Shown here in pieces: positions 1 to 64,000 of a stretch of DNA of 64,000 bases. The translations under genes and the position numbers were made by a program. The notes beneath the pieces are model-generated. The model worked only from the letters and a program-made list of their open reading frames with translations, did not search any database and had not been told where the DNA came from. This stretch comes from an uncultured Bacilli bacterium (GTDB lineage Bacteria; Bacillota_I; Bacilli_A; RF39; UBA660), in the NCBI GenBank assembly GCA_944350495.1, contig CALVOZ010000001.1, positions 1 to 64,000 on the forward strand. The letters are read 5' to 3'. Every line of letters starts with the position of its first letter. Within the stretch, counting starts at the first letter, position 1.

Positions 1-95
1 TCAAATTTCTTTTTTAACCCCAATATTTCCTCATAATATCTTTTTGCTTCTTCCATATTATCTACAGGAAGAAAATAGTTGTCATAATTTTTCAT
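1..95 (-). CDS. VOC (glyoxalase/bleomycin-resistance fold) family protein, N-terminal part only
   Basis: This gene runs off the left edge, so only the first 31 residues are visible. It starts at an ATG at 95, preceded by an AAGGG-type ribosome binding site. The text MKNYDNYFLPVDNMEEAKRY, followed by YEEILGL, is the typical first beta strand and helix of vicinal-oxygen-chelate proteins (D-N-M-E-x-A-x-x-F/Y-Y). VOC proteins include glyoxalases, dioxygenases and drug-binding resistance proteins; which one this is cannot be told without the metal-binding residues further on. Two hairpins between it and the next gene probably isolate it transcriptionally. Confidence 0.6.
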   Translation of the reverse strand, partial: MKNYDNYFLPVDNMEEAKRYYEEILGLKKKF

Positions 96-213
96 ATATT
101 TAAGCCCTTCTTTCTACTACAAACTATACTACTATATTTTATAGTAGTTATAATTAAATGTCAATAAATAATAAAAAAATAATTGCATTTAATTCGTTTA
201 TAATTCTTATAAA

Positions 214-245
214 AAATAGATTAGTTGCACTGAACTAATCTATTT
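214..245. terminator. Long AT-rich hairpin, probable terminator
   Basis: A 13-bp perfect stem (AAATAGATTAGTT / AACTAATCTATTT) closes a 6-base loop. It lies in the 240-bp gap between the VOC fragment and the membrane protein gene. There is no long T-run directly after it on either strand, so its strength is uncertain. Confidence 0.5.
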
Positions 246-264
246 GTATAACTGCTTGTCGTAC

Positions 265-294
265 AAAAAAGACTGTCATTACTGACAATCTTTT
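265..294 (-). terminator. Terminator downstream of the membrane protein gene
   Basis: A hairpin with AAAAGA and TGTCA arms, flanked by A/T runs, lies about 40 bases past the stop of the gene at 337-813. On the minus strand it is followed by a T-run, as expected for the end of the 1565 to 337 operon. Confidence 0.55.
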
Positions 295-336
295 CGGTAA
301 ATTACTATAAATCAATAACTATAAAATTGTAATTTC

Positions 337-813
337 TTATTCTAATTCTTTTTTATGATTTAAGTGTATTCCTATATGTCCTATTCCTAATACTATTGTT
401 GATATAATAAGAAATATATTTCTACCATATATACCTAGTAACAGAAATGCAACTACTGGCAAAGTAGCTCCTGCAACTGGTATTCCTAACAAGCTACTAT
501 ACATATCTTTCATTGTTTTATTACTTTTAAAATATCTTATCCAATATATTTCGTATAAAATCATTATAATAAAGGCAATTAACAATATACTAGACCAGTT
601 TGATATTTTATTTATATTAAAATCACTAAATATCAATGACAGACAGGTTACTAGCATTTCTCCAAGCCACTCCAATAGTAGTAATACTTTATTTTCATTT
701 TTTACATATTTATCATAGCCTTTAGGCTTATTTTTACTCCATATAATATTTGGTAACATCAACATTAGTAAAAATATTAAACCTATATATGAAAATCCAA
801 AGTGAATATTCAT
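337..813 (-). CDS. Uncharacterised five-TM membrane protein
   Basis: A 158-residue hydrophobic protein with about five predicted membrane segments (roughly residues 7-25, 43-62, 72-92, 105-127 and 128-148). There is a charged loop around residues 26-42 and a basic/acidic tail ending HLNHKKELE. I do not recognise the family and see no catalytic motif. It is the last gene of a three-gene minus-strand set with the GyrI-like and DUF3781 genes, about 30 bases after the former, and is followed by a terminator hairpin. Its company (a drug-binding-type domain and small cargo proteins) suggests accessory rather than core function. That is inference only. Confidence 0.6.
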   Translation of the reverse strand: MNIHFGFSYIGLIFLLMLMLPNIIWSKNKPKGYDKYVKNENKVLLLLEWLGEMLVTCLSLIFSDFNINKISNWSSILLIAFIIMILYEIYWIRYFKSNKTMKDMYSSLLGIPVAGATLPVVAFLLLGIYGRNIFLIISTIVLGIGHIGIHLNHKKELE

Positions 814-843
814 TAACTCATCTCACTTCCATATTGTAATTTG

Positions 844-1308
844 TTATTTAATCGGAATATAGATCTCAATAACAGAATCTTCTCTATTCCAATGAAATTT
901 ATAATCATATTTTTCAAAATAAACAAATTGCCTATTTTCTACTAAAATATTATTTTTAGGTATTATTTCTTTATAAACATAATTGATAGTATCTTTTAGT
1001 TTATTCATATTACCAATATGTTCTACCCTTAAATATTTACTTTTCAAAATTATCTTTTCTGTAAAATCATTTGGTACAAAATCTTTTTTAGGAATAGATA
1101 TATAATAAAATATCTTATTTTCTATTTTTTCAATAAAAGCATATTTACACCAATTACTTCCTAAATATAACTTATTATTTCTTAATTTACTATTAAATAT
1201 TTTCCAATGGTTTTGTGCTAATTTTACATTATTACTTAATGATTTTGATAATTCATACCTTATTCCTATTACATTAAATTCTTCTAATTCTATTATTTGA
1301 TAATCCAT
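844..1308 (-). CDS. GyrI-like / AraC effector-binding-domain protein
   Basis: A stand-alone 154-residue protein resembling the GyrI-like small-molecule-binding domain (SOUL/AraC_E_bind superfamily), known from SbmC/GyrI, BmrR and Rob. The recognisable parts are the opening IIELEEFNVIGIRYELS strand and the C-terminal FEKYDYKFHW...IEIYIPIK signature. The domain binds hydrophobic cations or drugs in other proteins; no DNA-binding part is present here. The gene starts 5 bases after the stop of the DUF3781 gene, with AGAGG upstream, so the two are co-transcribed. Solo copies are often found as regulator partners or toxin/drug sequestration proteins; the ligand is unknown. Confidence 0.75.
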   Translation of the reverse strand: MDYQIIELEEFNVIGIRYELSKSLSNNVKLAQNHWKIFNSKLRNNKLYLGSNWCKYAFIEKIENKIFYYISIPKKDFVPNDFTEKIILKSKYLRVEHIGNMNKLKDTINYVYKEIIPKNNILVENRQFVYFEKYDYKFHWNREDSVIEIYIPIK

Positions 1309-1313
1309 CTATT

Positions 1314-1565
1314 TTACCTCTTTAATTTGTGTGCTGTTATAATTGTATAACTATATGAATTGATTGTTATTTTTATATTATCAATTTCACAATACCAATT
1401 TTTACCCTGTTTATAGATGTTACAATTTTTATCTAAAACTTTATTCTTACAATACTCAACAACATCATCAGTATCTAATTTAAGATTTTTCTTAATTCTA
1501 TCAATACCCATTTCGGTAGTGTGAACTTTATCTATATTATTAAATAATACTTGTTTATCTTCCAT
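1314..1565 (-). CDS. DUF3781 family protein
   Basis: An 83-residue protein matching my recollection of the DUF3781 family: HTTEMGIDRIKKNL near residue 15, then GKNWYCEID and a C-terminal ITINSYSYTIITAHKL. The family has no established function. It is small and soluble, with no membrane segment. The gene starts with ATG after GAGGAGATATTT and heads the operon with the GyrI-like and five-TM genes. It is the first gene downstream of leader element copy 1, so its expression must pass through that leader, which has its own promoter. Confidence 0.75.
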   Translation of the reverse strand: MEDKQVLFNNIDKVHTTEMGIDRIKKNLKLDTDDVVEYCKNKVLDKNCNIYKQGKNWYCEIDNIKITINSYSYTIITAHKLKR

Positions 1566-1624
1566 AAATATCTCCTCTACAAATTACTATTTATCTATCT
1601 ATTTTCTTCCGAAGTATTATGGGA

Positions 1625-1788
1625 GTTTACCATGCGGTATCAACTAAAAATTTTTACCCTATTTTTTAATAAAATTTACTTATTTAGTTCATTTTTGCAG
1701 TTTATTTGAGAAAATGTGCAAGATTTAAAATTTCACAATCCCTTTATTTATAAGGATTTCGCAAAGGGGTTTACTAAATCGATATCAA
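1625..1788 (-). repeat. Leader element, copy 1 (flanking 20-bp repeats and hairpin)
   Basis: First of three related elements (the others are near 3716-3929 and 4732-4835). Read on the minus strand it runs: end of a tiny ORF, a 20-bp motif at 1769-1788, a hairpin (CCCTTT...AAAGGG, 1738-1772), about 90 AT-rich bases, then a second copy of the motif at 1625-1644. Both motif copies read TTGATA(C/T)C, six variable bases, then GTAAAC. Copies 1 and 2 align almost without gaps over more than 200 bases. It occupies the 350-bp gap between the RibD-C and DUF3781 genes. Confidence 0.8.
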
Positions 1789-1830
1789 GCAATTAATATT
1801 GGTATTTGTTGGTATTTTTTCATTATTCAT
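1774..1830 (-). CDS. 18-residue leader peptide (copy 1)
   Basis: A tiny ORF, MNNEKIPTNTNINCLISI, starts with ATG at 1830 behind a good ribosome binding site (GAGGAAGTGA). It ends in TAG directly followed by TAA. Its end, INCLI-x-I, is shared with the tiny ORFs in the other two element copies, while the N-terminal part varies in both sequence and length. Beyond the double stop, the same frame reads TPLRNPYK-stop. An extended -10 promoter lies just upstream. It looks like a regulatory leader peptide for the DUF3781 operon; translation is inferred, not shown. Confidence 0.5.
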   Translation of the reverse strand: MNNEKIPTNTNINCLISI

Positions 1831-1858
1831 CGTAATCACTTCCTCATAAATCTACTAA

Positions 1859-1867
1859 ATTATATCA
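1859..1867 (-). promoter_or_regulatory. Extended -10 promoter for leader copy 1 and the DUF3781 operon
   Basis: On the minus strand the sequence TGATATAAT (extended -10) lies 29 bases before the leader ATG. It sits just after the hairpin that ends the upstream transcript, so leader, hairpin and DUF3781 operon would be transcribed together. I see no convincing -35 box. Confidence 0.5.
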
Positions 1868-1877
1868 TACTTTTCTG

Positions 1878-1906
1878 GAAAAAGAAAAAGTAGAAAATAT
1901 CTACTC
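1878..1906 (-). terminator. Terminator after the RibD-C gene
   Basis: The hairpin AGTAGA...TCTACT is followed on the minus strand by TTTTCTTTTT, starting 14 bases past the stop codon of the reductase gene. Confidence 0.65.
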
Positions 1907-1919
1907 TATAGATTAGGTC

Positions 1920-2651
1920 TTATCTTTTCACTTTGTATTTTAGTTGAATATAAGAATTGTCTAATTGATTACATTCAATAAGTTCCAATGCTTTTAATTT
2001 ATTTAATTCTTCTGAATGACTAATTGCCTCTCCATCGATCAAAGTAGATACATCTTTACCTCCAACTAATAATGGAGCAATTACTATATTTACGTAGTCA
2101 ATTAAATCATCTCGTAAAAATAGTCCATTAAGACTTCCACCGGATTGAATTGTTAATCTTTCCGCATGATATTTACTATATAAATCTTCTAATAATTTTG
2201 TTAAGTTTAATTCCTCATAATATAAAATATCTAGATTATCATATTTCTCTATTAAGGAGTATGCAATATGACTTTTATTTGTAGTAACTAATATTAATTT
2301 TTCTACCCAATTGCATATATATTCAATTCCATTTTCATTTAAATGCGGTTTGTTATCAATAATCACAAAGCTTATATCAACTTTATTATGATATTCATTT
2401 CTATCATTTACACCAATTTTAGCCATGACTCTACCAGTATTTAGTGAAAAATCATCCGTTGTAGATTCTATTTCATAATACTGATGTAATCCTTCTTTCA
2501 CACCATCAATTTGACACCAATCTTTGTCGGCATCTAATTCATCCGTATTACCACTACTGATCTTACCGTCAAGAGATTCTAACATAAATAGAGTTGTTAT
2601 TGGTCTTTTTTGTTGCTTTTCTTTTTTAAAACTTCCTTCTTCATTTGTCAT
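1920..2651 (-). CDS. RibD C-terminal / dihydrofolate-reductase-like protein
   Basis: A 243-residue protein related to the C-terminal reductase domain of RibD (pyrimidine reductase, DHFR fold), which uses NADPH to reduce pyrimidine or pterin substrates. The diagnostic segments are TTLFMLESLDGKIS near the N-terminus, then TIQSGGSLNGLFLRDDLIDY and IAPLLVGGKDVSTLIDG in the second half. No deaminase domain is present. Two in-frame ATGs exist; I chose the second (2651), which has GGAAG eight bases upstream, over 2666. Either start overlaps the end of rhuM, so the two genes are translationally coupled. Stand-alone proteins of this kind are common accessory genes with unknown substrates. Confidence 0.75.
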   Translation of the reverse strand: MTNEEGSFKKEKQQKRPITTLFMLESLDGKISSGNTDELDADKDWCQIDGVKEGLHQYYEIESTTDDFSLNTGRVMAKIGVNDRNEYHNKVDISFVIIDNKPHLNENGIEYICNWVEKLILVTTNKSHIAYSLIEKYDNLDILYYEELNLTKLLEDLYSKYHAERLTIQSGGSLNGLFLRDDLIDYVNIVIAPLLVGGKDVSTLIDGEAISHSEELNKLKALELIECNQLDNSYIQLKYKVKR

Positions 2652-3669
2652 TATTATAACTTCCATTCTCTATCATTTTCATTTCATTAAGAAAGTTATC
2701 AAAATCAGATTTATATAACTTATCTTGTTTTGTTTTAAATTTATCATATTCTCTATATGCTAATTCTTGCGCAACCCTAGCAGATATTTTCCCAGCATTA
2801 TATAAGATTTCTTTTCCGTTAAATTGTAAAAATGCATTTAATTTTTCTACCCAATCTTTCATAGTCATTGCATTATGATTTTCAGCTTGTAATTCAGCAT
2901 AATCTAAATACATAGTAACAATTCTATTTAAATCATTTAATTCTTTCTCATTTAAATAGTTTTTTGCAATATCAACATCATATCTATATATTGGACCATC
3001 AGGTGAATTTTTCCACGTTTTTAAACCCATATGTTCTTTTTCAGAATCTACTCTATTATATATAATTTCAGCTGCTGTTTGACCAGTTATTGCATAATGC
3101 AACTTGTTTTGTACAGTTTTAAAAAATTCTTTTGTTATTTCTGAATCTTTGTCATAATCAACGCTACATGAAGAATATATATCAGTGATTTTTTGATAAA
3201 ATCTTCTTTCACTAGAACGAATATTTCTAATACGCTCTAACATTTCTTCAAAATAATCTTCACCGAATATATAATTTGGATTTTTTAATCTTTCATCATC
3301 CATAGCAAAGCCTTTAATCATATACTCTTTTAAAACTTTTGTAGCCCAAATTCTAAAATTTGTTGCCTTCTTTGAATTAACACGATACCCAACAGCAATA
3401 ATCATATCCAAATTATATATCTTTACAGGTTTTTTAGAATTATCAACGTCGGTTTTTCCGACGGTGTTATTTTGAAGTTCACCACTATTTAATATATTAT
3501 TAATATGTTCAGTTATTGTACTTCTTCCCACATCAAATAGTTCTGCGATTAAATTTTGAGTAAGCCATATATCATTGTTTATTAACATTACACTAACTTT
3601 AACATCATTGTTTGAATCTCTATATATTAAAAAATCATGATTTGTTATTTGTAAGCATTTTTCAGCCAT
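2641..3669 (-). CDS. RhuM family protein
   Basis: A 342-residue member of the RhuM/'virulence protein' family. The N-terminal helix-turn-helix-like part (WLTQNLIAELFDVGRSTITEHI, residues about 35-56) is followed by NLDMIIAVGYRVNSKKATNFRIWA, the family hallmark. The C-terminal half is helical and rich in charged residues. RhuM proteins occur on genomic islands, often near restriction or Fic/Doc genes, and their biochemical role is unsettled; the name comes from a Salmonella pathogenicity island. Length fits the family. The start (ATG at 3669, GGAGAG upstream) follows leader element copy 2, which carries no promoter of its own that I can see. No restriction gene is adjacent. Confidence 0.85.
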   Translation of the reverse strand: MAEKCLQITNHDFLIYRDSNNDVKVSVMLINNDIWLTQNLIAELFDVGRSTITEHINNILNSGELQNNTVGKTDVDNSKKPVKIYNLDMIIAVGYRVNSKKATNFRIWATKVLKEYMIKGFAMDDERLKNPNYIFGEDYFEEMLERIRNIRSSERRFYQKITDIYSSCSVDYDKDSEITKEFFKTVQNKLHYAITGQTAAEIIYNRVDSEKEHMGLKTWKNSPDGPIYRYDVDIAKNYLNEKELNDLNRIVTMYLDYAELQAENHNAMTMKDWVEKLNAFLQFNGKEILYNAGKISARVAQELAYREYDKFKTKQDKLYKSDFDNFLNEMKMIENGSYNNDK

Positions 3670-3715
3670 TTTCTACTCTCCTTTCTTTATAAATTTATAA
3701 TAATATTTAGCCGGT

Positions 3716-3881
3716 GTTTACCATGCGGTATCAACTAAAATCTTTTACCCTATTTTTGAATAAAATTTGCTCATTTTACTCATTCTTTGCGATTTTTTTA
3801 AAAAAAACATGTAAAATTTCAAAGATCGCAAACCCTTTATTTATAAGGATTTCGCAAAGGGGTTTACTAAATTGGTATCAA
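3716..3881 (-). repeat. Leader element, copy 2
   Basis: Closest match to copy 1. It has the same 20-bp motif twice (3862-3881 and 3716-3735, 146 bases apart), the same hairpin (AAACCC...GGGTTT, 3830-3865) and the same AT-rich linker ending ATAGGGTAAAA before the second motif. It fills the gap between the GNAT stop codon and the RhuM start. Near-identity of the hairpin loop (AAATCCTTATAAATAAA) between copies contrasts with the diverged linker. Confidence 0.8.
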
Positions 3882-3929
3882 GCAGTTAATGCTTGCTTCA
3901 TTAAAAACTTTATCTTGATTTTTGTTCAT
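3867..3929 (-). CDS. 20-residue leader peptide (copy 2)
   Basis: The tiny ORF MNKNQDKVFNEASINCLIPI begins one base after the GNAT stop codon, and its ribosome binding site (AAGGAAGTGA) lies inside the last GNAT codons, suggesting translational coupling. It shares only INCLI-x-I with copy 1 and ends with the same TAG-TAA double stop, after which the frame reads TPLRNPYK. Unlike copies 1 and 3 there is no separate promoter, so it would be translated from the GNAT transcript. Function is inferred from conservation only. Confidence 0.5.
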   Translation of the reverse strand: MNKNQDKVFNEASINCLIPI

Positions 3930-3930
3930 T

Positions 3931-4560
3931 TTAGTCACTTCCTTTTATTTTTGTAATCCCATAATAATAATTTCTATCAATAAAATTAACATACTTATTC
4001 TTATATTTTTTAAGTGATTCATCTACATCAATCCAATACACACTTGTTAATATTCCGTCAAACGGATCAACTTCTGTTCTTTCCAATTTTCCGCCTAATG
4101 CTTCCATAGTTTTACTTGAACCTAAATTTTCTACATCACAATCTAACATTATTTTTTCTAATCCTACTTTTTGTGCTTCTATTAACCCAAGATATAAATT
4201 AATTTTGTTATATCCTTTTCTTCTTTCTGTAGGTCTTATTCCGTATCCTATATTTCCACCAAATTGGTTCATCTCTTCTGTCAAATTCCATCTAACATTT
4301 ATAGTCCCAATTATTTTATCATCATTTTTTCTAATTAATAAAAAGGTTTTGCTTTGACACCTACCAAGTTTTTTAGCATATTCTTCATATTGCATATTTA
4401 AACATCTTTCAAGGACTTGTTCAAATGTATATCCATCTAATATCTTATCTAGTCCTCCTGTCCCATTAATATCTGATTTATACTGTACAAATTCGTTTAT
4501 GTAATCTATTATTTCAGTTTTTCGTTCTAGCGATGGGATTTCCAAATAAAAAATTTCCAT
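3931..4560 (-). CDS. GNAT family N-acetyltransferase
   Basis: A 209-residue GCN5-related acetyltransferase of the larger, RimJ/L-like type. The acetyl-CoA loop is seen in NIGYGIRPTERRKGY (about residues 104-118; R/Q-x-x-G-x-A/G variant), followed by LDCDVENLGSSKTMEALGGK, a typical motif-B region. Substrate unknown; relatives modify small molecules, ribosomal proteins or antibiotics. The start at 4560 has AAAGGAG upstream. It is preceded by leader copy 3 with its own extended -10 promoter and followed directly by leader copy 2, so it sits between two elements of the same family. Confidence 0.8.
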   Translation of the reverse strand: MEIFYLEIPSLERKTEIIDYINEFVQYKSDINGTGGLDKILDGYTFEQVLERCLNMQYEEYAKKLGRCQSKTFLLIRKNDDKIIGTINVRWNLTEEMNQFGGNIGYGIRPTERRKGYNKINLYLGLIEAQKVGLEKIMLDCDVENLGSSKTMEALGGKLERTEVDPFDGILTSVYWIDVDESLKKYKNKYVNFIDRNYYYGITKIKGSD

Positions 4561-4731
4561 TTACATTCTCCTTTACCATTTCAGTTAGTTTTTTTCTATT
4601 TAATAAGATTAGAGGTAAGGTAAACAGAGAACTAAACTTATTAAATTTCTTACTAAAAAAACTAAAACACGATATTTTTTTCATTTTTACTCAATTTTAA
4701 TTAATCAATTTTCATATAAAATATGTAAGGT

Positions 4732-4769
4732 TAACCTTTTTATTTATAAGGATTTGTGCAAGAGGTTAA
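4732..4769 (-). repeat. Leader element, copy 3 (diverged)
   Basis: The most diverged copy. It keeps the hairpin, but with different bases: TTAACCT pairs with AGGTTAA where copy 2 has AAACCC with GGGTTT. At least two stem positions have changed on both sides so that pairing is kept. The loop still reads AAATCCTTATAAATAA. The upstream motif is recognisable (TTGATATTGATTTATTTAAC), but the second motif near the GNAT start is missing. About 170 bases separate the hairpin from the GNAT start codon. Confidence 0.65.
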
Positions 4770-4835
4770 ATAAATCAATATCAAACAATTAACGCTTTCA
4801 TTTGCCACTCCATCACTTTTATTATTGTTTATCAT
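4740..4835 (-). CDS. 31-residue leader peptide (copy 3)
   Basis: The tiny ORF starts at ATG 4835 and carries the conserved C-L-I block within ESVNCLILIYLTSCTNPYK. Here the double stop of copies 1 and 2 is replaced by TAT-TTA, so the frame runs on through the hairpin to NPYK-stop. This is the same end that lies beyond the stops in the other copies. The ribosome binding site is weak (GAGAG, about 10 bases upstream). A good extended -10 promoter lies 40 bases upstream. Whether it is translated is unknown. Confidence 0.4.
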   Translation of the reverse strand: MINNNKSDGVANESVNCLILIYLTSCTNPYK

Positions 4836-4874
4836 AATACCATTTCTCTCTGTTTATTACAAAGACTTTTTTAT

Positions 4875-4883
4875 ATTATAGCA
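4875..4883 (-). promoter_or_regulatory. Extended -10 promoter for leader copy 3 and the GNAT gene
   Basis: The minus strand reads TGCTATAAT, a perfect extended -10. A TTGAAA lies upstream but at 14-bp spacing, so it is probably not a functional -35. Transcription would run through the leader ORF and hairpin for about 300 bases before the acetyltransferase start. Confidence 0.55.
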
Positions 4884-4950
4884 TATTTTTAACCTTTCAA
4901 GATAGTCAGCTATATTAAAATATTAATGTTACAAAAATTATTAGCTAAAT

Positions 4951-4974
4951 TAAAAAGTTAGATATATCTAACTT
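4951..4974 (-). terminator. Terminator after the EcsC-family gene
   Basis: A perfect palindrome, AAGTTAGATATATCTAACTT, followed by TTTAA on the minus strand, lies nine bases past the stop of the 4983-5891 gene. Confidence 0.7.
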
Positions 4975-4982
4975 ACTTCACT

Positions 4983-5891
4983 TTAATTGACAATACCATT
5001 AATTAACTTAGTATCAACATCTTCAATCTCATCATATTTAGCTTCTATGATATCTTCCTTTTCCTCGCTATCATCTGGCATTTCACCTTTTATGAATATT
5101 TTAAAAGCATTATTGCCAATAACTCGAGTACTAGCAACATCCACTCCTCCACCGATGACACCTCCTAATACAGGAACAACTTTTCCTAAATTAACAACTC
5201 CAGTTTCGCCAAATTTAGTTATAAATCTAAAACCAACTTTTTGATTTATAGCAGTTAAGGTTGCACCTGGTATCTTCTTAACCATAGCCACACCAAACTT
5301 ATTACCAAATTTAATTCCAACTTGTTTTAAAATATCAGATATTGCACTACCTGTTAAACATGCATAAATTAATGTTTGAACTTGATCTGAATGAATATCA
5401 TAACCACCCATTTTAGCTATAGCACAGCACATTCTTAACTGAACATACATAACACTAGTTATATTTGCAGGCAATGTTGCTACCATTGAAGTTAAACCAC
5501 CTAATCCAGTTAAAAATCCTGATGTTCCACATTTTACTGTAGATGAGTTAATCAATGATTTAGCAGCTTTTTCTACACTTGAATTATGTGTAATATAATC
5601 ATTAACTAAATCATCAATTGGTAAGCTAACCTTAGGTATACCATTAATAGATTTAATATATAATGTATTTAATATTTCTTGCATTTGCTCTTCCGTAATT
5701 TTTGTTTTAACTTTATCAGAAATTTTTGTTACTGAATTAGAGATTGTGTCTCTAGTTGTTACAGCAGTTTCTTTTAATTTAGGAGCAGCAACATCTCTAG
5801 TATATTTTACAGCATCATCATATTTTTCCTTTGAAAAAGACATTGCATTTTTTGTTACTTCTTTAAAATTAAATTTTTTTTCATTATTCAT
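4983..5891 (-). CDS. EcsC family protein
   Basis: A 302-residue protein with an EcsC-like domain in the middle (about residues 110-270). This part has glycine- and alanine-rich hydrophobic helices such as TSGFLTGLGGLTSMVATLPA and VPVLGGVIGGGVDVASTRVI, as in the family. The first 75 residues are charged and predicted helical, possibly coiled coil. The tail is very acidic (DDSEEKEDIIEAKYDEIEDV). EcsC proteins are membrane-associated and poorly understood; the B. subtilis member lies next to an ABC transporter, which is not the case here. The gene is monocistronic: strong GAGGTG site upstream, terminator downstream. Confidence 0.8.
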   Translation of the reverse strand: MNNEKKFNFKEVTKNAMSFSKEKYDDAVKYTRDVAAPKLKETAVTTRDTISNSVTKISDKVKTKITEEQMQEILNTLYIKSINGIPKVSLPIDDLVNDYITHNSSVEKAAKSLINSSTVKCGTSGFLTGLGGLTSMVATLPANITSVMYVQLRMCCAIAKMGGYDIHSDQVQTLIYACLTGSAISDILKQVGIKFGNKFGVAMVKKIPGATLTAINQKVGFRFITKFGETGVVNLGKVVPVLGGVIGGGVDVASTRVIGNNAFKIFIKGEMPDDSEEKEDIIEAKYDEIEDVDTKLINGIVN

Positions 5892-6104
5892 AATAAATCA
5901 CACCTCGTTAAACAAATTGTAAATTACGCGAGCTTTCCAATAAGCATTATACAATATTTTTTATTTCATTACTTTATCATTAAAACTTTTTTAACTTCTT
6001 CTTTATAACTATAAAATTATCTTCAACAAAAATATGAATTAAAAATCATCTTTTCATTCATTATTATCACATAATTTAAATTATTTTATATTTTTATACA
6101 ACAG

Positions 6105-6692
6105 CTATTTTATCTTTAATATTGTTTTAATTTCTTTTCTAATTTCAATTATTCTATCTTGCAAAAATTTTGGATGATCTTTAAACCACTTTATATTAAG
6201 GGGAGAAGGATGCGGTAATACTATGGCTAACTTACCATTGATATAATTATCTTTAAAAATTAAATCATTAAAATTATCGTTTGGAAAAAATGTTTTCGCT
6301 GCTTTAGCTCCTATTACTACATATATTTCATTATTAATAAGTTCAAGTTCTTTTTTTATCCATGTTTCATAGCAAACCTTAGGTGGCATTCTATCATTAC
6401 CATTTTTATCTTTACCTGGATAACAATGTGCAAGAGCTGCTATATAAAAATTATTAGGATTATAAAAATCTTCATCTGATATTTGATACCATTCATATTT
6501 TAATTTTTTACCGCTTTGATCCGTAAATGGTTTTAAGGTTTCATGGACCGTTGCTGATGGAGCTTGACTTATTTGCACTATTTTAGAATTGGCATTTCCT
6601 AAAATGACAGGATGCGGTTCAAAACCAAATTTTTTTTCACATAATCTACATTTTTTCAAATTACTTATTAGTTCATTAAATTTGTTTTTCAT
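6105..6692 (-). CDS. Uracil-DNA glycosylase superfamily protein (Fe-S type)
   Basis: A 195-residue protein of the uracil-DNA glycosylase superfamily, which removes damaged bases from DNA. Visible signatures are VQISQAPS with downstream FTDQSGKKL (motif 1 region) and HPSPLN at residues 161-166 (motif 2, DNA intercalation loop). Four cysteines (C15, C18, C90, C107) are spaced like the [4Fe-4S] ligands of family 4/5 enzymes. The motif-1 residues differ from classical UdgA (GEAPG), so the substrate may not be uracil. The gene starts at ATG 6692 with AAAGGA upstream and stands alone. Family placement is firm; exact activity is not. Confidence 0.75.
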   Translation of the reverse strand: MKNKFNELISNLKKCRLCEKKFGFEPHPVILGNANSKIVQISQAPSATVHETLKPFTDQSGKKLKYEWYQISDEDFYNPNNFYIAALAHCYPGKDKNGNDRMPPKVCYETWIKKELELINNEIYVVIGAKAAKTFFPNDNFNDLIFKDNYINGKLAIVLPHPSPLNIKWFKDHPKFLQDRIIEIRKEIKTILKIK

Positions 6693-6731
6693 TTGTATTT
6701 TCCTTTACAGCTTTTTAATATTTATATATAT

Positions 6732-7322
6732 TTAATTAAATTTACTATTACCAATCTTTTCTTTTTCTATCATTTCTCTTATATTTAAAAATCGATTATT
6801 CCATTTTTCCTCTTTATAATTACCCAAAATTTTTGTATATACAAGACAAGAATTATTAAAATTTAAATCTTCTTCGTTATTATATTCTTCTTTAAAATCA
6901 AATAATCTGGTATATAATGGTAACACATCTGGGTTTTCTATTGATGAGGTAAATACTCTAAAGTATTTTATATGGTATTTTTCAATAAATTCTTTAGCCA
7001 TATCAATTGTATCTTTAATTACTTGTGTCCCATAGCCTTTACGTCTATGTTCTTTTAATATTCCAAACCACCCCATCCAAAGAGTGTTATTCAATTTAAT
7101 ATCAGTTGTTGTATATAAACCAGTTACTCCAATAATTGTTTCATTATCATAAACTAAAAAATATTTATTATATTCTTTATCCGAATCAATACAATCACAA
7201 AATTCTTGATATGCTGACTCATTAGGAAAAATACTCATTTGTATTTTAGTAGCTATATTGATATTATCTCTATTAATTTCTTCATATTTTAACATCATAA
7301 TAATTAATACAATCTCTTTCAA
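6732..7322 (-). CDS. GNAT family N-acetyltransferase
   Basis: A 196-residue GCN5-like acetyltransferase. The acetyl-CoA binding loop is WFGILKEHRRKGYGTQVI (R-R-K-G-Y-G = R/Q-x-x-G-x-G/A), preceded by FLVYDNETIIGVTGLY, a typical motif D/A strand pair. The start is a TTG at 7322, chosen because AAGGAG lies eight bases before it; the ATGs at residues 9 and 10 lack a good site. Substrate unknown. It is followed about 40 bases later by the glycosylase-like gene and preceded by the small deoxyribosyltransferase-like gene. All three are on one strand and may form a loose operon. Confidence 0.8.
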   Translation of the reverse strand: MKEIVLIIMMLKYEEINRDNINIATKIQMSIFPNESAYQEFCDCIDSDKEYNKYFLVYDNETIIGVTGLYTTTDIKLNNTLWMGWFGILKEHRRKGYGTQVIKDTIDMAKEFIEKYHIKYFRVFTSSIENPDVLPLYTRLFDFKEEYNNEEDLNFNNSCLVYTKILGNYKEEKWNNRFLNIREMIEKEKIGNSKFN

Positions 7323-7349
7323 GATTGTCTCTCCTTTTATACTGAAAAG

Positions 7350-7646
7350 TTATAAACACTCATAATAAATTATTTCCTCACCTAATTTTTTTGCATACTC
7401 TATTTCTAATTGAGTACTTTGTCCAATATAATTATCTTTATTTATAACATATATTGCATCAGATAATTCGATTCTTTTGAAATGTGCTTCTTTTAATTTT
7501 TTTAATTGTTCATCATTAATATTATAATCTTTTAATACTGGGTATACTGGTGTAAGAACACAATTACCTTCTAAATTCATTTTTTCAGCAGCAATCATCA
7601 TTTCTTTTTGAAACTTTAGACTTCCACAAATTGTTATTACTTTCAT
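7350..7646 (-). CDS. Small nucleoside 2-deoxyribosyltransferase-like protein
   Basis: A 98-residue protein with the fold signature of nucleoside 2-deoxyribosyltransferase-like domains: an N-terminal VITICGSLKF strand-loop, a central HFKRIELSDAIYVINKDNYIGQST stretch (family D-A/S-D-x-x-x-x-x-N motif) and a final TQLEIEYAKKLGEEIIYY helix-strand. Related enzymes cleave or exchange the base of nucleosides or nucleotides, but many small family members are uncharacterised. AAGGAG upstream of the ATG supports the start. No nucleotide salvage genes are next to it. Confidence 0.65.
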   Translation of the reverse strand: MKVITICGSLKFQKEMMIAAEKMNLEGNCVLTPVYPVLKDYNINDEQLKKLKEAHFKRIELSDAIYVINKDNYIGQSTQLEIEYAKKLGEEIIYYECL

Positions 7647-7784
7647 TTTAAAAACTCCTTATTATTTTGAAATTATCTTCAATTTATAATTCTTATTTAG
7701 AAAATTCTATTTCTTTACAAACATTTAATATTTTTCAAATTTGATTATTTTCAACTTTTATTTTAAATCTACCCAATTATATCA

Positions 7785-7818
7785 CAAAAAAGATAGATTT
7801 TCTATTAACCTATCTTTT
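7785..7818 (-). terminator. Terminator after the M18 aminopeptidase gene
   Basis: Arms AAAAGATAG and CTATCTTTT enclose a loop of about 13 bases and are followed by a T-run on the minus strand, 30 bases past the stop at 7848. Confidence 0.7.
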
Positions 7819-7847
7819 TAAATTTATATATATTATCTTTGATAATA

Positions 7848-9140
7848 CTATTTATGCAATATTTTGACGTAATCTTTTTCTTTAACTATTCTACTGTTGT
7901 AGAACTCTAGTAATGATTTATACATATATAGAACATCTTTTGAACCAATTGTTTCTACAGTTGAATGCATAGCAAGCTGAGGAAGACCAATGTCAACTGA
8001 ATCTATGCTAACATGTCTTTGACTAATTTTTCCTAATGTTGAACCACATTTTAAATCTGATCTACAAGCAAAATCTTGATACATTACTCCTGCATTATCA
8101 CAAATTGCTTTATATATAGTTGATGATACAGCGTCAGTTGTATAGTTTTTATGATGTTTAACAACCACACCTTTATTTAATAAAACAACATTTGTTGGAT
8201 CACTTTTTGAACTAGCAGCTGGATGAATTGCATGTGCGTTATCAGCACTTATTATAAATGATTTTTTTAGTGAACTCAATAAATCTAAATTCAAACCACT
8301 AGTAATTCTAGTTAATACATCTATTAAAAAAGTTGAGTCAGCTGCATGACGTGATAAACTACCTATTTCTTCATTATCAAATACACTCAATACATTTATA
8401 ACCTCATCATTTGCAGATTCAACGAACGCTTTAAAAGCTGGATAGACAGATGCCAAATCATCTAATCTTGGAGAAATTATCATCTCATTATTTAAGCCAA
8501 CATATCTAGCTCTATCTCTACAGTATAAGAATAAATCATAATCACAAATTCTTCCATCAGTCTTTAAACTTTCTCTTATAGCATCTTCTAATGATTTATT
8601 ATTATCCAATGCCATTACTGGTAACATATCTACTTGGAAATTTAATGGATTATGTTCATTTACATCCCTGTTGATATGAATAGCTTGACTAGGTATTAAT
8701 AATATGTCTTTATCAAAGTTAATCAATCTAGATTCATAACTATTATTATTTTTTATCATAACTCTTCCTGATAAAGATAATGGTCTATCTAACCAAGAAT
8801 AATTGATCATTCCTCCATAATCATTTGTGTTCAATCTTAAGTAATTACCATCAAATATTTCAGCATGAGGCTTAATTGTAAATGATGGGGAATCAGAATG
8901 CGTTGCAGTTATATTAAACCCTTGATTAGATATCTTCTCAGGGATACTAAAAGCTATTAATGAAGTTCCGTTTCTGATAACAAAATAATTACCATTTGCT
9001 TGTAAATTATCCCACACATCATTTTCACTTAATTCTATATATCCCCTTGATAATAATTCTTTTTTTAAATTTTCAATACAATAAAAAGCATTTGGAGTTT
9101 TATCTATAAAGTTCATTAATTCACTGTTTATTGCTTCCAT
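7848..9140 (-). CDS. M18 family aminopeptidase
   Basis: A 430-residue zinc aminopeptidase of family M18 (aspartyl/leucyl aminopeptidase type), a cytosolic enzyme that trims N-terminal residues from peptides. The motifs are in the expected order: ATHSDSPSFTIKP near residue 79 (first metal histidine and aspartate), SPRLDDLASVYPAF near 222, VFDNEEIGS near 251 (metal aspartate and catalytic glutamates), SADNAHAIHP and a late QLAMHSTVET carrying the last histidine ligand. The length is normal. The ATG at 9140 follows AAGGAG. It is a monocistronic gene with its own terminator. Confidence 0.95.
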   Translation of the reverse strand: MEAINSELMNFIDKTPNAFYCIENLKKELLSRGYIELSENDVWDNLQANGNYFVIRNGTSLIAFSIPEKISNQGFNITATHSDSPSFTIKPHAEIFDGNYLRLNTNDYGGMINYSWLDRPLSLSGRVMIKNNNSYESRLINFDKDILLIPSQAIHINRDVNEHNPLNFQVDMLPVMALDNNKSLEDAIRESLKTDGRICDYDLFLYCRDRARYVGLNNEMIISPRLDDLASVYPAFKAFVESANDEVINVLSVFDNEEIGSLSRHAADSTFLIDVLTRITSGLNLDLLSSLKKSFIISADNAHAIHPAASSKSDPTNVVLLNKGVVVKHHKNYTTDAVSSTIYKAICDNAGVMYQDFACRSDLKCGSTLGKISQRHVSIDSVDIGLPQLAMHSTVETIGSKDVLYMYKSLLEFYNSRIVKEKDYVKILHK

Positions 9141-9256
9141 TATATCAGCTCCTTTAGATAGTATTTATTATACTACACTAATATAGCAAAGTCTATTATT
9201 TTTATTTTATAATATATGTAGCATAGTAATGTTTTTTGAACATTTTGATATTTCAA

Positions 9257-10054
9257 TTAATGTTTAGTTATAGTTTTTTCATCATCCTCTATCAACAAAA
9301 ATTTATTAGGCTCATCATAGTATTTATACTTATATAATTTGTTATCATAATTTACTTCTACATCATGTCTATTATTTTTATACCATATTGAATACTCGTA
9401 ATTTGAGCCAAATATTTTATCTAATTCTGCTTTTACTTTTAAAGCAACATCAAAATACATTGTACTTGGTGGAATTGATTCTATCATAGCTAATTTTTGG
9501 TGATTAGTTATAGTTTTTAAAATTTGCCAACCTTTTATGTCTTCTTCTACTCTAAATGGTTCAAATCCTAAATCTAAATATAACTTAGCGGCTAGCCAGG
9601 TATGAGTTTGTGTATGCAGCAATAATTTTGAATGTCCTAGTTCATTTGCCAACTTGATAAATTTATTAATCATAGGTTTAGCTAAATGGCGTCCTTGATA
9701 TTCTTTTTTGATAGCAAACCAATCAACAACCGCCTCATAATCAAATTCTTTTTTAGATAATAAAGAAATGGTCGCTGTTCCTACTTTTTCACCTTCATCA
9801 TTAACAACAAAGAAAAGTCTTCTTGACAAGTCATTTAAAAATGTACCATAAAAATCTTTAAATATTTTTAAACCTTCCTCAATACTCATAAATTCTCCAG
9901 ATCTTACATGAATTTCGGCCCAACCTTGTTCATCACCTAATTTATAGAACTCATAATGAAACCCTTCAGGTAAAGTAATATCACCAAAATTTGAAGTATC
10001 AGAATAAGTCATCAACAACTCATGATATTCTAATGTTTTTTCAATTAAATTCAT
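9257..10054 (-). CDS. GNAT family N-acetyltransferase, two-part
   Basis: A 265-residue protein. The middle (about residues 55-165) is a GNAT domain with WFAIKKEYQGRHLAKPMI (Y-Q-G-R-H-L-A matches the acetyl-CoA loop) and LYLDLGFEPFR at its end. The last 90 residues form an additional alpha/beta tail of unknown role. I chose ATG 10054, which has GGTGAT upstream. The upstream in-frame TTG at 10084 overlaps a TATAAT sequence and has no ribosome binding site. Substrate unknown; it stands alone with its own promoter. Confidence 0.8.
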   Translation of the reverse strand: MNLIEKTLEYHELLMTYSDTSNFGDITLPEGFHYEFYKLGDEQGWAEIHVRSGEFMSIEEGLKIFKDFYGTFLNDLSRRLFFVVNDEGEKVGTATISLLSKKEFDYEAVVDWFAIKKEYQGRHLAKPMINKFIKLANELGHSKLLLHTQTHTWLAAKLYLDLGFEPFRVEEDIKGWQILKTITNHQKLAMIESIPPSTMYFDVALKVKAELDKIFGSNYEYSIWYKNNRHDVEVNYDNKLYKYKYYDEPNKFLLIEDDEKTITKH

Positions 10055-10100
10055 AAAATCACCATCATATTTTTTATTATACAATATTTATTATGCAATA

Positions 10101-10109
10101 ATTATATCA
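10101..10109 (-). promoter_or_regulatory. Extended -10 promoter of the 9257-10054 acetyltransferase gene
   Basis: The minus strand reads TGATATAAT about 45 bases before the ATG, with TTAATG 17 bases upstream as a weak -35. A second TATAAT lies closer to the start. Confidence 0.4.
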
Positions 10110-10170
10110 TAAAATATATAAAACATTAATTGCTATTTTTAATCATTAAATTATATAAATACCTATAACA

Positions 10171-10199
10171 AAAAAATAGATATAAATATCTACTTTTTA
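10171..10199 (-). terminator. Terminator after desulfoferrodoxin gene
   Basis: Arms AGTAGATA and TATCTATT (one G-T pair) with a four-base loop, followed by seven T on the minus strand, lie directly after the stop at 10201. Confidence 0.7.
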
Positions 10200-10200
10200 A

Positions 10201-10572
10201 TTAATTATTTTTCCAAAATCCATGTAAATTACAATATGTATATGCAGCAACAAATTCGTCATTAGACGATAAGGTAAATTTAGCTTCTGGCTTATCACCA
10301 GGATTTAATTTAACTCTTTGACTTTCTTTTGTTGTTTCAATTTCAATCCATTCAATATAGTGTTCTTCAAGCATTGGGTGTTCTACTTCTCCAACTTTAA
10401 CAAATACTTCTCTATCTTCTATATTAACAACAGGTACATGTTTTTCTAAGGCGCCATCAGATGAAGATGGTATAAGTTCACTCATTTCTTCACCACAGCA
10501 CATTACTTTTACACCTGAACTTTTTTCATATTTAATTATGTTTCCACAATGTTTGCAAATATATAATTTCAT
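10201..10572 (-). CDS. dfx: Desulfoferrodoxin (superoxide reductase), two-iron type
   Basis: A 123-residue desulfoferrodoxin, which reduces superoxide to hydrogen peroxide without making oxygen and is typical of anaerobes. Center I, the rubredoxin-like iron site, has all four cysteines (C6, C9, C25, C26). Center II, the catalytic site, has H45 within EKH, H65, H71, C114 and H117 (CNLHGFW), plus the substrate-guiding E43-K44 pair. The protein is therefore complete and predicted active. The ATG follows AGGAGG. It is monocistronic, with an extended -10 (TGCTATAAT) in the upstream gap. I saw no convincing PerR box there. Confidence 0.95.
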   Translation of the reverse strand: MKLYICKHCGNIIKYEKSSGVKVMCCGEEMSELIPSSSDGALEKHVPVVNIEDREVFVKVGEVEHPMLEEHYIEWIEIETTKESQRVKLNPGDKPEAKFTLSSNDEFVAAYTYCNLHGFWKNN

Positions 10573-10645
10573 TATTATTACCTCCTATTTAATTATAACT
10601 TATTATAGCATTTTATGCAATTAATTTGATTATTGCTACGTATAT

Positions 10646-10670
10646 AAAAAAGAGTAGTTTTACCTACTCT
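10646..10670 (-). terminator. Terminator of the thioredoxin/rhodanese lipoprotein operon
   Basis: The hairpin AGAGTAG...CTACTCT followed by six T on the minus strand overlaps the last codons of the 10660-11535 gene. Confidence 0.75.
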
Positions 10671-11535
10671 CTATTTTTTTTGTTTCATCAAAGTAAACAT
10701 CATAACTATTTTTATATTGATTTTTTATTGCATTCAACATATTTTCTTCATAATTTTCACTAAATCCGGTAAAAGTTTCTTTTCCAATAATGTTATATGG
10801 AACTCCTTTAACTTCATCACCCATCGCGTTAGCAAATTGATTTAATAATTCTGCATTATCTTGATTTCCCCATACTTCAAACGTATGTAATGTAAAATAA
10901 TCACCATATTCAGTTTCTATACTATCCCAAAATTTAAATTCATTTTTACAGTGATTGCACCCATTACCCCAAAAGAAATAAATATTTATTTTATTTTCAT
11001 TATAAGTTACATCTTCTAATTTAGCATCTATTTTTGTATCTTCATTTACTTCATCATCACTAGAGGAACCATAATTTTCTACTTCTTCTACATTAACATA
11101 ACTAGAAAACCATTCTTTAAAGCCTTCGACATTTTTATAATATTCTGTATCTTCATCACTATTAGCATCTAGATAATCAACTAACTCACCATCTTTTATT
11201 ATTACAAATGATGGATAATATTCTATTGACTCACCTAGATTAGTCTCTTTCATATCATTAAATGTCATTTTATAAAAATTAATTTGATGTTTTTTAGAAA
11301 ATTCAGTTAAGACTTTATTAAATTCATATGATGTAATACATAATGGTTGATAAATAAAAATTGCAAAAGATTCTTTATCTTCTATTAATTTATTATAATC
11401 TTCAATTTTTAATTCAGTAAATCCACTTTTTTCATAATATTTCTCTTCTAAAGAAAATTTTTGCTGTTCATCATTACAGCCTGTAAATAATAAGCATATC
11501 GCTATAACAATTATTACGCTAAATATTTTTTTCAT
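10660..11535 (-). CDS. Lipoprotein with two thioredoxin-like domains
   Basis: A 291-residue lipoprotein with a signal peptide ending in the lipobox LFTGC (Cys20). The first thioredoxin-like domain (about residues 45-150) has YQPLCITS, with only one cysteine, and YYPSFVIIKDG, the cis-proline region. It is therefore a degenerate redox site. The second domain (about residues 180-280) has FFWGNGCNHCKNEF, an intact C-x-x-C, and GVPYNIIG with the cis-proline. It should act outside the membrane as a thiol oxidoreductase. An acidic linker (SSSDDEVNEDTK) joins the domains. The gene starts on the stop codon of the rhodanese lipoprotein gene, so the two are coupled. Confidence 0.75.
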   Translation of the reverse strand: MKKIFSVIIVIAICLLFTGCNDEQQKFSLEEKYYEKSGFTELKIEDYNKLIEDKESFAIFIYQPLCITSYEFNKVLTEFSKKHQINFYKMTFNDMKETNLGESIEYYPSFVIIKDGELVDYLDANSDEDTEYYKNVEGFKEWFSSYVNVEEVENYGSSSDDEVNEDTKIDAKLEDVTYNENKINIYFFWGNGCNHCKNEFKFWDSIETEYGDYFTLHTFEVWGNQDNAELLNQFANAMGDEVKGVPYNIIGKETFTGFSENYEENMLNAIKNQYKNSYDVYFDETKKIESR

Positions 11536-12221
11536 TATTTAACCTCATGTAAATCATCAAAGTTAATATCATGATATGTTACTTTCCAGAAATCATAAGA
11601 TACTGTACCATCTTCATTTGTTTTTTTAACTTGAACATTATTATCGCCTTCATAAGACCAATATGCACCTACGTTATAGATTTTATTTTCATCCCAACCT
11701 AAAGCAATTAACATAGTTTTTGTCATACCAGCATAACCGCCACCACCACACATTAAAAATATATTTTTATCTTTAGGAAAATAATATTCTAATATTTCTA
11801 ATGATTCTTCATAATTAGCGACATACTCACCTTCAGCAGTTTGAGTGAATAATGTTTTACCAATATATGTATCTCCCACTTCAGGTGGTAATCCAGTTAC
11901 ATTAACTACATAAGGAAGTGGAACTACTTCAAATCCTTTTACAAATCCAGATAAATATGAATCTCCACCAATAGCTTCATAATTTCCAGGATCTTTTAAC
12001 ATTCTCATATCTCTATAAACAGAATCTTCACGATTTAAATATTCATCAATAGTTTTTTCATTGATATTTTTATCAATACCAAATTGTTCTCCTCTAATTC
12101 CTTCTGTTACTTCTGGATTTGGCAATTCTTTTAAGCTTTCTTCTTTTGTCGCTGAATCGCAAGCACATAAACTAACGCATATAACAAGTGCTGCAAATAC
12201 TAATAAGATTTTTTTCTTCAC
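11535..12221 (-). CDS. Rhodanese-like lipoprotein
   Basis: A 228-residue secreted lipoprotein (signal peptide with lipobox SLCAC) containing a rhodanese-like domain. The active-site loop reads FLMCGGGGYAGMTKTM, with the catalytic cysteine followed by a glycine-rich loop, and the closing strand reads IYNVGAYW. The typical rhodanese C-x-x-G-x-R lacks its arginine here. The start is GTG at 12221, with AAGGAG eight bases upstream, giving a normal signal peptide (MKKKILLVF). The in-frame ATG at 12245 overlaps a TATAAT promoter box. Sulfur transfer or disulfide chemistry together with the downstream thioredoxin lipoprotein is an inference from adjacency. Confidence 0.75.
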   Translation of the reverse strand: MKKKILLVFAALVICVSLCACDSATKEESLKELPNPEVTEGIRGEQFGIDKNINEKTIDEYLNREDSVYRDMRMLKDPGNYEAIGGDSYLSGFVKGFEVVPLPYVVNVTGLPPEVGDTYIGKTLFTQTAEGEYVANYEESLEILEYYFPKDKNIFLMCGGGGYAGMTKTMLIALGWDENKIYNVGAYWSYEGDNNVQVKKTNEDGTVSYDFWKVTYHDINFDDLHEVK

Positions 12222-12419
12222 AATTATCTCTCCTTTTATTTTCATTATACACTAGGAAATTTATTTATCACTATAACGTATGAGTTGAAATCACTCAACA
12301 TTTGGTTGAATTAATTTGTATAATGCATTTATGTATAGAATTATCTTAAAATGTTATAACATATAAAATTAAATATGTATATTCAATTATTATTTGTAAA
12401 AAAGAATAAATCATACTGT

Positions 12420-14024
12420 TTAATTTATTTCTTTAAATCTATTTACGCCATAACTGTTTAATATCTTATTTAAAATTAACAAAATAATTAAAGTACCTAA
12501 TAAATATATGATAATTAATATAGATGGTGAAACTATACTCATTAACCTAATAAACGAATAAATAAGTAGACTCGCTAATATCATGTTACCAAATACACAA
12601 ATAACAACAGACATACTTTGCTTTACTACTTCCATTTCTGAATTGAATTTTAATTTTGGAAACCTTAAATTTATTAATAGACCAATTTGACCATTGATAT
12701 GTGGTAATATAATACAAGATATTATTATAAATAAAATATTTATGTTATATATCTTGAAAATTACAATATATATTAATGCACTAATAATAAATGCCGGAAT
12801 TAAAATAATGTCATTTAGAAGTAATTTGGAAAGAAATATATCTTTTTCTTTTATTGGCAAACTTTTTAACAGTGGATATCTTTTTCCTTCTAGACTTATA
12901 CTGCTTGCTGTTATTGAAGATATTGATAATAAAACAACAATAATTGCAATAAATAAATATGGGCTATATTCTATTATTTGAGAAATTGTTAAACCAATTT
13001 CCGGGCTTGTCAATGTACTTATGACACCGTCATATTTAAATATTAATGCAATCGAAAATATTAATGCCATAATAGGCGATAATATTGTATTAACTACGTA
13101 TATAGGAATAGAAAAATAATTTTTTATTTCTTTTATTATTAATGTTTTTATAATAGAATGACTTGTTATTTTTGTAAGTTTATTTTCTTTAATTTTTTTA
13201 TTTGTGACTTCCTTAGAAGAATTTATAATTTTATCATAGTATTTTGAAAATAATAAAATAAATAAAATAAAAGGAACAATTGATATTACTATTAATATAA
13301 TTAATTTTAAGATATCCAATTTGTTTATTAGATCTACATATAAACCAATTGGCAAGTATATTTTACTTATTAAATCATTAATACTTGTAGCTTTTGCCAC
13401 TAAATTATCAAATATTTGTCCTATATTAAACGATAAAATAATAATCAAAAAAACAAATATTAATGATGTTATAATTTGCGCTAATTTCTTTCTTTTAAAT
13501 AATATGGATATTGATTTAATAATATATCCCACTATACAAGCAATAATAATTGGTATTAGTGGCAATAACAATAAAAATATTATCGAAACAATATAAAACG
13601 TTATTGAGGGATTATTTAATAATACATATTTAATTAGTACTGGAATAAAGAATATTATTTCCAATATATAATCAAATAATAACATTTTAATAATTCTAAC
13701 AATAAGGATGTTCGATTTTTTTATTGGCATTGAAAATAATAAATCATTATCTTGAGCATCAAATAATAATCCTTGTGAATTATTTATTTCTCTCATAAAT
13801 AATAATATTACGATAGCAATAGAAAAAAGAGTTAAAGCAATATATGATAATCCTAGTGGTTGTAACGGAATCATTAATTGTTCTGAATAGAAATAAGCAA
13901 TGTACATTATATATAAAATTACAAAAGTAGTTAAAAATATACTGATATTTTTTTTCCCTTTTATTTTAAATATATTTAAATTACCTTTGATATTTGCTTT
14001 TAAAAGTGAAAAAATTTTTTTCAT
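12420..14024 (-). CDS. ABC exporter, large permease subunit
   Basis: A 534-residue, very hydrophobic protein with about twelve membrane segments in two similar halves, and a basic cytoplasmic stretch around residues 265-290. It begins directly after an ABC ATPase gene (3-base gap, AAGGAG inside the end of the ATPase gene), so it is the membrane partner. The family resembles 'putative ABC exporter' permeases found with YxlF/BcrA-like ATPases in Bacillota; cargo unknown. The phrases DAQDNDLLFSMPIKK and LEGKRYPLLKSLPI are the two equivalent coupling regions of such permeases. No terminator is obvious downstream. Confidence 0.75.
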   Translation of the reverse strand: MKKIFSLLKANIKGNLNIFKIKGKKNISIFLTTFVILYIMYIAYFYSEQLMIPLQPLGLSYIALTLFSIAIVILLFMREINNSQGLLFDAQDNDLLFSMPIKKSNILIVRIIKMLLFDYILEIIFFIPVLIKYVLLNNPSITFYIVSIIFLLLLPLIPIIIACIVGYIIKSISILFKRKKLAQIITSLIFVFLIIILSFNIGQIFDNLVAKATSINDLISKIYLPIGLYVDLINKLDILKLIILIVISIVPFILFILLFSKYYDKIINSSKEVTNKKIKENKLTKITSHSIIKTLIIKEIKNYFSIPIYVVNTILSPIMALIFSIALIFKYDGVISTLTSPEIGLTISQIIEYSPYLFIAIIVVLLSISSITASSISLEGKRYPLLKSLPIKEKDIFLSKLLLNDIILIPAFIISALIYIVIFKIYNINILFIIISCIILPHINGQIGLLINLRFPKLKFNSEMEVVKQSMSVVICVFGNMILASLLIYSFIRLMSIVSPSILIIIYLLGTLIILLILNKILNSYGVNRFKEIN

Positions 14025-14026
14025 AA

Positions 14027-14743
14027 TTACTCCTTATTATCAGCTAATTCTAAAAATACTTTTTCTAACGATTTATCAGATACTACATCTTGCATTTTTC
14101 CTGATGTCACAATTTTTCCATCCTTAATAATTGCAACTTTATCACATAATTTTTCAGCTACTTCTAAAATATGTGTTGAAAAGAAAACACATCCACCATT
14201 TTTAACTAATTCTTTCATAACTTTTTTTAAATCAAATACTGAAGCAGGATCTAATCCAACAAATGGTTCATCTAAAACTAATATTTTAGGATTATGACTT
14301 AATGCTGCGATTAGTGCAACCTTTTGCTTCATACCATGTGAATATGAAGATATTTCATCATTCAAAATTTCATTTATTTTAAACATATCAGCATACTTAT
14401 TAATATTTATTTTGCGCTCTTCAATTGGCGTTTCGTACATATCACAAATAAAATTTATAAATTCTAAACCAGTTAAATTTTCATATAATTCGGGATTATC
14501 TGGTAAATAAGCCATTATCTTTTTACAGTTTAATGGTTCATTTTTTAAACTTTTATGATCAATTAATATTTCTCCTTCTTCAAAGTTTAATATTCCCATT
14601 AAACATTTTATTGTTGTAGTTTTTCCGGCACCATTTGGACCAATAAATGCAAATATTTCACCACTATTTATTTTTAGTGATAAATTATCAACTGCTCTTT
14701 TACTTTTATTATAAATTTTAGTTAAATTTTTGATTTCAATCAT
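14027..14743 (-). CDS. ABC transporter ATP-binding protein
   Basis: A 238-residue nucleotide-binding subunit of a BcrA/CcmA-type exporter. Motifs: Walker A GPNGAGKTT (about residues 36-44), Q-loop region MAYLPDNPELYENL, signature SSYSHGMKQKV, Walker B ILVLDEPFVGLD, and H-loop STHIL. The signature starts SYSHG instead of LSGGQ, a common variant in this subfamily. The start is ATG 14743 with GGGAG seven bases upstream; a longer in-frame extension to 14809 has no ribosome binding site and overlaps promoter-like sequence (TGATAAAAT). It powers the permease encoded just downstream. Confidence 0.9.
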   Translation of the reverse strand: MIEIKNLTKIYNKSKRAVDNLSLKINSGEIFAFIGPNGAGKTTTIKCLMGILNFEEGEILIDHKSLKNEPLNCKKIMAYLPDNPELYENLTGLEFINFICDMYETPIEERKININKYADMFKINEILNDEISSYSHGMKQKVALIAALSHNPKILVLDEPFVGLDPASVFDLKKVMKELVKNGGCVFFSTHILEVAEKLCDKVAIIKDGKIVTSGKMQDVVSDKSLEKVFLELADNKE

Positions 14744-14796
14744 ATTAATTCTCCCTACATGTTTCTTTATTTCATACTTTAATTTTATCATAATAA

Positions 14797-14822
14797 TAAA
14801 AAAAGCCAAATAGCATTTGACT
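14797..14822 (-). terminator. Terminator after the ASCH gene
   Basis: Arms AGTCAAAT and ATTTGGCT followed by seven T on the minus strand, four bases past the ASCH stop codon. Its T-run also overlaps the likely -35 region of the ABC operon. Confidence 0.7.
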
Positions 14823-14825
14823 CTT

Positions 14826-15161
14826 TTATATTTTTTTTATTTTAATTCCAACTACGCCATATTTTGCTTGTTCTTCTTCTGTATAATAATCTAACATATC
14901 AAAAGGGCTTGCTTCTTCATCTTTGCAATATCCAATTGATACTTTATCAAAATGTTTATAAAGTTCTACAAAGTTAGGATAAATGTACAAATTATCGACC
15001 TTTACTTGCATTGTTTCTTTTGTTTTTCTATTTTCTAGTTCTATTATATCACCAATATTAATGGCCCTTCTTTTATCGTCATATAGTCGTAATTCAACAG
15101 TTTTTGTACCGTTTTTAATTAAACTATATGGTACATCATGTAAGTGCATTTTATGTTTCAT
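14826..15161 (-). CDS. ASCH domain protein
   Basis: A 111-residue ASCH-domain protein, a PUA-like beta-barrel fold thought to bind RNA or nucleotides; a relative, YqfB, hydrolyses N4-acetylcytidine. The hallmarks are PYSLIKNGTKTVELRLYDDK with K-T-V-E-x-R, then INIGDIIELEN and the closing KYGVVGIKIKKI. I start it at ATG 15161. The longer reading frame to 15200 takes its first 13 codons from the end of the decayed metallophosphoesterase upstream. AAGGA lies about 13 bases before this ATG, a little far. Function here is unknown. Confidence 0.75.
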   Translation of the reverse strand: MKHKMHLHDVPYSLIKNGTKTVELRLYDDKRRAINIGDIIELENRKTKETMQVKVDNLYIYPNFVELYKHFDKVSIGYCKDEEASPFDMLDYYTEEEQAKYGVVGIKIKKI

Positions 15162-15171
15162 AACGAAATCA

Positions 15172-15535
15172 CTATCCTTCTTTAATTTCAATAGCAACAT
15201 ATTCAGAATGTCTTAAAGCTCTAATTGGGAATCACCATCCGGCAAGCCCAGATGTTACAATTGCATTCATATTATCATATTTTTTATGTCCATAAGCTAA
15301 GTCTTCCGTAGTAAATAAATTGATTATCTATTCTACAGGAAATACTTGCCCAGCATGAATATGACCTGATAATATTAAATCAATATTATTTTTCTTTATA
15401 ATCTACTGGTTAATGATCAATCTTAATAATATATTTATTTGAATCAATATCTTTAGTCAACTCCTCAACACTTTGTCTACTTAAACTATAATCATCTCTA
15501 CCAACAATTGCCAAATTATTTATGATTTTATAATC
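15172..15535 (-). pseudogene. Decayed C-terminal half of a YkuE-type metallophosphoesterase
   Basis: No intact frame exists, but the minus strand encodes clear pieces of a calcineurin-like phosphoesterase in order: NLAIVGRDDYS, ILSGHIHAGQVFP (metal-binding G-H-x-H block), and VTSGLAG then FPIRALRHSEYVAIEI. The pieces are broken by a TAA where H-Q-P is expected, a frameshift before the G-H-x-H block, a TAG after FPVE and a TGA in the G-W-G-F motif. The N-terminal half with the first metal site is absent; the neighbouring membrane protein gene begins where it should be. This is a relic, probably truncated by a deletion. Confidence 0.85.
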
Positions 15536-15537
15536 AT

Positions 15538-16176
15538 TTATTTAAAACTTACATACTTAAGTCCAAGCGCTTTATATATATCTGATGCTCTTGGAAACGA
15601 TAATATGCGTGCTATTATTAAATTATACATCTCATCAATAATAAATAGAGAACATAAACCAATGCTTATAATTAAAAATGATTTTTTATTCAATTTACAA
15701 GCTAATAAAAAGCATAGTGGTACTACTAAATATATTAATAATAAAGCAGATAATCCAAAGAATATAACACTTCTTAAACATACAAATCCATTAATATTAC
15801 CAAAATTTAATATTTCCGTATTATAATTCCAACATCTAAAGCCATCACCAATTACATACATAAGTAATCCAGAAATGTATTCTAATATACCAGTTGTTGT
15901 TGCACTTATTAAAAATACCTTTAAAGGATTTTTTCGATACTTGTAAGTTAATAAATATATCATTACAGCTCCGATAGCATATATATTAATCCATGGCAAA
16001 AAATTTCCTCCACGCCAATAGAAATATTCCATTCCTTCATTGAAATAATAAAATATAAATTCATAAACAAAACCAAATATTCCTGATATTATGACAATTA
16101 AGCAAAATATTCCAAACATTGTTATATTGTCAAAATCATGCTTTTTGTTTAAGTAATTACAATATTTTTCTTTCAT
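15538..16176 (-). CDS. CmpB-like putative ABC-transporter permease family protein
   Basis: A 212-residue membrane protein with about six membrane segments, resembling the 'ABC_trans_CmpB' family (PF06541). Its recognisable segments are GFVYEFIFYYFN, YWRGGNFLPWINIYAIGAV and LEYISGLLMYVIGDGFRCWNY. The family name is historical and no transport partner is known or adjacent here. I prefer ATG 16176 (GAGAG upstream) to the in-frame ATG at 16191, which has no site. It follows the coiled-coil protein gene by 26 bases and could be co-transcribed with it. Confidence 0.75.
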   Translation of the reverse strand: MKEKYCNYLNKKHDFDNITMFGIFCLIVIISGIFGFVYEFIFYYFNEGMEYFYWRGGNFLPWINIYAIGAVMIYLLTYKYRKNPLKVFLISATTTGILEYISGLLMYVIGDGFRCWNYNTEILNFGNINGFVCLRSVIFFGLSALLLIYLVVPLCFLLACKLNKKSFLIISIGLCSLFIIDEMYNLIIARILSFPRASDIYKALGLKYVSFK

Positions 16177-16202
16177 AATTCTCTCTTTCATTTTATGAGT
16201 TT

Positions 16203-17747
16203 CTATGATGCTTTTCTAACTTTTACTTTATTTGATTCATATTGTTGATTTAAACTTTGCTGCATCTCTTTTACTTCCACTTTTTTATAACTTAATTTTC
16301 TTTTTAAATCTTCTATTTGACGTTCTAAATTACCATATTCCGGAATTAATGAACTATAATCTTTGAATTTCTTTTTAAATTCTTCATCAAATTTATCTAA
16401 TTGATCTATCGAATCATCAATTACTTTAGCCGTATCTGCAACATGGTCCATACTCGTTAATATTTCTCTTTCAACACTTGTATAACTATGTACTATTTCA
16501 GTTCTTCTTACATAGTTTGGTTCTAAACTTGCTCGTAAATCACGAACTCCACGGTCTATTAATTGTACACCTAAATATGTTCCAAATATATTTCTACCTG
16601 AAAATGGTGCGGTTAATATTCCTGCAGCAATTCGCAAAAATGACCCAAACATTCTCTCTGTATGATAAACAACATCAACAACTTCTCTTTCGGTTGTTGT
16701 AAAATTAGCTAATGCTTTTTCTATTTCTTGAATTATTTTTCTTTGCTCACTTGCTTCAAATGCCACTTTCTTTTCTAGATCATCTAAATATATTACACCA
16801 CTTTGATTTTCTTTAAAATCTTCTTCTCTTTGCTTAATTTCTTCTTCTTTTTGTTCTATTTCTTCATCAGCATATACTATATGTTTTTGTTCAACTAAAA
16901 CACCATCGATTGCGTTTATTTCTTCTTTGCAATAATCTACTAATGTTTCAACTTCATCTAAAGTAGCTAGATCGCGATATTCTTCAATTGCATCCATCAT
17001 TTGAAGATTTTCTAATAGTTTGAAATCTTCAAAATCATATTTCTTACTAATTGCATCATATTGAATTTTTAATTTATCAACCTTTTCTTTTATCTTTTTA
17101 TAACGCTCTTGGATTTCTTCCATTTGCTCTTTTGTGTATTGTTTAGGAACGTCTTTTCTTAATTCTTCAATATCATTTTTTATTTCATCTAATGCATTTT
17201 TACTATCATCAATAAATTTTTCTAACTCTTCAACGATAGTTATTTCATCATCAACTTTTGTTACTTCCTTATTAACATCAATAGCATCTTCTTCTGTTAG
17301 TCCTGCTACTTTAGATCTTTGGCTTATTATCGTATAATAATCAAAATTCTCAAAGTCAAACACTTCTGTAGTTGGATCAACCATTTCAAACTTTTTTCCT
17401 AAAGATTTTAGGGAACCAATAGTTGTTACATTACCATAAGACATTGTAGCAGCAGAATTAGAAATTTCATCTAAATTTTCTATACTAGATTTTTTTTGTT
17501 CTGATGGTTCTATTAGAAGAACACCTGATAAGGCGTCAGCTACCACTTGCTTATCTTCATCTTCTAATTGTAGTGTTCCATCATCGATATCAAATGATTG
17601 AATTGATTTTAAATATTTTTTCTCACGTAGTTTTGCATCTTTAGCATATGCTTCTTTTCTTAGCTGATATTTTTTATATCTATTTCTATACATCATGCTA
17701 ATAAGTCTATCATTAATAGATCCTTTTGCGCCTCTTCCACCGTTCAT
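16203..17747 (-). CDS. Large coiled-coil protein of unknown function
   Basis: A 514-residue protein I do not recognise. The N-terminus is basic (MNGGRGAKGSINDRLISMMY), then comes a low-complexity acidic part. Long heptad-rich segments at about residues 165-350 and 430-505 predict coiled coils. Between them lies a hydrophobic glycine-rich stretch (FGSFLRIAAGILTAPFSGRN, about residues 368-387) that could insert in or lie on a membrane. There is no signal peptide and no catalytic motif. GGTGAT seven bases before the ATG supports the start. Its composition recalls membrane-remodelling or structural proteins, but that is only an impression. Confidence 0.65.
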   Translation of the reverse strand: MNGGRGAKGSINDRLISMMYRNRYKKYQLRKEAYAKDAKLREKKYLKSIQSFDIDDGTLQLEDEDKQVVADALSGVLLIEPSEQKKSSIENLDEISNSAATMSYGNVTTIGSLKSLGKKFEMVDPTTEVFDFENFDYYTIISQRSKVAGLTEEDAIDVNKEVTKVDDEITIVEELEKFIDDSKNALDEIKNDIEELRKDVPKQYTKEQMEEIQERYKKIKEKVDKLKIQYDAISKKYDFEDFKLLENLQMMDAIEEYRDLATLDEVETLVDYCKEEINAIDGVLVEQKHIVYADEEIEQKEEEIKQREEDFKENQSGVIYLDDLEKKVAFEASEQRKIIQEIEKALANFTTTEREVVDVVYHTERMFGSFLRIAAGILTAPFSGRNIFGTYLGVQLIDRGVRDLRASLEPNYVRRTEIVHSYTSVEREILTSMDHVADTAKVIDDSIDQLDKFDEEFKKKFKDYSSLIPEYGNLERQIEDLKRKLSYKKVEVKEMQQSLNQQYESNKVKVRKAS

Positions 17748-17775
17748 AAAAAAATCACCAAAAACATTATAACAT

Positions 17776-17808
17776 AAAAAAAGGATATTTGTTTAATAAT
17801 ATCCTTTT
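17776..17808 (-). terminator. Terminator after lepB
   Basis: Arms AAAAGGATAT and ATATCCTTTT followed by T-run on the minus strand, directly after the lepB stop at 17813. Confidence 0.8.
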
Positions 17809-17812
17809 CTAT

Positions 17813-18355
17813 TTATTTGATTTTTCCTATCTTATTAAATGGATAAAGACGGACTGAGACAGTTCCTTCTATTTGTTCTTCACTAACTAATCCGATTCTT
17901 GAATCACGACTATCAGATGAATTTTCACGATTATCACCCATCACGAAATAATATCCATTAGGAATAATTAAATAATCATATAACTCATCAAGAGAAAAGT
18001 CCTTAGTAGTGCAATCTTTGACAAAATCTTCTATTACCTTACCATCAATATATAATTTACAATCTCTATAGGCAACAGTTTCTCCCGGAAGACCTATGAC
18101 CCTCTTTATGATTTTTGTTCCATTTACATCTACTACAACAATATCAAATCTGTCATATGAAGTATCTAACTTATTTAATATTAGAATTTCACCTGGCTCT
18201 AAAGTTGGATACATTGATTCGCCATTTACTCTGACAGGAGTCATTACAAATGCTCTTATAATCATTACCACAATAATAATTAATGCATATGGCAATAAAT
18301 CTTCAAATAATTTAAATACTCTTGTTTTCTCATCGTATCTTTCTCTAATCTTCAT
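17813..18355 (-). CDS. lepB: Signal peptidase I
   Basis: A 180-residue type I signal peptidase that removes signal peptides from secreted proteins at the outer face of the membrane. One N-terminal membrane segment (LLPYALIIIVVMIIRAF) precedes box B with the catalytic serine in NGESMYPTL. Box D follows with the catalytic lysine in TKIIKRVIGLPG, and box E is FVMGDNRENSSDSR. All catalytic residues are present. The ATG at 18355 has GGTGAT upstream; an upstream in-frame TTG at 18373 has no site and overlaps the rplS terminator. It lies just downstream of rplS, a common arrangement in Bacillota, but is separated from it by a terminator hairpin. Confidence 0.95.
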   Translation of the reverse strand: MKIRERYDEKTRVFKLFEDLLPYALIIIVVMIIRAFVMTPVRVNGESMYPTLEPGEILILNKLDTSYDRFDIVVVDVNGTKIIKRVIGLPGETVAYRDCKLYIDGKVIEDFVKDCTTKDFSLDELYDYLIIPNGYYFVMGDNRENSSDSRDSRIGLVSEEQIEGTVSVRLYPFNKIGKIK

Positions 18356-18371
18356 AAAATCACCATTTAAC

Positions 18372-18397
18372 AAAATAAGGCTTTATGATAAAGCCTT
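18372..18397 (-). terminator. Terminator after rplS
   Basis: A perfect stem AAGGCTTTA / TAAAGCCTT with a three-base loop, followed by ATTTTG on the minus strand, overlapping the rplS stop codon. Confidence 0.75.
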
Positions 18398-18749
18398 ATA
18401 CTCTTTCTTTAATCTTAGGTGTTTTCTTTAAACTTCTTACGAAATTTAATTTAGCACGTCTTACTTTACCTTTTCTTACAACAACGATAGTATCAATAGT
18501 TGGTGAATTAACTGGTAATGTTTTTTCAACGCCTACGTTTCCAGAAACTTTTCTAACTGTGATAGTTTTACTAACACCAGCGCCTTTGATTGCCATTACT
18601 AAGCCTTCAAATGCTTGAATTCTAATCTTTTTGTTTCCTTTTGAATCTACATCTTCGATTTTTAAGTCAACTCTTACAGTATCTCCTACTCTAAATTCTG
18701 GTAAGTCTGTTCTGATTTGACTATTAGTTATTTTTTCAACTAAATTCAC
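18396..18749 (-). CDS. rplS: Ribosomal protein L19
   Basis: A 117-residue L19, part of the large ribosomal subunit near the 30S interface. Typical motifs are LRTDLPxF-like [16 protein letters not shown] near the N-terminus, [20 protein letters not shown] in the middle, and a basic tail [17 protein letters not shown]. The start is GTG at 18749, with AAGGAG nine bases upstream. This gives VNLVEKIT, matching the usual M-x-x-L-I/V-x-x-I-T opening, whereas the in-frame ATGs at 18767 and 18797 lie in the leader. It has its own promoter and structured-looking leader. Confidence 0.95.
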
Positions 18750-18812
18750 AATGTCACTCTCCTTCATTAAAACTATGATCATGAAATTTATTGGCATCAG
18801 CGGATCACGTCG
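18750..18812 (-). promoter_or_regulatory. 5' leader of rplS, L19-leader-like
   Basis: A 60-base untranslated region between the promoter and the GTG start contains CGACGTGATCCGCTGATGCC on the minus strand. Blocks like GATCCGCTGATGCC are, to my recollection, the conserved core of the L19 leader RNA described in Bacillota. A covariance search would settle it. Confidence 0.5.
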
Positions 18813-18818
18813 AAAATA

Positions 18819-18847
18819 ATTTTAACATATTTTTATTTAATATACAA
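18819..18847 (-). promoter_or_regulatory. rplS promoter
   Basis: On the minus strand TTGTAT (-35, 18842-18847) and TAAAAT (-10, 18819-18824) are separated by exactly 17 bases. Transcription would start a few bases before the L19 leader core. Confidence 0.65.
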
Positions 18848-18853
18848 GCCTTT

Positions 18854-20962
18854 TTAGTTCATTGAACCAATTTGTTTTTGTTTTATCGTACTTTCTTGTT
18901 CGGATTTCAGTAAATCTTTTAAATTATGATAAGTACCATAATTATCAATTAATAAACAATCCATATTATCTTCAACTGTTCTTTGATTTAATATAACGCA
19001 TGAATATTCACCAATTGAAGAAATCACTGTCCATCTTACTTCTTTTACAGATTGTTCTACAGCTTGTTTTAATGATCTTGCGCCAGTTTTCAATTGCAAT
19101 GCATATCTAGTTAAAGCATCAATATATCCTTCAGTCCATTTTAATTGAACGCCTAGTTTAGCTAGTTTGCTTTGTTCGGCTAATAAAGCACTAGTTTCAC
19201 ATAGCAACAATATTTGTTTTAAGCTTTCATATGTATGTTCAGATAATTGAGTTATTGTGGAAAAACGTCCAACTAACTCAGCAGGAACTTCACCATATTT
19301 AATTAAATGTTCCGGGGTTAATTTAGGATATTTTGATCCTTCTCGTTCTTCTTTTGTTTTAACGTAGGCTCCAAAGCCTAAACCTCCTTTATCTTCAGAA
19401 GCTAGTTTTCTTACAGCGGCATCAAATGAACCAGTAGCAAATATTGTTAATCTTGAAGTGTCAAAACGAATAGATTGATTATTATATTTTACGTCATATG
19501 TAGTACCTTGTATAAAATTTAATAATAAATTTAATACCCCACGCCCTGATGGATCACTATTTTTTTCTGAACCTTTTTTGTCTATTTCATCAAAACATAT
19601 AATTCCTTCCTCTGCTTTTCTTTGATCACCACCTGCTGCATCAATTAACTTAACTAATTCATCTTCAATATTTTTTCCTACATATCCCTCAATTGTTATT
19701 TGTGGGGTATCAACAATTATAGCTGGCTTTTCTAAATATTCAGCTATGGTTGTAACAATTAAAGTTTTACCACTGCCAGTTGGGCCAACTAATAAACAAG
19801 AATTTTTATCTTTATAATCGTCAGATAGACTATTCATTACTAAAGCAGATATTACATCTTTTTTTGCTTCTTCTTGCCCAACTATTTTTCGATCTAAATA
19901 TTGTTTTATTTCCCTTGCTTTTAAAATTGTTGCTGGTTTATTATTTATAACAATTGTCCTAGTAGTTTTTGATGATTCTAAATATCTTATATCATATTTA
20001 TCATATATTTCTCCCAAACGAATAATGTTTTTTCGTTCATTTTCTCTAATTTTTTTTACATCTCTTTTTATAGCGGCTAAATCATTGCTTTTACCTAAAT
20101 CTGCAAAACAATCTATTAAACGATAAAGAAAATCACTAGCTGCCTCTATATCTGAATCATCATCCATTCTTCTTTTGTCCAATATATCATTTATTTTAAA
20201 CCAAGTTGATTCTACCTTAATAATAAATTGTTGAACACTACCTATTGTTGTACAACTTTCCAATTCATCACATACTGCATTAAAAAATTTTACAATATTA
20301 GTTCCACACAAATTAGATATATCATCTAATGAACTAGAAGATTTTTCCTCTAAACTTAAAAAGTATTGATTTAACTCAATCGTATCATCATATAATTTCT
20401 GAAGCTTTTTTTTCATCTCATCAAAGGTTTCTAAGCCAATAATCGATAATAACTCAGATGTTGTAATGGCAATTATTTCATCACCATTATTAGTTTCCAA
20501 TAACCTAGATAAAGCAATTTTATCACTTGGTTCTTCTTCAGCATCTATTTTCTCATCTAGAGAAGGAGCAAAAATTTGCTTTTGAGACAAAATTTCTTCT
20601 AATTCTATACTTAGAATTTTAATTTTTGAACCCTTTATTCCAGTTTTTGTATAAAAATGTAATGACCTTTGAATTTCTTCTAAATATTTATTTTTAGCAT
20701 CTTCTAAGGAACAATTTTGATACTTTTCTAATAATTTTTCTTCAGTTATTAAATACATAATAGAATCTTGTAGCTCATAAAAAATCGTCGATGCATCATC
20801 TGATAAAAAATAGTTTCTATTCATTTCATCAGCAAATCTGACTTGCGTTCCACTTTTATGCAAAGTACCTGATATTACACTCTTTGGTTGTAATACGTAA
20901 ATTTCTTGTCCTAAAGTTTGTCTGTTCATCAATATCCCATAATATTTTTTTTGTGATTTCAT
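18854..20962 (-). CDS. ClpX-like AAA+ ATPase with a large unfamiliar N-terminal region
   Basis: A 702-residue protein. The C-terminal half is a ClpX/HslU-type AAA+ module: Walker A GPTGSGKT (393-400), pore loop EGYVGKN (425-431), Walker B IICFDEID (454-461), sensor 1 IFATGSFD, arginine finger region ELVGRF and sensor 2 TGARSLK. ClpX unfolds proteins for ClpP. This protein lacks the ClpX zinc finger and has instead about 350 residues of helical sequence with no motif I know. I do not see a clear I/L-G-F ClpP-docking loop, so it may act as a stand-alone remodeler or with another partner. The ATG follows AGGGGGA. Monocistronic. Confidence 0.75.
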   Translation of the reverse strand: MKSQKKYYGILMNRQTLGQEIYVLQPKSVISGTLHKSGTQVRFADEMNRNYFLSDDASTIFYELQDSIMYLITEEKLLEKYQNCSLEDAKNKYLEEIQRSLHFYTKTGIKGSKIKILSIELEEILSQKQIFAPSLDEKIDAEEEPSDKIALSRLLETNNGDEIIAITTSELLSIIGLETFDEMKKKLQKLYDDTIELNQYFLSLEEKSSSSLDDISNLCGTNIVKFFNAVCDELESCTTIGSVQQFIIKVESTWFKINDILDKRRMDDDSDIEAASDFLYRLIDCFADLGKSNDLAAIKRDVKKIRENERKNIIRLGEIYDKYDIRYLESSKTTRTIVINNKPATILKAREIKQYLDRKIVGQEEAKKDVISALVMNSLSDDYKDKNSCLLVGPTGSGKTLIVTTIAEYLEKPAIIVDTPQITIEGYVGKNIEDELVKLIDAAGGDQRKAEEGIICFDEIDKKGSEKNSDPSGRGVLNLLLNFIQGTTYDVKYNNQSIRFDTSRLTIFATGSFDAAVRKLASEDKGGLGFGAYVKTKEEREGSKYPKLTPEHLIKYGEVPAELVGRFSTITQLSEHTYESLKQILLLCETSALLAEQSKLAKLGVQLKWTEGYIDALTRYALQLKTGARSLKQAVEQSVKEVRWTVISSIGEYSCVILNQRTVEDNMDCLLIDNYGTYHNLKDLLKSEQESTIKQKQIGSMN

Positions 20963-20978
20963 ACATTGTCCCCCTGAT

Positions 20979-21008
20979 AAAAAAAGTTCATAATGAAACT
21001 TATGAACT
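20979..21008 (-). terminator. Terminator after the rpsU-yqeY-NUDIX operon
   Basis: Arms AGTTCATAA and TTATGAACT followed by seven T on the minus strand. It lies about 90 bases after the NUDIX-winged-helix gene and just before the ClpX-like gene. Confidence 0.75.
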
Positions 21009-21098
21009 CTTTAATTAATTAGATGTAAGTTTCATGTTATTTATAATAACATAAAAGTTACGTTATTTTCAATAATTTTTTATTATAATAAAACATCT

Positions 21099-21773
21099 TT
21101 AAAATACTTTTTTACTCTCTATAACATCTTTAAATTTATACAATTTAGCAGGTTTCTTACCTTCAAATCTACCAGTCTTATTAGTATCCTCTATTAAATC
21201 TAGACTTAACAATTTTTTTCTAAAATTGCGTCTATCAAATTTCTTATTTAAAATAGCTTCGTATGTTTTTTGAATTTCAGGAATTGTAAATTCATTGGGA
21301 AATAAGGCTTTCAAAATATCAGTACTTACAATTTTACTTTGCAAATAAATTAGTGCTTCCTTCAATATTTCTTCATGATCAAATCCTAAACCAGGTATTT
21401 TATCAATTGGGAACCAATCAGCATTACTTGTATTAATTGTTTCTCTAATTAATTTTACTCTACTTGAATCAATTACTCCGATATAAGCCACAGCAACCAT
21501 TCGCATTACTGGTGACCTATTTACATCACCAAATGCTTTAAATTGTTCAATTTCAATATCTTTAATTCCTGTTTTTTCAAATATTTCTCTTTTGGCACCT
21601 GCTTCTAAATCTTCATTGTTGTATAGCGCCCCACCAGTTAATATCCAATCACCCTTATATGGTTCATTCTTCCTTTTAACTAATAATACTTTGGTTACAC
21701 CTAATTCAACTGTAAATATTGCAGTTATTACATGTATACCTTGATTTTTATAAAGAGCATTTGTCTTTCTCAT
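21099..21773 (-). CDS. NUDIX-winged-helix regulator, NrtR-like
   Basis: A 224-residue protein with a NUDIX domain (about residues 10-140) and a C-terminal winged helix (FTIPEIQKTYEAI...FDRRNFRKKLL), the architecture of NrtR. NrtR represses NAD or sugar genes and is released by ADP-ribose-like ligands. The NUDIX box is degenerate: G-x5-E-x7-R-E is kept, but E-E is E-K in REIFEKTG, so hydrolysis is unlikely and sensing more likely. It is about half identical by eye to the protein at 52388-53062. The ATG lies three bases after the yqeY stop, so it is co-transcribed with rpsU-yqeY. Target genes unknown. Confidence 0.75.
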   Translation of the reverse strand: MRKTNALYKNQGIHVITAIFTVELGVTKVLLVKRKNEPYKGDWILTGGALYNNEDLEAGAKREIFEKTGIKDIEIEQFKAFGDVNRSPVMRMVAVAYIGVIDSSRVKLIRETINTSNADWFPIDKIPGLGFDHEEILKEALIYLQSKIVSTDILKALFPNEFTIPEIQKTYEAILNKKFDRRNFRKKLLSLDLIEDTNKTGRFEGKKPAKLYKFKDVIESKKVF

Positions 21774-21776
21774 TAA

Positions 21777-22223
21777 TTAACCTCTGTTAGCAATTTTCTC
21801 TTTTACAAGTTTGCTTACAAAACTCATATCAGCACGTCCTTTAAATTTAGGTGTTACAATTCCCATTACTTTACCCATATCACTTGGAGCTTGTGGATTT
21901 ACTGTTTCAATAGCTTCATCAATTATTTTCTCTATTTCTTCTTCAGATAATTGCTCTGGCATATAAGTTTGTAAAATATCAATTTCAGCTTGTGTTTTTT
22001 CAACCAAATCGTTACGATTTCCTTTTTCAAATTCAACAATTGATTCTCTTCTCGTTTTAATTTGTTTTGCAACTACAGCTATACAATCATTATCATCTAA
22101 TTCGTGTTTCTTACTAATCTCTTCTAGTTGAATTGCTCCTTTTAGCATTCTAAGTACAGATAGTTTTTCTTTGTCTTGACTTTTCATAGCATCCTTAATA
22201 TCATTCATTATTTTATCTCTCAT
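21777..22223 (-). CDS. yqeY: GatB/YqeY domain protein
   Basis: A 148-residue YqeY family protein, related to the tRNA-binding tail domain of the GatB subunit of the Glu/Asp-tRNA amidotransferase. Recognisable segments are MKSQDKEKLSVLRMLKGAIQ, ETQAEIDIL-like KTQAEIDILQTYMPEQLSEEEI and the closing APSDMGKVMGIVTPKFKGRADM. The exact role of the stand-alone protein is not established. It follows rpsU, as in most Bacillota, and has AAGGAG before its ATG. A weak hairpin lies between rpsU and yqeY and may reduce yqeY transcription. Confidence 0.95.
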   Translation of the reverse strand: MRDKIMNDIKDAMKSQDKEKLSVLRMLKGAIQLEEISKKHELDDNDCIAVVAKQIKTRRESIVEFEKGNRNDLVEKTQAEIDILQTYMPEQLSEEEIEKIIDEAIETVNPQAPSDMGKVMGIVTPKFKGRADMSFVSKLVKEKIANRG

Positions 22224-22243
22224 TTTAATTCTCCTTTTTAGAA

Positions 22244-22271
22244 CAAAAAGAAGGGTTCAAATGACCCCTCT
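22244..22271 (-). terminator. Hairpin between rpsU and yqeY
   Basis: Arms AGAGGGGT and ACCCTTCT (one G-T pair) followed by TTTTT on the minus strand. Because yqeY starts right after it, it may be a partial terminator setting a lower level for yqeY. Confidence 0.6.
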
Positions 22272-22277
22272 TGATAA

Positions 22278-22472
22278 TTAATAATTATTTCTTTCTCTTT
22301 TACGAGTATTTTTAATACCTTCGTTTTTCTTTTCTCTTCTACGCTCTCCTGGTTTTTTATATCCATCTTGACGTTCGCGAGCTTTTTTTAGGAGGCCATC
22401 TCTAGCATTTTTTTGTTTCATAGTGCGTAAAGCACCTTCAACATTACCATTTCTTACTATTACCTTTGACAT
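22278..22472 (-). CDS. rpsU: Ribosomal protein S21
   Basis: A 64-residue S21, a small basic protein of the 30S subunit that helps mRNA binding. The opening SKVIVRNGNVEGALR is close to the usual S21 start, and the rest is basic (KKPGERRREKKNEGIKNTRKR). The ATG at 22472 has AAAGGAGGGG upstream; an in-frame ATG six codons earlier overlaps that site. It heads the rpsU-yqeY-NUDIX operon under a strong promoter. Confidence 0.95.
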   Translation of the reverse strand: MSKVIVRNGNVEGALRTMKQKNARDGLLKKARERQDGYKKPGERRREKKNEGIKNTRKRERNNY

Positions 22473-22501
22473 TGATTCCCCTCCTTTCATAAGCTATTTG
22501 T

Positions 22502-22530
22502 ATTATAGCACTGTTAATCTTTATTTTCAA
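22502..22530 (-). promoter_or_regulatory. rpsU promoter
   Basis: The minus strand shows TTGAAA (22525-22530), a 17-base spacer and an extended -10, TGCTATAAT (TATAAT at 22502-22507), 30 bases before the rpsU ATG. Confidence 0.75.
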
Positions 22531-22573
22531 CAAAAAAATACATTTTTTGCAAAAAATAAAGCTTTTTTAGCTT

Positions 22574-22609
22574 CAAAATAAAAGGAATATCAAAAAATGC
22601 TGATATTCC
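22574..22609 (-). terminator. Terminator of the bacteriocin operon
   Basis: Arms GGAATATCA and TGATATTCC followed by TTTTATTTTG on the minus strand. It overlaps the 3' end of the immunity-like gene and closes the operon that starts at 25603. Confidence 0.7.
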
Positions 22610-22760
22610 ATTCTGCAACATAACGTGCTATAGTGCCAAAATAACGACCCAAATTTAAAAGTAAATGGCACCCGAACATTATTGCTATAGTTAAACTAAT
22701 AAAAAATATAAAATATAAAACATATTTAAATAATTTATTATTGAAGATTATATTTTGCAT
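22590..22760 (-). CDS. Immunity-like membrane peptide of the bacteriocin locus
   Basis: A 56-residue peptide with one hydrophobic membrane segment (about residues 12-34, LFKYVLYFIFFISLTIAIMF) and an amphipathic rest (GCHLLLNLGRYFGTIARYVA). Its ATG lies inside the last codons of bacteriocin peptide 2 in another reading frame, with GGAAA just upstream, so it is translationally coupled. It has no double-glycine leader, so it is not a third bacteriocin precursor. Position at the end of the operon and small size fit a self-protection protein of class IIb systems, but I do not recognise a named immunity family. Confidence 0.6.
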   Translation of the reverse strand: MQNIIFNNKLFKYVLYFIFFISLTIAIMFGCHLLLNLGRYFGTIARYVAEWNISIF

Positions 22761-22912
22761 ACTTTTCCACTAAAGAATCTTCTAATAGCACTTCCCATAC
22801 TTCTTCCAACATCTAAAAATACGCTTGCACCTCGCACTATTGCATTTAATAGTGTAGCTGTTATTGTTCCTCCTGTTACTTCCATTAATTGATTTTTATC
22901 TAATTCTTTCAT
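22748..22912 (-). CDS. Bacteriocin precursor, peptide 2 (double-glycine leader)
   Basis: A 54-residue precursor. The leader MKELDKNQLMEVTGG has the classical double-glycine pattern (hydrophobic residues at -4, -7 and -12; G-G at the cut). The predicted 39-residue mature peptide is cationic and amphipathic, contains a G-x-x-x-G motif (GRSMG) and has a single cysteine three residues from the end (VCKI). GAGGAATT lies directly before the ATG, and the gene starts 9 bases after peptide 1 ends. With peptide 1 it fits a two-component (class IIb) bacteriocin whose peptides pair through G-x-x-x-G helices; activity is inferred. Confidence 0.8.
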   Translation of the reverse strand: MKELDKNQLMEVTGGTITATLLNAIVRGASVFLDVGRSMGSAIRRFFSGKVCKI

Positions 22913-22921
22913 AATTCCTCC

Positions 22922-23062
22922 TTAATTACATTTTAATGGTCTTATATAACCATCAATTAATCCGATTAGAAAAGAGACACCAAATGGGACAAATGCTAAC
23001 CATCCGACTGATATAGCACCACCATTTATTTCTTTTAAATTTTCTTTTGTTAATTCTTTCAT
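22922..23062 (-). CDS. Bacteriocin precursor, peptide 1 (double-glycine leader)
   Basis: A 46-residue precursor. The leader MKELTKENLKEINGG is nearly the same design as that of peptide 2 and matches the substrate rule of C39 peptidases. The predicted 31-residue mature peptide is hydrophobic with a G-x-x-x-G motif (GLIDG) and ends IRPLKCN, with one cysteine second to last. GAGGAAAG lies before the ATG. It sits immediately downstream of the transporter and its accessory gene and upstream of peptide 2. Shorter than most gene finders accept, so easily missed. Confidence 0.8.
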   Translation of the reverse strand: MKELTKENLKEINGGAISVGWLAFVPFGVSFLIGLIDGYIRPLKCN

Positions 23063-23088
23063 TTTCTTTCCTCGCTTTATTAATTTTT

Positions 23089-23535
23089 TTATTTTTCTAA
23101 TTCAGTTTTTATTTTATAAATCACATCTTCAAAAAAAGTTTTTTCATCTTTTAAAAATTTTACCTGTATTTGGTTGTTTTCGACAATCCAATTGCTTGGC
23201 ATCTTTACCTCTAAAATAACTTTCCAATATTCTATTTCTGTCATATTATACATATATTCTGTAAGCGCTACTACCTTATACTTGTACTTTTTATTATTTA
23301 TCACTAACGTATCACTATTATCTTTATTAAAAAATTCATCACCAACATATAATTCTAAATAACCATTTTTAATTACACTATTATATACAAGATATTTCTT
23401 ATACTTTAAAGAGGTTGCTACAACTATAAACAATATAGTACTCATAACTAATATTATAATCCAAGAATATATTGGCTTAGGTACTTGGGTATAAGTTGCA
23501 ATAAATGAAGTTTTATATGTATCTATTTTATCCAA
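23089..23535 (-). CDS. Short membrane-anchored bacteriocin export accessory protein
   Basis: A 148-residue protein with one membrane segment (about residues 23-43, IYSWIIILVMSTILFIVVAT). Behind it lies a beta-rich external domain (VIKNGYLELYVGDEFF, YKYKVVALTEY, WKVILEVKMPSNW). It overlaps the transporter gene by 8 bases and so is made with it. Position and topology match the HlyD/ComB-like accessory proteins of C39 exporters, but it is far shorter and lacks the long coiled-coil arms and lipoyl domains. It may be a minimal version of that role. No sequence family recognised. Confidence 0.65.
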   Translation of the reverse strand: MDKIDTYKTSFIATYTQVPKPIYSWIIILVMSTILFIVVATSLKYKKYLVYNSVIKNGYLELYVGDEFFNKDNSDTLVINNKKYKYKVVALTEYMYNMTEIEYWKVILEVKMPSNWIVENNQIQVKFLKDEKTFFEDVIYKIKTELEK

Positions 23536-25603
23536 GACGCACTAAATCCTTTTCTATATAGCCATTCATAATGCAAACATGGTGGTCATATAAATCTAAG
23601 TTGTCTAGCCTATGTGAGATAACTATAATAGTCTTATTGTCATATTTACTAAAAAGTTTTTTTAAAATTCTTCTTTCCATATCAACATCCACTTGACTTA
23701 AACCCTCGTCAACAATTAATATCTCAAATGGTTTTACTATTGTCCTAGCTAAAACAATTCTTTGTCTTTCTCCGCCTGATAAATTAAAACCATTCTCTTC
23801 AATTAATTTGAAATATCCTAAATTACTATTTTTAATTATATCTTCGATTTCACATACATTAAATATTTCATTTAATTTATCAACATTAATATTTCTCTCT
23901 AAAACTATATTATTATATAAAGAATCAGTAAATAAAAATTCAGATTGATTGATATATGAAATACTGTCACTTTTACAGTAATCATTTATATCATACTTAC
24001 CTATAATTATTTTTCCTCTTTCAACTGGATAATATTTCTTTAAAAGTTTAAGTAGAGTGCTTTTACCACACCCACTTTTTCCCGTTATTAATACTTTTTC
24101 ACCTTTCTTAATTTTTAAGTTTATATTTTTTAAAACCTTATTGGTTCGATTATAGGTATAACTCAAATTTTTAAATTCAATATCTCCATACATTTTTTTC
24201 TTAATATAGCCAATCTCTTTATTTTGAACAAAAAGCTCCTTTAATCTAACTATTGCCTTTTTCATATTTTTTGTATCCGCATCTAAATCTACTAAATCGC
24301 GAATAGGATTTAAAAAATAATTCATTAAATTACTATAAGTTAATAATAATCCTAATGTCATTTGCTCTTCTTTTACTAAACAACATCCTAAATAAAAAAT
24401 TACTAAATAACCGACTGCATGGATTAATTCTTTTAAAAAATTTTCTAACAACGAAAGTTTTTGAAATTTATGGAGTGAGTTTAAAAAGGTACTTTCTTGG
24501 TTCTCAATTTTTTTTATTACTTTATTTTCTATATTTATTCCTTTTAATGTTTCAAACGCATTAATTGCTTCAATTTGTTTTGAAGTTAAGACAGAGTTTT
24601 CATTATGGCAACTATCAATCGTAGTATCTAGGGGGGTATGAAATGATTTTAGTACAATCCAATATAGGACAAACATTAATAAAGTAATTGATGTCAATTT
24701 TGTATTTATTATATAGAGCAAGATTGAAGACACTATCATTAGCGGAACATCTACCACTATAATCATTAGCCAGCGACTTAAAGTATCTCTAATAATGGAA
24801 ACATCTTTTAGTCTTGTTAAGATATCACCACTATTATGATTTCGGTAATAGCTATATGGAAGCAATAAAATTTTTTTAAAAGAATCCGTTGTTAATATCA
24901 GTTCTATTTTCTTCGTTATATAAGTAAAAACAATATCTCTAAAATATTCACTTACATTTTTTATAACATTAATTATAATAAATATTATAAATAACATTAA
25001 TAAGTAATTTTTACTAATATTTAAACCATCTAATAAAAATTGACTAGAATAAGATAATATAACAGAATAAACAATTACAAATAAAGATAAAAAAGCAATA
25101 TTAACAATTAATTTTTTTTGGTTTTTAAATAAAGTTAAAAAATCAAGTATACTAATTTTGCTTTTTTGTTCAAATGGTATTTTAGCTTCTGGATACATAG
25201 TTAGAATAATTCCATTATATATTGATTTGAAAGATTCAAATGAAATCTTTTTTATTTTATCTGCAGGATCGGCAATAACAATTTCTTCTTTTTTATAGTT
25301 TATTTCATATATTACTACAAAATGAGTATAAGATTTGTTAATAATTACATTAGCAATTAGAGGATAAACAATTTTTTCCTGTTTTAATTGTTCCAATTCA
25401 CACTTAAATCCTGAAGCTCTAAAACCAATTTCTTTGGCTCCTTCAATTAGATTATATGCGGTTGTACCATCTTTGGTAATGTTAATTAAATTACGAATAT
25501 TTTCCATATTTAAATAACCATTATAGTATTGAATTATCATCGATAAGCAAGCAGCCCCGCAATCTTTACTTTCTTCTTGTTTAACAAACGGATACTTTTT
25601 CAT
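23528..25603 (-). CDS. Bacteriocin-processing ABC transporter with C39 peptidase domain
   Basis: A 691-residue fused exporter. Residues 1-130 form a C39 cysteine peptidase: QEESKDCGAACLSMI carries the catalytic cysteine, YTHFVVIYEI the histidine and VIADPA the aspartate. These cut double-glycine leaders. Then come six membrane segments and an ATPase with Walker A GKSGCGKST, signature NLSGGERQRI, Walker B ILIVDEG and H-loop SHRL. The ATG at 25603 was chosen for GGAGGTGATGAA; the frame extends to a GTG at 25654 without a site. It is the first gene of the bacteriocin operon and should process and export both peptides. Confidence 0.95.
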   Translation of the reverse strand: MKKYPFVKQEESKDCGAACLSMIIQYYNGYLNMENIRNLINITKDGTTAYNLIEGAKEIGFRASGFKCELEQLKQEKIVYPLIANVIINKSYTHFVVIYEINYKKEEIVIADPADKIKKISFESFKSIYNGIILTMYPEAKIPFEQKSKISILDFLTLFKNQKKLIVNIAFLSLFVIVYSVILSYSSQFLLDGLNISKNYLLMLFIIFIIINVIKNVSEYFRDIVFTYITKKIELILTTDSFKKILLLPYSYYRNHNSGDILTRLKDVSIIRDTLSRWLMIIVVDVPLMIVSSILLYIINTKLTSITLLMFVLYWIVLKSFHTPLDTTIDSCHNENSVLTSKQIEAINAFETLKGINIENKVIKKIENQESTFLNSLHKFQKLSLLENFLKELIHAVGYLVIFYLGCCLVKEEQMTLGLLLTYSNLMNYFLNPIRDLVDLDADTKNMKKAIVRLKELFVQNKEIGYIKKKMYGDIEFKNLSYTYNRTNKVLKNINLKIKKGEKVLITGKSGCGKSTLLKLLKKYYPVERGKIIIGKYDINDYCKSDSISYINQSEFLFTDSLYNNIVLERNINVDKLNEIFNVCEIEDIIKNSNLGYFKLIEENGFNLSGGERQRIVLARTIVKPFEILIVDEGLSQVDVDMERRILKKLFSKYDNKTIIVISHRLDNLDLYDHHVCIMNGYIEKDLVRLG

Positions 25604-25655
25604 TTCATCACCTCCTACTTTATTATTAGTGATTACTTTAATTTTTCCTTGCACA

Positions 25656-25679
25656 ATAAAAAAACTCCGAAGAGTTTTT
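25656..25679 (-). terminator. UUCG-loop terminator after the U32 peptidase gene
   Basis: Stem AAAAACTC / GAGTTTTT closed by a TTCG tetraloop and followed by a T-run on the minus strand, overlapping the stop codon of the gene at 25678. Confidence 0.85.
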
Positions 25680-27837
25680 AAAATCTAATATAATTAATTC
25701 CAAGGTTAAAATATTTTTGATAACATTTTTTATTTAAAGTTTCAAAATGATATATATATGTTAAATTATTCTTTTCTTTTACTTCAAATTTATTGTTATA
25801 TCTATCTTGAATTATAGCTTTATCTTTTAATTTATAATTAGATAGTAATTTATACTTCATAATCATAGCTTCAATTTTACCAGCGACAATTAATTCAAGA
25901 TTTGGATGTGTATTATATCTTTCTTTATAATTATTTATTAATTTTTCTATTTGATAATCGTTTAATTCATAAGATAAAGTTACACGTTCCACTCCTAAAG
26001 AATGAAGAAATGCTACCGCATATGAATTAACAATATTTAAAGAAAAATCACTAATGACATTTTTATATTTATGGATACTACCTAATTCTCCAACTAATAA
26101 TTTTTCATTATGTTCTTGATGATGTTCTAAAATTCTTGGCAATTTTAATACTTTCCGATCATCATCAATTATATTATACAAATTTTCTTCCATATATATA
26201 TTATTAAATGTTTGAACTTTTATTTTTTGATATTGCTCTAAAGATTCTATTAAAATGTTTTTTTGATTTTCTACTTTGAAATTTTTTGGCTCTCTATGGT
26301 ATTCTGAAATCTTCATTGGTAACTTATAATTTCTTAAAGATAATAATTTATCTATTGCCTCACGTCTTAATTCATTTAATACTTTAACAGGAACAAAGAT
26401 TTTTTCATCTAATTCACATTCAAAATTGTTAATTTTAAATATAGTATTTCCTAAACGATTTAATTGATTGAATATTAAATCTTTAGTCGCTGCTACACTT
26501 TCACTTTCTTCAACAATATACTCACTTACTACTTTAACTGAATTATTTAAATCTGTAATTTCTAATTCAATTGGTGCACCTTTTTTGACATTTATTTTAA
26601 CATCTATTAAAACTTTTCTTCTTTTTTCTTTGATAATATTTTGAATTTCATTAAGCTGAAGATAATCTGAAGTTTTTAGAACTTCAGAATTTTGTTCAAC
26701 TTTTTGAGTAACTGGAATATCAACTACATCACCTTTTGTTGCATGTTCTATTTTTTTTGCGTTTTTAAATATGTTTAATACATTTAATCCATAATCTTCA
26801 CGTGACATTATCACTCTTATTCCATCATGAACATTTAAATCGTCGACTAATTTAACCGTAATAAATTTATTTGTAGTTTTAATAACTTTTCCAATTGGAA
26901 TTCCTAAATGATTTGGACGGTATGAATTAGTAAATCTATCATTATTCTCATGAAATACAAATCCTTTAGTAAATTGACGGTTAAATAATTTTTTTAATTC
27001 TTTAATTTCTGTGTCATCAATTTTAACTTTACCAGTTTCATAATAAGAATCTATTGCTTGTCGATATATTTTAGTTACTAAATATACATATTCTGGTCGT
27101 TTCATTCTACCTTCTATTTTTAAACTATCAACTCCTATTTTTAACAATTTATCAATATTTTCTAAAGTATTTAAATCTTTTGTACTTAGTAAATATTCTT
27201 CTTTATTTATTTGCTTATTATTTTCATCTAACAATTTATAGGGCTGTCTACAGCATTGCGCACAAGTTCCACGATTACCACTTCTACCACCAATTAGACT
27301 ACTCATTAAACATTGGCCAGAGTAAGATATGCATAATGCACCATGAACGAATATCTCAATTTCTAACTTTGTTTGTTTTTTTATTTCTTCAATTAATTCA
27401 ATTGGTGTCTCACGTGCTAATACTACTCTAGTAATTTCTAACTCTTCTAATAGTTTTACACCTTCTAAATTATGAATATGCATTTGTGTAGATGCATGTA
27501 TTTCTAAAGAAGGATATTTTTGATGTAAAAGATCCATCATTCCAATATCTTGTACAATTACAGCATCAACTGATATTGTTTGTAAATATTCTATATATTT
27601 AAGGAAGTTTTTTACTTCTGTCTCATAAATTAAAATATTAATAGTTACATATACTTTAACTCCATATTCGTGAGCATACTTTACCGCTTCTTTTAATTCT
27701 TCATTATTAAAATTTGTTGCATAACTTCTTGCACCATATAAAGTCCCGGACAAATAGACCGCATCACAGCCTCCTTCAATTGCAGCAATCAAGCTTTCCA
27801 TACTTCCGGCTGGAGATAATAATTCTGCTTTTTTCAT
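25678..27837 (-). CDS. U32 family peptidase / 23S rRNA or tRNA hydroxylation-type protein
   Basis: A 719-residue U32 family protein. The N-terminal half is the conserved barrel: AELLSPAGSMESLIAAIEGG, DAVYLSGTLYGARSYA, HASTQMHIHN and the cysteine block IFVHGALCISYSGQCLMSSL...GNRGTCAQCCRQPY, which supplies metal or cluster-binding cysteines. The C-terminal part (from about residue 370) matches the collagenase-like extension of long members. Several U32 proteins are now known to hydroxylate RNA (RlhA, TrhP) rather than act as peptidases; this long form may belong with them. The start has GGTGGTGG upstream. It follows the 27876 gene closely but with a terminator between. Confidence 0.9.
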   Translation of the reverse strand: MKKAELLSPAGSMESLIAAIEGGCDAVYLSGTLYGARSYATNFNNEELKEAVKYAHEYGVKVYVTINILIYETEVKNFLKYIEYLQTISVDAVIVQDIGMMDLLHQKYPSLEIHASTQMHIHNLEGVKLLEELEITRVVLARETPIELIEEIKKQTKLEIEIFVHGALCISYSGQCLMSSLIGGRSGNRGTCAQCCRQPYKLLDENNKQINKEEYLLSTKDLNTLENIDKLLKIGVDSLKIEGRMKRPEYVYLVTKIYRQAIDSYYETGKVKIDDTEIKELKKLFNRQFTKGFVFHENNDRFTNSYRPNHLGIPIGKVIKTTNKFITVKLVDDLNVHDGIRVIMSREDYGLNVLNIFKNAKKIEHATKGDVVDIPVTQKVEQNSEVLKTSDYLQLNEIQNIIKEKRRKVLIDVKINVKKGAPIELEITDLNNSVKVVSEYIVEESESVAATKDLIFNQLNRLGNTIFKINNFECELDEKIFVPVKVLNELRREAIDKLLSLRNYKLPMKISEYHREPKNFKVENQKNILIESLEQYQKIKVQTFNNIYMEENLYNIIDDDRKVLKLPRILEHHQEHNEKLLVGELGSIHKYKNVISDFSLNIVNSYAVAFLHSLGVERVTLSYELNDYQIEKLINNYKERYNTHPNLELIVAGKIEAMIMKYKLLSNYKLKDKAIIQDRYNNKFEVKEKNNLTYIYHFETLNKKCYQKYFNLGINYIRF

Positions 27838-27861
27838 AAAACCACCACCATCATTATATCT

Positions 27862-27886
27862 AAAAAAAAACTGTTTTACCAGTTTT
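27862..27886 (-). terminator. Terminator after the 27876-28700 gene
   Basis: Arms AAAACTG and CAGTTTT followed by a T-run on the minus strand, overlapping the last codons. Confidence 0.75.
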
Positions 27887-28700
27887 CACTTAAATGATTT
27901 GTTAAAGTTGTTATTTTGTAGCCTCTAGCTTCAATATAGTTAATAACGTTAGGTAATTCATTTATTAAAATATCATTGACTTTAAAGGCGAAAATACTGC
28001 CAGCTTTTAAATTATTTTTTACATATTTTAAAGGGCTATTTACAATTAGCGGCGTCGAAATAGAATATTTAGAATCATCTGCACATCTAAGTAAATATTC
28101 TTCATTTTGCAATTCATTAAAACAATGTATATTTTCAAAATCAAGTGAGTTTAATTTATTTATAATTAATTTATAATTATTCTCATTAGTATTATTTATT
28201 AATATATCACTATCTATTTTCGATATTTGTGCGAGTTCTGATACTTGAGAATCAATATTATACGAATCAATTATGTATGATACTGGTGTATTACCAACAA
28301 CTTTATGAATGTCTAGAATATTTCGATTATCAATCATAAAAACTAGACTAACCATTTTTTTCTCTTTATTACCTTCCTTAATGTACTTATCATAATTATT
28401 TGTAATACTTATTTCAGGTTCTATTAAATTGTACACATAAAACGATTCATCATATATTCCTTTTTTACTCATGACATCATAACTTTTACCGACATTTACT
28501 TCTTTATATGCTAAACCTGGAACAATAAATTTATCTGTAATTTTTGCACTCATTCCCGAAACATAATAATTATCTTTCTCTTCTTTTATTTTTATCATTA
28601 TAGTATCTATTTCTTGAATAACATTTGAAGTCTTTTCTGTTATAAAAAAACTAAAGCAAATTAAACATATAAGACCAAAATATTCAAATATTTTTCTCAT
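27876..28700 (-). CDS. Membrane-anchored protein, distantly polysaccharide-deacetylase-like
   Basis: A 274-residue protein with an N-terminal membrane anchor (IFEYFGLICLICFSFFITE) and an external domain. The order of elements recalls NodB-type polysaccharide deacetylases: VSLVFMIDNRN early, HCFNELQNEEYLL in the middle and NVINYIEARGYKITTLTNHL at the end. The usual catalytic T-F-D-D-G and H-x-x-x-H motifs are missing. I therefore think it is either an inactive relative or an unrelated fold with similar end pattern. It lies upstream of the U32 gene. GGTGGTTT precedes the ATG. Function unknown. Confidence 0.55.
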   Translation of the reverse strand: MRKIFEYFGLICLICFSFFITEKTSNVIQEIDTIMIKIKEEKDNYYVSGMSAKITDKFIVPGLAYKEVNVGKSYDVMSKKGIYDESFYVYNLIEPEISITNNYDKYIKEGNKEKKMVSLVFMIDNRNILDIHKVVGNTPVSYIIDSYNIDSQVSELAQISKIDSDILINNTNENNYKLIINKLNSLDFENIHCFNELQNEEYLLRCADDSKYSISTPLIVNSPLKYVKNNLKAGSIFAFKVNDILINELPNVINYIEARGYKITTLTNHLSENW

Positions 28701-28805
28701 AAACCACCTATTTTAGTATATGAATTATAATTTAACTTTTTTACTATTTTAGTTTAGAACTTTATCTTTTATAACTACATATTATATTATGAAAGGAGTT
28801 TAGAT

Positions 28806-29000
28806 ATGAATAATAATCGATACTATATGAATTATAGAAGAAATGATTTAAATAACGAAAGATTTGGTTTTTTAGGGCCATTTATTTTAGGTGGAATTAC
28901 TGGTGGTTTAGTAGCGCCACTCTTCTATCAGAGACCATATTATCAACAACCATACTATTCAAATAATTATTATTATCAATATCCTCCATACTATTATTAA
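28806..29000 (+). CDS. Small tyrosine-rich protein with a glycine-rich hydrophobic helix
   Basis: A 64-residue protein with a strong ribosome binding site (GAAAGGAGTTTAGAT). It has a basic N-terminus, a short hydrophobic stretch (FGFLGPFILGGITGGLVAPLF, residues 20-40) and a tail in which tyrosines dominate (RPYYQQPYYSNNYYYQYPPY). Similar small tyrosine-rich proteins occur in spore coats and surface layers of Bacillota, where tyrosines may be cross-linked. I do not know the family. It is divergent from the 27876 gene and followed 30 bases later by the phospholipase-like gene. Confidence 0.6.
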   Translation: MNNNRYYMNYRRNDLNNERFGFLGPFILGGITGGLVAPLFYQRPYYQQPYYSNNYYYQYPPYYY

Positions 29001-29006
29001 AATTTT

Positions 29007-29015
29007 TGATATAAT
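29007..29015 (+). promoter_or_regulatory. Extended -10 promoter before the phospholipase-like gene
   Basis: TGATATAAT lies 19 bases before the ATG at 29034, right after the stop of the tyrosine-rich gene. The transcript would have a very short leader beginning at the AGAGGTGAT ribosome binding site. Confidence 0.45.
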
Positions 29016-29033
29016 ATTAATAGAGGTGATTTG

Positions 29034-29672
29034 ATGGCATCTGCTGTTATACATTTATGTGTTGCTAAAAAAATTAATGAAAAATTAAAAATGAATGAAA
29101 AAGAATTATTTTTAGGTTCAATCGCACCAGATATTAGTAAACAAGTTAACGAACCTAAAACTAAATCACATTTTTTAACTAGTAGTGAAGAGGATATTCC
29201 AAACGTTTTTGAATTTCTAGATAAATATAAAGATAAACTATATAAACCATTTAACATGGGATATTTTATTCATTTATATACTGATAAAATATGGTTTGCT
29301 GAATTTTTAAGAAGTAAATATTATGATAATTTTATCAAGCTAATTGACGGAACTGTTATTAATGTTTCACAGCAAGAAAAACTTGATATTATTTATAATG
29401 ATTATACTAATTTAAATGTTTATCTTTTAGATAAATATGATTTGGATTTATCTTTATTTTATGAAAAGTTTGTGATGCCAAATACCGATATTGATGAAAT
29501 ACCAGTTGATAAATTGCAAATTCTTTTAGATAAAATGGGATTAATTATTATGAATAGTAAAGAAAAAAAAGCCTATGTTTTTGATGATGTTGCCATTAAT
29601 AAATTTATTGATTACTGCACTGATAAAATTTTAAGAAAAATTAAAGAGTACAATATTAAAAGTTCTTTATAA
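29034..29672 (+). CDS. Zinc-dependent phospholipase C-like protein
   Basis: A 212-residue protein of the zinc-dependent phospholipase C / S1-P1 nuclease-like superfamily (all-helical, metal-binding). The pattern is visible as ASAVIHLCVAKKI (H near the N-terminus), LGSIAPDIS (conserved P-D), KSHF and GYFIHLYTDKIWF (H-x-x-x-D). All are likely metal ligands. Such proteins are cytosolic and uncharacterised in Bacillota. The start at ATG 29034 is chosen over TTG 29031 because the ribosome binding site AGAGGTGAT is better spaced. A terminator hairpin overlaps its end. Confidence 0.7.
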   Translation: MASAVIHLCVAKKINEKLKMNEKELFLGSIAPDISKQVNEPKTKSHFLTSSEEDIPNVFEFLDKYKDKLYKPFNMGYFIHLYTDKIWFAEFLRSKYYDNFIKLIDGTVINVSQQEKLDIIYNDYTNLNVYLLDKYDLDLSLFYEKFVMPNTDIDEIPVDKLQILLDKMGLIIMNSKEKKAYVFDDVAINKFIDYCTDKILRKIKEYNIKSSL

Positions 29673-29684
29673 GAACTTTTTTTA
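29659..29684 (+). terminator. Terminator after the phospholipase-like gene
   Basis: Stem AAAGTTCTT / AAGAACTTT with a short loop and a T-run on the plus strand, overlapping the stop at 29672. Confidence 0.8.
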
Positions 29685-29726
29685 TTTTGCAAAATTTTAA
29701 TTTATTTGTTTATTTTTTTATTTTTG

Positions 29727-29735
29727 TGTTATAAT
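29727..29735 (+). promoter_or_regulatory. mgtE promoter
   Basis: An extended -10 (TGTTATAAT) with TTGTTT 18 bases upstream. No magnesium riboswitch fits in the 26 bases left before the mgtE start. Confidence 0.6.
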
Positions 29736-29761
29736 TGAAAAACGGAAAAGGAGTGATAAAA

Positions 29762-31093
29762 ATGAAAAAGATTGAAAAATTAATATTAGAAAAAAAATAT
29801 AGTGAGTTTAAAAAAGAAATATTAAATTTTGAAGAAGCAGATATAGCTGAAATCTTAAGTGAATTAGATGATGAATTGTTAATCAAATTTTTTAGATTAT
29901 TACCAAAAGATATAGCCGCGGAAACTTTTTCGTTTTTAGAGCTTGATGATCAACAAACAATTATTAATTCTCTTACTGCCAAAGAGGCTGCCAACATTAT
30001 AGATAACATGTATGCCGATGATGCTACTGATTTACTTGAAGAGATGCCTGCTAATGTAGTACAAAAGATTTTATCAAAAACAACTGATGAAACAAGAAAA
30101 GATATTAATCATTTGCTTATGTATCCTGCTGATTCAGCTGGTAGTATTATGACCGTTGAATTTATGGATATTAAAGACTACAGTGATGTTAAATCTGCAA
30201 TTGAGAAAATAAAAAAAGAAGCAATTGATAAAGAAACTATTGATTTTTGTTATGTTTTAGATAGTGCTAGAAAATTAGTTGGTATTGTGTCGCTGAAACA
30301 ATTAATCTTAGCAACTGATGACACTTTAATTAAAGATATTATGGAAGATGAGCCGATGGTAGTATCTACCTTAACAGATCAAGAAGAAGTTGCTAATATG
30401 TTCAAAAAATATGACTTAACAGCAATGCCTGTTGTTGATAGTGAAAATAGACTAGTTGGTATTATCACTATTGATGACATCGTTGATATCATTGAAGAAG
30501 AAACTACTGAAGATATTGAAAAAATGGCTGCAATTACTCCAACTGATAAACCATATTTAAAATTAAGTTTACTAGATATTTATAAAAGTCGAATGCCTTG
30601 GTTATTATTTTTAATGATAAGTGCAACATTCACAGGAAAAATTATTTCTAATTATGAATCGGCACTAGCTAGTTATGCTATGTTGACTGTCTTTATACCT
30701 ATGATTATGGGTACTGGGGGTAATGCTGGTGGGCAAGCATCTGTTACTATAATTCGTGCTTTATCACTGGATGAAGTTAATTTCAAAGATATATTTAAGG
30801 TGTTGCTTAAAGAATGTACTGTAGGTCTTATTTGTGGTCTTACATTAGCAATCTGTAATTTCATTAAATTATTAGTAATTGACCAAATATCAGTGCAATT
30901 TGCATTTATTGTATGTTGTGCCCTATTACTTACCGTATTATTTGCAAAAATTATTGGAGCAATCTTACCTATTCTTGCTGATAAAATTCATCTAGACCCG
31001 GCTGTTATGGCTAATCCAATTATTACAACAATTATTGATGGATTATCATTAATAGTATATTTTCAAATAGCAAGTTCAATTTTAGGAATCTAA
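29762..31093 (+). CDS. mgtE: Magnesium transporter MgtE
   Basis: A 443-residue Mg2+ channel/transporter. The N-domain repeats (residues about 1-125, with DIAEILSELDDE and ATDLLEEMP) are followed by two CBS domains (about 130-250: VYVLDSARKLVGIV and AMPVVDSENRLVGIITIDDI), which sense cytosolic Mg2+. Five membrane helices at the end include the pore signature GTGGNAGGQAS. All parts are present and the length is normal. AAAAGGAGTGAT precedes the chosen ATG at 29762; an upstream in-frame start at 29735 overlaps the promoter. It converges with the RNase Y gene. Confidence 0.95.
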   Translation: MKKIEKLILEKKYSEFKKEILNFEEADIAEILSELDDELLIKFFRLLPKDIAAETFSFLELDDQQTIINSLTAKEAANIIDNMYADDATDLLEEMPANVVQKILSKTTDETRKDINHLLMYPADSAGSIMTVEFMDIKDYSDVKSAIEKIKKEAIDKETIDFCYVLDSARKLVGIVSLKQLILATDDTLIKDIMEDEPMVVSTLTDQEEVANMFKKYDLTAMPVVDSENRLVGIITIDDIVDIIEEETTEDIEKMAAITPTDKPYLKLSLLDIYKSRMPWLLFLMISATFTGKIISNYESALASYAMLTVFIPMIMGTGGNAGGQASVTIIRALSLDEVNFKDIFKVLLKECTVGLICGLTLAICNFIKLLVIDQISVQFAFIVCCALLLTVLFAKIIGAILPILADKIHLDPAVMANPIITTIIDGLSLIVYFQIASSILGI

Positions 31094-31112
31094 TGATTCT
31101 TTTTTTTTGATG

Positions 31113-31138
31113 AAAAAAAGAAGCTTATTTAGCTTCTT
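31113..31138 (-). terminator. Terminator after RNase Y gene
   Basis: Stem AGAAGCTAA / TTAGCTTCT-like palindrome around AAGCT, followed by seven T on the minus strand; it overlaps the rny stop codon at 31125 and may serve mgtE from the other side. Confidence 0.75.
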
Positions 31139-32678
31139 CTACAGCTCTTGTCTCTCTTATTACCGTTACTTTAATAGTACCTGGATATTGTAATTGAGCT
31201 TCTATTTTATTTTTGATATCATGTGCTACTTTATGACTTGTTAAATCATCTACTTCTTCTGGCTTAACAACTACACGTAATTCGCGACCAGCTTGCATTG
31301 CATAAGCTTTATCAACACCAGCAATATCGTTAGCAATATTTTCTAAATCATGTAAACGTTGAACATAATTCTCTAAAGAATCATTTCTAGCTCCTGGTCT
31401 GCTTGCTGATAACGCATCAGCAATAGCAACCAACTCAGCAATAACGCTAGCAGGTTCTGTATCACCATGATGAGATTCAATCGTATTTATAACAATATCA
31501 TTCTCTTTAAATTTTCGAGCTATATTAGCACCTAATTCTACGTGACTTCCTTCCATTTCATGATCAATAGCTTTACCAATATCATGGAATAATCCTGCAC
31601 GTTTTGCCAACATAACATTTTCACCCAATTCAGAAGCCATAATACCAGCTAATTGGGCAACTTCAATTGAATGTGTAAGAACATTTTGACCATAACTTGT
31701 TCTAAAATGTAACTTACCTAACATTTCAATAAGTTCTGAATCAACTTTAGTAATACCCAATTCAAATAAAGCTGATTCTCCGTATTCAATAATTTTTGCT
31801 TTCATTTCTTTTGATGTCTTATCGTATAATTCTTCAATTCTTGATGGATGAATTCTACCGTCTTTAATTAATGATTCAATTGTAACTCTCGCAATTTCTC
31901 TTCTTAATGGATCAAAGCTAGATAAAACAATCGCTTCTGGAGTATCATCAATAATTAAATCAACACCTGTTACAGCTTCTATTGTACGAATATTCCTTCC
32001 TTCACGTCCAATAATTCGTCCCTTCATATCTTCGCTTGGCAAATCAACAACTGTGACAGTTTGCTCTGAAGAAACGTCACTAGCATATCTTTGCATTGAT
32101 GATACCAATAGGTCTTTAGCTTTTTTATCGGCTGTCAATAAAGCTTCATTTTCCTTCTCTTTAATATATGCAGAGATTTCTAAAGACATTTCTTCTTCAA
32201 CCTTTTGCATTACTATTTCTCTAGCCTTTTCTTTTGAATATCCAGCTATCTTATGTAATAAATCAAGTTGTTCATTTTTTATTTCCTCCACTTTTGCTTG
32301 TTCTTCTTGGATAATATTTTGTTTATCTATAAGATTATTTTCTTTTTCTTCAAGAAGATTTTCTCGATTTTGTAGCGCCTGATCACGCCTATCAATGTTT
32401 TCTTCTCGGGAATCTAAACGTTGTTCTGTTTTCTTTAATTCACTTTTGCGCTCACGAATTTCTTCTTCAGCTTTACTTTTTAAGTCGCTGATTTCATTTT
32501 TTCCCTCTAATAAATAATCTTTCTTTATCTTTTCCGCTTCTGTACGAGCATTGTCTAATATATTACTTGCTTTTTCAGTAGCTTTAATACTTTTAATGTA
32601 ATTAAATATAAACATTACAATTATTCCAACAACAAATCCACTTAGGATTAGCAAAATGGAGATTGAAATATTTTCCAT
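31125..32678 (-). CDS. rny: Ribonuclease Y
   Basis: A 517-residue endoribonuclease that starts mRNA decay in Bacillota. The order is an N-terminal membrane anchor ([20 protein letters not shown]), a long charged coiled coil (about 30-190), a KH domain ([18 protein letters not shown]) and an HD domain with [21 protein letters not shown], which holds the metal ligands. The C-terminal domain ends in [15 protein letters not shown] 32678 follows GGGGAGGAAAA; the frame extends nine codons upstream without support. The gene lies next to recA, a common arrangement. Confidence 0.95.
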
Positions 32679-32772
32679 ATTTTTTTCCTCCCCATTTCTA
32701 AGCAAGTGATTATTTAACCACTACAATATTATTGTAAAATGTATTTAATGAGATGTCAAGAAAAAAACTATC

Positions 32773-32799
32773 AAAAAACAAAAGGCCTAAACCTTTTGT
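32773..32799 (-). terminator. Terminator after recA
   Basis: Stem ACAAAAGG / CCTTTTGT with a six-base loop and a T-run on the minus strand, right after the recA stop at 32804. Confidence 0.85.
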
Positions 32800-32803
32800 T
32801 TTT

Positions 32804-33838
32804 TTACTCAGCTATTTCTTCATCACCAACATTTGATGAGGTTACGTTATTTTCAAAGTATTTTCTAACTTTTTCTTCAATTTCTGCACAAATATCAGGA
32901 TTTTTCTTTAACCATTCTTTAACATTTTCTTTTCCTTGTCCTACTTTGTTACCTTCATAGGCATACCAAGAACCACTTTTTTCTAATATTCCAGCTTCAG
33001 CTCCCATATCGACAATTTCACCTGTTTTAGAAACACCTTCACCATACATAATATCAACAGTACATGTTTTAAAAGGAGGTGCCATTTTATTTTTAACTAC
33101 TTTAATATTAGCTTTATTTCCAATGATATCTGTACCTAATTTAATTTGTTCACCACGTCTAATTTCTAGTCTAACAGATGAATAAAACTTAAGTGCACGT
33201 CCTCCTGGTGTAACTTCAGGATTCCCAAACATAATTCCCACTTTTTCTCTTAATTGATTAATAAAAATACATACTGTATTAGTTTTATTGATAATACCAG
33301 ATAATTTACGTAAAGCTTGACTCATTAAGCGAGCTTGAAGACCGACATGAGAATCACCCATTTCTCCTTCAATTTCGGCTTGTGGTACTAAAGCAGCTAC
33401 TGAATCGATGACAATTACACTAATTGCCCCACTACGTACTAGAGCTTCACATATCTCTAAAGCTTGCTCTCCGTTATCTGGTTGACTTAATAATAATTCA
33501 TTGATATTAACACCAATTTTTGATGCATAAATTGGATCTAATGCATGCTCTGCATCAATAAAGGCTGCCCTTCCGCCTTTTTTTTGTGCCTCTGCAATTG
33601 CATGAAGAGCAAATGTAGTTTTACCGCTTGATTCTGGTCCATATATCTCTATAATTCTTCCTTTAGGATATCCACCAACGCCTAAAGCCGCATCTAATGA
33701 AATTGATCCACTTGAAATAGTATCAACTTTTTGATGTGCTTGTTCACCAAGTTTCATGACGGCACCCTTACCAAATTGCTTTTCAATATCTAACATAACT
33801 TGGTCTAAAGTCTTATCACCTGTTGTTGATTTTACCAT
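32804..33838 (-). CDS. recA: Recombinase RecA
   Basis: A 344-residue RecA, which forms filaments on single-stranded DNA, exchanges strands and triggers LexA self-cleavage. Seen are the N-terminal [20 protein letters not shown], Walker [10 protein letters not shown], the L1 loop region [20 protein letters not shown], the L2 region [22 protein letters not shown] and a short acidic tail. The length is normal. GAGGAGG precedes the ATG. It has its own strong promoter with a LexA-type box, so it should be SOS-induced. Confidence 0.98.
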
Positions 33839-33869
33839 TGTTACTCCTCCTCTATTCGTTCATAATTAG

Positions 33870-33898
33870 ATTATACTAAATAAAAAATCTATTGTCAA
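33870..33898 (-). promoter_or_regulatory. recA promoter
   Basis: The minus strand has a perfect TTGACA (33893-33898), a 17-base spacer and TATAAT (33870-33875). This is one of the strongest sigma-A-type promoters in the window. Confidence 0.85.
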
Positions 33899-33907
33899 TA
33901 ATTTTAT

Positions 33908-33921
33908 CGAACATTTGTTCA
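33908..33921 (-). promoter_or_regulatory. LexA/DinR-type SOS box at recA
   Basis: TGAACAAATGTTCG on the minus strand fits the Gram-positive SOS box C-GAAC-N4-GTTC-G at all but the first base. It lies ten bases upstream of the recA -35 box, just past the mreD stop codon. It implies that a LexA protein exists elsewhere in the genome. Confidence 0.75.
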
Positions 33922-33923
33922 TT

Positions 33924-34406
33924 TTAGTTAATTTTTCTTTTTTTCATAAATTTGTGTGAAATAAAAGACAATATTCCATATGAAATTATTATAAATATAT
34001 AATTAGTAATAAGCGAATTGGCAAAACTTTTAATAATATTTTGAAAGTTCCATCCTGCTATGTTCAATACTAGATATATTCCAAATACAGTTAGTCGATA
34101 CAAAATAATAAATAAAGTTGAAACAATGAATGTATTTAAAAAATTACTCGTGAATGTTTTGAATATTTTATTGATTAAATATACACTTCCCACAAATAAT
34201 AAAGTATTTAAAAAAAGAGAATTAGTATAAGCAATATCATATAAAATACCAAGTATTAAAGCATATATATATATTTCTTTACTTGTTTTATGATAAGGAT
34301 ATACAATGATTAATGACATTAAGCAAAATAAAGAAGCGGCAGGCTGAAGTAAACTAAACATAATTCCATCTAAAAGAAAAGACATAATTAAAAAATATAT
34401 AATCAT
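33924..34406 (-). CDS. mreD: Rod shape-determining protein MreD
   Basis: A 160-residue integral membrane protein with about five membrane segments, consistent with MreD, which links MreC to the cell-wall elongation machinery. Sequence conservation in MreD is low, and the call rests mainly on overlap with mreC: its ATG overlaps the mreC stop (ATGA). Its size and hydrophobic profile also fit (LLDGIMFSLLQPAASLFCLM, ILGILYDIAYTNSLFLNTLL). No MreB gene is in the window. It is followed by the recA promoter. Confidence 0.8.
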   Translation of the reverse strand: MIIYFLIMSFLLDGIMFSLLQPAASLFCLMSLIIVYPYHKTSKEIYIYALILGILYDIAYTNSLFLNTLLFVGSVYLINKIFKTFTSNFLNTFIVSTLFIILYRLTVFGIYLVLNIAGWNFQNIIKSFANSLITNYIFIIISYGILSFISHKFMKKRKIN

Positions 34407-35260
34407 TTATTATCAGCCTCTCTTTTTAAAACATTAATATATGTTATATCATCCATATTAACCGATGGAGAAACTAAAACCAATTTAGTTAAATCATAAT
34501 TATCGGTGTTCACACTTTTTACTGTTCCTACTTTAATGCCAGCTGGAAATTTTTCAGTAAAGCCTGTTGTTAAGACATTAGCATTTATTGGTATGTCTGA
34601 ATATTCGCTTAATCCATCAACAATATAAACATTAGACTTCTCATCATAGCTTGATAATAAGCCATATATATATTCACCTTCATTAACCTCTATTTTAACC
34701 GAAATTTTATTTATTAAATTATGATTTGTTAATAAAGTAACGGTACTCGTATTAATGCCTGCATTAGAAATATAGCCAATTAAACCTTTTGACGTTACAA
34801 CCGCCATATCGTTTTGTACGCCATCTTTTGCTCCTACATTAATCTCTAATTTATCCATCCAATAATCAGTATTACGATAAATAACAGTTGACCCTATCTC
34901 TTCATAATTTAAAATAGATTCTTTAATTCCTAACATTTCTCTTAATTCTTCATTTTCATTTTCTAATTGATTTAACCTATTATCTAAATTAGTATAATCC
35001 TCTTTATTTTTCTTTAATTTATTATATTCATCATATATCTCGTCTGCTTTTATAAATATTTGATATCTTTCACCTAAATATTTAAATGGTGAGCTTAATA
35101 CATTAATAACATTACCAATACTTCCCTTTATTGTTTTTTCTATAAACGTTAATTTACGATCATATTTTAAAGAATAACCTGTAAATACAATCATAAATAA
35201 TATCAAAATTATAAAACCTATTTTAAATATTTTCTTTTCTTTTATTTTACTATAATGCAT
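34403..35260 (-). CDS. mreC: Rod shape-determining protein MreC
   Basis: A 285-residue MreC, which sits on the outside of the membrane and organises elongation-phase cell wall synthesis. It has an N-terminal membrane segment (IFKIGFIILILFMIVFTGYS) and a coiled coil (about residues 70-110, ending NEELREMLG). The beta-rich core shows the family motifs YRNTDYWMDKLEINVGAKDGV and VTSKGLIGYISNAG. The length is normal. It overlaps mreD downstream and lies 14 bases after radC. Confidence 0.93.
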   Translation of the reverse strand: MHYSKIKEKKIFKIGFIILILFMIVFTGYSLKYDRKLTFIEKTIKGSIGNVINVLSSPFKYLGERYQIFIKADEIYDEYNKLKKNKEDYTNLDNRLNQLENENEELREMLGIKESILNYEEIGSTVIYRNTDYWMDKLEINVGAKDGVQNDMAVVTSKGLIGYISNAGINTSTVTLLTNHNLINKISVKIEVNEGEYIYGLLSSYDEKSNVYIVDGLSEYSDIPINANVLTTGFTEKFPAGIKVGTVKSVNTDNYDLTKLVLVSPSVNMDDITYINVLKREADNK

Positions 35261-35274
35261 TATTTCACCTTGCT

Positions 35275-35958
35275 TTATATATCATTATTTTCTAAAAAAC
35301 TATAATATCGCTTTTGCCCTATTATTACATGATCTACTAACTTTATCCCTAATATATTTCCTACCTTTATTATATCACTAGTAAGTTTCAAATCCTCTTT
35401 ACTTGGTAAAACATTACCTGATGGATGATTGTGTACACATATTATCGCTGATGAGGATAACAAATACGCTTCCTTAAATATTTCCCTTGGATGAACAACA
35501 CTATAATTTATTGTCCCTATAAATAATAATTTTTCATCGATTATTTTTTTTGAGTTATCTAAATAGACAACATAGAAATATTCTTGCTTTTTATCACCAA
35601 TTTTTTGAACGTAATAATCAAAGACCATTTGACTACTTGTCAATTTTTGTTCCTTGATATTGTATTTAGCAAGCATTACACGTTTAGCTAATTCAAATGT
35701 CGATAATATTATAGAGGCCTTAACTTTACCTACTCCTTTTATTTGACATAATTCTTTATATTTCTTATTGGCTAAGCCAACAATTCCATTAGACTCTTTT
35801 ATCAAAATACTAGCTAAATCTTTTGAAGATATATTATGATAGCCATTTTTGAGAAGAATAGCTAATAACTCTTCATTGGATAAACTTTCTACACCCATAG
35901 ATACTAGTTTTTCGTATGGGCGCTCTTCTAACGGTAATTCTTTAATTTTTAGAACCAT
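35275..35958 (-). CDS. radC: RadC family JAB/MPN-domain protein
   Basis: A 227-residue RadC family protein. An N-terminal helix-hairpin-helix part (LSNEELLAILLKNG, ELCQIKGVGKVKASIIL) precedes the MPN domain with the metalloprotease-type motif CVHNHPSGNVLPSKEDLKLT (JAMM-like H-x-H-x7-S-x2-D). Despite the name, a role in DNA repair is not established; the motif suggests a zinc-dependent hydrolase. It overlaps the end of the upstream anchor-protein gene by 17 bases and precedes mreC, as in many Bacillota (radC-mreBCD). Confidence 0.92.
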   Translation of the reverse strand: MVLKIKELPLEERPYEKLVSMGVESLSNEELLAILLKNGYHNISSKDLASILIKESNGIVGLANKKYKELCQIKGVGKVKASIILSTFELAKRVMLAKYNIKEQKLTSSQMVFDYYVQKIGDKKQEYFYVVYLDNSKKIIDEKLLFIGTINYSVVHPREIFKEAYLLSSSAIICVHNHPSGNVLPSKEDLKLTSDIIKVGNILGIKLVDHVIIGQKRYYSFLENNDI

Positions 35959-36406
35959 TAACTATTACCTCATATTTTTCTAAAACTAAACTACTAATAG
36001 ATGATATAACTACTTCATCATTAGTATTAGCTAAAATAGTATCAAAATTAATTAATTCTTCCAAAAATGTGCGATTGGTAATTAAAAATGTCTCTGTTAT
36101 TGTTTTATATCCTAAAGAACTAAAATAATTATTTAATTTTATTAAATTTTCATTATTTCCAGTTATACCTATATATACATAATATTTATTATCAACTATT
36201 TTATATACATAATTTACTAAATCTAATGTGCTTTTCTCCATTTCTTTCTCATCATCATAAATACCATAACGAATAAAATATAGAAATTCACCGTCGTTTG
36301 ATGTTACTTTAATACCTTTATACCCACCATATTGCCTTAAAAATAATTGTCCACATATTGCGCCGATAATTAGTGCAAGTACTACTGAAAGAATATATTT
36401 TTTCAT
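35942..36406 (-). CDS. Membrane-anchored protein of unknown function, SPOR-like spacing
   Basis: A 154-residue protein with one N-terminal membrane segment (ILSVVLALIIGAICGQLFL) and an external alpha/beta domain. The fragment YYVYIGITGNNENLIKLNNY followed by FSSLGYKTITETF resembles the repeat pattern of SPOR peptidoglycan-binding domains, but I am not sure. It overlaps radC and so belongs to the same operon as radC-mreC-mreD, which fits a cell-envelope role. The ATG follows TTGGTGATAAT. Confidence 0.55.
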   Translation of the reverse strand: MKKYILSVVLALIIGAICGQLFLRQYGGYKGIKVTSNDGEFLYFIRYGIYDDEKEMEKSTLDLVNYVYKIVDNKYYVYIGITGNNENLIKLNNYFSSLGYKTITETFLITNRTFLEELINFDTILANTNDEVVISSISSLVLEKYEVIVNGSKN

Positions 36407-36525
36407 ATTATCACCAATATTATTGTACTTAACATATAGTGCAGATTATGTCGAAAATATAATAATTTGAATTATTCAATAGTAGTATAACAAACATCAA
36501 ATTTTAAAGTCAATCATAAAAATTG

Positions 36526-36552
36526 CAAAAAAAGAATACAATTTGTATTCTT
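36526..36552 (-). terminator. Terminator after ftsK
   Basis: Perfect stem AAGAATACAA / TTGTATTCTT followed by a T-run on the minus strand; it abuts the ftsK stop codon at 36551. Confidence 0.85.
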
Positions 36553-38815
36553 ATTCTTCACTACCTTCGTCATCATATTTAACTAATACTTCACGTGGTT
36601 TAGAACCGTTTTGCGGACCGATGATTCCTCTTTCTTCTAGCAAGTCAATACAACGAGCCGCACGGTTATAACCAATCTTAAATCTTCTCTGTAATAATGA
36701 AGTACTAGCTTTACCTTGCTCAACAATAAAATCAACGATTTGATCATATAATGGTTCTTCAAATGCATCACTTCCATTTTCTAAACCGGTAATGGCATGA
36801 GATTCCTCTTCAGTTTGATCTAATGATTTATCGTAATTTGCTTTTTGTTGTTTGCAAACAAAATCAACGATAGCTTTAGTTTCTTCTTCAGATATAAATG
36901 TTCCTTGAATACGCATTGGTGTATTTGTTCCTTGCGGTAAATATAACATATCACCTTTACCAAGAAGTTTTTCAGCACCTACCATATCTAGTATTGTACG
37001 GGAATCTATTCCTGATGAAACCGCAAATGAAATACGTGATGGAATGTTGGCTTTAACTACACCAGTAATTACATCTGTCGATGGCCTTTGTGTTGCAACA
37101 ATTAAATGAATTCCAGCTGCACGTGCCATTTGAGTAATACGCATAATTGAATCTTCAACTTCTTTGGCTGCAACTAGCATTAAATCTGCCAACTCATCAA
37201 TAATCACTATAATATAAGGCATTTTTTTACTACGTTCCTCAACTGGCTTAGATTCATTATTACGTTCTATCATTTCATTATAACTTGTGATATTTTTAGT
37301 TCCAACTTGTTCAAATATATCATAACGTCTTTCCATTTCGGCTACTATTTTTTGAAGAACAATATTAGCTTTCTTAGGATCAGTTACAACTGGTGTCATT
37401 AAATGTGGTACTCCGTTATAGACTGATAATTCTACTTTTTTAGGATCAACTAAAACTAATTTAACCTCATCAGGTTTAGTACGCATAAGAATGGTTGCTA
37501 AAATACTATTAATACATACTGATTTACCAGAACCTGTTGAACCGGCAACAAGTAAGTGTGGCATTTTATTAATTTCCATAGCACAACACTCACCTTCAAT
37601 ATTCTTACCTAAAACAGCTAATAATTTTTTATTTAGTCCTTTATCATCTTCATTAACTTTAGATAATACTTCTCTTACTGTTACCATAGATATTTTAGCG
37701 TTTGGTAATTCAATACCTACTGTACTTTTTCCAGGTATTGGTGCTTGAATACGAACGTCTTTGGCTGCAAGTGATAAGGCAATTTCACGATTTAGGCCTA
37801 ATATTTTACTAACACGAGTACCAGCTTTAATCTCAAGTTCATATTGGGTTACTGCTGGTCCAACACGGACACTTACTACTTTTCCTTCAATACCAAAATC
37901 TCTAAGAACTTGTTCAAGTGTTGGAATGTTCTTCTTGATTGCTTCTTGATTTTCTTTATTACTATTTTTTTCTGGTTTTGATAACAAATTGATTGGTGGA
38001 TATTCCCAGCAAACATTTGGCTGTTCATATTCTTCACCTACAACTTCATTTTGCTCCTCAACATGACTATTATGATTTAGCAATTCATCTTTAGAGACAG
38101 TACGTCTAGAATCTGTAACTACTTCTTCTTCATCAACATCTTGATCATTGTCATCGGCATTATATACTTTAGGTTTTGATTCTTTATTTACGCTATGAGC
38201 AATATTACTCATTTTATCTTTAGTTTTAACTAGAACGTCGTAAATTGAAATACCTGTAAACATAATAAAGCCACATATAATTAGAGCAATAGAAACAACA
38301 TAGGTACCATTTAATGTTAAAAGTGCAACAAAGATTCCACTAAATATAGCACCTACTATACCACCGCCTAAGTTTTTCATAGCTGGTAAAAGTGCTCCAT
38401 TATTACTATTTACAAAACTCATAACATTTTCAACAGTTCTTTCAACCACTAACCAAGTATCATCTACAATATCAAATTTATTAACATCAATATCTTCTAA
38501 TACTTTTAAATAACTAGTATGCGATAAAATTAATATTGCTAAAAGAATAATATATAAGCCAAAGAATTTAGCATCTAAAAAGTTTGGTTTTTCTCTTTTA
38601 ATAATCATATAAATTCCGCATATGCCTATAAACACAAGTAAAACAGCCCACCAAGTACCCACTAAGAAAGCAGAGAAGCCTTTAATAACATCTGCAACAG
38701 GTCCAAATGGACAACAACCTATAATAGCAATTAAAAGCAAACCAAAACCTTTTAATTCCGCTAAATTATTAGGATTTTTTTCTTCACTATTTTTTCTTTT
38801 TTTTCTTTTTCCCAT
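36551..38815 (-). CDS. ftsK: DNA translocase FtsK/SpoIIIE
   Basis: A 754-residue DNA pump that clears chromosome ends through the division septum (or moves DNA into the forespore). About four membrane segments occupy residues 20-200, followed by an acidic linker (ADDNDQDVDEEEVVTD). The RecA-like motor has Walker A VAGSTGSGKSVC and Walker B IIVIIDELADLM, and the C-terminal gamma winged helix carries RRFKIGYNRAARCIDLLEER for reading orientation sequences. ATG 38815 has GGTGAT five bases upstream; a GTG three codons earlier overlaps that site. With spore-type genes nearby, SpoIIIE function is possible. Confidence 0.96.
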   Translation of the reverse strand: MGKRKKRKNSEEKNPNNLAELKGFGLLLIAIIGCCPFGPVADVIKGFSAFLVGTWWAVLLVFIGICGIYMIIKREKPNFLDAKFFGLYIILLAILILSHTSYLKVLEDIDVNKFDIVDDTWLVVERTVENVMSFVNSNNGALLPAMKNLGGGIVGAIFSGIFVALLTLNGTYVVSIALIICGFIMFTGISIYDVLVKTKDKMSNIAHSVNKESKPKVYNADDNDQDVDEEEVVTDSRRTVSKDELLNHNSHVEEQNEVVGEEYEQPNVCWEYPPINLLSKPEKNSNKENQEAIKKNIPTLEQVLRDFGIEGKVVSVRVGPAVTQYELEIKAGTRVSKILGLNREIALSLAAKDVRIQAPIPGKSTVGIELPNAKISMVTVREVLSKVNEDDKGLNKKLLAVLGKNIEGECCAMEINKMPHLLVAGSTGSGKSVCINSILATILMRTKPDEVKLVLVDPKKVELSVYNGVPHLMTPVVTDPKKANIVLQKIVAEMERRYDIFEQVGTKNITSYNEMIERNNESKPVEERSKKMPYIIVIIDELADLMLVAAKEVEDSIMRITQMARAAGIHLIVATQRPSTDVITGVVKANIPSRISFAVSSGIDSRTILDMVGAEKLLGKGDMLYLPQGTNTPMRIQGTFISEEETKAIVDFVCKQQKANYDKSLDQTEEESHAITGLENGSDAFEEPLYDQIVDFIVEQGKASTSLLQRRFKIGYNRAARCIDLLEERGIIGPQNGSKPREVLVKYDDEGSEE

Positions 38816-38867
38816 TTTTATCACCTATACTTAATATCATTATATCAAAAAATAAGTAAGTTGTAAC

Positions 38868-38895
38868 AAAAAAAGAGCTAATGTTCATCAGCTCT
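38868..38895 (-). terminator. Terminator after the eno-linked small gene
   Basis: Stem AGAGCT / AGCTCT around GATGAACATT, followed by seven T on the minus strand; it overlaps the stop codon of the 56-residue gene. Confidence 0.75.
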
Positions 38896-39048
38896 GTTTT
38901 CTACATCATCTAAATTGTCATTAGCAATTTCTATAACTTTAGGAACAACAAAAATCGCTATAAGTGCAATTAAGATAACAATTAAGATATATTTAGGCAT
39001 TGGGTTCTTCATATGTGGGTCTTTTGCCGTACCGATATTATCGTGCAT
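38878..39048 (-). CDS. Small membrane protein co-transcribed with enolase
   Basis: A 56-residue protein, too short for many gene finders. It has a perfect AGGAGG site before the ATG at 39048 and begins 10 bases after the eno stop codon. The N-terminus is hydrophilic (MHDNIGTAKDPHMKNPMPKY), then comes one membrane helix (about residues 20-36, ILIVILIALIAIFVV), then an acidic tail (NDNLDDVENRADEH). A terminator overlaps its stop, so eno and this gene form a two-gene operon. I know no family; the strong ribosome binding site and clean operon position argue that it is real. Confidence 0.75.
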   Translation of the reverse strand: MHDNIGTAKDPHMKNPMPKYILIVILIALIAIFVVPKVIEIANDNLDDVENRADEH

Positions 39049-39058
39049 AGAAAACCTC

Positions 39059-40288
39059 CTATCTACTTAATTCTTCCTCAATTCTAATCAATTGATTATA
39101 TTTACAAACTCTATCAGTTCTTGATAAAGAACCAGTTTTAATTTGTCCTAAATTTAAGCCAACTGCTAAATCGGCAATTGTTGTATCTTCAGTTTCGCCA
39201 CTACGATGTGAGATAACTGTTGCATATCCATTACTACGTGCTAATTCAATAGTTTCTAATGTTTCAGTAATTGTACCAATTTGATTAACTTTTAATAAAA
39301 TGGCATTACCTGCATGATTATCAATACCCATTTGTAAACATTTCTTATTAGTTACAAATAAATCATCACCAACTAATTGAATTCTATCACCTATTTTTTC
39401 AGTGATTAATCTAAATCCATCCCAATCGTTTTCATCTACTGGATCTTCAATAGAAATAATTGGATATTTATTAACTAATTCTTCATAGAAATTAACTAAT
39501 TCTTCAGTAGTAAATGATTTTCCTTCGCCTGCTAAAACATACTTTCCATCTTTATAAAATTCTGATGCTGCTACATCAATACCTAAACATACATCTTTAC
39601 CTGGTACATAATTTGCTCTTTTGATTGCTTCAATAATTAAATCAAATCCTTCAGCGTTACTCTTTAAGTCTGGAGCAAATCCACCTTCATCACCTACGCC
39701 TGTAGCATATCCTTTTTCATTTAATACTTTCTTTAAGTTATGGAATACTTCTGCCCCAATTCTAACTCTTTCTTTAATTGTGTCAGCTTGAGGTATAATC
39801 ATAAATTCTTGGAAGTCCAAACTATTATCAGCATGAGCTCCACCGTTTATAATATTCATCATTGGTTTTGGTAAAATAGTGCCATCACCAATATATCTAT
39901 AAAGTGGTAATCCTTTATATTGAGCAGCTGCCTTCATTGCAGCCATAGAAATACCTAAAATAGCATTTGCTCCTAATCTTGATTTAGTTTCAGTACCATC
40001 TAACTTAATCATAGCATAATCTAATTCTTTTTGATTTAAAGCATCCATACCAATTACTAAATCACGTAATTCACCATTTACATTATTGACAGCGTTTTGA
40101 ACGCCTTTACCCATGTAACGAGTTCCACCATCACGCATTTCTAAGGCTTCTCTTTCGCCAGTAGAAGCTCCACTTGGTACAGCTGCACGTCCCATAATTC
40201 CACATTCCAGAATAACGTCTACTTCAACAGTAGGATTACCTCTAGAATCTAAAATTTCTCTTCCTATTACATTTTTTATTTTAGACAT
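39059..40288 (-). CDS. eno: Enolase
   Basis: A 409-residue enolase, converting 2-phosphoglycerate to phosphoenolpyruvate in glycolysis. Present are the substrate loop [16 protein letters not shown], the metal ligands in [25 protein letters not shown] and VGDDLFVTN, the catalytic lysine in LLKVNQIGT and the signature [10 protein letters not shown]. The protein stops about 20 residues earlier than typical 430-residue enolases, just after the [18 protein letters not shown] helix. All catalytic residues are ahead of that point. The ATG follows AGAGAGGATG. A small membrane-protein gene is coupled downstream. Confidence 0.96.
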
Positions 40289-40398
40289 TATATCATCCTC
40301 TCTTACTTCTTCATTTTAACATATTTCTATATAAATTAGAATAATTTGGCATAAAATTAATTATTTTTTATATAATTTAGTGAAACTAGGAGGATATT

Positions 40399-40896
40399 AT
40401 GATTAATAAAAAAGGCGTATGGTTTTTAACACTATTTAGTTTAATATTAGTACTAAGCGTATACTACATAACAATGCCACCAGAGTTACTCATATCAACT
40501 AATAATTTACCAGAACAAGAAAATACTACTCCGGTAGTTAATATGGAAGAAAGTAGTATTTTGGTCGCATTAAGGGTTGAGGCTGATGAAGAAATGGATA
40601 AAGAAATACAAGAATTAAAGAAAATTGTAAGTAATTCTGAAAGCACAGTTGAAGAAAAAAATGAAGCATTTGAAAAAATAAAAGAATTAAACAACAATCG
40701 CAGTACTGAAGAAATTTTAGAGAACAAAATAAAAGAAGAACATAATCTAAAATCATTTGTTAAAATTAATGGCAATAATATTGAAGTTATAGCCACTAGT
40801 AATTCACATGATGTAACACTTGCTAATCAACTAATGCGTTTAGTTCAATCTAACTTTGATACCTCTAAAAATGTTACAGTTAAATTTCAAAAATAA
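40399..40896 (+). CDS. SpoIIIAH-like protein
   Basis: A 165-residue protein resembling SpoIIIAH, the mother-cell membrane protein that pairs with SpoIIQ to form the channel to the forespore. It has one N-terminal membrane segment (VWFLTLFSLILVLSVYYITM), a charged helical part (EADEEMDKEIQELKKIV) and a C-terminal domain with FVKINGNNIEVIATSNSHD followed by a VTVKF end, matching the SpoIIIAH ring-forming region. The other SpoIIIA genes are not adjacent. CTAGGAGGATATT precedes the ATG. Resemblance is good but could also reflect a related non-spore protein. Confidence 0.75.
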   Translation: MINKKGVWFLTLFSLILVLSVYYITMPPELLISTNNLPEQENTTPVVNMEESSILVALRVEADEEMDKEIQELKKIVSNSESTVEEKNEAFEKIKELNNNRSTEEILENKIKEEHNLKSFVKINGNNIEVIATSNSHDVTLANQLMRLVQSNFDTSKNVTVKFQK

Positions 40897-40914
40897 CTTT
40901 TTAGTTATTTTTTT
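40889..40914 (+). terminator. Terminator after the spoIIIAH-like gene
   Basis: Stem AAATAACT / AGTTATTT with a T-run on the plus strand, overlapping the stop codon. Confidence 0.75.
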
Positions 40915-40983
40915 AATACACAAAAATGTTTGAATTACATAAGATAATATGAATATGAGCCATCCCTATAGGAAGTGAGGGTT

Positions 40984-41190
40984 ATGAATAAAAGAATATT
41001 AACTAATCGTGAAAAAGAAGTATTTGATCTATTAATTTTAAATAATACAACAAAAGAAATAGCTCAAAAACTAAATATTAGTGAAAAAACAGTCCGAAAC
41101 CATATTTCAAATGTAATTCAAAAAATTGGTATTAAAGGTCGAGCTGCTGCTGTTGTTGAGTTAATAAGACTTGGTGAAATATCTTTATAA
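40984..41190 (+). CDS. gerE: GerE-like LuxR-type transcription factor
   Basis: A 68-residue protein that is just a LuxR-type helix-turn-helix, like GerE, the late mother-cell regulator of spore coat genes. The sequence LTNREKEVFDLLILNNTTKE followed by IAQKLNISEKTVRNHISNVIQK is the full DNA-binding domain, with nothing else attached, and the length is close to B. subtilis GerE. The gerM gene follows 50 bases downstream; in B. subtilis gerE and gerM are also close neighbours, which supports the call. ATG 40984 is preferred to GTG 40975 because AGGAAG is well spaced. A hairpin follows. Confidence 0.75.
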   Translation: MNKRILTNREKEVFDLLILNNTTKEIAQKLNISEKTVRNHISNVIQKIGIKGRAAAVVELIRLGEISL

Positions 41191-41212
41191 AATGCATTTA
41201 TATGCATTTTTT
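41189..41212 (+). terminator. Terminator after gerE
   Basis: Stem AAATGCAT / ATGCATTT with a short loop and a T-run on the plus strand, directly after the gerE stop. Confidence 0.8.
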
Positions 41213-41238
41213 TCATATTATTTAATGAGGTGAATTAG

Positions 41239-42195
41239 GTGCTTAAAAATATATCTATAAAAAAAATAATTATATCTTGTCTAGTATTATCAATTGCCTT
41301 GTTATTATGTTTTATACCTAATAATAAAAAAGAAGACAAAGAAATAAAATATGAAATAAGTTACGTAAATAAAAACATTAAAACCCATACTATTTATTTA
41401 TTAGATAGCAATAATTATGTTAGTAGAACAGAGATAATGATTGACTGCAATACGAAAGAAGATATTGCTCGTTATTTAATTGAAGCATTGATTCAAAACA
41501 GTTCAAAACAAGATATAATTCCTAATGGATTTAAATCTTTAATTAATAGTAATACCAAAATTAATTCTTTAAAAATTGATAATAATTTAATTAAATTAGA
41601 TTTATCAAAAGACTATTTAGATACCGATAAATCTTTAGAGGAAAAAACTTTAGAAGCTTTGGTGTATACTTTAACTAGCATTGAAGATATAAAATATGTT
41701 ATTTTGTATATTGACGGAGAAATTCTTACTACTTTACCACTTAATAAAATAAATATTCCAAGCACTCTATCTAGAGATATTGGCATCAATAAAAAATACA
41801 ATATCAATAGTACTAAAGACTTAACTAAGACAACCACTTACTATATTAGTAAATTTAATGATAACTACTACTATACCCCTATTACAACTGTCAGTAATGA
41901 CCAACGTGATAAAATTGAAATAATCATCGACTCTCTTAGTAGTACAATTATAGATAATAATTTAATGAGTTTTTTAAATAGTAATATTGATTTAATTAAT
42001 TTTGAGGTAGATTCAGAAATTTGTACTTTAAATTTTAGTGATGACATATTTTCGGATATGGATGAAAATGAAATATTAGAAGAAGTTTTATATACTTTAT
42101 CACTGTCAATTTATGATAATTATCATGTAAAAGAGGTCGTTTTTATGGTAAATGATGAAAAAATTACAAAAACAACGTTAAAATCCCTTGAATAA
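41239..42195 (+). CDS. gerM: GerM-domain protein with two GerM domains
   Basis: A 318-residue membrane-anchored protein (N-terminal segment IIISCLVLSIALLLCFI) with two copies of the GerM domain. The first is about residues 45-165 and includes IARYLIEALIQNSSKQDIIP and ETLEALVYTLTSIEDIKYVILYIDGE; the second is about residues 195-315 and includes EVLYTLSLSI and VFMVNDEKI. B. subtilis GerM, needed for sporulation and germination, has the same double arrangement. The start is GTG 41239 with GAGGTGAA upstream. It lies just after gerE and before tRNA-Arg. Confidence 0.85.
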   Translation: MLKNISIKKIIISCLVLSIALLLCFIPNNKKEDKEIKYEISYVNKNIKTHTIYLLDSNNYVSRTEIMIDCNTKEDIARYLIEALIQNSSKQDIIPNGFKSLINSNTKINSLKIDNNLIKLDLSKDYLDTDKSLEEKTLEALVYTLTSIEDIKYVILYIDGEILTTLPLNKINIPSTLSRDIGINKKYNINSTKDLTKTTTYYISKFNDNYYYTPITTVSNDQRDKIEIIIDSLSSTIIDNNLMSFLNSNIDLINFEVDSEICTLNFSDDIFSDMDENEILEEVLYTLSLSIYDNYHVKEVVFMVNDEKITKTTLKSLE

Positions 42196-42241
42196 TAATT
42201 TTTTTTATTGTATAATGTACTTGTTCCTTTGGAACGGGTAT

Positions 42242-42318
42242 GTCTCAGTAGCTCAGCTGGATAGAGCATCGCCCTTCTAAGGCGAGTGTCAGGAGTTCGA
42301 ATCTCTTCTGAGACACCA
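42242..42318 (+). tRNA. tRNA-Arg (anticodon TCT)
   Basis: A 77-base tRNA with encoded CCA. Acceptor arms GTCTCAG and CTGAGAC pair fully; the D arm (GCTC...GAGC), the anticodon arm (TCGCC / GGCGA, loop CTTCTAA with TCT at 42276-42278) and the T arm (AGGAG TTCGAAT CTCTT-type) are all present. It reads AGA arginine codons, the main arginine codon in this AT-rich genome. It is followed by a good terminator. Confidence 0.95.
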
Positions 42319-42328
42319 TCTTATCAAT

Positions 42329-42352
42329 AAACGACTTTAAGTCGTTTTTTTA
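42329..42352 (+). terminator. Terminator after tRNA-Arg
   Basis: Stem AAACGACTT / AAGTCGTTT followed by seven T on the plus strand, ten bases past the CCA end. Confidence 0.85.
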
Positions 42353-42356
42353 TTCT

Positions 42357-42386
42357 AAAAAAAGAAAGGATTATTTTCCTTTCTTT
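42357..42386 (-). terminator. Terminator after serS
   Basis: Stem AAAGAAAGGA / TCCTTTCTTT followed by a T-run on the minus strand, overlapping the end of serS and facing the tRNA terminator. Confidence 0.85.
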
Positions 42387-43660
42387 TCTATTTTTTCTTT
42401 ACCACCCATATATGGCCTTAAAGCTACGGGAATGTTAATGCTTCCATCGGCATTAATATTGTTTTCTAAAAAGGCAATTAATCCTCTTGGCGTTGCTAAT
42501 ACCGTATTATTTAATGTATGTAAATAATAAGTACCATTTTCTCCTTTTGCTCTAATTCCTAAACGTCTAGCTTGAGCATCCCCTAAAGTAGAACAACTTC
42601 CAACTTCAAAATATTTTTGTTGACGTGGGCTCCAAGCTTCAACATCACAAGATTTAACTTTTAAATCAGCTAAATCGCCGCTGCAACACTCTAATGTTCT
42701 AACTGGAATATCTAGACTTCTAAAAAAATCAACAGTATATCTCCACATTTTATTATACCAGTCCATAGAATCCTCAGGCTCACAAATAACTACCATTTCT
42801 TGTTTTTCAAATTGATGAACACGATATACACCACGTTCCTCAATACCGTGAGCACCTACTTCTTTTCTAAAACAAGGAGAATAACTTGTTAATGTATATG
42901 GTAAATTTTCTTTCTTTAATACTTGATCTTTAAATTTACCAATCATTGAATGTTCAGAAGTACCAATTAAGAATAAATCTTCACCTTCAATTTTATACAT
43001 CATAGCATCCATCTCTTCAAAACTCATAACACCAGTAACTACATCACTTCTAATCATAAATGGTGGAATACAATAAGTAAATCCACGGTCAATCATGAAA
43101 TCTCGAGCGTAGCTTAACATTGCTGAATGAATACGAGCAATATCTCCCATTAAATAGTAGAACCCATTACCACTAGTTCGTCCTGAAGCATCTTTATCAA
43201 TACCATTTAATGCTTCCATAATATCAGCATGATATGGAATTTCAAAGTCAGGCACTACTGGCTCACCAAATTTTTCATTCTCAACATTTTCAGAATCATC
43301 TTTGCCAATTGGTACACTATCATCAATAATGTTTGGAATTGTCATCATTTTTTTCTTAATATCCAGAGCTAAATCCTCTTCTAAAGCACTTAACTCTTCA
43401 ATTCTTTTACCATAATTTGCAATTTCTTCTTTAACTGTATTTGCCTCATCTTTTTTACCTTCACGCATCAAGTTTCCAATTAAAGCACTTTTAGCATTTT
43501 TCTCAGCTCTTAAATTATCTCCTTCTTGTTTTGTTTCACGATATTTAATATCCAATTCATAAATTTCATCAACAGTTAATAATTTATGATCTTGAAATTT
43601 TTTCTTTATATTTTCTTTAACTAAATCTCTATTTTCCCTAATTAATTTTATATCTATCAT
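42371..43660 (-). CDS. serS: Seryl-tRNA synthetase
   Basis: A 429-residue class II synthetase that loads serine on tRNA-Ser. The N-terminal coiled-coil arm that grips the long variable arm spans about residues 30-105. The catalytic core has motif 2 in SPCFRKEVGAHG, the VHQFEKQEM signature and motif 3 GLIAFLENN with GTYYLHTLNNT before it. The length is normal. Its ATG overlaps the stop of the upstream HD gene (TAATG), with AAAGGAG before it. A serine T-box controls the operon. Confidence 0.97.
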   Translation of the reverse strand: MIDIKLIRENRDLVKENIKKKFQDHKLLTVDEIYELDIKYRETKQEGDNLRAEKNAKSALIGNLMREGKKDEANTVKEEIANYGKRIEELSALEEDLALDIKKKMMTIPNIIDDSVPIGKDDSENVENEKFGEPVVPDFEIPYHADIMEALNGIDKDASGRTSGNGFYYLMGDIARIHSAMLSYARDFMIDRGFTYCIPPFMIRSDVVTGVMSFEEMDAMMYKIEGEDLFLIGTSEHSMIGKFKDQVLKKENLPYTLTSYSPCFRKEVGAHGIEERGVYRVHQFEKQEMVVICEPEDSMDWYNKMWRYTVDFFRSLDIPVRTLECCSGDLADLKVKSCDVEAWSPRQQKYFEVGSCSTLGDAQARRLGIRAKGENGTYYLHTLNNTVLATPRGLIAFLENNINADGSINIPVALRPYMGGKEKIEKKGK

Positions 43661-44157
43661 TAATCCATCTCCTTTAATCTATTTAAAATCTTCTCACGTG
43701 TTGGAATGTATCTTTTCTCCACTCTTTGATAATCTTTAACAGTTGGTTTTTTAATTCTTGTTAAATCTATGTTATTTTCTAAATCAGCAGCTTTTACATT
43801 AAGAGCCTCGCGCGATGCATTATTTAAAATAGTAGCAATGTAATCTTCATACGATGTAGGTTTTACTCTTGTAAGTACTAAAACATCATCAACTATTTTT
43901 TTAGGAAAACCTATCTCTAATAAATCAATACTCGAGACATCTTTATCTTCAATTGTATCATGTAATAAGGCAATAACTTTCTCTTCATATGTTGAAACAT
44001 GCTTATATACATATGCTAGATGAAGCATATAAGGCAAACCTCCTTTATCTACATCATTTTCAAATAAAGTAGTAGCAATTTCTAAGGCTTTAAATAATAA
44101 ATTATCACTATCTTTTATTGCTTGATACTTATTTTCATCAAAATAATTTTTTAACAT
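43660..44157 (-). CDS. HD-domain phosphohydrolase, SpoT/Mesh1-like
   Basis: A 165-residue stand-alone HD protein. The metal-binding pattern is seen in GLPYMLHLAYVYKH, VIALLHDTIEDKDV (HD-x3-ED) and the downstream VKAADLENNIDLTRI. This is the layout of the (p)ppGpp hydrolase domain of RelA/SpoT proteins; stand-alone members include Mesh1-type alarmone or NADPH phosphatases, but many have unknown substrates. No synthetase domain is present. TAGGAGAG precedes the ATG. It is the first gene after the serine T-box and is coupled to serS, so its expression should rise when tRNA-Ser is uncharged. Confidence 0.8.
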   Translation of the reverse strand: MLKNYFDENKYQAIKDSDNLLFKALEIATTLFENDVDKGGLPYMLHLAYVYKHVSTYEEKVIALLHDTIEDKDVSSIDLLEIGFPKKIVDDVLVLTRVKPTSYEDYIATILNNASREALNVKAADLENNIDLTRIKKPTVKDYQRVEKRYIPTREKILNRLKEMD

Positions 44158-44276
44158 AATATCTCTCCTATTTAAATTTCAACAATCATTTATTCTAATA
44201 TCATATTTTTTTTATTATATCATATCCAATATACTCTTCAACACTATTACTGAATTTTATTGATTTATTAAACTAA

Positions 44277-44461
44277 TAAAAAAAGACTAAAACAAGGAGC
44301 ACAATAGTGCGGTACCATCCTCTTTTAGTCTTAATTATGATAACGGCTTTCACCGGAAATGTTTGCATTTCACTTAGAAGTAGATTCGCAAATATATTGT
44401 CCTTGTTTGCACCAACCACAAGTTCTCTATACACAATATTAATATTTGTTACTAGTCTTCG
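44277..44461 (-). promoter_or_regulatory. Serine T-box riboswitch
   Basis: A T-box leader that senses uncharged tRNA-Ser. On the minus strand: stem I begins GAAGACTAG with the AGTA turn, AGAGAACTTGTGG and GGTTGGTGCAAACA form the distal part, and the specifier loop reads GAA-TCT-AC (specifier TCT, a serine codon, at 44382-44384). The T-box proper is GGATGGTACCGC (44309-44320). The terminator stem AAGACTAAAA... / ...TTTTAGTCTT ends in seven T at 44278-44284. It precedes the HD-serS operon by about 120 bases and starts right at the stop of the cation efflux gene. Confidence 0.95.
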
Positions 44462-45370
44462 TCATTGATTTATTGATTGTATTTTAACCTTTTTTTTCTT
44501 ATTTGTCAACTGTTGATTAGGTTCCATATGAATATTGATATGTTCAACTCGTTCATCAAATTTTTTAATATTATCTTCAATATCATCTACTATCTTATGA
44601 GCGTCTCTTAAAGTAATGTCTCCATTCATAATTATTATTAAATCTAAAGTTACTATATGTCCAAACTTTAAAATTATCATCGAACGAATAGAAAAAACAT
44701 CGTCATTATCTAATATAATCTTTTTCAAACTGGCTAAATATTCTTTGTTATTTTCTTGTTTACCTAAGATTACACTAATATTTTCTTTAACGACATTAAA
44801 GCCTGTAAAGACTATGAATAAACCGATAATTATTGAAGCAATGATATCAGAATATTTTAAAATTTCAACTTTATCACTAAATTGAATTAAAATAGAAGCA
44901 AAAAGGACAAAGAAAGAACTAATAACATCGGTTCTACTTTCTTCACCACTGGCTATCAAAATATTATTTTGATTATCCCTGCCTCTTTTAATAATAAAAC
45001 TTGATAATAAATATTTAATGACAATTGTCATTAGTGAGACAATTATAACTACTTTGCTAGGTATTACTATTTCATTATTAAATGCTTTAACAATTACACC
45101 AATACCAACAAAAAAAACAATGGTTCCAATAATAATACTTGTCAAGTATTCTATTTTGCCATGTCCAAAAGGATGTTCTTTATCAGCTGGTTTTCGTGCT
45201 AAATAATTACCTAAAATGGCAAAGAAATCAGTTGATAAGTCACTGAAAGAGTGAATCCCATCAGCTATTAAGGCGCTGGACTTAGCTACTAATCCTACTA
45301 ATATTTTAGTTACAGCTAAAAAGATATTAGTGATAACACTAATAATCATTGTTTTTGTTACATAATTCAT
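44462..45370 (-). CDS. Cation diffusion facilitator family transporter
   Basis: A 302-residue CDF transporter that exports divalent metals (Zn, Fe, Mn, Cd) in exchange for protons. Six membrane segments fill residues 1-200. The metal site in segment 2 is LIADGIHSFSDLSTDFFAILG (H-x3-D), and the segment-5 partner is ESRTDVISSFFVL. The cytoplasmic C-terminal dimer domain ends with HINIHMEPN. The motif set fits the Mn/Fe/Zn branch; the exact metal is not decidable. The promoter of the downstream T-box lies inside the last codons of this gene. Confidence 0.93.
   Translation of the reverse strand: MNYVTKTMIISVITNIFLAVTKILVGLVAKSSALIADGIHSFSDLSTDFFAILGNYLARKPADKEHPFGHGKIEYLTSIIIGTIVFFVGIGVIVKAFNNEIVIPSKVVIIVSLMTIVIKYLLSSFIIKRGRDNQNNILIASGEESRTDVISSFFVLFASILIQFSDKVEILKYSDIIASIIIGLFIVFTGFNVVKENISVILGKQENNKEYLASLKKIILDNDDVFSIRSMIILKFGHIVTLDLIIIMNGDITLRDAHKIVDDIEDNIKKFDERVEHINIHMEPNQQLTNKKKKVKIQSINQ
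44481..44509 (-). promoter_or_regulatory. Promoter of the serine T-box operon, inside the efflux gene
   Basis: A perfect TTGACA (44504-44509), a 17-base spacer and TAAAAT (44481-44486) on the minus strand. It lies within the 3' coding end of the cation efflux gene, about 20 bases before stem I of the T-box. Confidence 0.8.
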
Positions 45371-45381
45371 TTTCTCATTTC

Positions 45382-46464
45382 CTATCTTTTTGAATAATGT
45401 ACAACAGTTTCATCATCTGAGGCTTTGGCTTTCGCTCCTTCATCATCCTGACCATATGAAGCTGCTGTTATAAACTTGAATAAAGTTACTTTATCAACAT
45501 TGCGAGCAATTTGATTTAACGTATTATAATTAACACAATCTGTTATGCCATCACTAAATAAAAATATATCTGTATAATTAGAATTCTTAATAACATTAAG
45601 ATGAGGTCTAACACTAATATTACCCATATATTGTGTAATAAAATTATTTCCAGGCATAACTCGTATCATATCCTGTTCCATTGGTGTTGGCGGACGAGTA
45701 TTAGTTACAAGTGGTGAATCATCAATACTAATTATATTTAAATTTCCATCCATCAAAGCACCAATCCGTGAATCACCAACATTAGCAATAATTGTATCCG
45801 TACTATTAATAAGCGCTAAAGCTAAAGTAGAACCACTATTAAGACCCCTTTTAATAGCAAATTCACGATGCATTACATCATTAATATGTCTAATAATTGT
45901 AGATAAATTTTCATAGACAAATTTAGTGTTATTTAGATTAGCAATTTTTTCATTTAAAAACCAATTTTTTAATTGATTAACAAGAAATTTAGATGCTAAA
46001 TTTCCAAAATCATGACCACCCATTCCATCAGCAACTACTAATAATTTAAGATTAGGGTTATTAGGATGAGATATTCCCAAGTAAGAATCTTCATTAACTA
46101 TATGCGTTCTTCCTGTTACCGAAAAAACTTGAATTTTTTGTTGTTCATACGGAGTAGAATGACTAATTACTAACTTACCATCGGAAAATTTAAATTTTTT
46201 AGTATATCTTTCTAAACCCGGTAAACAATATAATTTTAAATCAGTTGTTTGGACATATCCTGAAACAATCCTTTTAATAGGAAGATAGTGGCATATATTT
46301 TTCTCATCTTCAAATACTAATAAAGGTTGAATATTATCGCATCGTAAAAAACCGTTTTGATCAAACATAGCATTTAAAAATCTTCTCAAAAAGAACATTG
46401 GTAATATTTGTGTTTTTTTTAATTTCTCATTAAATGCCGCTATTTGCCAATCTTTTATTTTCAT
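45382..46464 (-). CDS. PP2C-type serine/threonine phosphatase with an N-terminal extension
   Basis: A 360-residue protein. Residues 1-115 are an unfamiliar N-terminal region. From about 116 onwards it is a PP2C phosphatase with all metal motifs: VNEDSYLG, VVADGMGGHDFGNLAS, GSTLALALI, NVGDSRIG, IFLFSDGITDCV and DDETVV. It removes phosphate from Ser/Thr in proteins, using two Mn/Mg ions. In Bacillota such enzymes usually pair with a PrkC-type kinase gene, which is not present in this window. The ATG follows AAGGTGAT; polA lies 9 bases upstream, so polA and this gene are co-transcribed. Confidence 0.9.
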   Translation of the reverse strand: MKIKDWQIAAFNEKLKKTQILPMFFLRRFLNAMFDQNGFLRCDNIQPLLVFEDEKNICHYLPIKRIVSGYVQTTDLKLYCLPGLERYTKKFKFSDGKLVISHSTPYEQQKIQVFSVTGRTHIVNEDSYLGISHPNNPNLKLLVVADGMGGHDFGNLASKFLVNQLKNWFLNEKIANLNNTKFVYENLSTIIRHINDVMHREFAIKRGLNSGSTLALALINSTDTIIANVGDSRIGALMDGNLNIISIDDSPLVTNTRPPTPMEQDMIRVMPGNNFITQYMGNISVRPHLNVIKNSNYTDIFLFSDGITDCVNYNTLNQIARNVDKVTLFKFITAASYGQDDEGAKAKASDDETVVHYSKR

Positions 46465-46473
46465 ATTATCACC

Positions 46474-49053
46474 TTACTTAGCTTGATACCAATCGTCACC
46501 ATATTCTATTTCTACTCCTAATGGAACTTTTAATTGGTATGTATTTTCCATTATATCACGAATTAATTTTATTAACTCGTCTAATTCATCTTTTGGACAG
46601 TCAAACACTAATTCATCATGGACTTGAACAATCATCTTTGCACCCATGTTTTTCTTTTTTAATTCATTTGCAATTTCAATCATTGCTTTTTTTATTATAT
46701 CAGCACTAGTTCCTTGAATTGGCGTATTAAGAGCAATACGCTCACCACCACTTCTGATCATATAATTTTTATTAGTTAATTCTGGAATTGTCCGTTTTCG
46801 ATTAAATAAAGTACGTACATAACCATCATTATGAGCTTTTTTTATTGTTTCATCCATGTAATTTTTAACACCAGGATATGTATTTAAATAATTTTCAATA
46901 AATTGAGTAGCTTCTTTAGGCGATACTCCAATTTGTTCGGATAAACCATATCCACTGATACCATAAATTATTCCAAAGTTAACAGCTTTCGCATTTCTTC
47001 GCATATCCTTAGTTACTTCTTGTGGTTCAACCCCAAAAATATCACTAGCGGTCTTGGTATGAATATCAATACCACTTTTAAATGCTTCTATTAAAGACTC
47101 TATATTAGCTATATGTGACAATAATCGTAATTCAATTTGTGAATAATCACTACTTACAATTACAGAATTCTTACTTGGAACAAAAGCTTTTCTAATCAAA
47201 CGACCATATTCATGACGAATTGGAATATTTTGTAAATTTGGTTCAATAGAAGACAATCTTCCTGTACGTGTTAAAGTTTGCGTATAAATCGTATGAATTT
47301 TACCATCATCATTAATTGAATCTATTAATCCCTCAATATATGTACTATAAAGTTTAGTCAACATTCGATACTCTAAAATTAATTCAATTATTGGATGTTT
47401 ACCTTTTAGTTTTTCTAAAACATCAACAGCAGTAGAATATCCATTCTTTCCTTTTTTGCCATGAGGTAAACCTAATTTTTCAAATAAGATATCACCTAAT
47501 TGAATTGGTGAAGAAATGTTGAATTCAACACCAGCATAATTATAAATATCTTTACTAGTCAATTCAATTTTTATTTTAATTTCTTCGCCCATTTCTTTTA
47601 GTTTTTTCTTATCGACATTTATACCATCATATTCCATATCAGCTAAAACACTAGACAATGGCATCTCTATATTAATAAATAAGTCATATAATTCGTCTGC
47701 TTTTAATTTACTAATTAATTCTTCTTTAGTAGACTCAATAAACTTAGCCTTTAAAGTACTGGCACTAGCGATATTATCAAGACTCAATTCTTCTTTTTTT
47801 GGATACAAATTTTCCCTAAATGGAATATCATAACCAAATTCATTAGCTAAATAAGCAATATCCTCTTTTAAATTATATTCTAATAAATAAGCTGCAATCA
47901 TTGTATCATATACGATATTATCAATATAAATATTATGCCATTTTAAAGAATTAATTGTCTTTTTTGCATCATAAGTATTTTTCTTAGCTTTAAGTAAAAA
48001 AATTGGATTAGATTTTAAAACCTCATATGGTAAATAAAACAATCCTTTATCACAACTTACTCCCATACCTATTATATTAGTATTATGATAATATGTGTTA
48101 TCACACTCTAAAAATATTGAACACTCCTTAACTTCATTTAAAATACTAGCATCACTTAAGATAGTATAGTCTTCCTTTTTAGTTTCTTTACTTACTTTGA
48201 CCTTCTTTAAAAAAGAAAAAAAATCCAAACTTTCATATAATTTATTTAATGCTTCATAATCTGGTCCACGATAAATAATATCATCCAAATTTATATCAAT
48301 CGGAGTATCACGACATATAGTAGCTATTTCATAACTCATATAAGCTGAATCTTTATTATTGATTAATTTTTCTTTTAAAGCTCCTTTAATAGAATCTATA
48401 TGATTATAAATACCATCTAAAGTTTCATACTCTTGAAGTAATTTTAAAGCAGTCTTTTCACCTACCCCTTTAACTCCTGGAATATTATCTGAAGGATCAC
48501 CCATTAAAGCTTTTAGATCAACCATTCTAATTGGTTCAATTCCATAATCAGCTTTAAATGATTCCGGATTATATCTAATGTAATCTTTTTGTTTTAATAA
48601 CTTTATATCTACTTGATCAGATAACAACTGTAATAAATCTTTATCACTACTAATAATTGTTCCAATATAATTACTATCTTCGTCACAAAATTTAGCAAAT
48701 GTTCCAATAATATCATCTGCTTCGTAATTATCTATTTCATAATATTTAATTCCCATATATCCTAACATTTCTTTAGCAATTGGAAATTGTAGTTTTAATT
48801 CATCTGGTGTTTCAATTCTACCACCTTTATAAAAGTCGTATTTATCGTGTCTAAATGTTTTACCCTTATCGAAGGCAACTAAAATTCTAGTTGGCTTTTC
48901 TTCATCAATAATTTTATTCATCATATTAGTAAATCCAAATAAAGCATTTGTAGGGAATCCCTTACTATTTTTCATAAAATTACCATTATAAGCCGTTGCA
49001 TAATAACTTCTAAACAATAAATTGTTTCCATCTACTAAAATTATTTTTTCCAT
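46474..49053 (-). CDS. polA: DNA polymerase I
   Basis: An 859-residue Pol I, which removes RNA primers and fills gaps. The 5'-nuclease (1-290) shows ILVDGNNLLFRSYYA, YEADDIIGT and DNIPGVKGVGEKTALKLL. The middle 3'-5' exonuclease-like domain has lost the usual D-E-D-D residues, so no proofreading is expected, as in most Gram-positive Pol I enzymes. The polymerase domain has SSDYSQIELRLLSHIA (motif A), RRNAKAVNFGIIYGISGYGL (motif B) and VQVHDELVFD (motif C). ATG 49053 follows GGAGGTATAT; an upstream TTG overlaps that site. Confidence 0.97.
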   Translation of the reverse strand: MEKIILVDGNNLLFRSYYATAYNGNFMKNSKGFPTNALFGFTNMMNKIIDEEKPTRILVAFDKGKTFRHDKYDFYKGGRIETPDELKLQFPIAKEMLGYMGIKYYEIDNYEADDIIGTFAKFCDEDSNYIGTIISSDKDLLQLLSDQVDIKLLKQKDYIRYNPESFKADYGIEPIRMVDLKALMGDPSDNIPGVKGVGEKTALKLLQEYETLDGIYNHIDSIKGALKEKLINNKDSAYMSYEIATICRDTPIDINLDDIIYRGPDYEALNKLYESLDFFSFLKKVKVSKETKKEDYTILSDASILNEVKECSIFLECDNTYYHNTNIIGMGVSCDKGLFYLPYEVLKSNPIFLLKAKKNTYDAKKTINSLKWHNIYIDNIVYDTMIAAYLLEYNLKEDIAYLANEFGYDIPFRENLYPKKEELSLDNIASASTLKAKFIESTKEELISKLKADELYDLFINIEMPLSSVLADMEYDGINVDKKKLKEMGEEIKIKIELTSKDIYNYAGVEFNISSPIQLGDILFEKLGLPHGKKGKNGYSTAVDVLEKLKGKHPIIELILEYRMLTKLYSTYIEGLIDSINDDGKIHTIYTQTLTRTGRLSSIEPNLQNIPIRHEYGRLIRKAFVPSKNSVIVSSDYSQIELRLLSHIANIESLIEAFKSGIDIHTKTASDIFGVEPQEVTKDMRRNAKAVNFGIIYGISGYGLSEQIGVSPKEATQFIENYLNTYPGVKNYMDETIKKAHNDGYVRTLFNRKRTIPELTNKNYMIRSGGERIALNTPIQGTSADIIKKAMIEIANELKKKNMGAKMIVQVHDELVFDCPKDELDELIKLIRDIMENTYQLKVPLGVEIEYGDDWYQAK

Positions 49054-49098
49054 ATATACCTCCAATAATTACGTAATAATTATATCATATATATATAA

Positions 49099-49126
49099 TA
49101 AAAACCACCAATGAAACTTAGTGGTT
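49099..49126 (-). terminator. Terminator after the collagen-like/beta-helix gene
   Basis: Stem AACCACTAA / TTGGTGGTT followed by TTT on the minus strand, about 25 bases past the stop at 49154. Confidence 0.7.
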
Positions 49127-49153
49127 ATACTGTTATCCTTAATAATCTCATCG

Positions 49154-49963
49154 CTAATCACTTATAGTAGCTCTACTGTTGCTAGCTTCTAAAGACGAAA
49201 GAGGATCATATGGCGCGCCTGTTTTTGTTCCAGATAAAAGAGCAATATCTACCGCATTTTGAGGTATTCCCCAAGAATTTCTAGAAAATAAGAACACCGC
49301 TTGATCGACAACATATCCTCTAGTATTGAAGACGACATTATCCATTATTATGCCTGTAGAATTGGGATTTAAATAAGCCGGTTGTCTCAATGAATAAAAA
49401 ATATTATTTCTTGCTAACAAATTAGTTGCTCCAACTTGTGTAACAAAGCCCCTATTTACTACCCAAGTTGAAGAATCTCCTTGTTGTTCTGGTCCATAAA
49501 TTTGATTATCTAAAATTTGATCATTATCCCCACCAATTTGAATAAACTCAACTGGATATGGATTATCACTAGTCATATCAAACCCTTTAATTGTAACATT
49601 ATCAGCACTAACCAAAAATGGTATAATTGAATTTTGCAATAAAATCTTTGTTCCAGCATAACCTTTTAAGGTTAATCCAGATATATTTAAATTTATTTGA
49701 TTACTAATTTGGCATATTCCAGGTAAAACATTTATCGTACTATTAGGTTTAGCAACTGCTAACGCTTCAACAATTGTTTGAAAAGGATCATTTTGACTTC
49801 CATCACCACCAGATTGAGCTGATGATTGAACATATAAATTATATGGATTAGCTTCAACACTTCCAGTTGCACCTGTTGGACCTGTTGGACTTGGAAGAGG
49901 GAAAAATCCCATAAATGGAGCACAAAAGTTCACACCACACTCTTTTTTATTACCGTGATACAT
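49154..49963 (-). CDS. Surface protein with short collagen-like repeat and beta-helix domain
   Basis: A 269-residue protein. The N-terminus (MYHGNKKECGVNFCAPFMGF, no signal peptide) leads to a short collagen-like G-P-T-G-P-T-G-A-T-G stretch near residues 27-36. A right-handed parallel beta-helix-like domain follows, with repeated N/D-rich turns: LTLKGYAGTKILLQ, VTIKGFDMTSDN, ILDNQIYGP and LLARNNIFYS. Short collagen repeats on proteins without signal peptide are typical of exosporium filaments such as BclA, so a spore-surface location is possible. I chose ATG 49963 because GGAGGTTTT precedes it. It precedes polA's neighbourhood but has its own terminator. Confidence 0.7.
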   Translation of the reverse strand: MYHGNKKECGVNFCAPFMGFFPLPSPTGPTGATGSVEANPYNLYVQSSAQSGGDGSQNDPFQTIVEALAVAKPNSTINVLPGICQISNQINLNISGLTLKGYAGTKILLQNSIIPFLVSADNVTIKGFDMTSDNPYPVEFIQIGGDNDQILDNQIYGPEQQGDSSTWVVNRGFVTQVGATNLLARNNIFYSLRQPAYLNPNSTGIIMDNVVFNTRGYVVDQAVFLFSRNSWGIPQNAVDIALLSGTKTGAPYDPLSSLEASNSRATISD

Positions 49964-50079
49964 AAAACCTCCATTATATTTCTTTACAGTGTATGCTAAC
50001 AGCAATACTATAGTTACATTCAAAACTTAATTAGTTGATTTGTGAAAAAATTTTTCAAATATTTTATGATATAATAAAG

Positions 50080-50615
50080 ATGATTAATATAGAAAAAATA
50101 GCAAATAAATGCAAACTAGACAAAATTATCAAAATAAAAACTTTAACAAGTAGTCAAAATAATGTTTATAAAGTTACAACTGATAAAAATACTTATGTTA
50201 TTAAAGAATATTCTAAAGATGCTATTAGATAAAGAATTAAATATTATTATTCAAAAAACATATAATAACTAATATTTTATGTTGTTTAATAAAAATTATT
50301 TTCTTATCTATAACTACTATTATCAAAAAAAATAAATTATTGAAAATTAAAAATTGAAAACATTAAACGATTAGCTTACACTTAAACTAAAATTTATAAA
50401 TTAAATATAAAAACTAAAAAAAGAATTTGTGTATCAGCCACAATGATTATAAATTATTAAATATTTTATGGAAAATAATAAGCCAATTTTATTAGATTTT
50501 GATGCTACAGGAGTAGCTAATTAACCCTGATGTCTATGAGAAAGTTCTTTTACTTTTTTACACTATGATAATTATGTTAATTATGACTTTTATAAAGATG
50601 TATTAAACAAATAAA
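50080..50615 (+). pseudogene. Decayed aminoglycoside/choline-kinase-type phosphotransferase
   Basis: The first 50 codons are intact (MINIEKIANKCKLDKIIKIK, then SQNNVYKVTTDKNTYVIKEY) and match the N-terminal lobe of APH/choline kinase proteins (N-x-V-Y-K-V...Y-V-I-K-E-Y). The frame then stops at TAA 50230. Further on, the plus strand has ENNKPILLDFDATGVAN (the D-F-D metal motif) and, after a frameshift, NYDFYKDVLNK as a C-terminal end. The catalytic H-x-D loop cannot be found in one frame. The gap between genes is therefore a dead gene, oriented opposite to its neighbours, with an extended -10 (TGATATAAT) still present just before the ATG. Confidence 0.75.
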
Positions 50616-50630
50616 AAGTTAACTTATAAA

Positions 50631-50655
50631 CAAAAAGAAGCAAAGCTTCTTTTAT
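50631..50655 (-). terminator. Terminator of the NrtR-phosphatase-ATPase operon
   Basis: Stem AAAAGAAGC / GCTTCTTTT with a three-base loop, followed by TTG and T-rich sequence on the minus strand, just past the stop at 50660. Confidence 0.8.
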
Positions 50656-50659
50656 TTTT

Positions 50660-51781
50660 CTATTTTTTTATTTTTTCATAATGATGTTGACTCGCTAAAA
50701 TAGAATTATCATAATCACGTTCTTCCGTTACTTCGCGAATAATATTTAACTCTGCTGGTAAAATAATTTGACTTTTAGAACTTATTGGATTAACTTCTAA
50801 TAAAGCTAATTCATCATTAATAATATCTAGTTTAAAATACTGCTTTTTGTAAATAAAAGTATATCTTTTCTTTGTAATAACTCCAGCAATTGGATAATCT
50901 AGCAATCTTAAATATTCTTTTTCTGTTAATTTTTTATCAGTTACAATTTTACTTAAACCTTGACCACCTTTTTTTTGAACATTAAAATAATAAGTGCTTT
51001 CCTCATTTAGTGTTCTCTTTCGCAAACGACGTTCATAGCCCTCCTGTTCACTTTGTAAATAAGTTTGCTCAATGTCAATGACATTAGCTTTAATATCTTT
51101 TAAAAATTGATAAACTTCATTATTCAAATCAATTAAGAATTTCTTTTGATAACGAATGCTATAAGATGGATGTAACAATTGATAAATATTTTCTAAAACC
51201 CGATTAATTTTACTTTCAAAATCAGTTGAATTATCAACTATAACTAATCTACTATGACCTAACCAAGCTGCTTGTGTTTTTTTATCTAAGGCAATTGCTT
51301 CGTCAACAGTCTCTGTCCGTGCTTGGTTGTTTTCTAAAGTATAATATTCTGGACAACCGTCAGCTGCTGTCACTAAATGCAAAATCATATCATAACTATC
51401 TAAAAGGTCTAATTCTTCCATTCCATTTTCTAATACTAATTGATGAAATACATCACTAGGAATATAAGCCTTATTATCCATTAGGCCACGGTCAAACAAA
51501 ATGACACCCTCTTCATCATCTGGTAACATTTGGATTGCTTCTTCATAAATTTTCTCTTTTTCATATTGATATTTTAAAATTAATTTTTGAAATAAAACTA
51601 AATCAAAAGGATTAACTCCAAATGGTCTAATACCACCTTTGATAAGTTCTGTTGCACTTTCACCAACCACAAACACATGATACCCTCGATCACTTAAATT
51701 TTGTTCAATACGCGCTAACGCTGTTGTTTTACCAGCGCAAGGTCCACCTGTAAGAACTATTTTTCCAATTAATTTTCCCAT
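50660..51781 (-). CDS. AAA_28 ATPase fused to a CYTH domain
   Basis: A 373-residue two-domain protein. Residues 1-185 are a P-loop kinase-like ATPase of the AAA_28 type, which also includes the nicotinamide-riboside kinase half of NadR: Walker A GGPCAGKTT (12-20), VVGESATELI and VILFDRGLMD as Walker B. Residues 190-373 are a CYTH-type triphosphate-tunnel domain (YERRLRKRTL, STYYFNVQKK, KEYLRLLD, RYTFIYKKQYFKLDII). The combination is known from Ttd14-like proteins. It is the last gene of an operon led by an NrtR-like regulator and overlaps the phosphatase gene (TAATG). A kinase role on NAD precursors is a hypothesis. Confidence 0.8.
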   Translation of the reverse strand: MGKLIGKIVLTGGPCAGKTTALARIEQNLSDRGYHVFVVGESATELIKGGIRPFGVNPFDLVLFQKLILKYQYEKEKIYEEAIQMLPDDEEGVILFDRGLMDNKAYIPSDVFHQLVLENGMEELDLLDSYDMILHLVTAADGCPEYYTLENNQARTETVDEAIALDKKTQAAWLGHSRLVIVDNSTDFESKINRVLENIYQLLHPSYSIRYQKKFLIDLNNEVYQFLKDIKANVIDIEQTYLQSEQEGYERRLRKRTLNEESTYYFNVQKKGGQGLSKIVTDKKLTEKEYLRLLDYPIAGVITKKRYTFIYKKQYFKLDIINDELALLEVNPISSKSQIILPAELNIIREVTEERDYDNSILASQHHYEKIKK

Positions 51782-52335
51782 TATTTATCCACCTTTCTTA
51801 TAACTTTATTTTTATTATCATATTCATGAACTGAAGCATGAGTAACACCAAATTGCTTCTTATTGTTATCTGGTAAACGATTATTCATCAAAAAATATAC
51901 CATGTTAATAACACCACGATGTGTGACAATCAATACTTCATCATACGTATCTATTATTGAAATCAATTCGCTAATTCGCTTATATAAATCAATGAGTGAT
52001 TCTCCATTAGGATATCTTGTATCAACACCGACATTGTCAATGTAATCTGGATAAAGCGTCAAAGCAACATCTTTATCTAACCCAGTTAAATCGCCTTTAT
52101 TAAGTTCACGATAATCACTTGAATATTCAACCGGAATATTCAAATATTCACTAACTATTTGAGCGGTCGTACGTGCTCTCTTAATATCACTGGATATTAT
52201 TTTCTTAATTGGTAAGCGTTCTAAAACATGACATATTTCTCTTACTTGCTCTATTCCCACTTTGGTTAAATCCACATCACTCCATCCCCCTATATATGTT
52301 TCATCATCTAAACCATGTCTTAAAAAATAGATCAT
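51781..52335 (-). CDS. Histidine phosphatase family protein
   Basis: A 184-residue enzyme of the phosphoglycerate-mutase-like histidine phosphatase family. The catalytic R-H-G is in IYFLRHGLDDETY, the second arginine and glutamate lie in SSDIKRARTTAQIV and YRELNKGDLTG, and the second histidine is in LIVTHRGVINMVYF. Such proteins dephosphorylate sugar phosphates, nucleotides or cofactors; the substrate cannot be read from sequence. Its operon, with an NrtR-like regulator upstream and an AAA_28-CYTH protein downstream, suggests nucleotide or NAD-precursor phosphate removal. GAGGAGGAAT precedes the ATG. Confidence 0.88.
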   Translation of the reverse strand: MIYFLRHGLDDETYIGGWSDVDLTKVGIEQVREICHVLERLPIKKIISSDIKRARTTAQIVSEYLNIPVEYSSDYRELNKGDLTGLDKDVALTLYPDYIDNVGVDTRYPNGESLIDLYKRISELISIIDTYDEVLIVTHRGVINMVYFLMNNRLPDNNKKQFGVTHASVHEYDNKNKVIRKVDK

Positions 52336-52387
52336 ATTCCTCCTCTATGTGTATATTATTACACTTTAGTAATCGTAAAAAAATGTA

Positions 52388-53062
52388 TTAAAAGACATTC
52401 TTTACATCTTGCGAATCTTTAAATACATATATTTTTGCTGGTTTATTTCCATCAAATTTTTCCATACGATTTGTTTCTGTAATTAAACCAGTACTTAATA
52501 TTTTTTTTCTAAAGTTTCGACGATCAAATTCTATATTTAAAATACTTTCATAAACTTTTTGAATTTCCGGCATCGTAAAACCTGTTGGATATAAATGTGA
52601 CAATAAATCACTTTCTTTAATTCTTTCTTTTAACTTATCGATAGCCTTATTTAGAATTTCATTATGATCATAGGCAAGTTTAGGTATTTGTTCAATTGGG
52701 TGCCAATCAGCATCTGAAGTCTTTAAAGTGTCTTTTAATATTTTATATTTGTCTTTATCAACTATTCCTAAATAACAAATAGCTACCATGCGCATAAGTG
52801 GTGAACGCTTAGGATTACTAAATATATCAAATAATTCTAAATGAATATTTTCAATGCCTGCCTTCTCTTTTATTTCTCTTTGCATTCCTGTCATAACTTC
52901 TTCATCATTATATAAAGCACCACTTACTAAAGACCATTCACCTTTAAATGGCTCATTTTTCCTTTTAATAATTAAAACCTTAGTTATTCCTTTATCTACT
53001 GTGAAAATTGCACTAACAACATGAATACCTTGATTTTGATATCGTGGATTATTTACTTCCAT
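52388..53062 (-). CDS. nrtR: NrtR-like NUDIX-winged-helix transcriptional regulator
   Basis: A 224-residue paralogue of the protein at 21099-21773. The NUDIX domain (about residues 10-140) has ALYNDEEVMTGMQREIKEKAG, where the second of the paired catalytic glutamates is a lysine. It is therefore probably a sensor and not an enzyme. The C-terminal winged helix reads FTMPEIQKVYESILNIEFDR then RNFRKKIL. NrtR proteins repress NAD salvage genes and respond to ADP-ribose or related ligands. ATG 53062 has GTAGGTGAT upstream. Its promoter spacer holds a perfect palindrome, suggesting self-repression. It leads the operon with the phosphatase and AAA_28-CYTH genes. Confidence 0.82.
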   Translation of the reverse strand: MEVNNPRYQNQGIHVVSAIFTVDKGITKVLIIKRKNEPFKGEWSLVSGALYNDEEVMTGMQREIKEKAGIENIHLELFDIFSNPKRSPLMRMVAICYLGIVDKDKYKILKDTLKTSDADWHPIEQIPKLAYDHNEILNKAIDKLKERIKESDLLSHLYPTGFTMPEIQKVYESILNIEFDRRNFRKKILSTGLITETNRMEKFDGNKPAKIYVFKDSQDVKNVF

Positions 53063-53083
53063 CTTAGCATCACCTACATTTAT

Positions 53084-53113
53084 ATTATAAGTGTAAACAT
53101 ATACACTTGTCAA
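53084..53113 (-). promoter_or_regulatory. nrtR promoter with palindromic operator in the spacer
   Basis: On the minus strand TTGACA (53108-53113) and TATAAT (53084-53089) are 18 bases apart. The spacer is filled by the inverted repeat AAGTGTA-N6-TACACTT (53089-53108). A repressor bound here would block RNA polymerase directly. The adjacent NrtR-like protein is the obvious candidate. Confidence 0.8.
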
Positions 53114-53115
53114 CA

Positions 53116-53148
53116 AAAAAAGAAAAAATTATTTAACTTTTTCTTTTT
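53116..53148 (-). terminator. Terminator after the DUF3419-like gene
   Basis: An A/T-only stem AAAGAAAAA / TTTTTCTTT followed by a T-run on the minus strand, overlapping the stop at 53129. Confidence 0.6.
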
Positions 53149-54154
53149 CATATAAATAAACACAATCTTTGCCACCATCTTCGCGATATTCTTTAACTGT
53201 CGTTGGCACAACAATTCTTTTCATATTATTAAAGTCGTCTATTTTAACTACAACATATCCTTTTCCAAGTATTTTAGAAATTAAATTAAGATCATAAAAT
53301 GCTTTATGACGATAATTATATTGATATGCTACAGCAATAACTCCATGCTCATTTAATCGTTTAGAAACTTGATCCTGGATGTAAGCAACAAAATCTTTAT
53401 GATCAGTTATATCTGCCCATTGATCAACTAAATATTCATATATATTTGATAATAAAATTACATCGTAACTATATGGTAAAGTATGAATATTTAGTATATC
53501 ATGCTCCATAAAATGAACTTCTACATTAGGAAGTGATTCCCTAGCCTTATTGTATTCTTTTCCATTTTTAAGATATGCATTATTTTGAACCATTGCCTTT
53601 TTTGTAGCACTATAAAAAAGACTTGAATTAGCTAATTCACACCCATTATATTGATATTCTTCATACAATAAGTTCCAATAGAAAGCTGCATCTTCACTTA
53701 AATATGGCTTAATTTTTAAATATGTTTTAAAATCAAAAGCTTCGGGATTATGTCCAACTTTATTTTGCATGGCAACTATTCCCATATAATTAATCCGCAA
53801 ATCATCAGCAACACAAAAGAATTTAATAAATTCTTCATAACTTAGAGCTTGCAAAGCTGCTAATTTTAATTGGGTAATAAAATAAGCATTCTGATTAATA
53901 TCAAAGTTATCGACCCTTTTAGCTCCTAGCAAAGCTAAATTAATAAGTTGATCGCCAGAACCAGTTACAGTTAGAACACTTTTTCCTTCAACTTTTATTT
54001 TTTTAATATAATCAGCAAAATTTTCTGTGGTACTTACATACATCGCACTATTGCTGGAAAATTCAGGATGTAATAATGATTTTGGTTTTTTTAAATATTT
54101 TAATGTTTCTACATAAGCATTATAAGCATAATTTTGTTTCTCTAATGTTAGCAT
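53129..54154 (-). CDS. DUF3419/BtaA-like SAM-dependent transferase
   Basis: A 341-residue protein with a Rossmann methyltransferase-like core. The stretch SVLTVTGSGDQLINLALLGA then RVDNFDINQNAYF is a SAM-binding motif I with its acidic end. The following LKLAALQALSYEEFIKFF is close to the DUF3419/BtaA hallmark, a family that includes the 3-amino-3-carboxypropyl transferase of betaine lipid synthesis. Later SYDVILLSNIYEYL is motif IV-like. The real substrate is unknown; there is no BtaB methyltransferase here. It stands alone, with its own promoter and terminator, between two NAD-gene operons. Confidence 0.7.
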   Translation of the reverse strand: MLTLEKQNYAYNAYVETLKYLKKPKSLLHPEFSSNSAMYVSTTENFADYIKKIKVEGKSVLTVTGSGDQLINLALLGAKRVDNFDINQNAYFITQLKLAALQALSYEEFIKFFCVADDLRINYMGIVAMQNKVGHNPEAFDFKTYLKIKPYLSEDAAFYWNLLYEEYQYNGCELANSSLFYSATKKAMVQNNAYLKNGKEYNKARESLPNVEVHFMEHDILNIHTLPYSYDVILLSNIYEYLVDQWADITDHKDFVAYIQDQVSKRLNEHGVIAVAYQYNYRHKAFYDLNLISKILGKGYVVVKIDDFNNMKRIVVPTTVKEYREDGGKDCVYLYEKEKVK

Positions 54155-54172
54155 ATAATCTACCTCTTTGTC

Positions 54173-54181
54173 ATTATAACA
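54173..54181 (-). promoter_or_regulatory. Promoter of the DUF3419-like gene
   Basis: An extended -10, TGTTATAAT, lies about 20 bases before the ATG on the minus strand. Forty bases further up, ATGTAAACTT resembles a half-site of the nrtR operator, but weakly. Confidence 0.5.
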
Positions 54182-54247
54182 TACATTATCTTAATTTTAT
54201 CTAGTGAGAAAATAAGTTTACATTAAAAGGACAGTTTATAGACATAA

Positions 54248-54274
54248 ATAAAAAAGTATAATTAAATATACTTT
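54248..54274 (-). terminator. Terminator of the prs-to-nadK operon
   Basis: Stem AAAGTATA / TATACTTT with a six-base loop and a T-run on the minus strand, immediately after the nadK stop codon. Confidence 0.85.
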
Positions 54275-54275
54275 C

Positions 54276-55076
54276 TTATTTTAAAAATTTCTCATGAATA
54301 ATATTTGAGTAATTATATTCATTCATGCGCAAGCAAATTATTTTTTTATCTCCTACTTTAGTAACTATTTCAATAACTGATTTAAGAATTTGATTAGTAC
54401 CGTCAACACTAATTATTAAGTTATTACCTTTGATTGGAATAATACTTATCACTTTATTTTCTGGAATAATTACAGAATTTAGTAGTGAGCGATAAACTTT
54501 ACTATTTAAAGGCGCTATTGGAGTTATTTGTAAAGTATGTAGACTCCCATAAACAATACTCCCACCGAAACTTAAATTATAAGCCGTTGAACCAATGGAT
54601 GTTGAAACTAAAATTCCATCACCAACAAACATTTCTAATGAGTTATTGTCAATGCTTATTTTTAAGTGAACCGTATTTAAGTCTTTATCACGAATGACAA
54701 TTTCATTTAAGGAAAAAAATATCTTCTGACTTTTTTTAGTTTTTACAATCGTTTCTTGAATACTTATCTCTTCTAATTTAAAATCGTTATTGTTTATCCG
54801 AGCAATAAATAGTTCTACATCTTGAGGTTTTATTTCTTGTAAAAAGCCTAATGTTCCGCTATTTATCCCCACATAATAAACTTTATTATTGAAATTAGTT
54901 TGCTTAAGCATCCTTAAAAATGAACCATCACCGCCAATCGCAATACCTAGGTCATAATCTTCTTCAACGACTTCAAAACAATATTTTTTTAATAATTCAA
55001 TAATTTTACCTTTTAAAATAAGAGAATCTTCATTTTTATTTACAAATATTTTTACTTTATTTATTAATCTTTTCAT
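54276..55076 (-). CDS. nadK: NAD kinase
   Basis: A 266-residue ATP-NAD kinase, which makes NADP from NAD in the cytosol. The motif LGIAIGGDGSFLRMLK (G-G-D-G) is the catalytic core, followed by YVGINSGTLGFLQE and the second signature GDGILVSTSIGSTAYNLSFGG. Later FSLNEIVIRD contains the N-E/D region for NAD binding. The length is normal. The start codon lies two bases after the preceding stop with no clear ribosome binding site, so translation is probably coupled. It is the last gene of the seven-gene operon beginning with prs. Confidence 0.95.
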   Translation of the reverse strand: MKRLINKVKIFVNKNEDSLILKGKIIELLKKYCFEVVEEDYDLGIAIGGDGSFLRMLKQTNFNNKVYYVGINSGTLGFLQEIKPQDVELFIARINNNDFKLEEISIQETIVKTKKSQKIFFSLNEIVIRDKDLNTVHLKISIDNNSLEMFVGDGILVSTSIGSTAYNLSFGGSIVYGSLHTLQITPIAPLNSKVYRSLLNSVIIPENKVISIIPIKGNNLIISVDGTNQILKSVIEIVTKVGDKKIICLRMNEYNYSNIIHEKFLK

Positions 55077-55078
55077 AA

Positions 55079-55894
55079 TTATTTATTTTTATATTTAAAC
55101 AGATATGAAGGTCTATGCCCACCCGTATTTCTAACCTTTTTCGTCTTTTCTACTTTATTGGCAATTATTCTTCTAAAAGCTGGATCTAATAATTTTTTAC
55201 CTAAAATAACTTCATACACTTGTTGCAATTCGCCTAAAGTAAAATATTCTGGCATCATATTAAAAACAATATCGGTATACCCTACTTTATTTTTTAATCG
55301 AGAAATACCAGTAGCAATTACTAAAGCATGATCAAATGCTAAATCATCATTTTTCACAACTGTATATTTATAACGGTCAGTTGTTTGATCCTTCAAAGTT
55401 TTTTTAATAACTAAAGGAATAATTTCCTTACCGTTATCTAATGTAATATGAATTTCATTTTCATCTTCTAATACTGTTGCATTAAACCAAGAAGCATTAT
55501 CAGCTAATTTATCTTTCAAGCGATTTTTATCAACTAAAGCAATATAAGAAGTACTAATAACTCGCATACGTGGATCACGATTGACTCCTCCATAAGTATA
55601 TAACTGCTCTAAATAAATATCATGTAAATTAGTTTCAGCTGCTAAAATACGTTTAGGAGCATCTTCTAATTCCTCATCAATGCCAACAAAACCGCCTGGT
55701 AGACACCACTTGTCTTTAAATGGGTAGTTATCGCGTTTTACTAGTAGAATACTAAAATATTTTTTACTTAATTTGCGATAATTTTCTTCTTCTTCACTAG
55801 ATACACTGCAAATTAAAATATCTGTCGTAAGCGATAACTTTTCATAATCATCAGGATTATAAGCTTTTAAAAATTCTTCTTCCGTCTTATACAT
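55079..55894 (-). CDS. NUDIX-winged-helix protein, NrtR-like (third paralogue)
   Basis: A 271-residue NUDIX-winged-helix protein, longer and more distant than the other two in the window. The N-terminal NUDIX domain has WCLPGGFVGIDEELEDAPKR, but the R-E is R-I and the E-E-x-G is A-E-T-N, so the catalytic box is lost. The C-terminal winged helix reads FTLGELQQVYEVILGKKLLD then PAFRRIIANKV. This matches NrtR-type proteins encoded within NAD clusters of Bacillota. It is inside the prs operon, between the phosphoribosyltransferase-like gene and nadK. It may control this operon through the palindrome at 59637-59651. Confidence 0.75.
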   Translation of the reverse strand: MYKTEEEFLKAYNPDDYEKLSLTTDILICSVSSEEEENYRKLSKKYFSILLVKRDNYPFKDKWCLPGGFVGIDEELEDAPKRILAAETNLHDIYLEQLYTYGGVNRDPRMRVISTSYIALVDKNRLKDKLADNASWFNATVLEDENEIHITLDNGKEIIPLVIKKTLKDQTTDRYKYTVVKNDDLAFDHALVIATGISRLKNKVGYTDIVFNMMPEYFTLGELQQVYEVILGKKLLDPAFRRIIANKVEKTKKVRNTGGHRPSYLFKYKNK

Positions 55895-55943
55895 AAGCCA
55901 CCTCTTTTTTACATTTTAATTATAACATAGTTCTTTTAATACA

Positions 55944-56411
55944 TCAATGAAATTCATAATAGCGGTAAAAACTTTCAACATTTTTAGATTCTTTATTACC
56001 ATCGTAAAAAACATAACTTTTAAGTAAAATTCCATTATTTTCTTCTAAAAATTCTTGAATACAATTTCTAGTTTTGCCACTCCAAAAACTGTCATCTAAA
56101 AAAATATATCTTTTTCCTTTTAAATCATGTGGTTCAATTCCAATATCATTTCCTTTACGCAAAGCACCGTTAGCTAACAAAACTTCTTTAGTTGGTTCAT
56201 AGTTATGAAAATAAAAATCATTAAAACGACGACCAAATTTACCACTAACCACAAAGGCATCAAAATCTTCATTCATAAGAACTTTTTGAATCATCGCATG
56301 TAACCATGCATCATTAATACGAATTTCTTCATCTAACGCATCATAAAAAGCTGTTCCACCAGTATATTTAACTAAAAATTCATCAACAATATTATATAAT
56401 TCTATTTTCAT
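55944..56411 (-). CDS. Phosphoribosyltransferase-like protein
   Basis: A 155-residue protein with the type I phosphoribosyltransferase fold signature RYIFLDDSFWSGKTR (hydrophobic strand, D-D, then S-G-K-T as the PRPP loop). Earlier FDAFVVSGKFGRRFNDFY could be the substrate-side strand and loop. The rest matches no named enzyme I know. Because it is encoded between pncC and an NrtR-like gene and downstream of a PRPP synthetase, it may move phosphoribosyl groups to or from a pyridine or purine base; alternatively it is a PRPP-sensing regulator such as PyrR-like proteins. CAGGTGATGTT precedes the ATG. Confidence 0.65.
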   Translation of the reverse strand: MKIELYNIVDEFLVKYTGGTAFYDALDEEIRINDAWLHAMIQKVLMNEDFDAFVVSGKFGRRFNDFYFHNYEPTKEVLLANGALRKGNDIGIEPHDLKGKRYIFLDDSFWSGKTRNCIQEFLEENNGILLKSYVFYDGNKESKNVESFYRYYEFH

Positions 56412-56423
56412 AACATCACCTGC

Positions 56424-56891
56424 TTAATTAATAATTATTTTTAATTTATCTATAATGAATGTAATTAAAATTTGTTTATTTTCCTCTCTTGTTTTTCCCG
56501 TTACTTTAATTTTATAAAGATAATATTTACAATCTTTAGTATTATAAATGCTTACGTAAACAGTGTTTATATCTCCTTTAAGATTTTGTTTATCTTCATT
56601 ATTAATTTTACCTGTAACGCCAATACCATAAGTTGAATTGGTAAATTGTGCAATATTGTAACTCATTTCTTTAGCAACTTCAAGACTGTAAACAGTGTAT
56701 TTATTAATTGTTTCTTTAGATACACCCATTTTTATTTTGTATTTATTAGAATAGGTAACTGCACTGAAAAGTAAAACTTCACTAGCACCTACGACATTCG
56801 TAATCGCATTCACGACACCACCACCAGTACAAGACTCCATTGTGGAAATAGTTTCATGATTTTTCAATAAAGTTTTAACAATTTCTTTCAT
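56424..56891 (-). CDS. pncC: Nicotinamide-nucleotide amidase (CinA C-terminal domain)
   Basis: A 155-residue stand-alone CinA C-terminal domain, the PncC enzyme that converts NMN to nicotinate mononucleotide, recycling NMN made by NAD-consuming reactions. Key motifs: TISTMESCTGGGVVNAITNV (catalytic serine region), FSAVTYSNKYKIKMGV (with the conserved tyrosine/lysine pair) and TYGIGVTGKINNED, where the usual G-I-A-G-P is G-V-T-G-K. ATG 56891 has AGGAG seven bases upstream; a longer frame from TTG 56909 overlaps that site. It is in the middle of the NAD operon, which strongly supports the function. Confidence 0.88.
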   Translation of the reverse strand: MKEIVKTLLKNHETISTMESCTGGGVVNAITNVVGASEVLLFSAVTYSNKYKIKMGVSKETINKYTVYSLEVAKEMSYNIAQFTNSTYGIGVTGKINNEDKQNLKGDINTVYVSIYNTKDCKYYLYKIKVTGKTREENKQILITFIIDKLKIIIN

Positions 56892-56901
56892 TTTATCTCT
56901 C

Positions 56902-57933
56902 CTATCCAATATATTTTTTAAATCTTTGTTTAGCTTTATCTATATCCCAATGACCATCAAAATATGGATTCCATGAGTAATAATCAAAATCTCGTTTTAA
57001 AAGTTCTCGCTCATAATTAGGATAATTTTGACCATCATATGTGTAATCAATAATAATATTAGTTGCTATTAAAGTTCCAAGACTTCGTACTTTTCGCATA
57101 ATTTCTAAAGCCTTATGTGTCATAGGTACACTACGATTCATAATTTTTAAAACCTCATCATCAAAGCTTTGTACTGGACAGTGTAAAATATGAAGATAAC
57201 CTTTCATCGCCAATTCTAATACTTCTTTTTCACAAGCAACTAATGTTTGTGGTTCAATGTTTCGTATAGAAATTTCTTTTTTATAGTCACAAGCAATCTT
57301 ACACCAATCTTTTATTTGATCCACAGTTGGACTATCAGAAATTAACACAACATTATCATGACGTAAAAACTCTTCAATTTGATTATGTGCTACTGTAGTA
57401 TAAGTTATACCTCTTGTATGTTTAATCGTGCAATACTTACATTTACCGTGACAACCAGCCCCTATTTTTAAAGGATAATAATTTCTAAATAAATTTCCTT
57501 CTCTTAAATCATCATCACTTTCCTCATAATCTTTAACCCAAAATGGAGCTTCATAATCAATTAAAGTACGATTATTTATTTCTTGATTAATCACACGTAC
57601 AACATCTAATCTTTTAATATACTCAGGTAATTCAATATCCATACGTTGTGCTAAACACCCTCCCATATAAACATCCTTACCAGTTTCTTTATGTAAGCGC
57701 CAAGCTACTTCTATATCATTTAGAATAGATAAATCTGTTACTTGACAACCTAATACCACAATACTATCAGCTTCATTAATATCTTTGGTCATCCTATTTT
57801 CATTAGCATTAGCCCATGATAGAAAATCTGACCAAACAGACATACAAGCACAAGATGTTGCATAAATTTTTTGACCTAGATCACTAATTTGATATAAATC
57901 ACCTTCCCCAAATTTATTTTTTACTTTTTCCAT
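56902..57933 (-). CDS. MiaB/MtaB-like radical SAM protein without TRAM domain
   Basis: A 343-residue radical SAM protein with methylthiotransferase layout. The N-terminal domain has C28 or C30, C63 (VLGCQVTD) and C93 (MGGCLAQR), matching the three ligands of the second Fe-S cluster. The radical SAM cluster is at C161, C165, C168 (CHGKCKYC), and SFDDEVLKIMNRS is the usual MiaB-like continuation. The C-terminal TRAM RNA-binding domain is missing, replaced by a short tail ending FKKYIG. MTTases modify tRNA or ribosomal proteins; the substrate of this short form is unknown. It sits between nadD and pncC, with GGAGG before the ATG. Confidence 0.8.
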   Translation of the reverse strand: MEKVKNKFGEGDLYQISDLGQKIYATSCACMSVWSDFLSWANANENRMTKDINEADSIVVLGCQVTDLSILNDIEVAWRLHKETGKDVYMGGCLAQRMDIELPEYIKRLDVVRVINQEINNRTLIDYEAPFWVKDYEESDDDLREGNLFRNYYPLKIGAGCHGKCKYCTIKHTRGITYTTVAHNQIEEFLRHDNVVLISDSPTVDQIKDWCKIACDYKKEISIRNIEPQTLVACEKEVLELAMKGYLHILHCPVQSFDDEVLKIMNRSVPMTHKALEIMRKVRSLGTLIATNIIIDYTYDGQNYPNYERELLKRDFDYYSWNPYFDGHWDIDKAKQRFKKYIG

Positions 57934-57944
57934 AAGTATACCTC

Positions 57945-58526
57945 CTAATATAACTGATTATGTACAATATAGTCAATAACTTTACTATCAATATATTGTC
58001 TAATCTCATCTAATTTATTCTTTTTGATTTTTTCTCTAATATAAGTTGAAGATATAAAATTTTCCGCAATATCTGCCACAATAACTTTAGGATTATATCT
58101 TCGATATTTTAAACTAATTTTACTAATATCATCTCCTCCTCTTTTTAAAACTATTAACGTAAATTGCTTTAAAATATATTGATATTCGCGCCAACTATCT
58201 AATTCATTAAAATTATCTGTTCCACATACAAAACATATTTCATCTTCCGGATAAAGATTTTTAAAATAGTTTAAAGTTTGATAAGTGTATACCAAATTAC
58301 CACGACACTCATAATCAGAAACCATTAAATATTCTTTTCCACCACATATTTGTTTAAGCATTTTAATGCGATGTTCAAAAGCAACCAATGATTTTTTTTG
58401 ATAAGAGTTACCCGTTGGAACAAAAATGACTTTATCAACATACTTTTTTTTAACCAAATCTTCCGCAATTTGTGTATGCATCTGATGCGGGGGATTAAAG
58501 CAACCGCCAAAAATACCGATTCTCAA
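57945..58526 (-). CDS. nadD: Nicotinate-nucleotide adenylyltransferase
   Basis: A 193-residue nucleotidyltransferase that joins nicotinate mononucleotide and ATP to form deamido-NAD. Signatures: RIGIFGGCFNPPHQMHTQIA (G-G-x-F-N-P-P-H-x-x-H), FVPTGNSYQKK, VCGTDNFNEL and the ATP-binding ISSTYIREKI near the end. The start is TTG 58526, which overlaps the prs stop (TTGA) and has AAGGAGG nine bases upstream. There is no in-frame ATG nearby. NadD normally sits with the HD protein YqeK in Bacillota; here it is in a NAD operon instead, after prs. Confidence 0.93.
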   Translation of the reverse strand: MRIGIFGGCFNPPHQMHTQIAEDLVKKKYVDKVIFVPTGNSYQKKSLVAFEHRIKMLKQICGGKEYLMVSDYECRGNLVYTYQTLNYFKNLYPEDEICFVCGTDNFNELDSWREYQYILKQFTLIVLKRGGDDISKISLKYRRYNPKVIVADIAENFISSTYIREKIKKNKLDEIRQYIDSKVIDYIVHNQLY

Positions 58527-59587
58527 TTAGACACCTCCTTAATTTTTTCAAGTATCTCTAACTTTCCATTATGAAGTTCCTCTAAACTATCTTTATGATG
58601 TAAAGCATTAATTATTTTAGCAATAAACGTAGAACAATCAACATCAACATACCATTTACTTTTATTCACTTCAGCATTAACATAAGATAAATTAGTTGAA
58701 TATAATTTAGTAAATATTCCTTTTTTATATGCATCTTTGAAAGTTTCAATACCCTCGGTAAAAAGAGCAAATGTTGCTATAAAATAAATTTTATCAGCTC
58801 CCATTAGCTTAAGTTTGGAAGCAACCTCAAGCATCGAAGTACCACTAGCAATCATATCATCAACCACAATAATATTTTTACCTCGAACATCAACCCCCAT
58901 GTAAACATGTTCTACAATAGGATTTTTACCATTCACAACTCTACTTAAGTCACGTCTTTTATAGAAAACGCCAACATCACAGCCAAGCATTTCTGCATAA
59001 TATCTTGAACGTTCCATAGCCCCCATATCTGGACTAACAACTAATAAATTATCAATACATTCTCTTTTAATAAACTCCTCTAAAATAATATGAGTTGGAT
59101 AAAAATTCTCAAATGGTAAATTAGGAATAGCATTACTAACATTTGGATCGTGAGCATCAAAAGTAATAATATTATCAACTCCAAGATTTTCTAATTCTTG
59201 AAGTGCTAAAGCACAATCTAATGATTCATGACCTTTACGTTTATGTTGCCTAGATTGATAAAGTAAAGGCATAATTAAAGTTATATTTTCACTACGTCCA
59301 CTAGTAGCTGAAATTACTCTTTTAATATCTTGAAAATGCTCATCAGGTGACATCATATGCTCTTTACCGTGCATTTGATAAGAAATACTATAATTACCAA
59401 CATCACATAAAATATAAATGTCTTCACTACGTATACTATTTTCTAATTTAACTTTACCCTCTCCGTTTGCAAACCGACTATTTGTAATATGCGTTAAATA
59501 AGATTCATTGCTATTATTAATTTTTCGTAATTCTAAATCAACTTTTTGACTAACATCTTTAAAATTATCTAAAGTAATTAATTTCAT
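58523..59587 (-). CDS. prs: Ribose-phosphate pyrophosphokinase-like protein
   Basis: A 354-residue divergent PRPP synthetase. The first half has TNSRFANGEGKVKLENSIR and the ATP-side QSRQHKRKGHESLDCALALQ (R-Q-x-x-x... loop), then TFDAHDPNV (catalytic flap and D-x-H). The second half has VVSPDMGAMERSRYYAEML and the ribose-5-phosphate loop IIVVDDMIASGTSM. It makes PRPP, the co-substrate of PncB. It is longer than the standard 315-residue enzyme and has insertions (for example around residues 60-90). This divergent form could be a second, NAD-dedicated copy. It leads the seven-gene operon down to nadK, and GAGGTGAT precedes the ATG. Confidence 0.88.
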   Translation of the reverse strand: MKLITLDNFKDVSQKVDLELRKINNSNESYLTHITNSRFANGEGKVKLENSIRSEDIYILCDVGNYSISYQMHGKEHMMSPDEHFQDIKRVISATSGRSENITLIMPLLYQSRQHKRKGHESLDCALALQELENLGVDNIITFDAHDPNVSNAIPNLPFENFYPTHIILEEFIKRECIDNLLVVSPDMGAMERSRYYAEMLGCDVGVFYKRRDLSRVVNGKNPIVEHVYMGVDVRGKNIIVVDDMIASGTSMLEVASKLKLMGADKIYFIATFALFTEGIETFKDAYKKGIFTKLYSTNLSYVNAEVNKSKWYVDVDCSTFIAKIINALHHKDSLEELHNGKLEILEKIKEVSN

Positions 59588-59636
59588 TTTATCACCTCTT
59601 TTTAATAATTTGTTAATATGTAGATTTAAAAATTTT

Positions 59637-59651
59637 AGAACAATTCGTTCT
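59637..59651 (-). promoter_or_regulatory. Palindrome near +1 of the prs promoter
   Basis: AGAAC-GAATT-GTTCT, a perfect inverted repeat, begins about ten bases after the -10 box of prs, where a bound protein would block transcription start. The half-site resembles LexA boxes, but the five-base centre does not fit the four-base LexA spacing. Confidence 0.55.
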
Positions 59652-59661
59652 TGTTATTAAC

Positions 59662-59690
59662 ATTATATTAAAAAGTAACTAAATTGTCAA
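59662..59690 (-). promoter_or_regulatory. prs operon promoter
   Basis: The minus strand has TTGACA (59685-59690), a 17-base spacer and TATAAT (59662-59667), a consensus promoter. It would drive prs, nadD, the radical SAM gene, pncC, the phosphoribosyltransferase-like gene, the NUDIX regulator and nadK. Confidence 0.88.
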
Positions 59691-59708
59691 TATCTTTTTA
59701 ACAAAAAC

Positions 59709-59738
59709 AAAAAAAGAACTAATTTTTTAATTAATTCC
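59709..59738 (-). terminator. Terminator after pyrH
   Basis: Stem GAATTAATT / AATTAGTTC (one G-T pair) with an A-rich loop and seven T on the minus strand, just past the pyrH stop at 59740. Confidence 0.8.
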
Positions 59739-59739
59739 T

Positions 59740-60444
59740 TTAGTGAACTAGAGTTCCAACTTTTTCACCGTCGATAATTTTCTTTAGATTACCTTTAACA
59801 TTCATATTATAAACTAAAATTGGAATATCATTATCCATACATAATGAAGTAGCTGTTGAATCCATAACATTTAATTTTTTATTAAGAACATCTATATAAG
59901 TAATATTATCAATTTTAACTGCATCTTTATCCTTCTTTGGATCTGCTGTATAAATACCATCGACATTAGTAGCTTTTAAAACAATTTCGGCATTTATTTC
60001 AGCTGCTCTTAAAGCGGCTGCTGTATCAGTTGAGAAAAATGGACTGCCTGTTCCACAACCAAAGATAACTACTCTTCCTTTTTGAAGATGTCTATCAGCT
60101 CTGTTTTTAATATATAATTCAGCAATTTGACGCATCTCTATTCCTGTTTGAACACGTGATTCAAAACCTAATTGTTTAAACGCATCATTGATTGCTAAAG
60201 CATTCATAGTTGTACCTAACATTCCAATATGATCGGATGTACATCTATCCATATGTTGATTAGAACGTCCGCGCCAGAAGTTTCCACCACCTACTACAAT
60301 AGCAATCTCTACTTTTGTCTTTTCTACTACATCTTTAATCTCCGCACATATATCTAATACTTTTTCAAAGTCAATTCCCATTCCTTTTGTGCCTGCTAAG
60401 GCTTCACCACTAAGTTTTAATAATACTCGCTTATATTTACTCAT
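59740..60444 (-). CDS. pyrH: UMP kinase
   Basis: A 234-residue hexameric UMP kinase making UDP for RNA, DNA and cell wall precursors. The family motifs are clear: KRVLLKLSGEALAGTKGMGI at the start, AIVVGGGNFWRGR, DHIGMLGTTMNALA, GCGTGSPFFSTDTAAALRA (G-x-G-x-P-x-x-T-T-D) and VLKATNVDGIYTADP. The length is normal. In most Bacillota pyrH lies between tsf and frr; here it stands alone between nadE and prs, which is unusual. It has its own extended -10 promoter and terminator. GAAGGTATGT precedes the ATG. Confidence 0.97.
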   Translation of the reverse strand: MSKYKRVLLKLSGEALAGTKGMGIDFEKVLDICAEIKDVVEKTKVEIAIVVGGGNFWRGRSNQHMDRCTSDHIGMLGTTMNALAINDAFKQLGFESRVQTGIEMRQIAELYIKNRADRHLQKGRVVIFGCGTGSPFFSTDTAAALRAAEINAEIVLKATNVDGIYTADPKKDKDAVKIDNITYIDVLNKKLNVMDSTATSLCMDNDIPILVYNMNVKGNLKKIIDGEKVGTLVH

Positions 60445-60465
60445 ACATACCTTCTTTCCATTACC

Positions 60466-60474
60466 ATTATATCA
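60466..60474 (-). promoter_or_regulatory. pyrH promoter
   Basis: An extended -10, TGATATAAT, lies 20 bases before the pyrH ATG on the minus strand, directly after the nadE terminator; no clear -35 box is visible. Confidence 0.55.
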
Positions 60475-60477
60475 TAA

Positions 60478-60510
60478 TAAAAAAAGATTTAGATATTTTC
60501 TAAATCTTTT
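60478..60510 (-). terminator. Terminator after nadE
   Basis: Stem AAAAGATTTAGA / TCTAAATCTTTT with a short loop and a T-run on the minus strand, overlapping the last codons of nadE. Confidence 0.85.
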
Positions 60511-62360
60511 AACCAAATATTACTATCAACATCACTCGGCATTATTAAATCTCCTCTTGGTGATAAACCAATAGTTCCAATTTTTGGCCCATCCGGCATA
60601 CAGCTTCTTTTAAATTGTTGACTAATAAATCTCTTAATAAATACTTCTAACCAATGTTTAATTTCTTCATTAGTATACCTATCTTTAAATGTATGACATG
60701 CAATAAAATATAATTTACTTGGTAAAATACCATATCTTAAGAAATGATATAAAAAGAAATCATGTAAAGTATATGGTCCAATACTACTTTCAGTCTTTTG
60801 TATCATTTTTCCTTGCTCATCAGGTGGTAATAATTCTGGACTAATTGGCGTATCTAAAATATCATAAATAGTCTCTTTAGCCATAGAGTCATTATGGGCA
60901 ATCCATTTTACCAACGGTCTAATTAACGTTTTGGGGATATCACAATTAACAGCATACATACTCATATGGTCACCATTATAAGTACACCATCCTAAAGCAA
61001 GTTCAGATAAATCGCCAGTTCCAACTACTAAAGCACCTTCTTTATTGGCAACATCCATTAAAATTTGTGTACGCTCCCTCGCTTGACTATTTTCATATGT
61101 AATATCATGTTTAGTAAGGTCTTGTTCAATATCTTTAAAATGGATTAAACAAGCATCTTTTATACTTATTTCTTTTAAGGTTGCACCATATTTATTAACT
61201 AAGTTTATAGCATTTTGATAGGTTCTATCAGTTGTTCCAAAGCCTGGCATTGTAATAGCAATTATATTCTTATTATCAATATTTAACATTTTATATGATT
61301 TAACAATGACTAGAAAAGCTAAAGTAGAATCTAAACCACCAGATATCCCAATTACAGTTTTGTTAGTCTTAATATGTTCTAAGCGTTTAGCTAAAGATGC
61401 TGCTTGCATATTAAAAATATCAGCACATCTTTTATCTAAATCATTAACCGGCACAAACGGATACTGATTGTATTTTCTTAATAAATCAATATTTTTATCT
61501 TTAATAGTAATATCTATATATTTATAATCTTTATCCACTTTTCTTAATTGTCTATAACGATTATTATTTAGTAAATTAATATCAATATCTGCATATATCA
61601 TTGAACTGTTAAAATTATAAGGTTTAATTTCTTCTAAAACATGGCCACGTTCTACAATAAACGAATGTCCAGCATATACCATGTCAGTTGTTGACTCGCA
61701 AGTTCCACTATTAGCAAATACATATGCAGTATTAGTTTTTATAGACTGTAATTTAATAGTATTCTTTATATATTCATAGTTACCAACTATTTCGTTAATA
61801 CTTGATAAGCTAAAAACAATATTAGCACCTCCTAAAGTGTAATTATTACTTGGTGGGTTTAAACTCAACAAGTCATCACCAAATTCAACTCCAAAGATAA
61901 TCTGGTAATCTATAAACAATATTTTATTACCAAAATAAGTTTCCTGACCTAATAAAGTTATTTTTCTATCAATATTATTTACTTTAAAATAGCGATTATT
62001 AGCATTTAATTTAGGAATAACACCTAAAATAATTCCTTTATTTATGACAACCGCAGTATCATATAAATCATTATCAATTACAAGTGGCATACCAATTAGT
62101 GCTACCACATCTAAAGATTTGGTATCGTGTAATATTTTATTTAATCCATTTAATGATTGATTTAGAATAATATCTTGGAATAGTAAATCACCAATTGTTG
62201 CTGATGTAAGTGCTAATTCAGGAGTTGTTACAATTTGAATCCCTTTTTTATTAGCACATTTTATTTGCTTAATTATTTCCTCTGTATTAAATTCAACATT
62301 TCCTACTTTTAAAGATGGAATTATTGTTCCTACTCTTATATATCCATATTTTTTTAACAT
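60489..62360 (-). CDS. nadE: NAD synthetase with N-terminal amidase domain lacking its cysteine
   Basis: A 623-residue NAD synthetase of the long, glutamine-dependent type, which amidates deamido-NAD. The C-terminal synthetase has the P-loop VIGISGGLDSTLAF and LVVGTGDLSELALGWCTYNG. The N-terminal nitrilase-like amidase keeps the catalytic glutamate (E48 in TPELALT) and lysine (K117 in VIPKLNA). The expected nucleophile cysteine in E-x-C-x-D is glycine (E159-F-G161-D-D). It may thus depend on free ammonia although it retains the whole domain. It follows the NUDIX gene by one base and is in an operon with pncB. GGAAG precedes the ATG. Confidence 0.93.
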   Translation of the reverse strand: MLKKYGYIRVGTIIPSLKVGNVEFNTEEIIKQIKCANKKGIQIVTTPELALTSATIGDLLFQDIILNQSLNGLNKILHDTKSLDVVALIGMPLVIDNDLYDTAVVINKGIILGVIPKLNANNRYFKVNNIDRKITLLGQETYFGNKILFIDYQIIFGVEFGDDLLSLNPPSNNYTLGGANIVFSLSSINEIVGNYEYIKNTIKLQSIKTNTAYVFANSGTCESTTDMVYAGHSFIVERGHVLEEIKPYNFNSSMIYADIDINLLNNNRYRQLRKVDKDYKYIDITIKDKNIDLLRKYNQYPFVPVNDLDKRCADIFNMQAASLAKRLEHIKTNKTVIGISGGLDSTLAFLVIVKSYKMLNIDNKNIIAITMPGFGTTDRTYQNAINLVNKYGATLKEISIKDACLIHFKDIEQDLTKHDITYENSQARERTQILMDVANKEGALVVGTGDLSELALGWCTYNGDHMSMYAVNCDIPKTLIRPLVKWIAHNDSMAKETIYDILDTPISPELLPPDEQGKMIQKTESSIGPYTLHDFFLYHFLRYGILPSKLYFIACHTFKDRYTNEEIKHWLEVFIKRFISQQFKRSCMPDGPKIGTIGLSPRGDLIMPSDVDSNIWLKDLENI

Positions 62361-62361
62361 A

Positions 62362-62961
62362 CTATCTTCCTTTCATATATTGCTTTACTTTACATAATGC
62401 TAATTTAGCATTAGCACCTTCGATATATCCTCTTTGCTCAAGTTCATCTACTTCATCCAAAGTACATTCAAAATACTCTACAATTTCATCTTTATCTAAT
62501 TGTTGTGATTGAACTTTTTGACAGTTAAGAGCTAAAAAGATAGAATTATGAGCGCTTGAACATCCCTCATCTTGATAAAATGAATCTAACTTAACCATCT
62601 CTTCGGCTTGATATCCTGTTTCTTCTAACAATTCCCTTTTAGCACCTGTAATTTCATCCTCATCTACTTCAATATATCCAGCTGGGAATCCAATTCCTAC
62701 AGTTCTTCTTGTAAATACTCTTGGTTCAATGATGATGATTACTCGATTGTCTTTTGTAAATGGCACAATAATTGCTGCACTACCGTCTTTTCCACCCTTA
62801 ATAAGTTTTTCGCGGACCAATATTCGTCCACACTTTAACTGACACTCATATAAAGTACTGGTTAAAAATGTCCCATCTTTTGGTATCTCTCTAATTGTTA
62901 TTGATTGCATATCCCTAATTGTATTTTCAATTTTTTTAATTATTTTAGATTTGTTTTCCAT
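62362..62961 (-). CDS. nudF: ADP-ribose pyrophosphatase-type NUDIX hydrolase
   Basis: A 199-residue NUDIX hydrolase with a complete catalytic box: G-Y-I-E-V-D-E then RELLEETGY (G-x5-E-x7-R-E-U-x-E-E-x-G-U), unlike the three NUDIX-winged-helix proteins here. The N-terminal strand-swapped part and the FPAGYIEVDEDE context match ADP-ribose pyrophosphatases, which split ADP-ribose into AMP and ribose 5-phosphate. This clears a product of NAD breakdown and returns ribose phosphate for PRPP. The ATG overlaps the end of pncB by 17 bases, with AGAGGT upstream. It is between pncB and nadE in the same operon. Confidence 0.85.
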   Translation of the reverse strand: MENKSKIIKKIENTIRDMQSITIREIPKDGTFLTSTLYECQLKCGRILVREKLIKGGKDGSAAIIVPFTKDNRVIIIIEPRVFTRRTVGIGFPAGYIEVDEDEITGAKRELLEETGYQAEEMVKLDSFYQDEGCSSAHNSIFLALNCQKVQSQQLDKDEIVEYFECTLDEVDELEQRGYIEGANAKLALCKVKQYMKGR

Positions 62962-64000
62962 TCACTTGGACCTCTTCTACATTTTCACTATATTGCATTA
63001 ACAGTTCTTTCTTTAATTGCAATAATTTCATACTTAAATCAACATAATATTCATGAGGATTAATATCTCTTTTCACTTCTGGATATAGTGTTGTAAATTT
63101 ATCTGCACAATATTTAGCTCTTTCTTCTACTGTAGGAATATCATATACTAATTGTCCACCTTGGAAAATTGGGACTTGTAATTCTTCAACTTCGTAATCA
63201 TGTAATTCTGTTTTCTTCCATTCTTCAATAGGAGATACTAATGTATAGTAATCATGCGGAATTAATTCATCAGCTAAAGCAACTACATCACCTAAAGCAT
63301 AACCAGTCTTACGATCATAAAAACGATATACTTTTTTATAGCCGGGATTAGTTATTTTTACATAGTCATTACTTATTTTAATTCTTGGTACTATTTTATT
63401 ATTTTCTTCAACAGCAACTAATTTATATACACCATTCATTCTTTCTTTTGGCGCTAATACGTTGTCTCCAGCACCAATAGCATCAAAACATGCACCTTGT
63501 TGTTTTAATGAATTTATTTTTTGTTCGTTTAAACCATTAGTTAAAAATATTTTAGCATCAGTAAATCCAGCCTCATCTAATTGCTTTCTTGCTTCTTTTG
63601 ATAGATATGCTAAATCTCCACTATCAATTCTAATTCCAATAAATGGATACCCATTAGGAATTAAGAATTCTTGAGCAACTCTAATTGCCGCTGGAACACC
63701 TAACTTCAATGTATCAAATGTATCAACTAAAAATACACAGTTATTAGGATTCCCTTTAGCATAATGCATAAAAGCATCATAATCATTACCATAAAATTGT
63801 ACTAAATCGTGAGCCATTGTTCCAGAAATCTTAACATCATATAATTCACCAGTTAAAGTATTGGAAGTTGATGCACATCCACCAATTATTGCATATTTAG
63901 AACCATTAATAACTCCTTCTCCATGTCCTCTTCTTAAACCAAAATCAGAAGTTGGAATTTCTCTAGCGGCATTAGTTATTCTTTTTGCACTTGTAGCAAT
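62945..64000 (-). CDS. pncB: Nicotinate phosphoribosyltransferase, N-terminus outside the window
   Basis: The visible 351 residues (the gene continues past the right edge) are the main part of PncB, which joins nicotinate and PRPP to nicotinate mononucleotide. Motifs: SDFGLRRGHGEG and GGCASTSNTLTGE (substrate loop), ISGTMAHDLVQFYGNDY with the phosphorylated histidine region, FLVDTFDTLKLGVPAAI, GIRIDSGDLAYLSKEARKQL and FDAIGAGDNVL. An ATG at 63817 lies inside the conserved core and is not the start. It leads into the NUDIX gene and nadE, making the entry end of the salvage pathway. Confidence 0.95.
   Translation of the reverse strand: MATSAKRITNAAREIPTSDFGLRRGHGEGVINGSKYAIIGGCASTSNTLTGELYDVKISGTMAHDLVQFYGNDYDAFMHYAKGNPNNCVFLVDTFDTLKLGVPAAIRVAQEFLIPNGYPFIGIRIDSGDLAYLSKEARKQLDEAGFTDAKIFLTNGLNEQKINSLKQQGACFDAIGAGDNVLAPKERMNGVYKLVAVEENNKIVPRIKISNDYVKITNPGYKKVYRFYDRKTGYALGDVVALADELIPHDYYTLVSPIEEWKKTELHDYEVEELQVPIFQGGQLVYDIPTVEERAKYCADKFTTLYPEVKRDINPHEYYVDLSMKLLQLKKELLMQYSENVEEVQVNGKQI

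What the first reader, a model, noticed from the sequence alone, without database searches (positions are those of the whole stretch)
22574..25603. Compact two-peptide bacteriocin locus with two uncalled precursor genes
Seen directly: downstream of a C39-peptidase ABC transporter lie two small ORFs (22922-23062 and 22748-22912), each with a double-glycine leader starting MKEL and a mature part with one G-x-x-x-G motif (GLIDG, GRSMG). Established knowledge: class IIb bacteriocins are two peptides whose helices pair by G-x-x-x-G and are exported by such transporters. The predicted mature peptides match no bacteriocin I know, and each has a single cysteine next to its C-terminus, which is odd and would allow a disulfide between the partners.
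Basis: partly seen in the sequence, partly recalled or inferred. Interest (0 to 1): 0.72.

Follow-up and report, generated by a model that had tools for sequence, protein, structure and literature searches.

The report
Family-wide core two-peptide bacteriocin-like pair
Two small secreted peptides, each ending in one never-varying cysteine, sit next to their own exporter and look like a two-part antibacterial peptide, but unlike normal bacteriocins the pair is carried by almost every member of a whole bacterial family, about as consistently as a ribosomal protein, so it probably does something basic to how these tiny-genome bacteria live.

Summary
On the minus strand lie a C39-peptidase ABC exporter, a 148-aa membrane-fusion-like accessory protein, pepA (46 aa), pepB (54 aa) and an unreported 56-aa membrane gene C overlapping pepB, then a terminator. 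The same pepA-pepB pair occurs in 91 of 91 loci examined from about 70 genera, always downstream of the exporter. Profile searches find pepA in 174 and pepB in 177 of 193 family genomes, against 178 for ribosomal protein S9. Outside the family only the leader half matches. The C-terminal cysteine is present in 90/90 pepA and 91/91 pepB; G-x-x-x-G in 89/90 and 91/91. Gene C lacks a leader but its profile matches pepB (hhalign 96%, E 4e-9) and not pepA. I read this as a vertically inherited, near-core class IIb-like two-peptide system with a membrane-anchored mimic of peptide B as likely immunity protein. Antibacterial activity, disulfide and immunity are all untested, and the core status leaves room for a non-bacteriocin role. 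No published description was found in the open library searched.

The parts
23528..25603 (-). C39-peptidase-containing ABC exporter (691 aa)
   Evidence: Pfam Peptidase_C39 2.9e-36, ABC_membrane 5.5e-32, ABC_tran 3.2e-24; homologue upstream of pepA on the same strand in all 91 loci
23089..23535 (-). Accessory protein, 148 aa, one TM helix plus beta domain, membrane-fusion-protein-like
   Evidence: AlphaFold2 pLDDT 81; VIA-align best matches are membrane fusion proteins, e.g. MexA Z 7.5, rmsd 3.0, 86 aligned; weak, below cut-off, to NF045999 MAG1140
22922..23062 (-). pepA precursor, 46 aa; leader 23062-23018, mature peptide 23017-22925
   Evidence: ORF; profile hit in 174/193 family genomes
22949..22963 (-). 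G-x-x-D-G motif (GLIDG) of pepA
   Evidence: GxxxG in 89/90 loci, Gxx[DN]G in 86/90
22928..22930 (-). invariant Cys45 of pepA
   Evidence: 90/90 loci
22748..22912 (-). pepB precursor, 54 aa; leader 22912-22868, mature peptide 22867-22751
   Evidence: ORF; profile hit in 177/193 family genomes, 270/288 order genomes
22793..22807 (-). G-x-x-x-G motif (GRSMG) of pepB
   Evidence: 91/91 loci
22757..22759 (-). invariant Cys52 of pepB
   Evidence: 91/91 loci
22590..22760 (-). gene C, 56 aa, leaderless, one TM helix followed by a pepB-like GRYFGTxxR motif; overlaps the end of pepB by 13 nt
   Evidence: similar TM ORF at this place in 47/91 loci, most often starting 13 nt inside pepB (23 loci); hhalign to pepB profile 96.0%, E 4.2e-9; to pepA 0.7%
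22635..22649 (-). G-x-x-x-G motif (GRYFG) of gene C
   Evidence: GxxxG in 47/47 C genes vs 20/1103 other short TM ORFs of the loci; GxxxG[TSND]xxR 39/47 vs 0/1103
22584..22609 (-). intrinsic terminator-like hairpin at the end of gene C
   Evidence: 10-pair stem, T tail; the only one found in 22400-25900

Best explanation
A vertically inherited, near-core, class IIb-like two-peptide system. The exporter's C39 domain cuts both leaders after Gly-Gly and exports mature A (31 aa) and B (39 aa), helped by the membrane-fusion-like accessory protein. Outside, A and B form a membrane helix pair through A's G-x-x-D-G and B's G-x-x-x-G and permeabilise membranes of competing bacteria; their lone C-terminal cysteines probably cross-link the pair. 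Gene C stays in the producer membrane (no leader, positive N-terminus, one TM helix) and carries a copy of B's pairing motif, so it most likely protects the producer by occupying A in place of B. Shown here: gene anatomy, conservation, distribution, C-to-B similarity. Inferred: cleavage, pairing, disulfide, membrane damage, immunity.
For: Pair adjacent and in the same order in 91/91 loci, gap -10 to +36 nt in 81 of the 82 loci measured. Exporter upstream in 91/91. Invariant Cys in both, G-x-x-x-G in 180/181. AlphaFold2 gives one helix in each mature peptide. Prevalence equals ribosomal S9. Neighbouring rpsU within 1.2 kb in 47/83 loci and nearest neighbour in the same genus for the exporter 27/30 and pepB 28/31 indicate vertical descent. 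Gene C matches pepB, not pepA, and its extended motif is absent from 1103 control TM ORFs. Precedents: G-x-x-x-G pairing in all known class IIb (PMC12765074); gallocin A's third gene gip gives immunity and is modelled as a structural mimic of the bacteriocin peptides (PMC10100652); small immunity proteins of 42-55 aa are known (PMC6957408).
Against: No activity data. A bacteriocin that is near-core across a family is unusual. Gene C was not found at 44 of 91 loci, including 6 of 11 in the window's own genus, so a universal need for this immunity gene is not shown. Known one-helix class IIb peptides lack Cys (PMC10100652), and the genome has no detected PF13462 oxidase. The AlphaFold2 model gives no reliable interface (pTM 0.49).
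Confidence: 0.5

Rival explanations
1. A secreted membrane-active pair with a housekeeping or self-directed role (programmed lysis, envelope function, or tapping nutrients from neighbouring cells) rather than a competition weapon; same export and pairing, different purpose.
For: As universal as ribosomal S9 in genomes of 0.4-1.8 Mb, kept even in the smallest; conserved place beside rpsU in about half the loci; gene C missing at half the loci. Precedent: bacteriocin-like C39-processed Nap peptides of gonococcus have no detectable antimicrobial activity and drive autolysis (PMC11798529).
Against: Gene C and the two-peptide G-x-x-x-G layout are what bacteriocin operons look like; no direct evidence for a housekeeping role.
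Confidence: 0.27
2. Peptide pheromones: A and B are signals for cell-cell communication.
For: C39 exporters also secrete pheromones; a few pepA members match ComC or EntF induction-factor models weakly, through the leader.
Against: Mature peptides are 29-43 aa hydrophobic helices with pairing motifs, not short pheromones; two always-linked peptides plus a pepB-like membrane protein are not needed for signalling; no regulator gene lies beside the pair in the window.
Confidence: 0.08
3. Host-directed peptides acting on gut epithelium or immune cells, as proposed for another C39-linked protein of gut bacteria.
For: Precedent: the MAM protein of Faecalibacterium has a conserved Gly-Gly site and in certain strains lies near a C39 exporter (PMC8836110).
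Against: No resemblance of A or B to MAM was seen or tested; gene C suggests the target is a bacterial membrane; the habitat of this family was not established here.
Confidence: 0.06

Closest known systems
Lactobin A/cerein 7B family class IIb peptides (NCBIfam TIGR03949)
   Same: pepA scores above the curated cut-off (25.2 vs 21.5), 33 of 44 pepA homologues match at E up to 0.01; Gly-Gly leader, G-x-x-x-G
   Different: pepB is below the cut-off (19.6); the match relies partly on the leader and ends before the conserved RPLxC tail
Lactococcin G / enterocin C (two-peptide, target UppP/BacA)
   Same: Two one-helix peptides of similar size (31 and 39 aa here) with single G-x-x-x-G pairing motifs; weak sub-cut-off hits of pepA to the beta model and pepB to the alpha model
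   Different: Detailed scores 14-23 against a cut-off of 37; no Cys in the lactococcin G type (PMC10100652); no association between UppP and gene C in this family (Fisher p 0.53)
Gallocin A with immunity peptide GIP (PMC10100652)
   Same: Two peptides plus a small third gene thought to protect by mimicking the peptides; cysteines in the peptides
   Different: Gallocin peptides have two Cys each (intramolecular bond, helical hairpin); here one Cys each and a single helix; here the mimicry is visible in sequence, to one partner only
Mycoplasma C39 exporter plus small partner (NF045998 Mbov_0121, NF045999 MAG1140)
   Same: C39 ABC exporter and a small accessory-like protein
   Different: Both window proteins are below the curated cut-offs (300.5 vs 500; 15.7 vs 35); the cargo of that exporter is not known to me
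Gonococcal Nap peptides (PMC11798529)
   Same: Bacteriocin-like C39-processed peptides with an immunity gene
   Different: Horizontally acquired island, three peptides, autolysis rather than a core family trait

Membership tests
Class IIb two-peptide bacteriocin | two different, adjacent precursors with double-glycine leaders | tested here: met
   91/91 loci
Class IIb two-peptide bacteriocin | G-x-x-x-G (or like) motif in both mature peptides | tested here: met
   89/90 and 91/91
Class IIb two-peptide bacteriocin | C39-peptidase ABC exporter in the locus, often with an accessory protein | tested here: met
   exporter in 91/91; 64 of 89 loci have 328-495 nt between exporter and pepA, room for the accessory gene
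Class IIb two-peptide bacteriocin | one dedicated immunity gene in the operon | tested here: inconclusive
   gene C is present here and at 47/91 loci; its function is inferred
Class IIb two-peptide bacteriocin | antibacterial activity mainly with both peptides together | not testable with these tools
   needs peptides and assays
Lactobin A/cerein 7B family (TIGR03949) | curated score cut-off 21.5 bits | tested here: inconclusive
   pepA 25.2 (over), pepB 19.6 (under)
Lactococcin G-alpha / beta families (NF038035, NF038034) | curated score cut-off 37 bits | tested here: not met
   window pepA 14.4 bits; best score seen in detail 23.2 bits
Gallocin A-like subclass | two Cys per mature peptide, intramolecular disulfide | tested here: not met
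   exactly one Cys in 84/90 pepA and 78/91 pepB, one each in the window
Mbov_0121 exporter family (NF045998) | curated score cut-off 500 bits | tested here: not met
   300.5 bits
Membrane fusion protein / HlyD-type accessory proteins | TM helix plus MFP beta domain | tested here: inconclusive
   best VIA-align rows are MFPs, Z 7.5 and below, Foldseek E above 0.001
Peptide pheromone system | linked sensor kinase and response regulator | not tested
   neighbours of the loci were compared only with the window's own genes; one LytTR gene exists elsewhere in the genome, on contig 2

The most novel reading that the evidence does not exclude
A two-peptide, disulfide-linked membrane pair that has become a near-core trait of an entire family of tiny-genome bacteria and serves a basic lifestyle function (such as permeabilising neighbouring cells for nutrients, or controlled self-lysis), guarded in many lineages by a leaderless, membrane-anchored paralogue of one of its own peptides.
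Probability: 0.25. Interest if true: 0.9.

Novelty: new variant of a known kind. Interest (0 to 1): 0.74.

Why it matters
Bacteriocins are usually thought of as patchy accessory traits. A bacteriocin-like pair as widespread as a ribosomal protein over at least 138 sampled genera would be a striking exception and suggests a role tied to the biology of these reduced-genome bacteria. The invariant lone cysteines offer a direct test of a covalently linked two-peptide agent, and gene C gives a clean sequence-level test of immunity by partner mimicry. The family profiles would also allow annotation of many missed small genes.

Tried and rejected
UppP (target of lactococcin G/enterocin C) as an explanation for the presence or absence of gene C: no association. 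Close relatives in plasmids by tblastn: none. Genome-contig scan with the exporter: only two remote ABC transporters. PDB sequence search with both peptide profiles: nothing convincing; the only bacteriocin-related rows were leader fragments (CtA peptide, carnobacteriocin B2). AlphaFold2 of A and B read as one chain through the in-frame pepA stop, with 23 paired rows: helices only, no trustworthy interface. Common origin of pepA and pepB: hhalign aligns them, but mostly over the leader. Pfam hits for gene C: only chance-level. A first count of G-x-x-x-G in gene C was made on a motif-selected set; it was replaced by the unselected count with control ORFs. The organism could not be named; I suspect an RF39-type uncultured Bacilli lineage from memory only.

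Full report
What is there. On the minus strand, in order: a U32 peptidase gene (27837-25678), a C39-peptidase ABC exporter (25603-23528), a 148-aa accessory protein (23535-23089), pepA (23062-22922), pepB (22912-22748), gene C (22760-22590), a terminator-like hairpin (22609-22584), then rpsU (ribosomal S21, 22490-22278), with a promoter-like site of its own at 22530-22502, and yqeY.

Distribution. The exporter is found in 11 of 12 genomes of the genus, and each of those 11 has both peptides beside it. Profiles built from them find pepA in 174 and pepB in 177 of 193 genomes of the family, drawn from 149 genera. The same 193 genomes yield ribosomal protein S9 in 178, so the missing cases are about what incomplete genomes explain. 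With a broader profile pepB is found in 270 of 288 genomes of the order, all listed as the same family. Among the genomes of the same class outside the family, and in the phylum sample for pepA, only weak matches limited mainly to the leader half occur. The pair is therefore near-core inside one family and absent, by this test, outside it.

Conservation. I took 91 loci (the window, 10 from its genus, 80 others, mostly one per genus). In every one pepA precedes pepB on the same strand (one locus, L090, has 710 nt between them) and the exporter lies upstream. The C-terminal Cys is present in 90/90 pepA and 91/91 pepB, G-x-x-x-G in 89/90 and 91/91, against 24 and 20, and 45 and 25, after shuffling the mature parts. 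PepA's conserved tail is F-x-x-G-x-x-D-G-x-x-R-P-L-x-C; pepB's is G-R-S-L-G-[ST]-A-I-R-R, then a Cys about seven residues on. rpsU follows within 1.2 kb in 47 of 83 loci with enough downstream sequence. Where a genus is represented twice or more, the nearest relative is of the same genus for the exporter in 27/30, pepB 28/31, pepA 20/31 and the housekeeping gene yqeY 18/18; exporter and yqeY distances correlate (Spearman 0.57, permutation p 0.002). This favours vertical descent, though yqeY is linked and a full species tree was not built.

Gene C. A short membrane ORF begins within 50 nt before or 5 nt after the end of the pepB stop at 47 of 91 loci, most often 13 nt inside pepB (23 loci), which suggests translational coupling. 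All 47 contain G-x-x-x-G and 39 the form GxxxG[TSND]xxR; of 1103 other short membrane ORFs in the same loci, 20 and 0 do. The C profile aligns with the pepB profile over 48 columns (probability 96%, E 4.2e-9) and not with pepA (0.7%). C has no leader, about three Lys/Arg in its first 15 residues and one TM helix. The simplest reading is a paralogue or mimic of B that stays in the producer membrane. Gallocin A's GIP, shown to confer immunity and modelled as a mimic of its peptides, is a precedent (PMC10100652), and immunity proteins of 42-55 aa are known (PMC6957408). C is not found at 44 loci, for which no substitute was identified.

Export machinery. The accessory protein is predicted with fair confidence (pLDDT 81) as a TM helix plus a beta domain whose best structural neighbours are membrane fusion proteins (MexA Z 7.5, BesA, MacA, CusB; HlyD Z 5.6), below the level at which such matches are safe. 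64 of 89 loci have the space for it between exporter and pepA.

Mechanism and rivals. The inferred mechanism is export and Gly-Gly cleavage, helix pairing by the two G-x-x-x-G motifs as in all known class IIb bacteriocins (PMC12765074), membrane permeabilisation, and self-protection by C. The invariant lone cysteines suggest a bond between the partners; the genome has no detected Thioredoxin_4 oxidase, so spontaneous oxidation, another enzyme or another use of the Cys remain open. The main rival is a housekeeping or self-directed role, favoured by the core distribution; the Nap peptides of gonococcus show that bacteriocin-like C39 cargo can act on the producer (PMC11798529). A pheromone or host-directed role is less likely.

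Known or new. NCBIfam files pepA, over cut-off, with the lactobin A/cerein 7B family; pepB falls below; lactococcin G models are not met. I found no paper describing this family in seven searches of the open library; subscription papers were not searchable. I therefore class it as a new variant of a known kind.

Noticed in passing
L203:5532-5747, L204:5782-5958, L205:4970-5149 (other families of the class): A different, single Gly-Gly-leader peptide (mature part ending YRLFMSSxGxTTLPGGFKFTWD-like) lies beside what looks like valyl-tRNA synthetase in three loci, and a similar one occurs in L206:5229-5396; it looks like another conserved small gene family.
   Followed up: partly
G000:C1:271714-272070 (L002): A second, weaker Peptidase_C39 match (26.9 bits) in a 472-aa frame elsewhere in the window's genome.
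   Followed up: no
G000 whole genome: No UppP/BacA (PF02673) was found although 170 of 193 family genomes have it; may be a real loss or a gap in a 94% complete assembly.
   Followed up: no
L090:6108-6795: In this one locus pepA and pepB are separated by 710 nt instead of about 10; what lies between was not examined.
   Followed up: no
L028 / L015, L016 (G001:C24:20915-22947): The exporter gene reads as two separate frames in this genome, a possible frameshift or assembly error, while pepA and pepB are intact.
   Followed up: no
28806-29000 (+): Small 64-aa ORF with a Tyr/Pro-rich tail close to the locus; unidentified.
   Followed up: no
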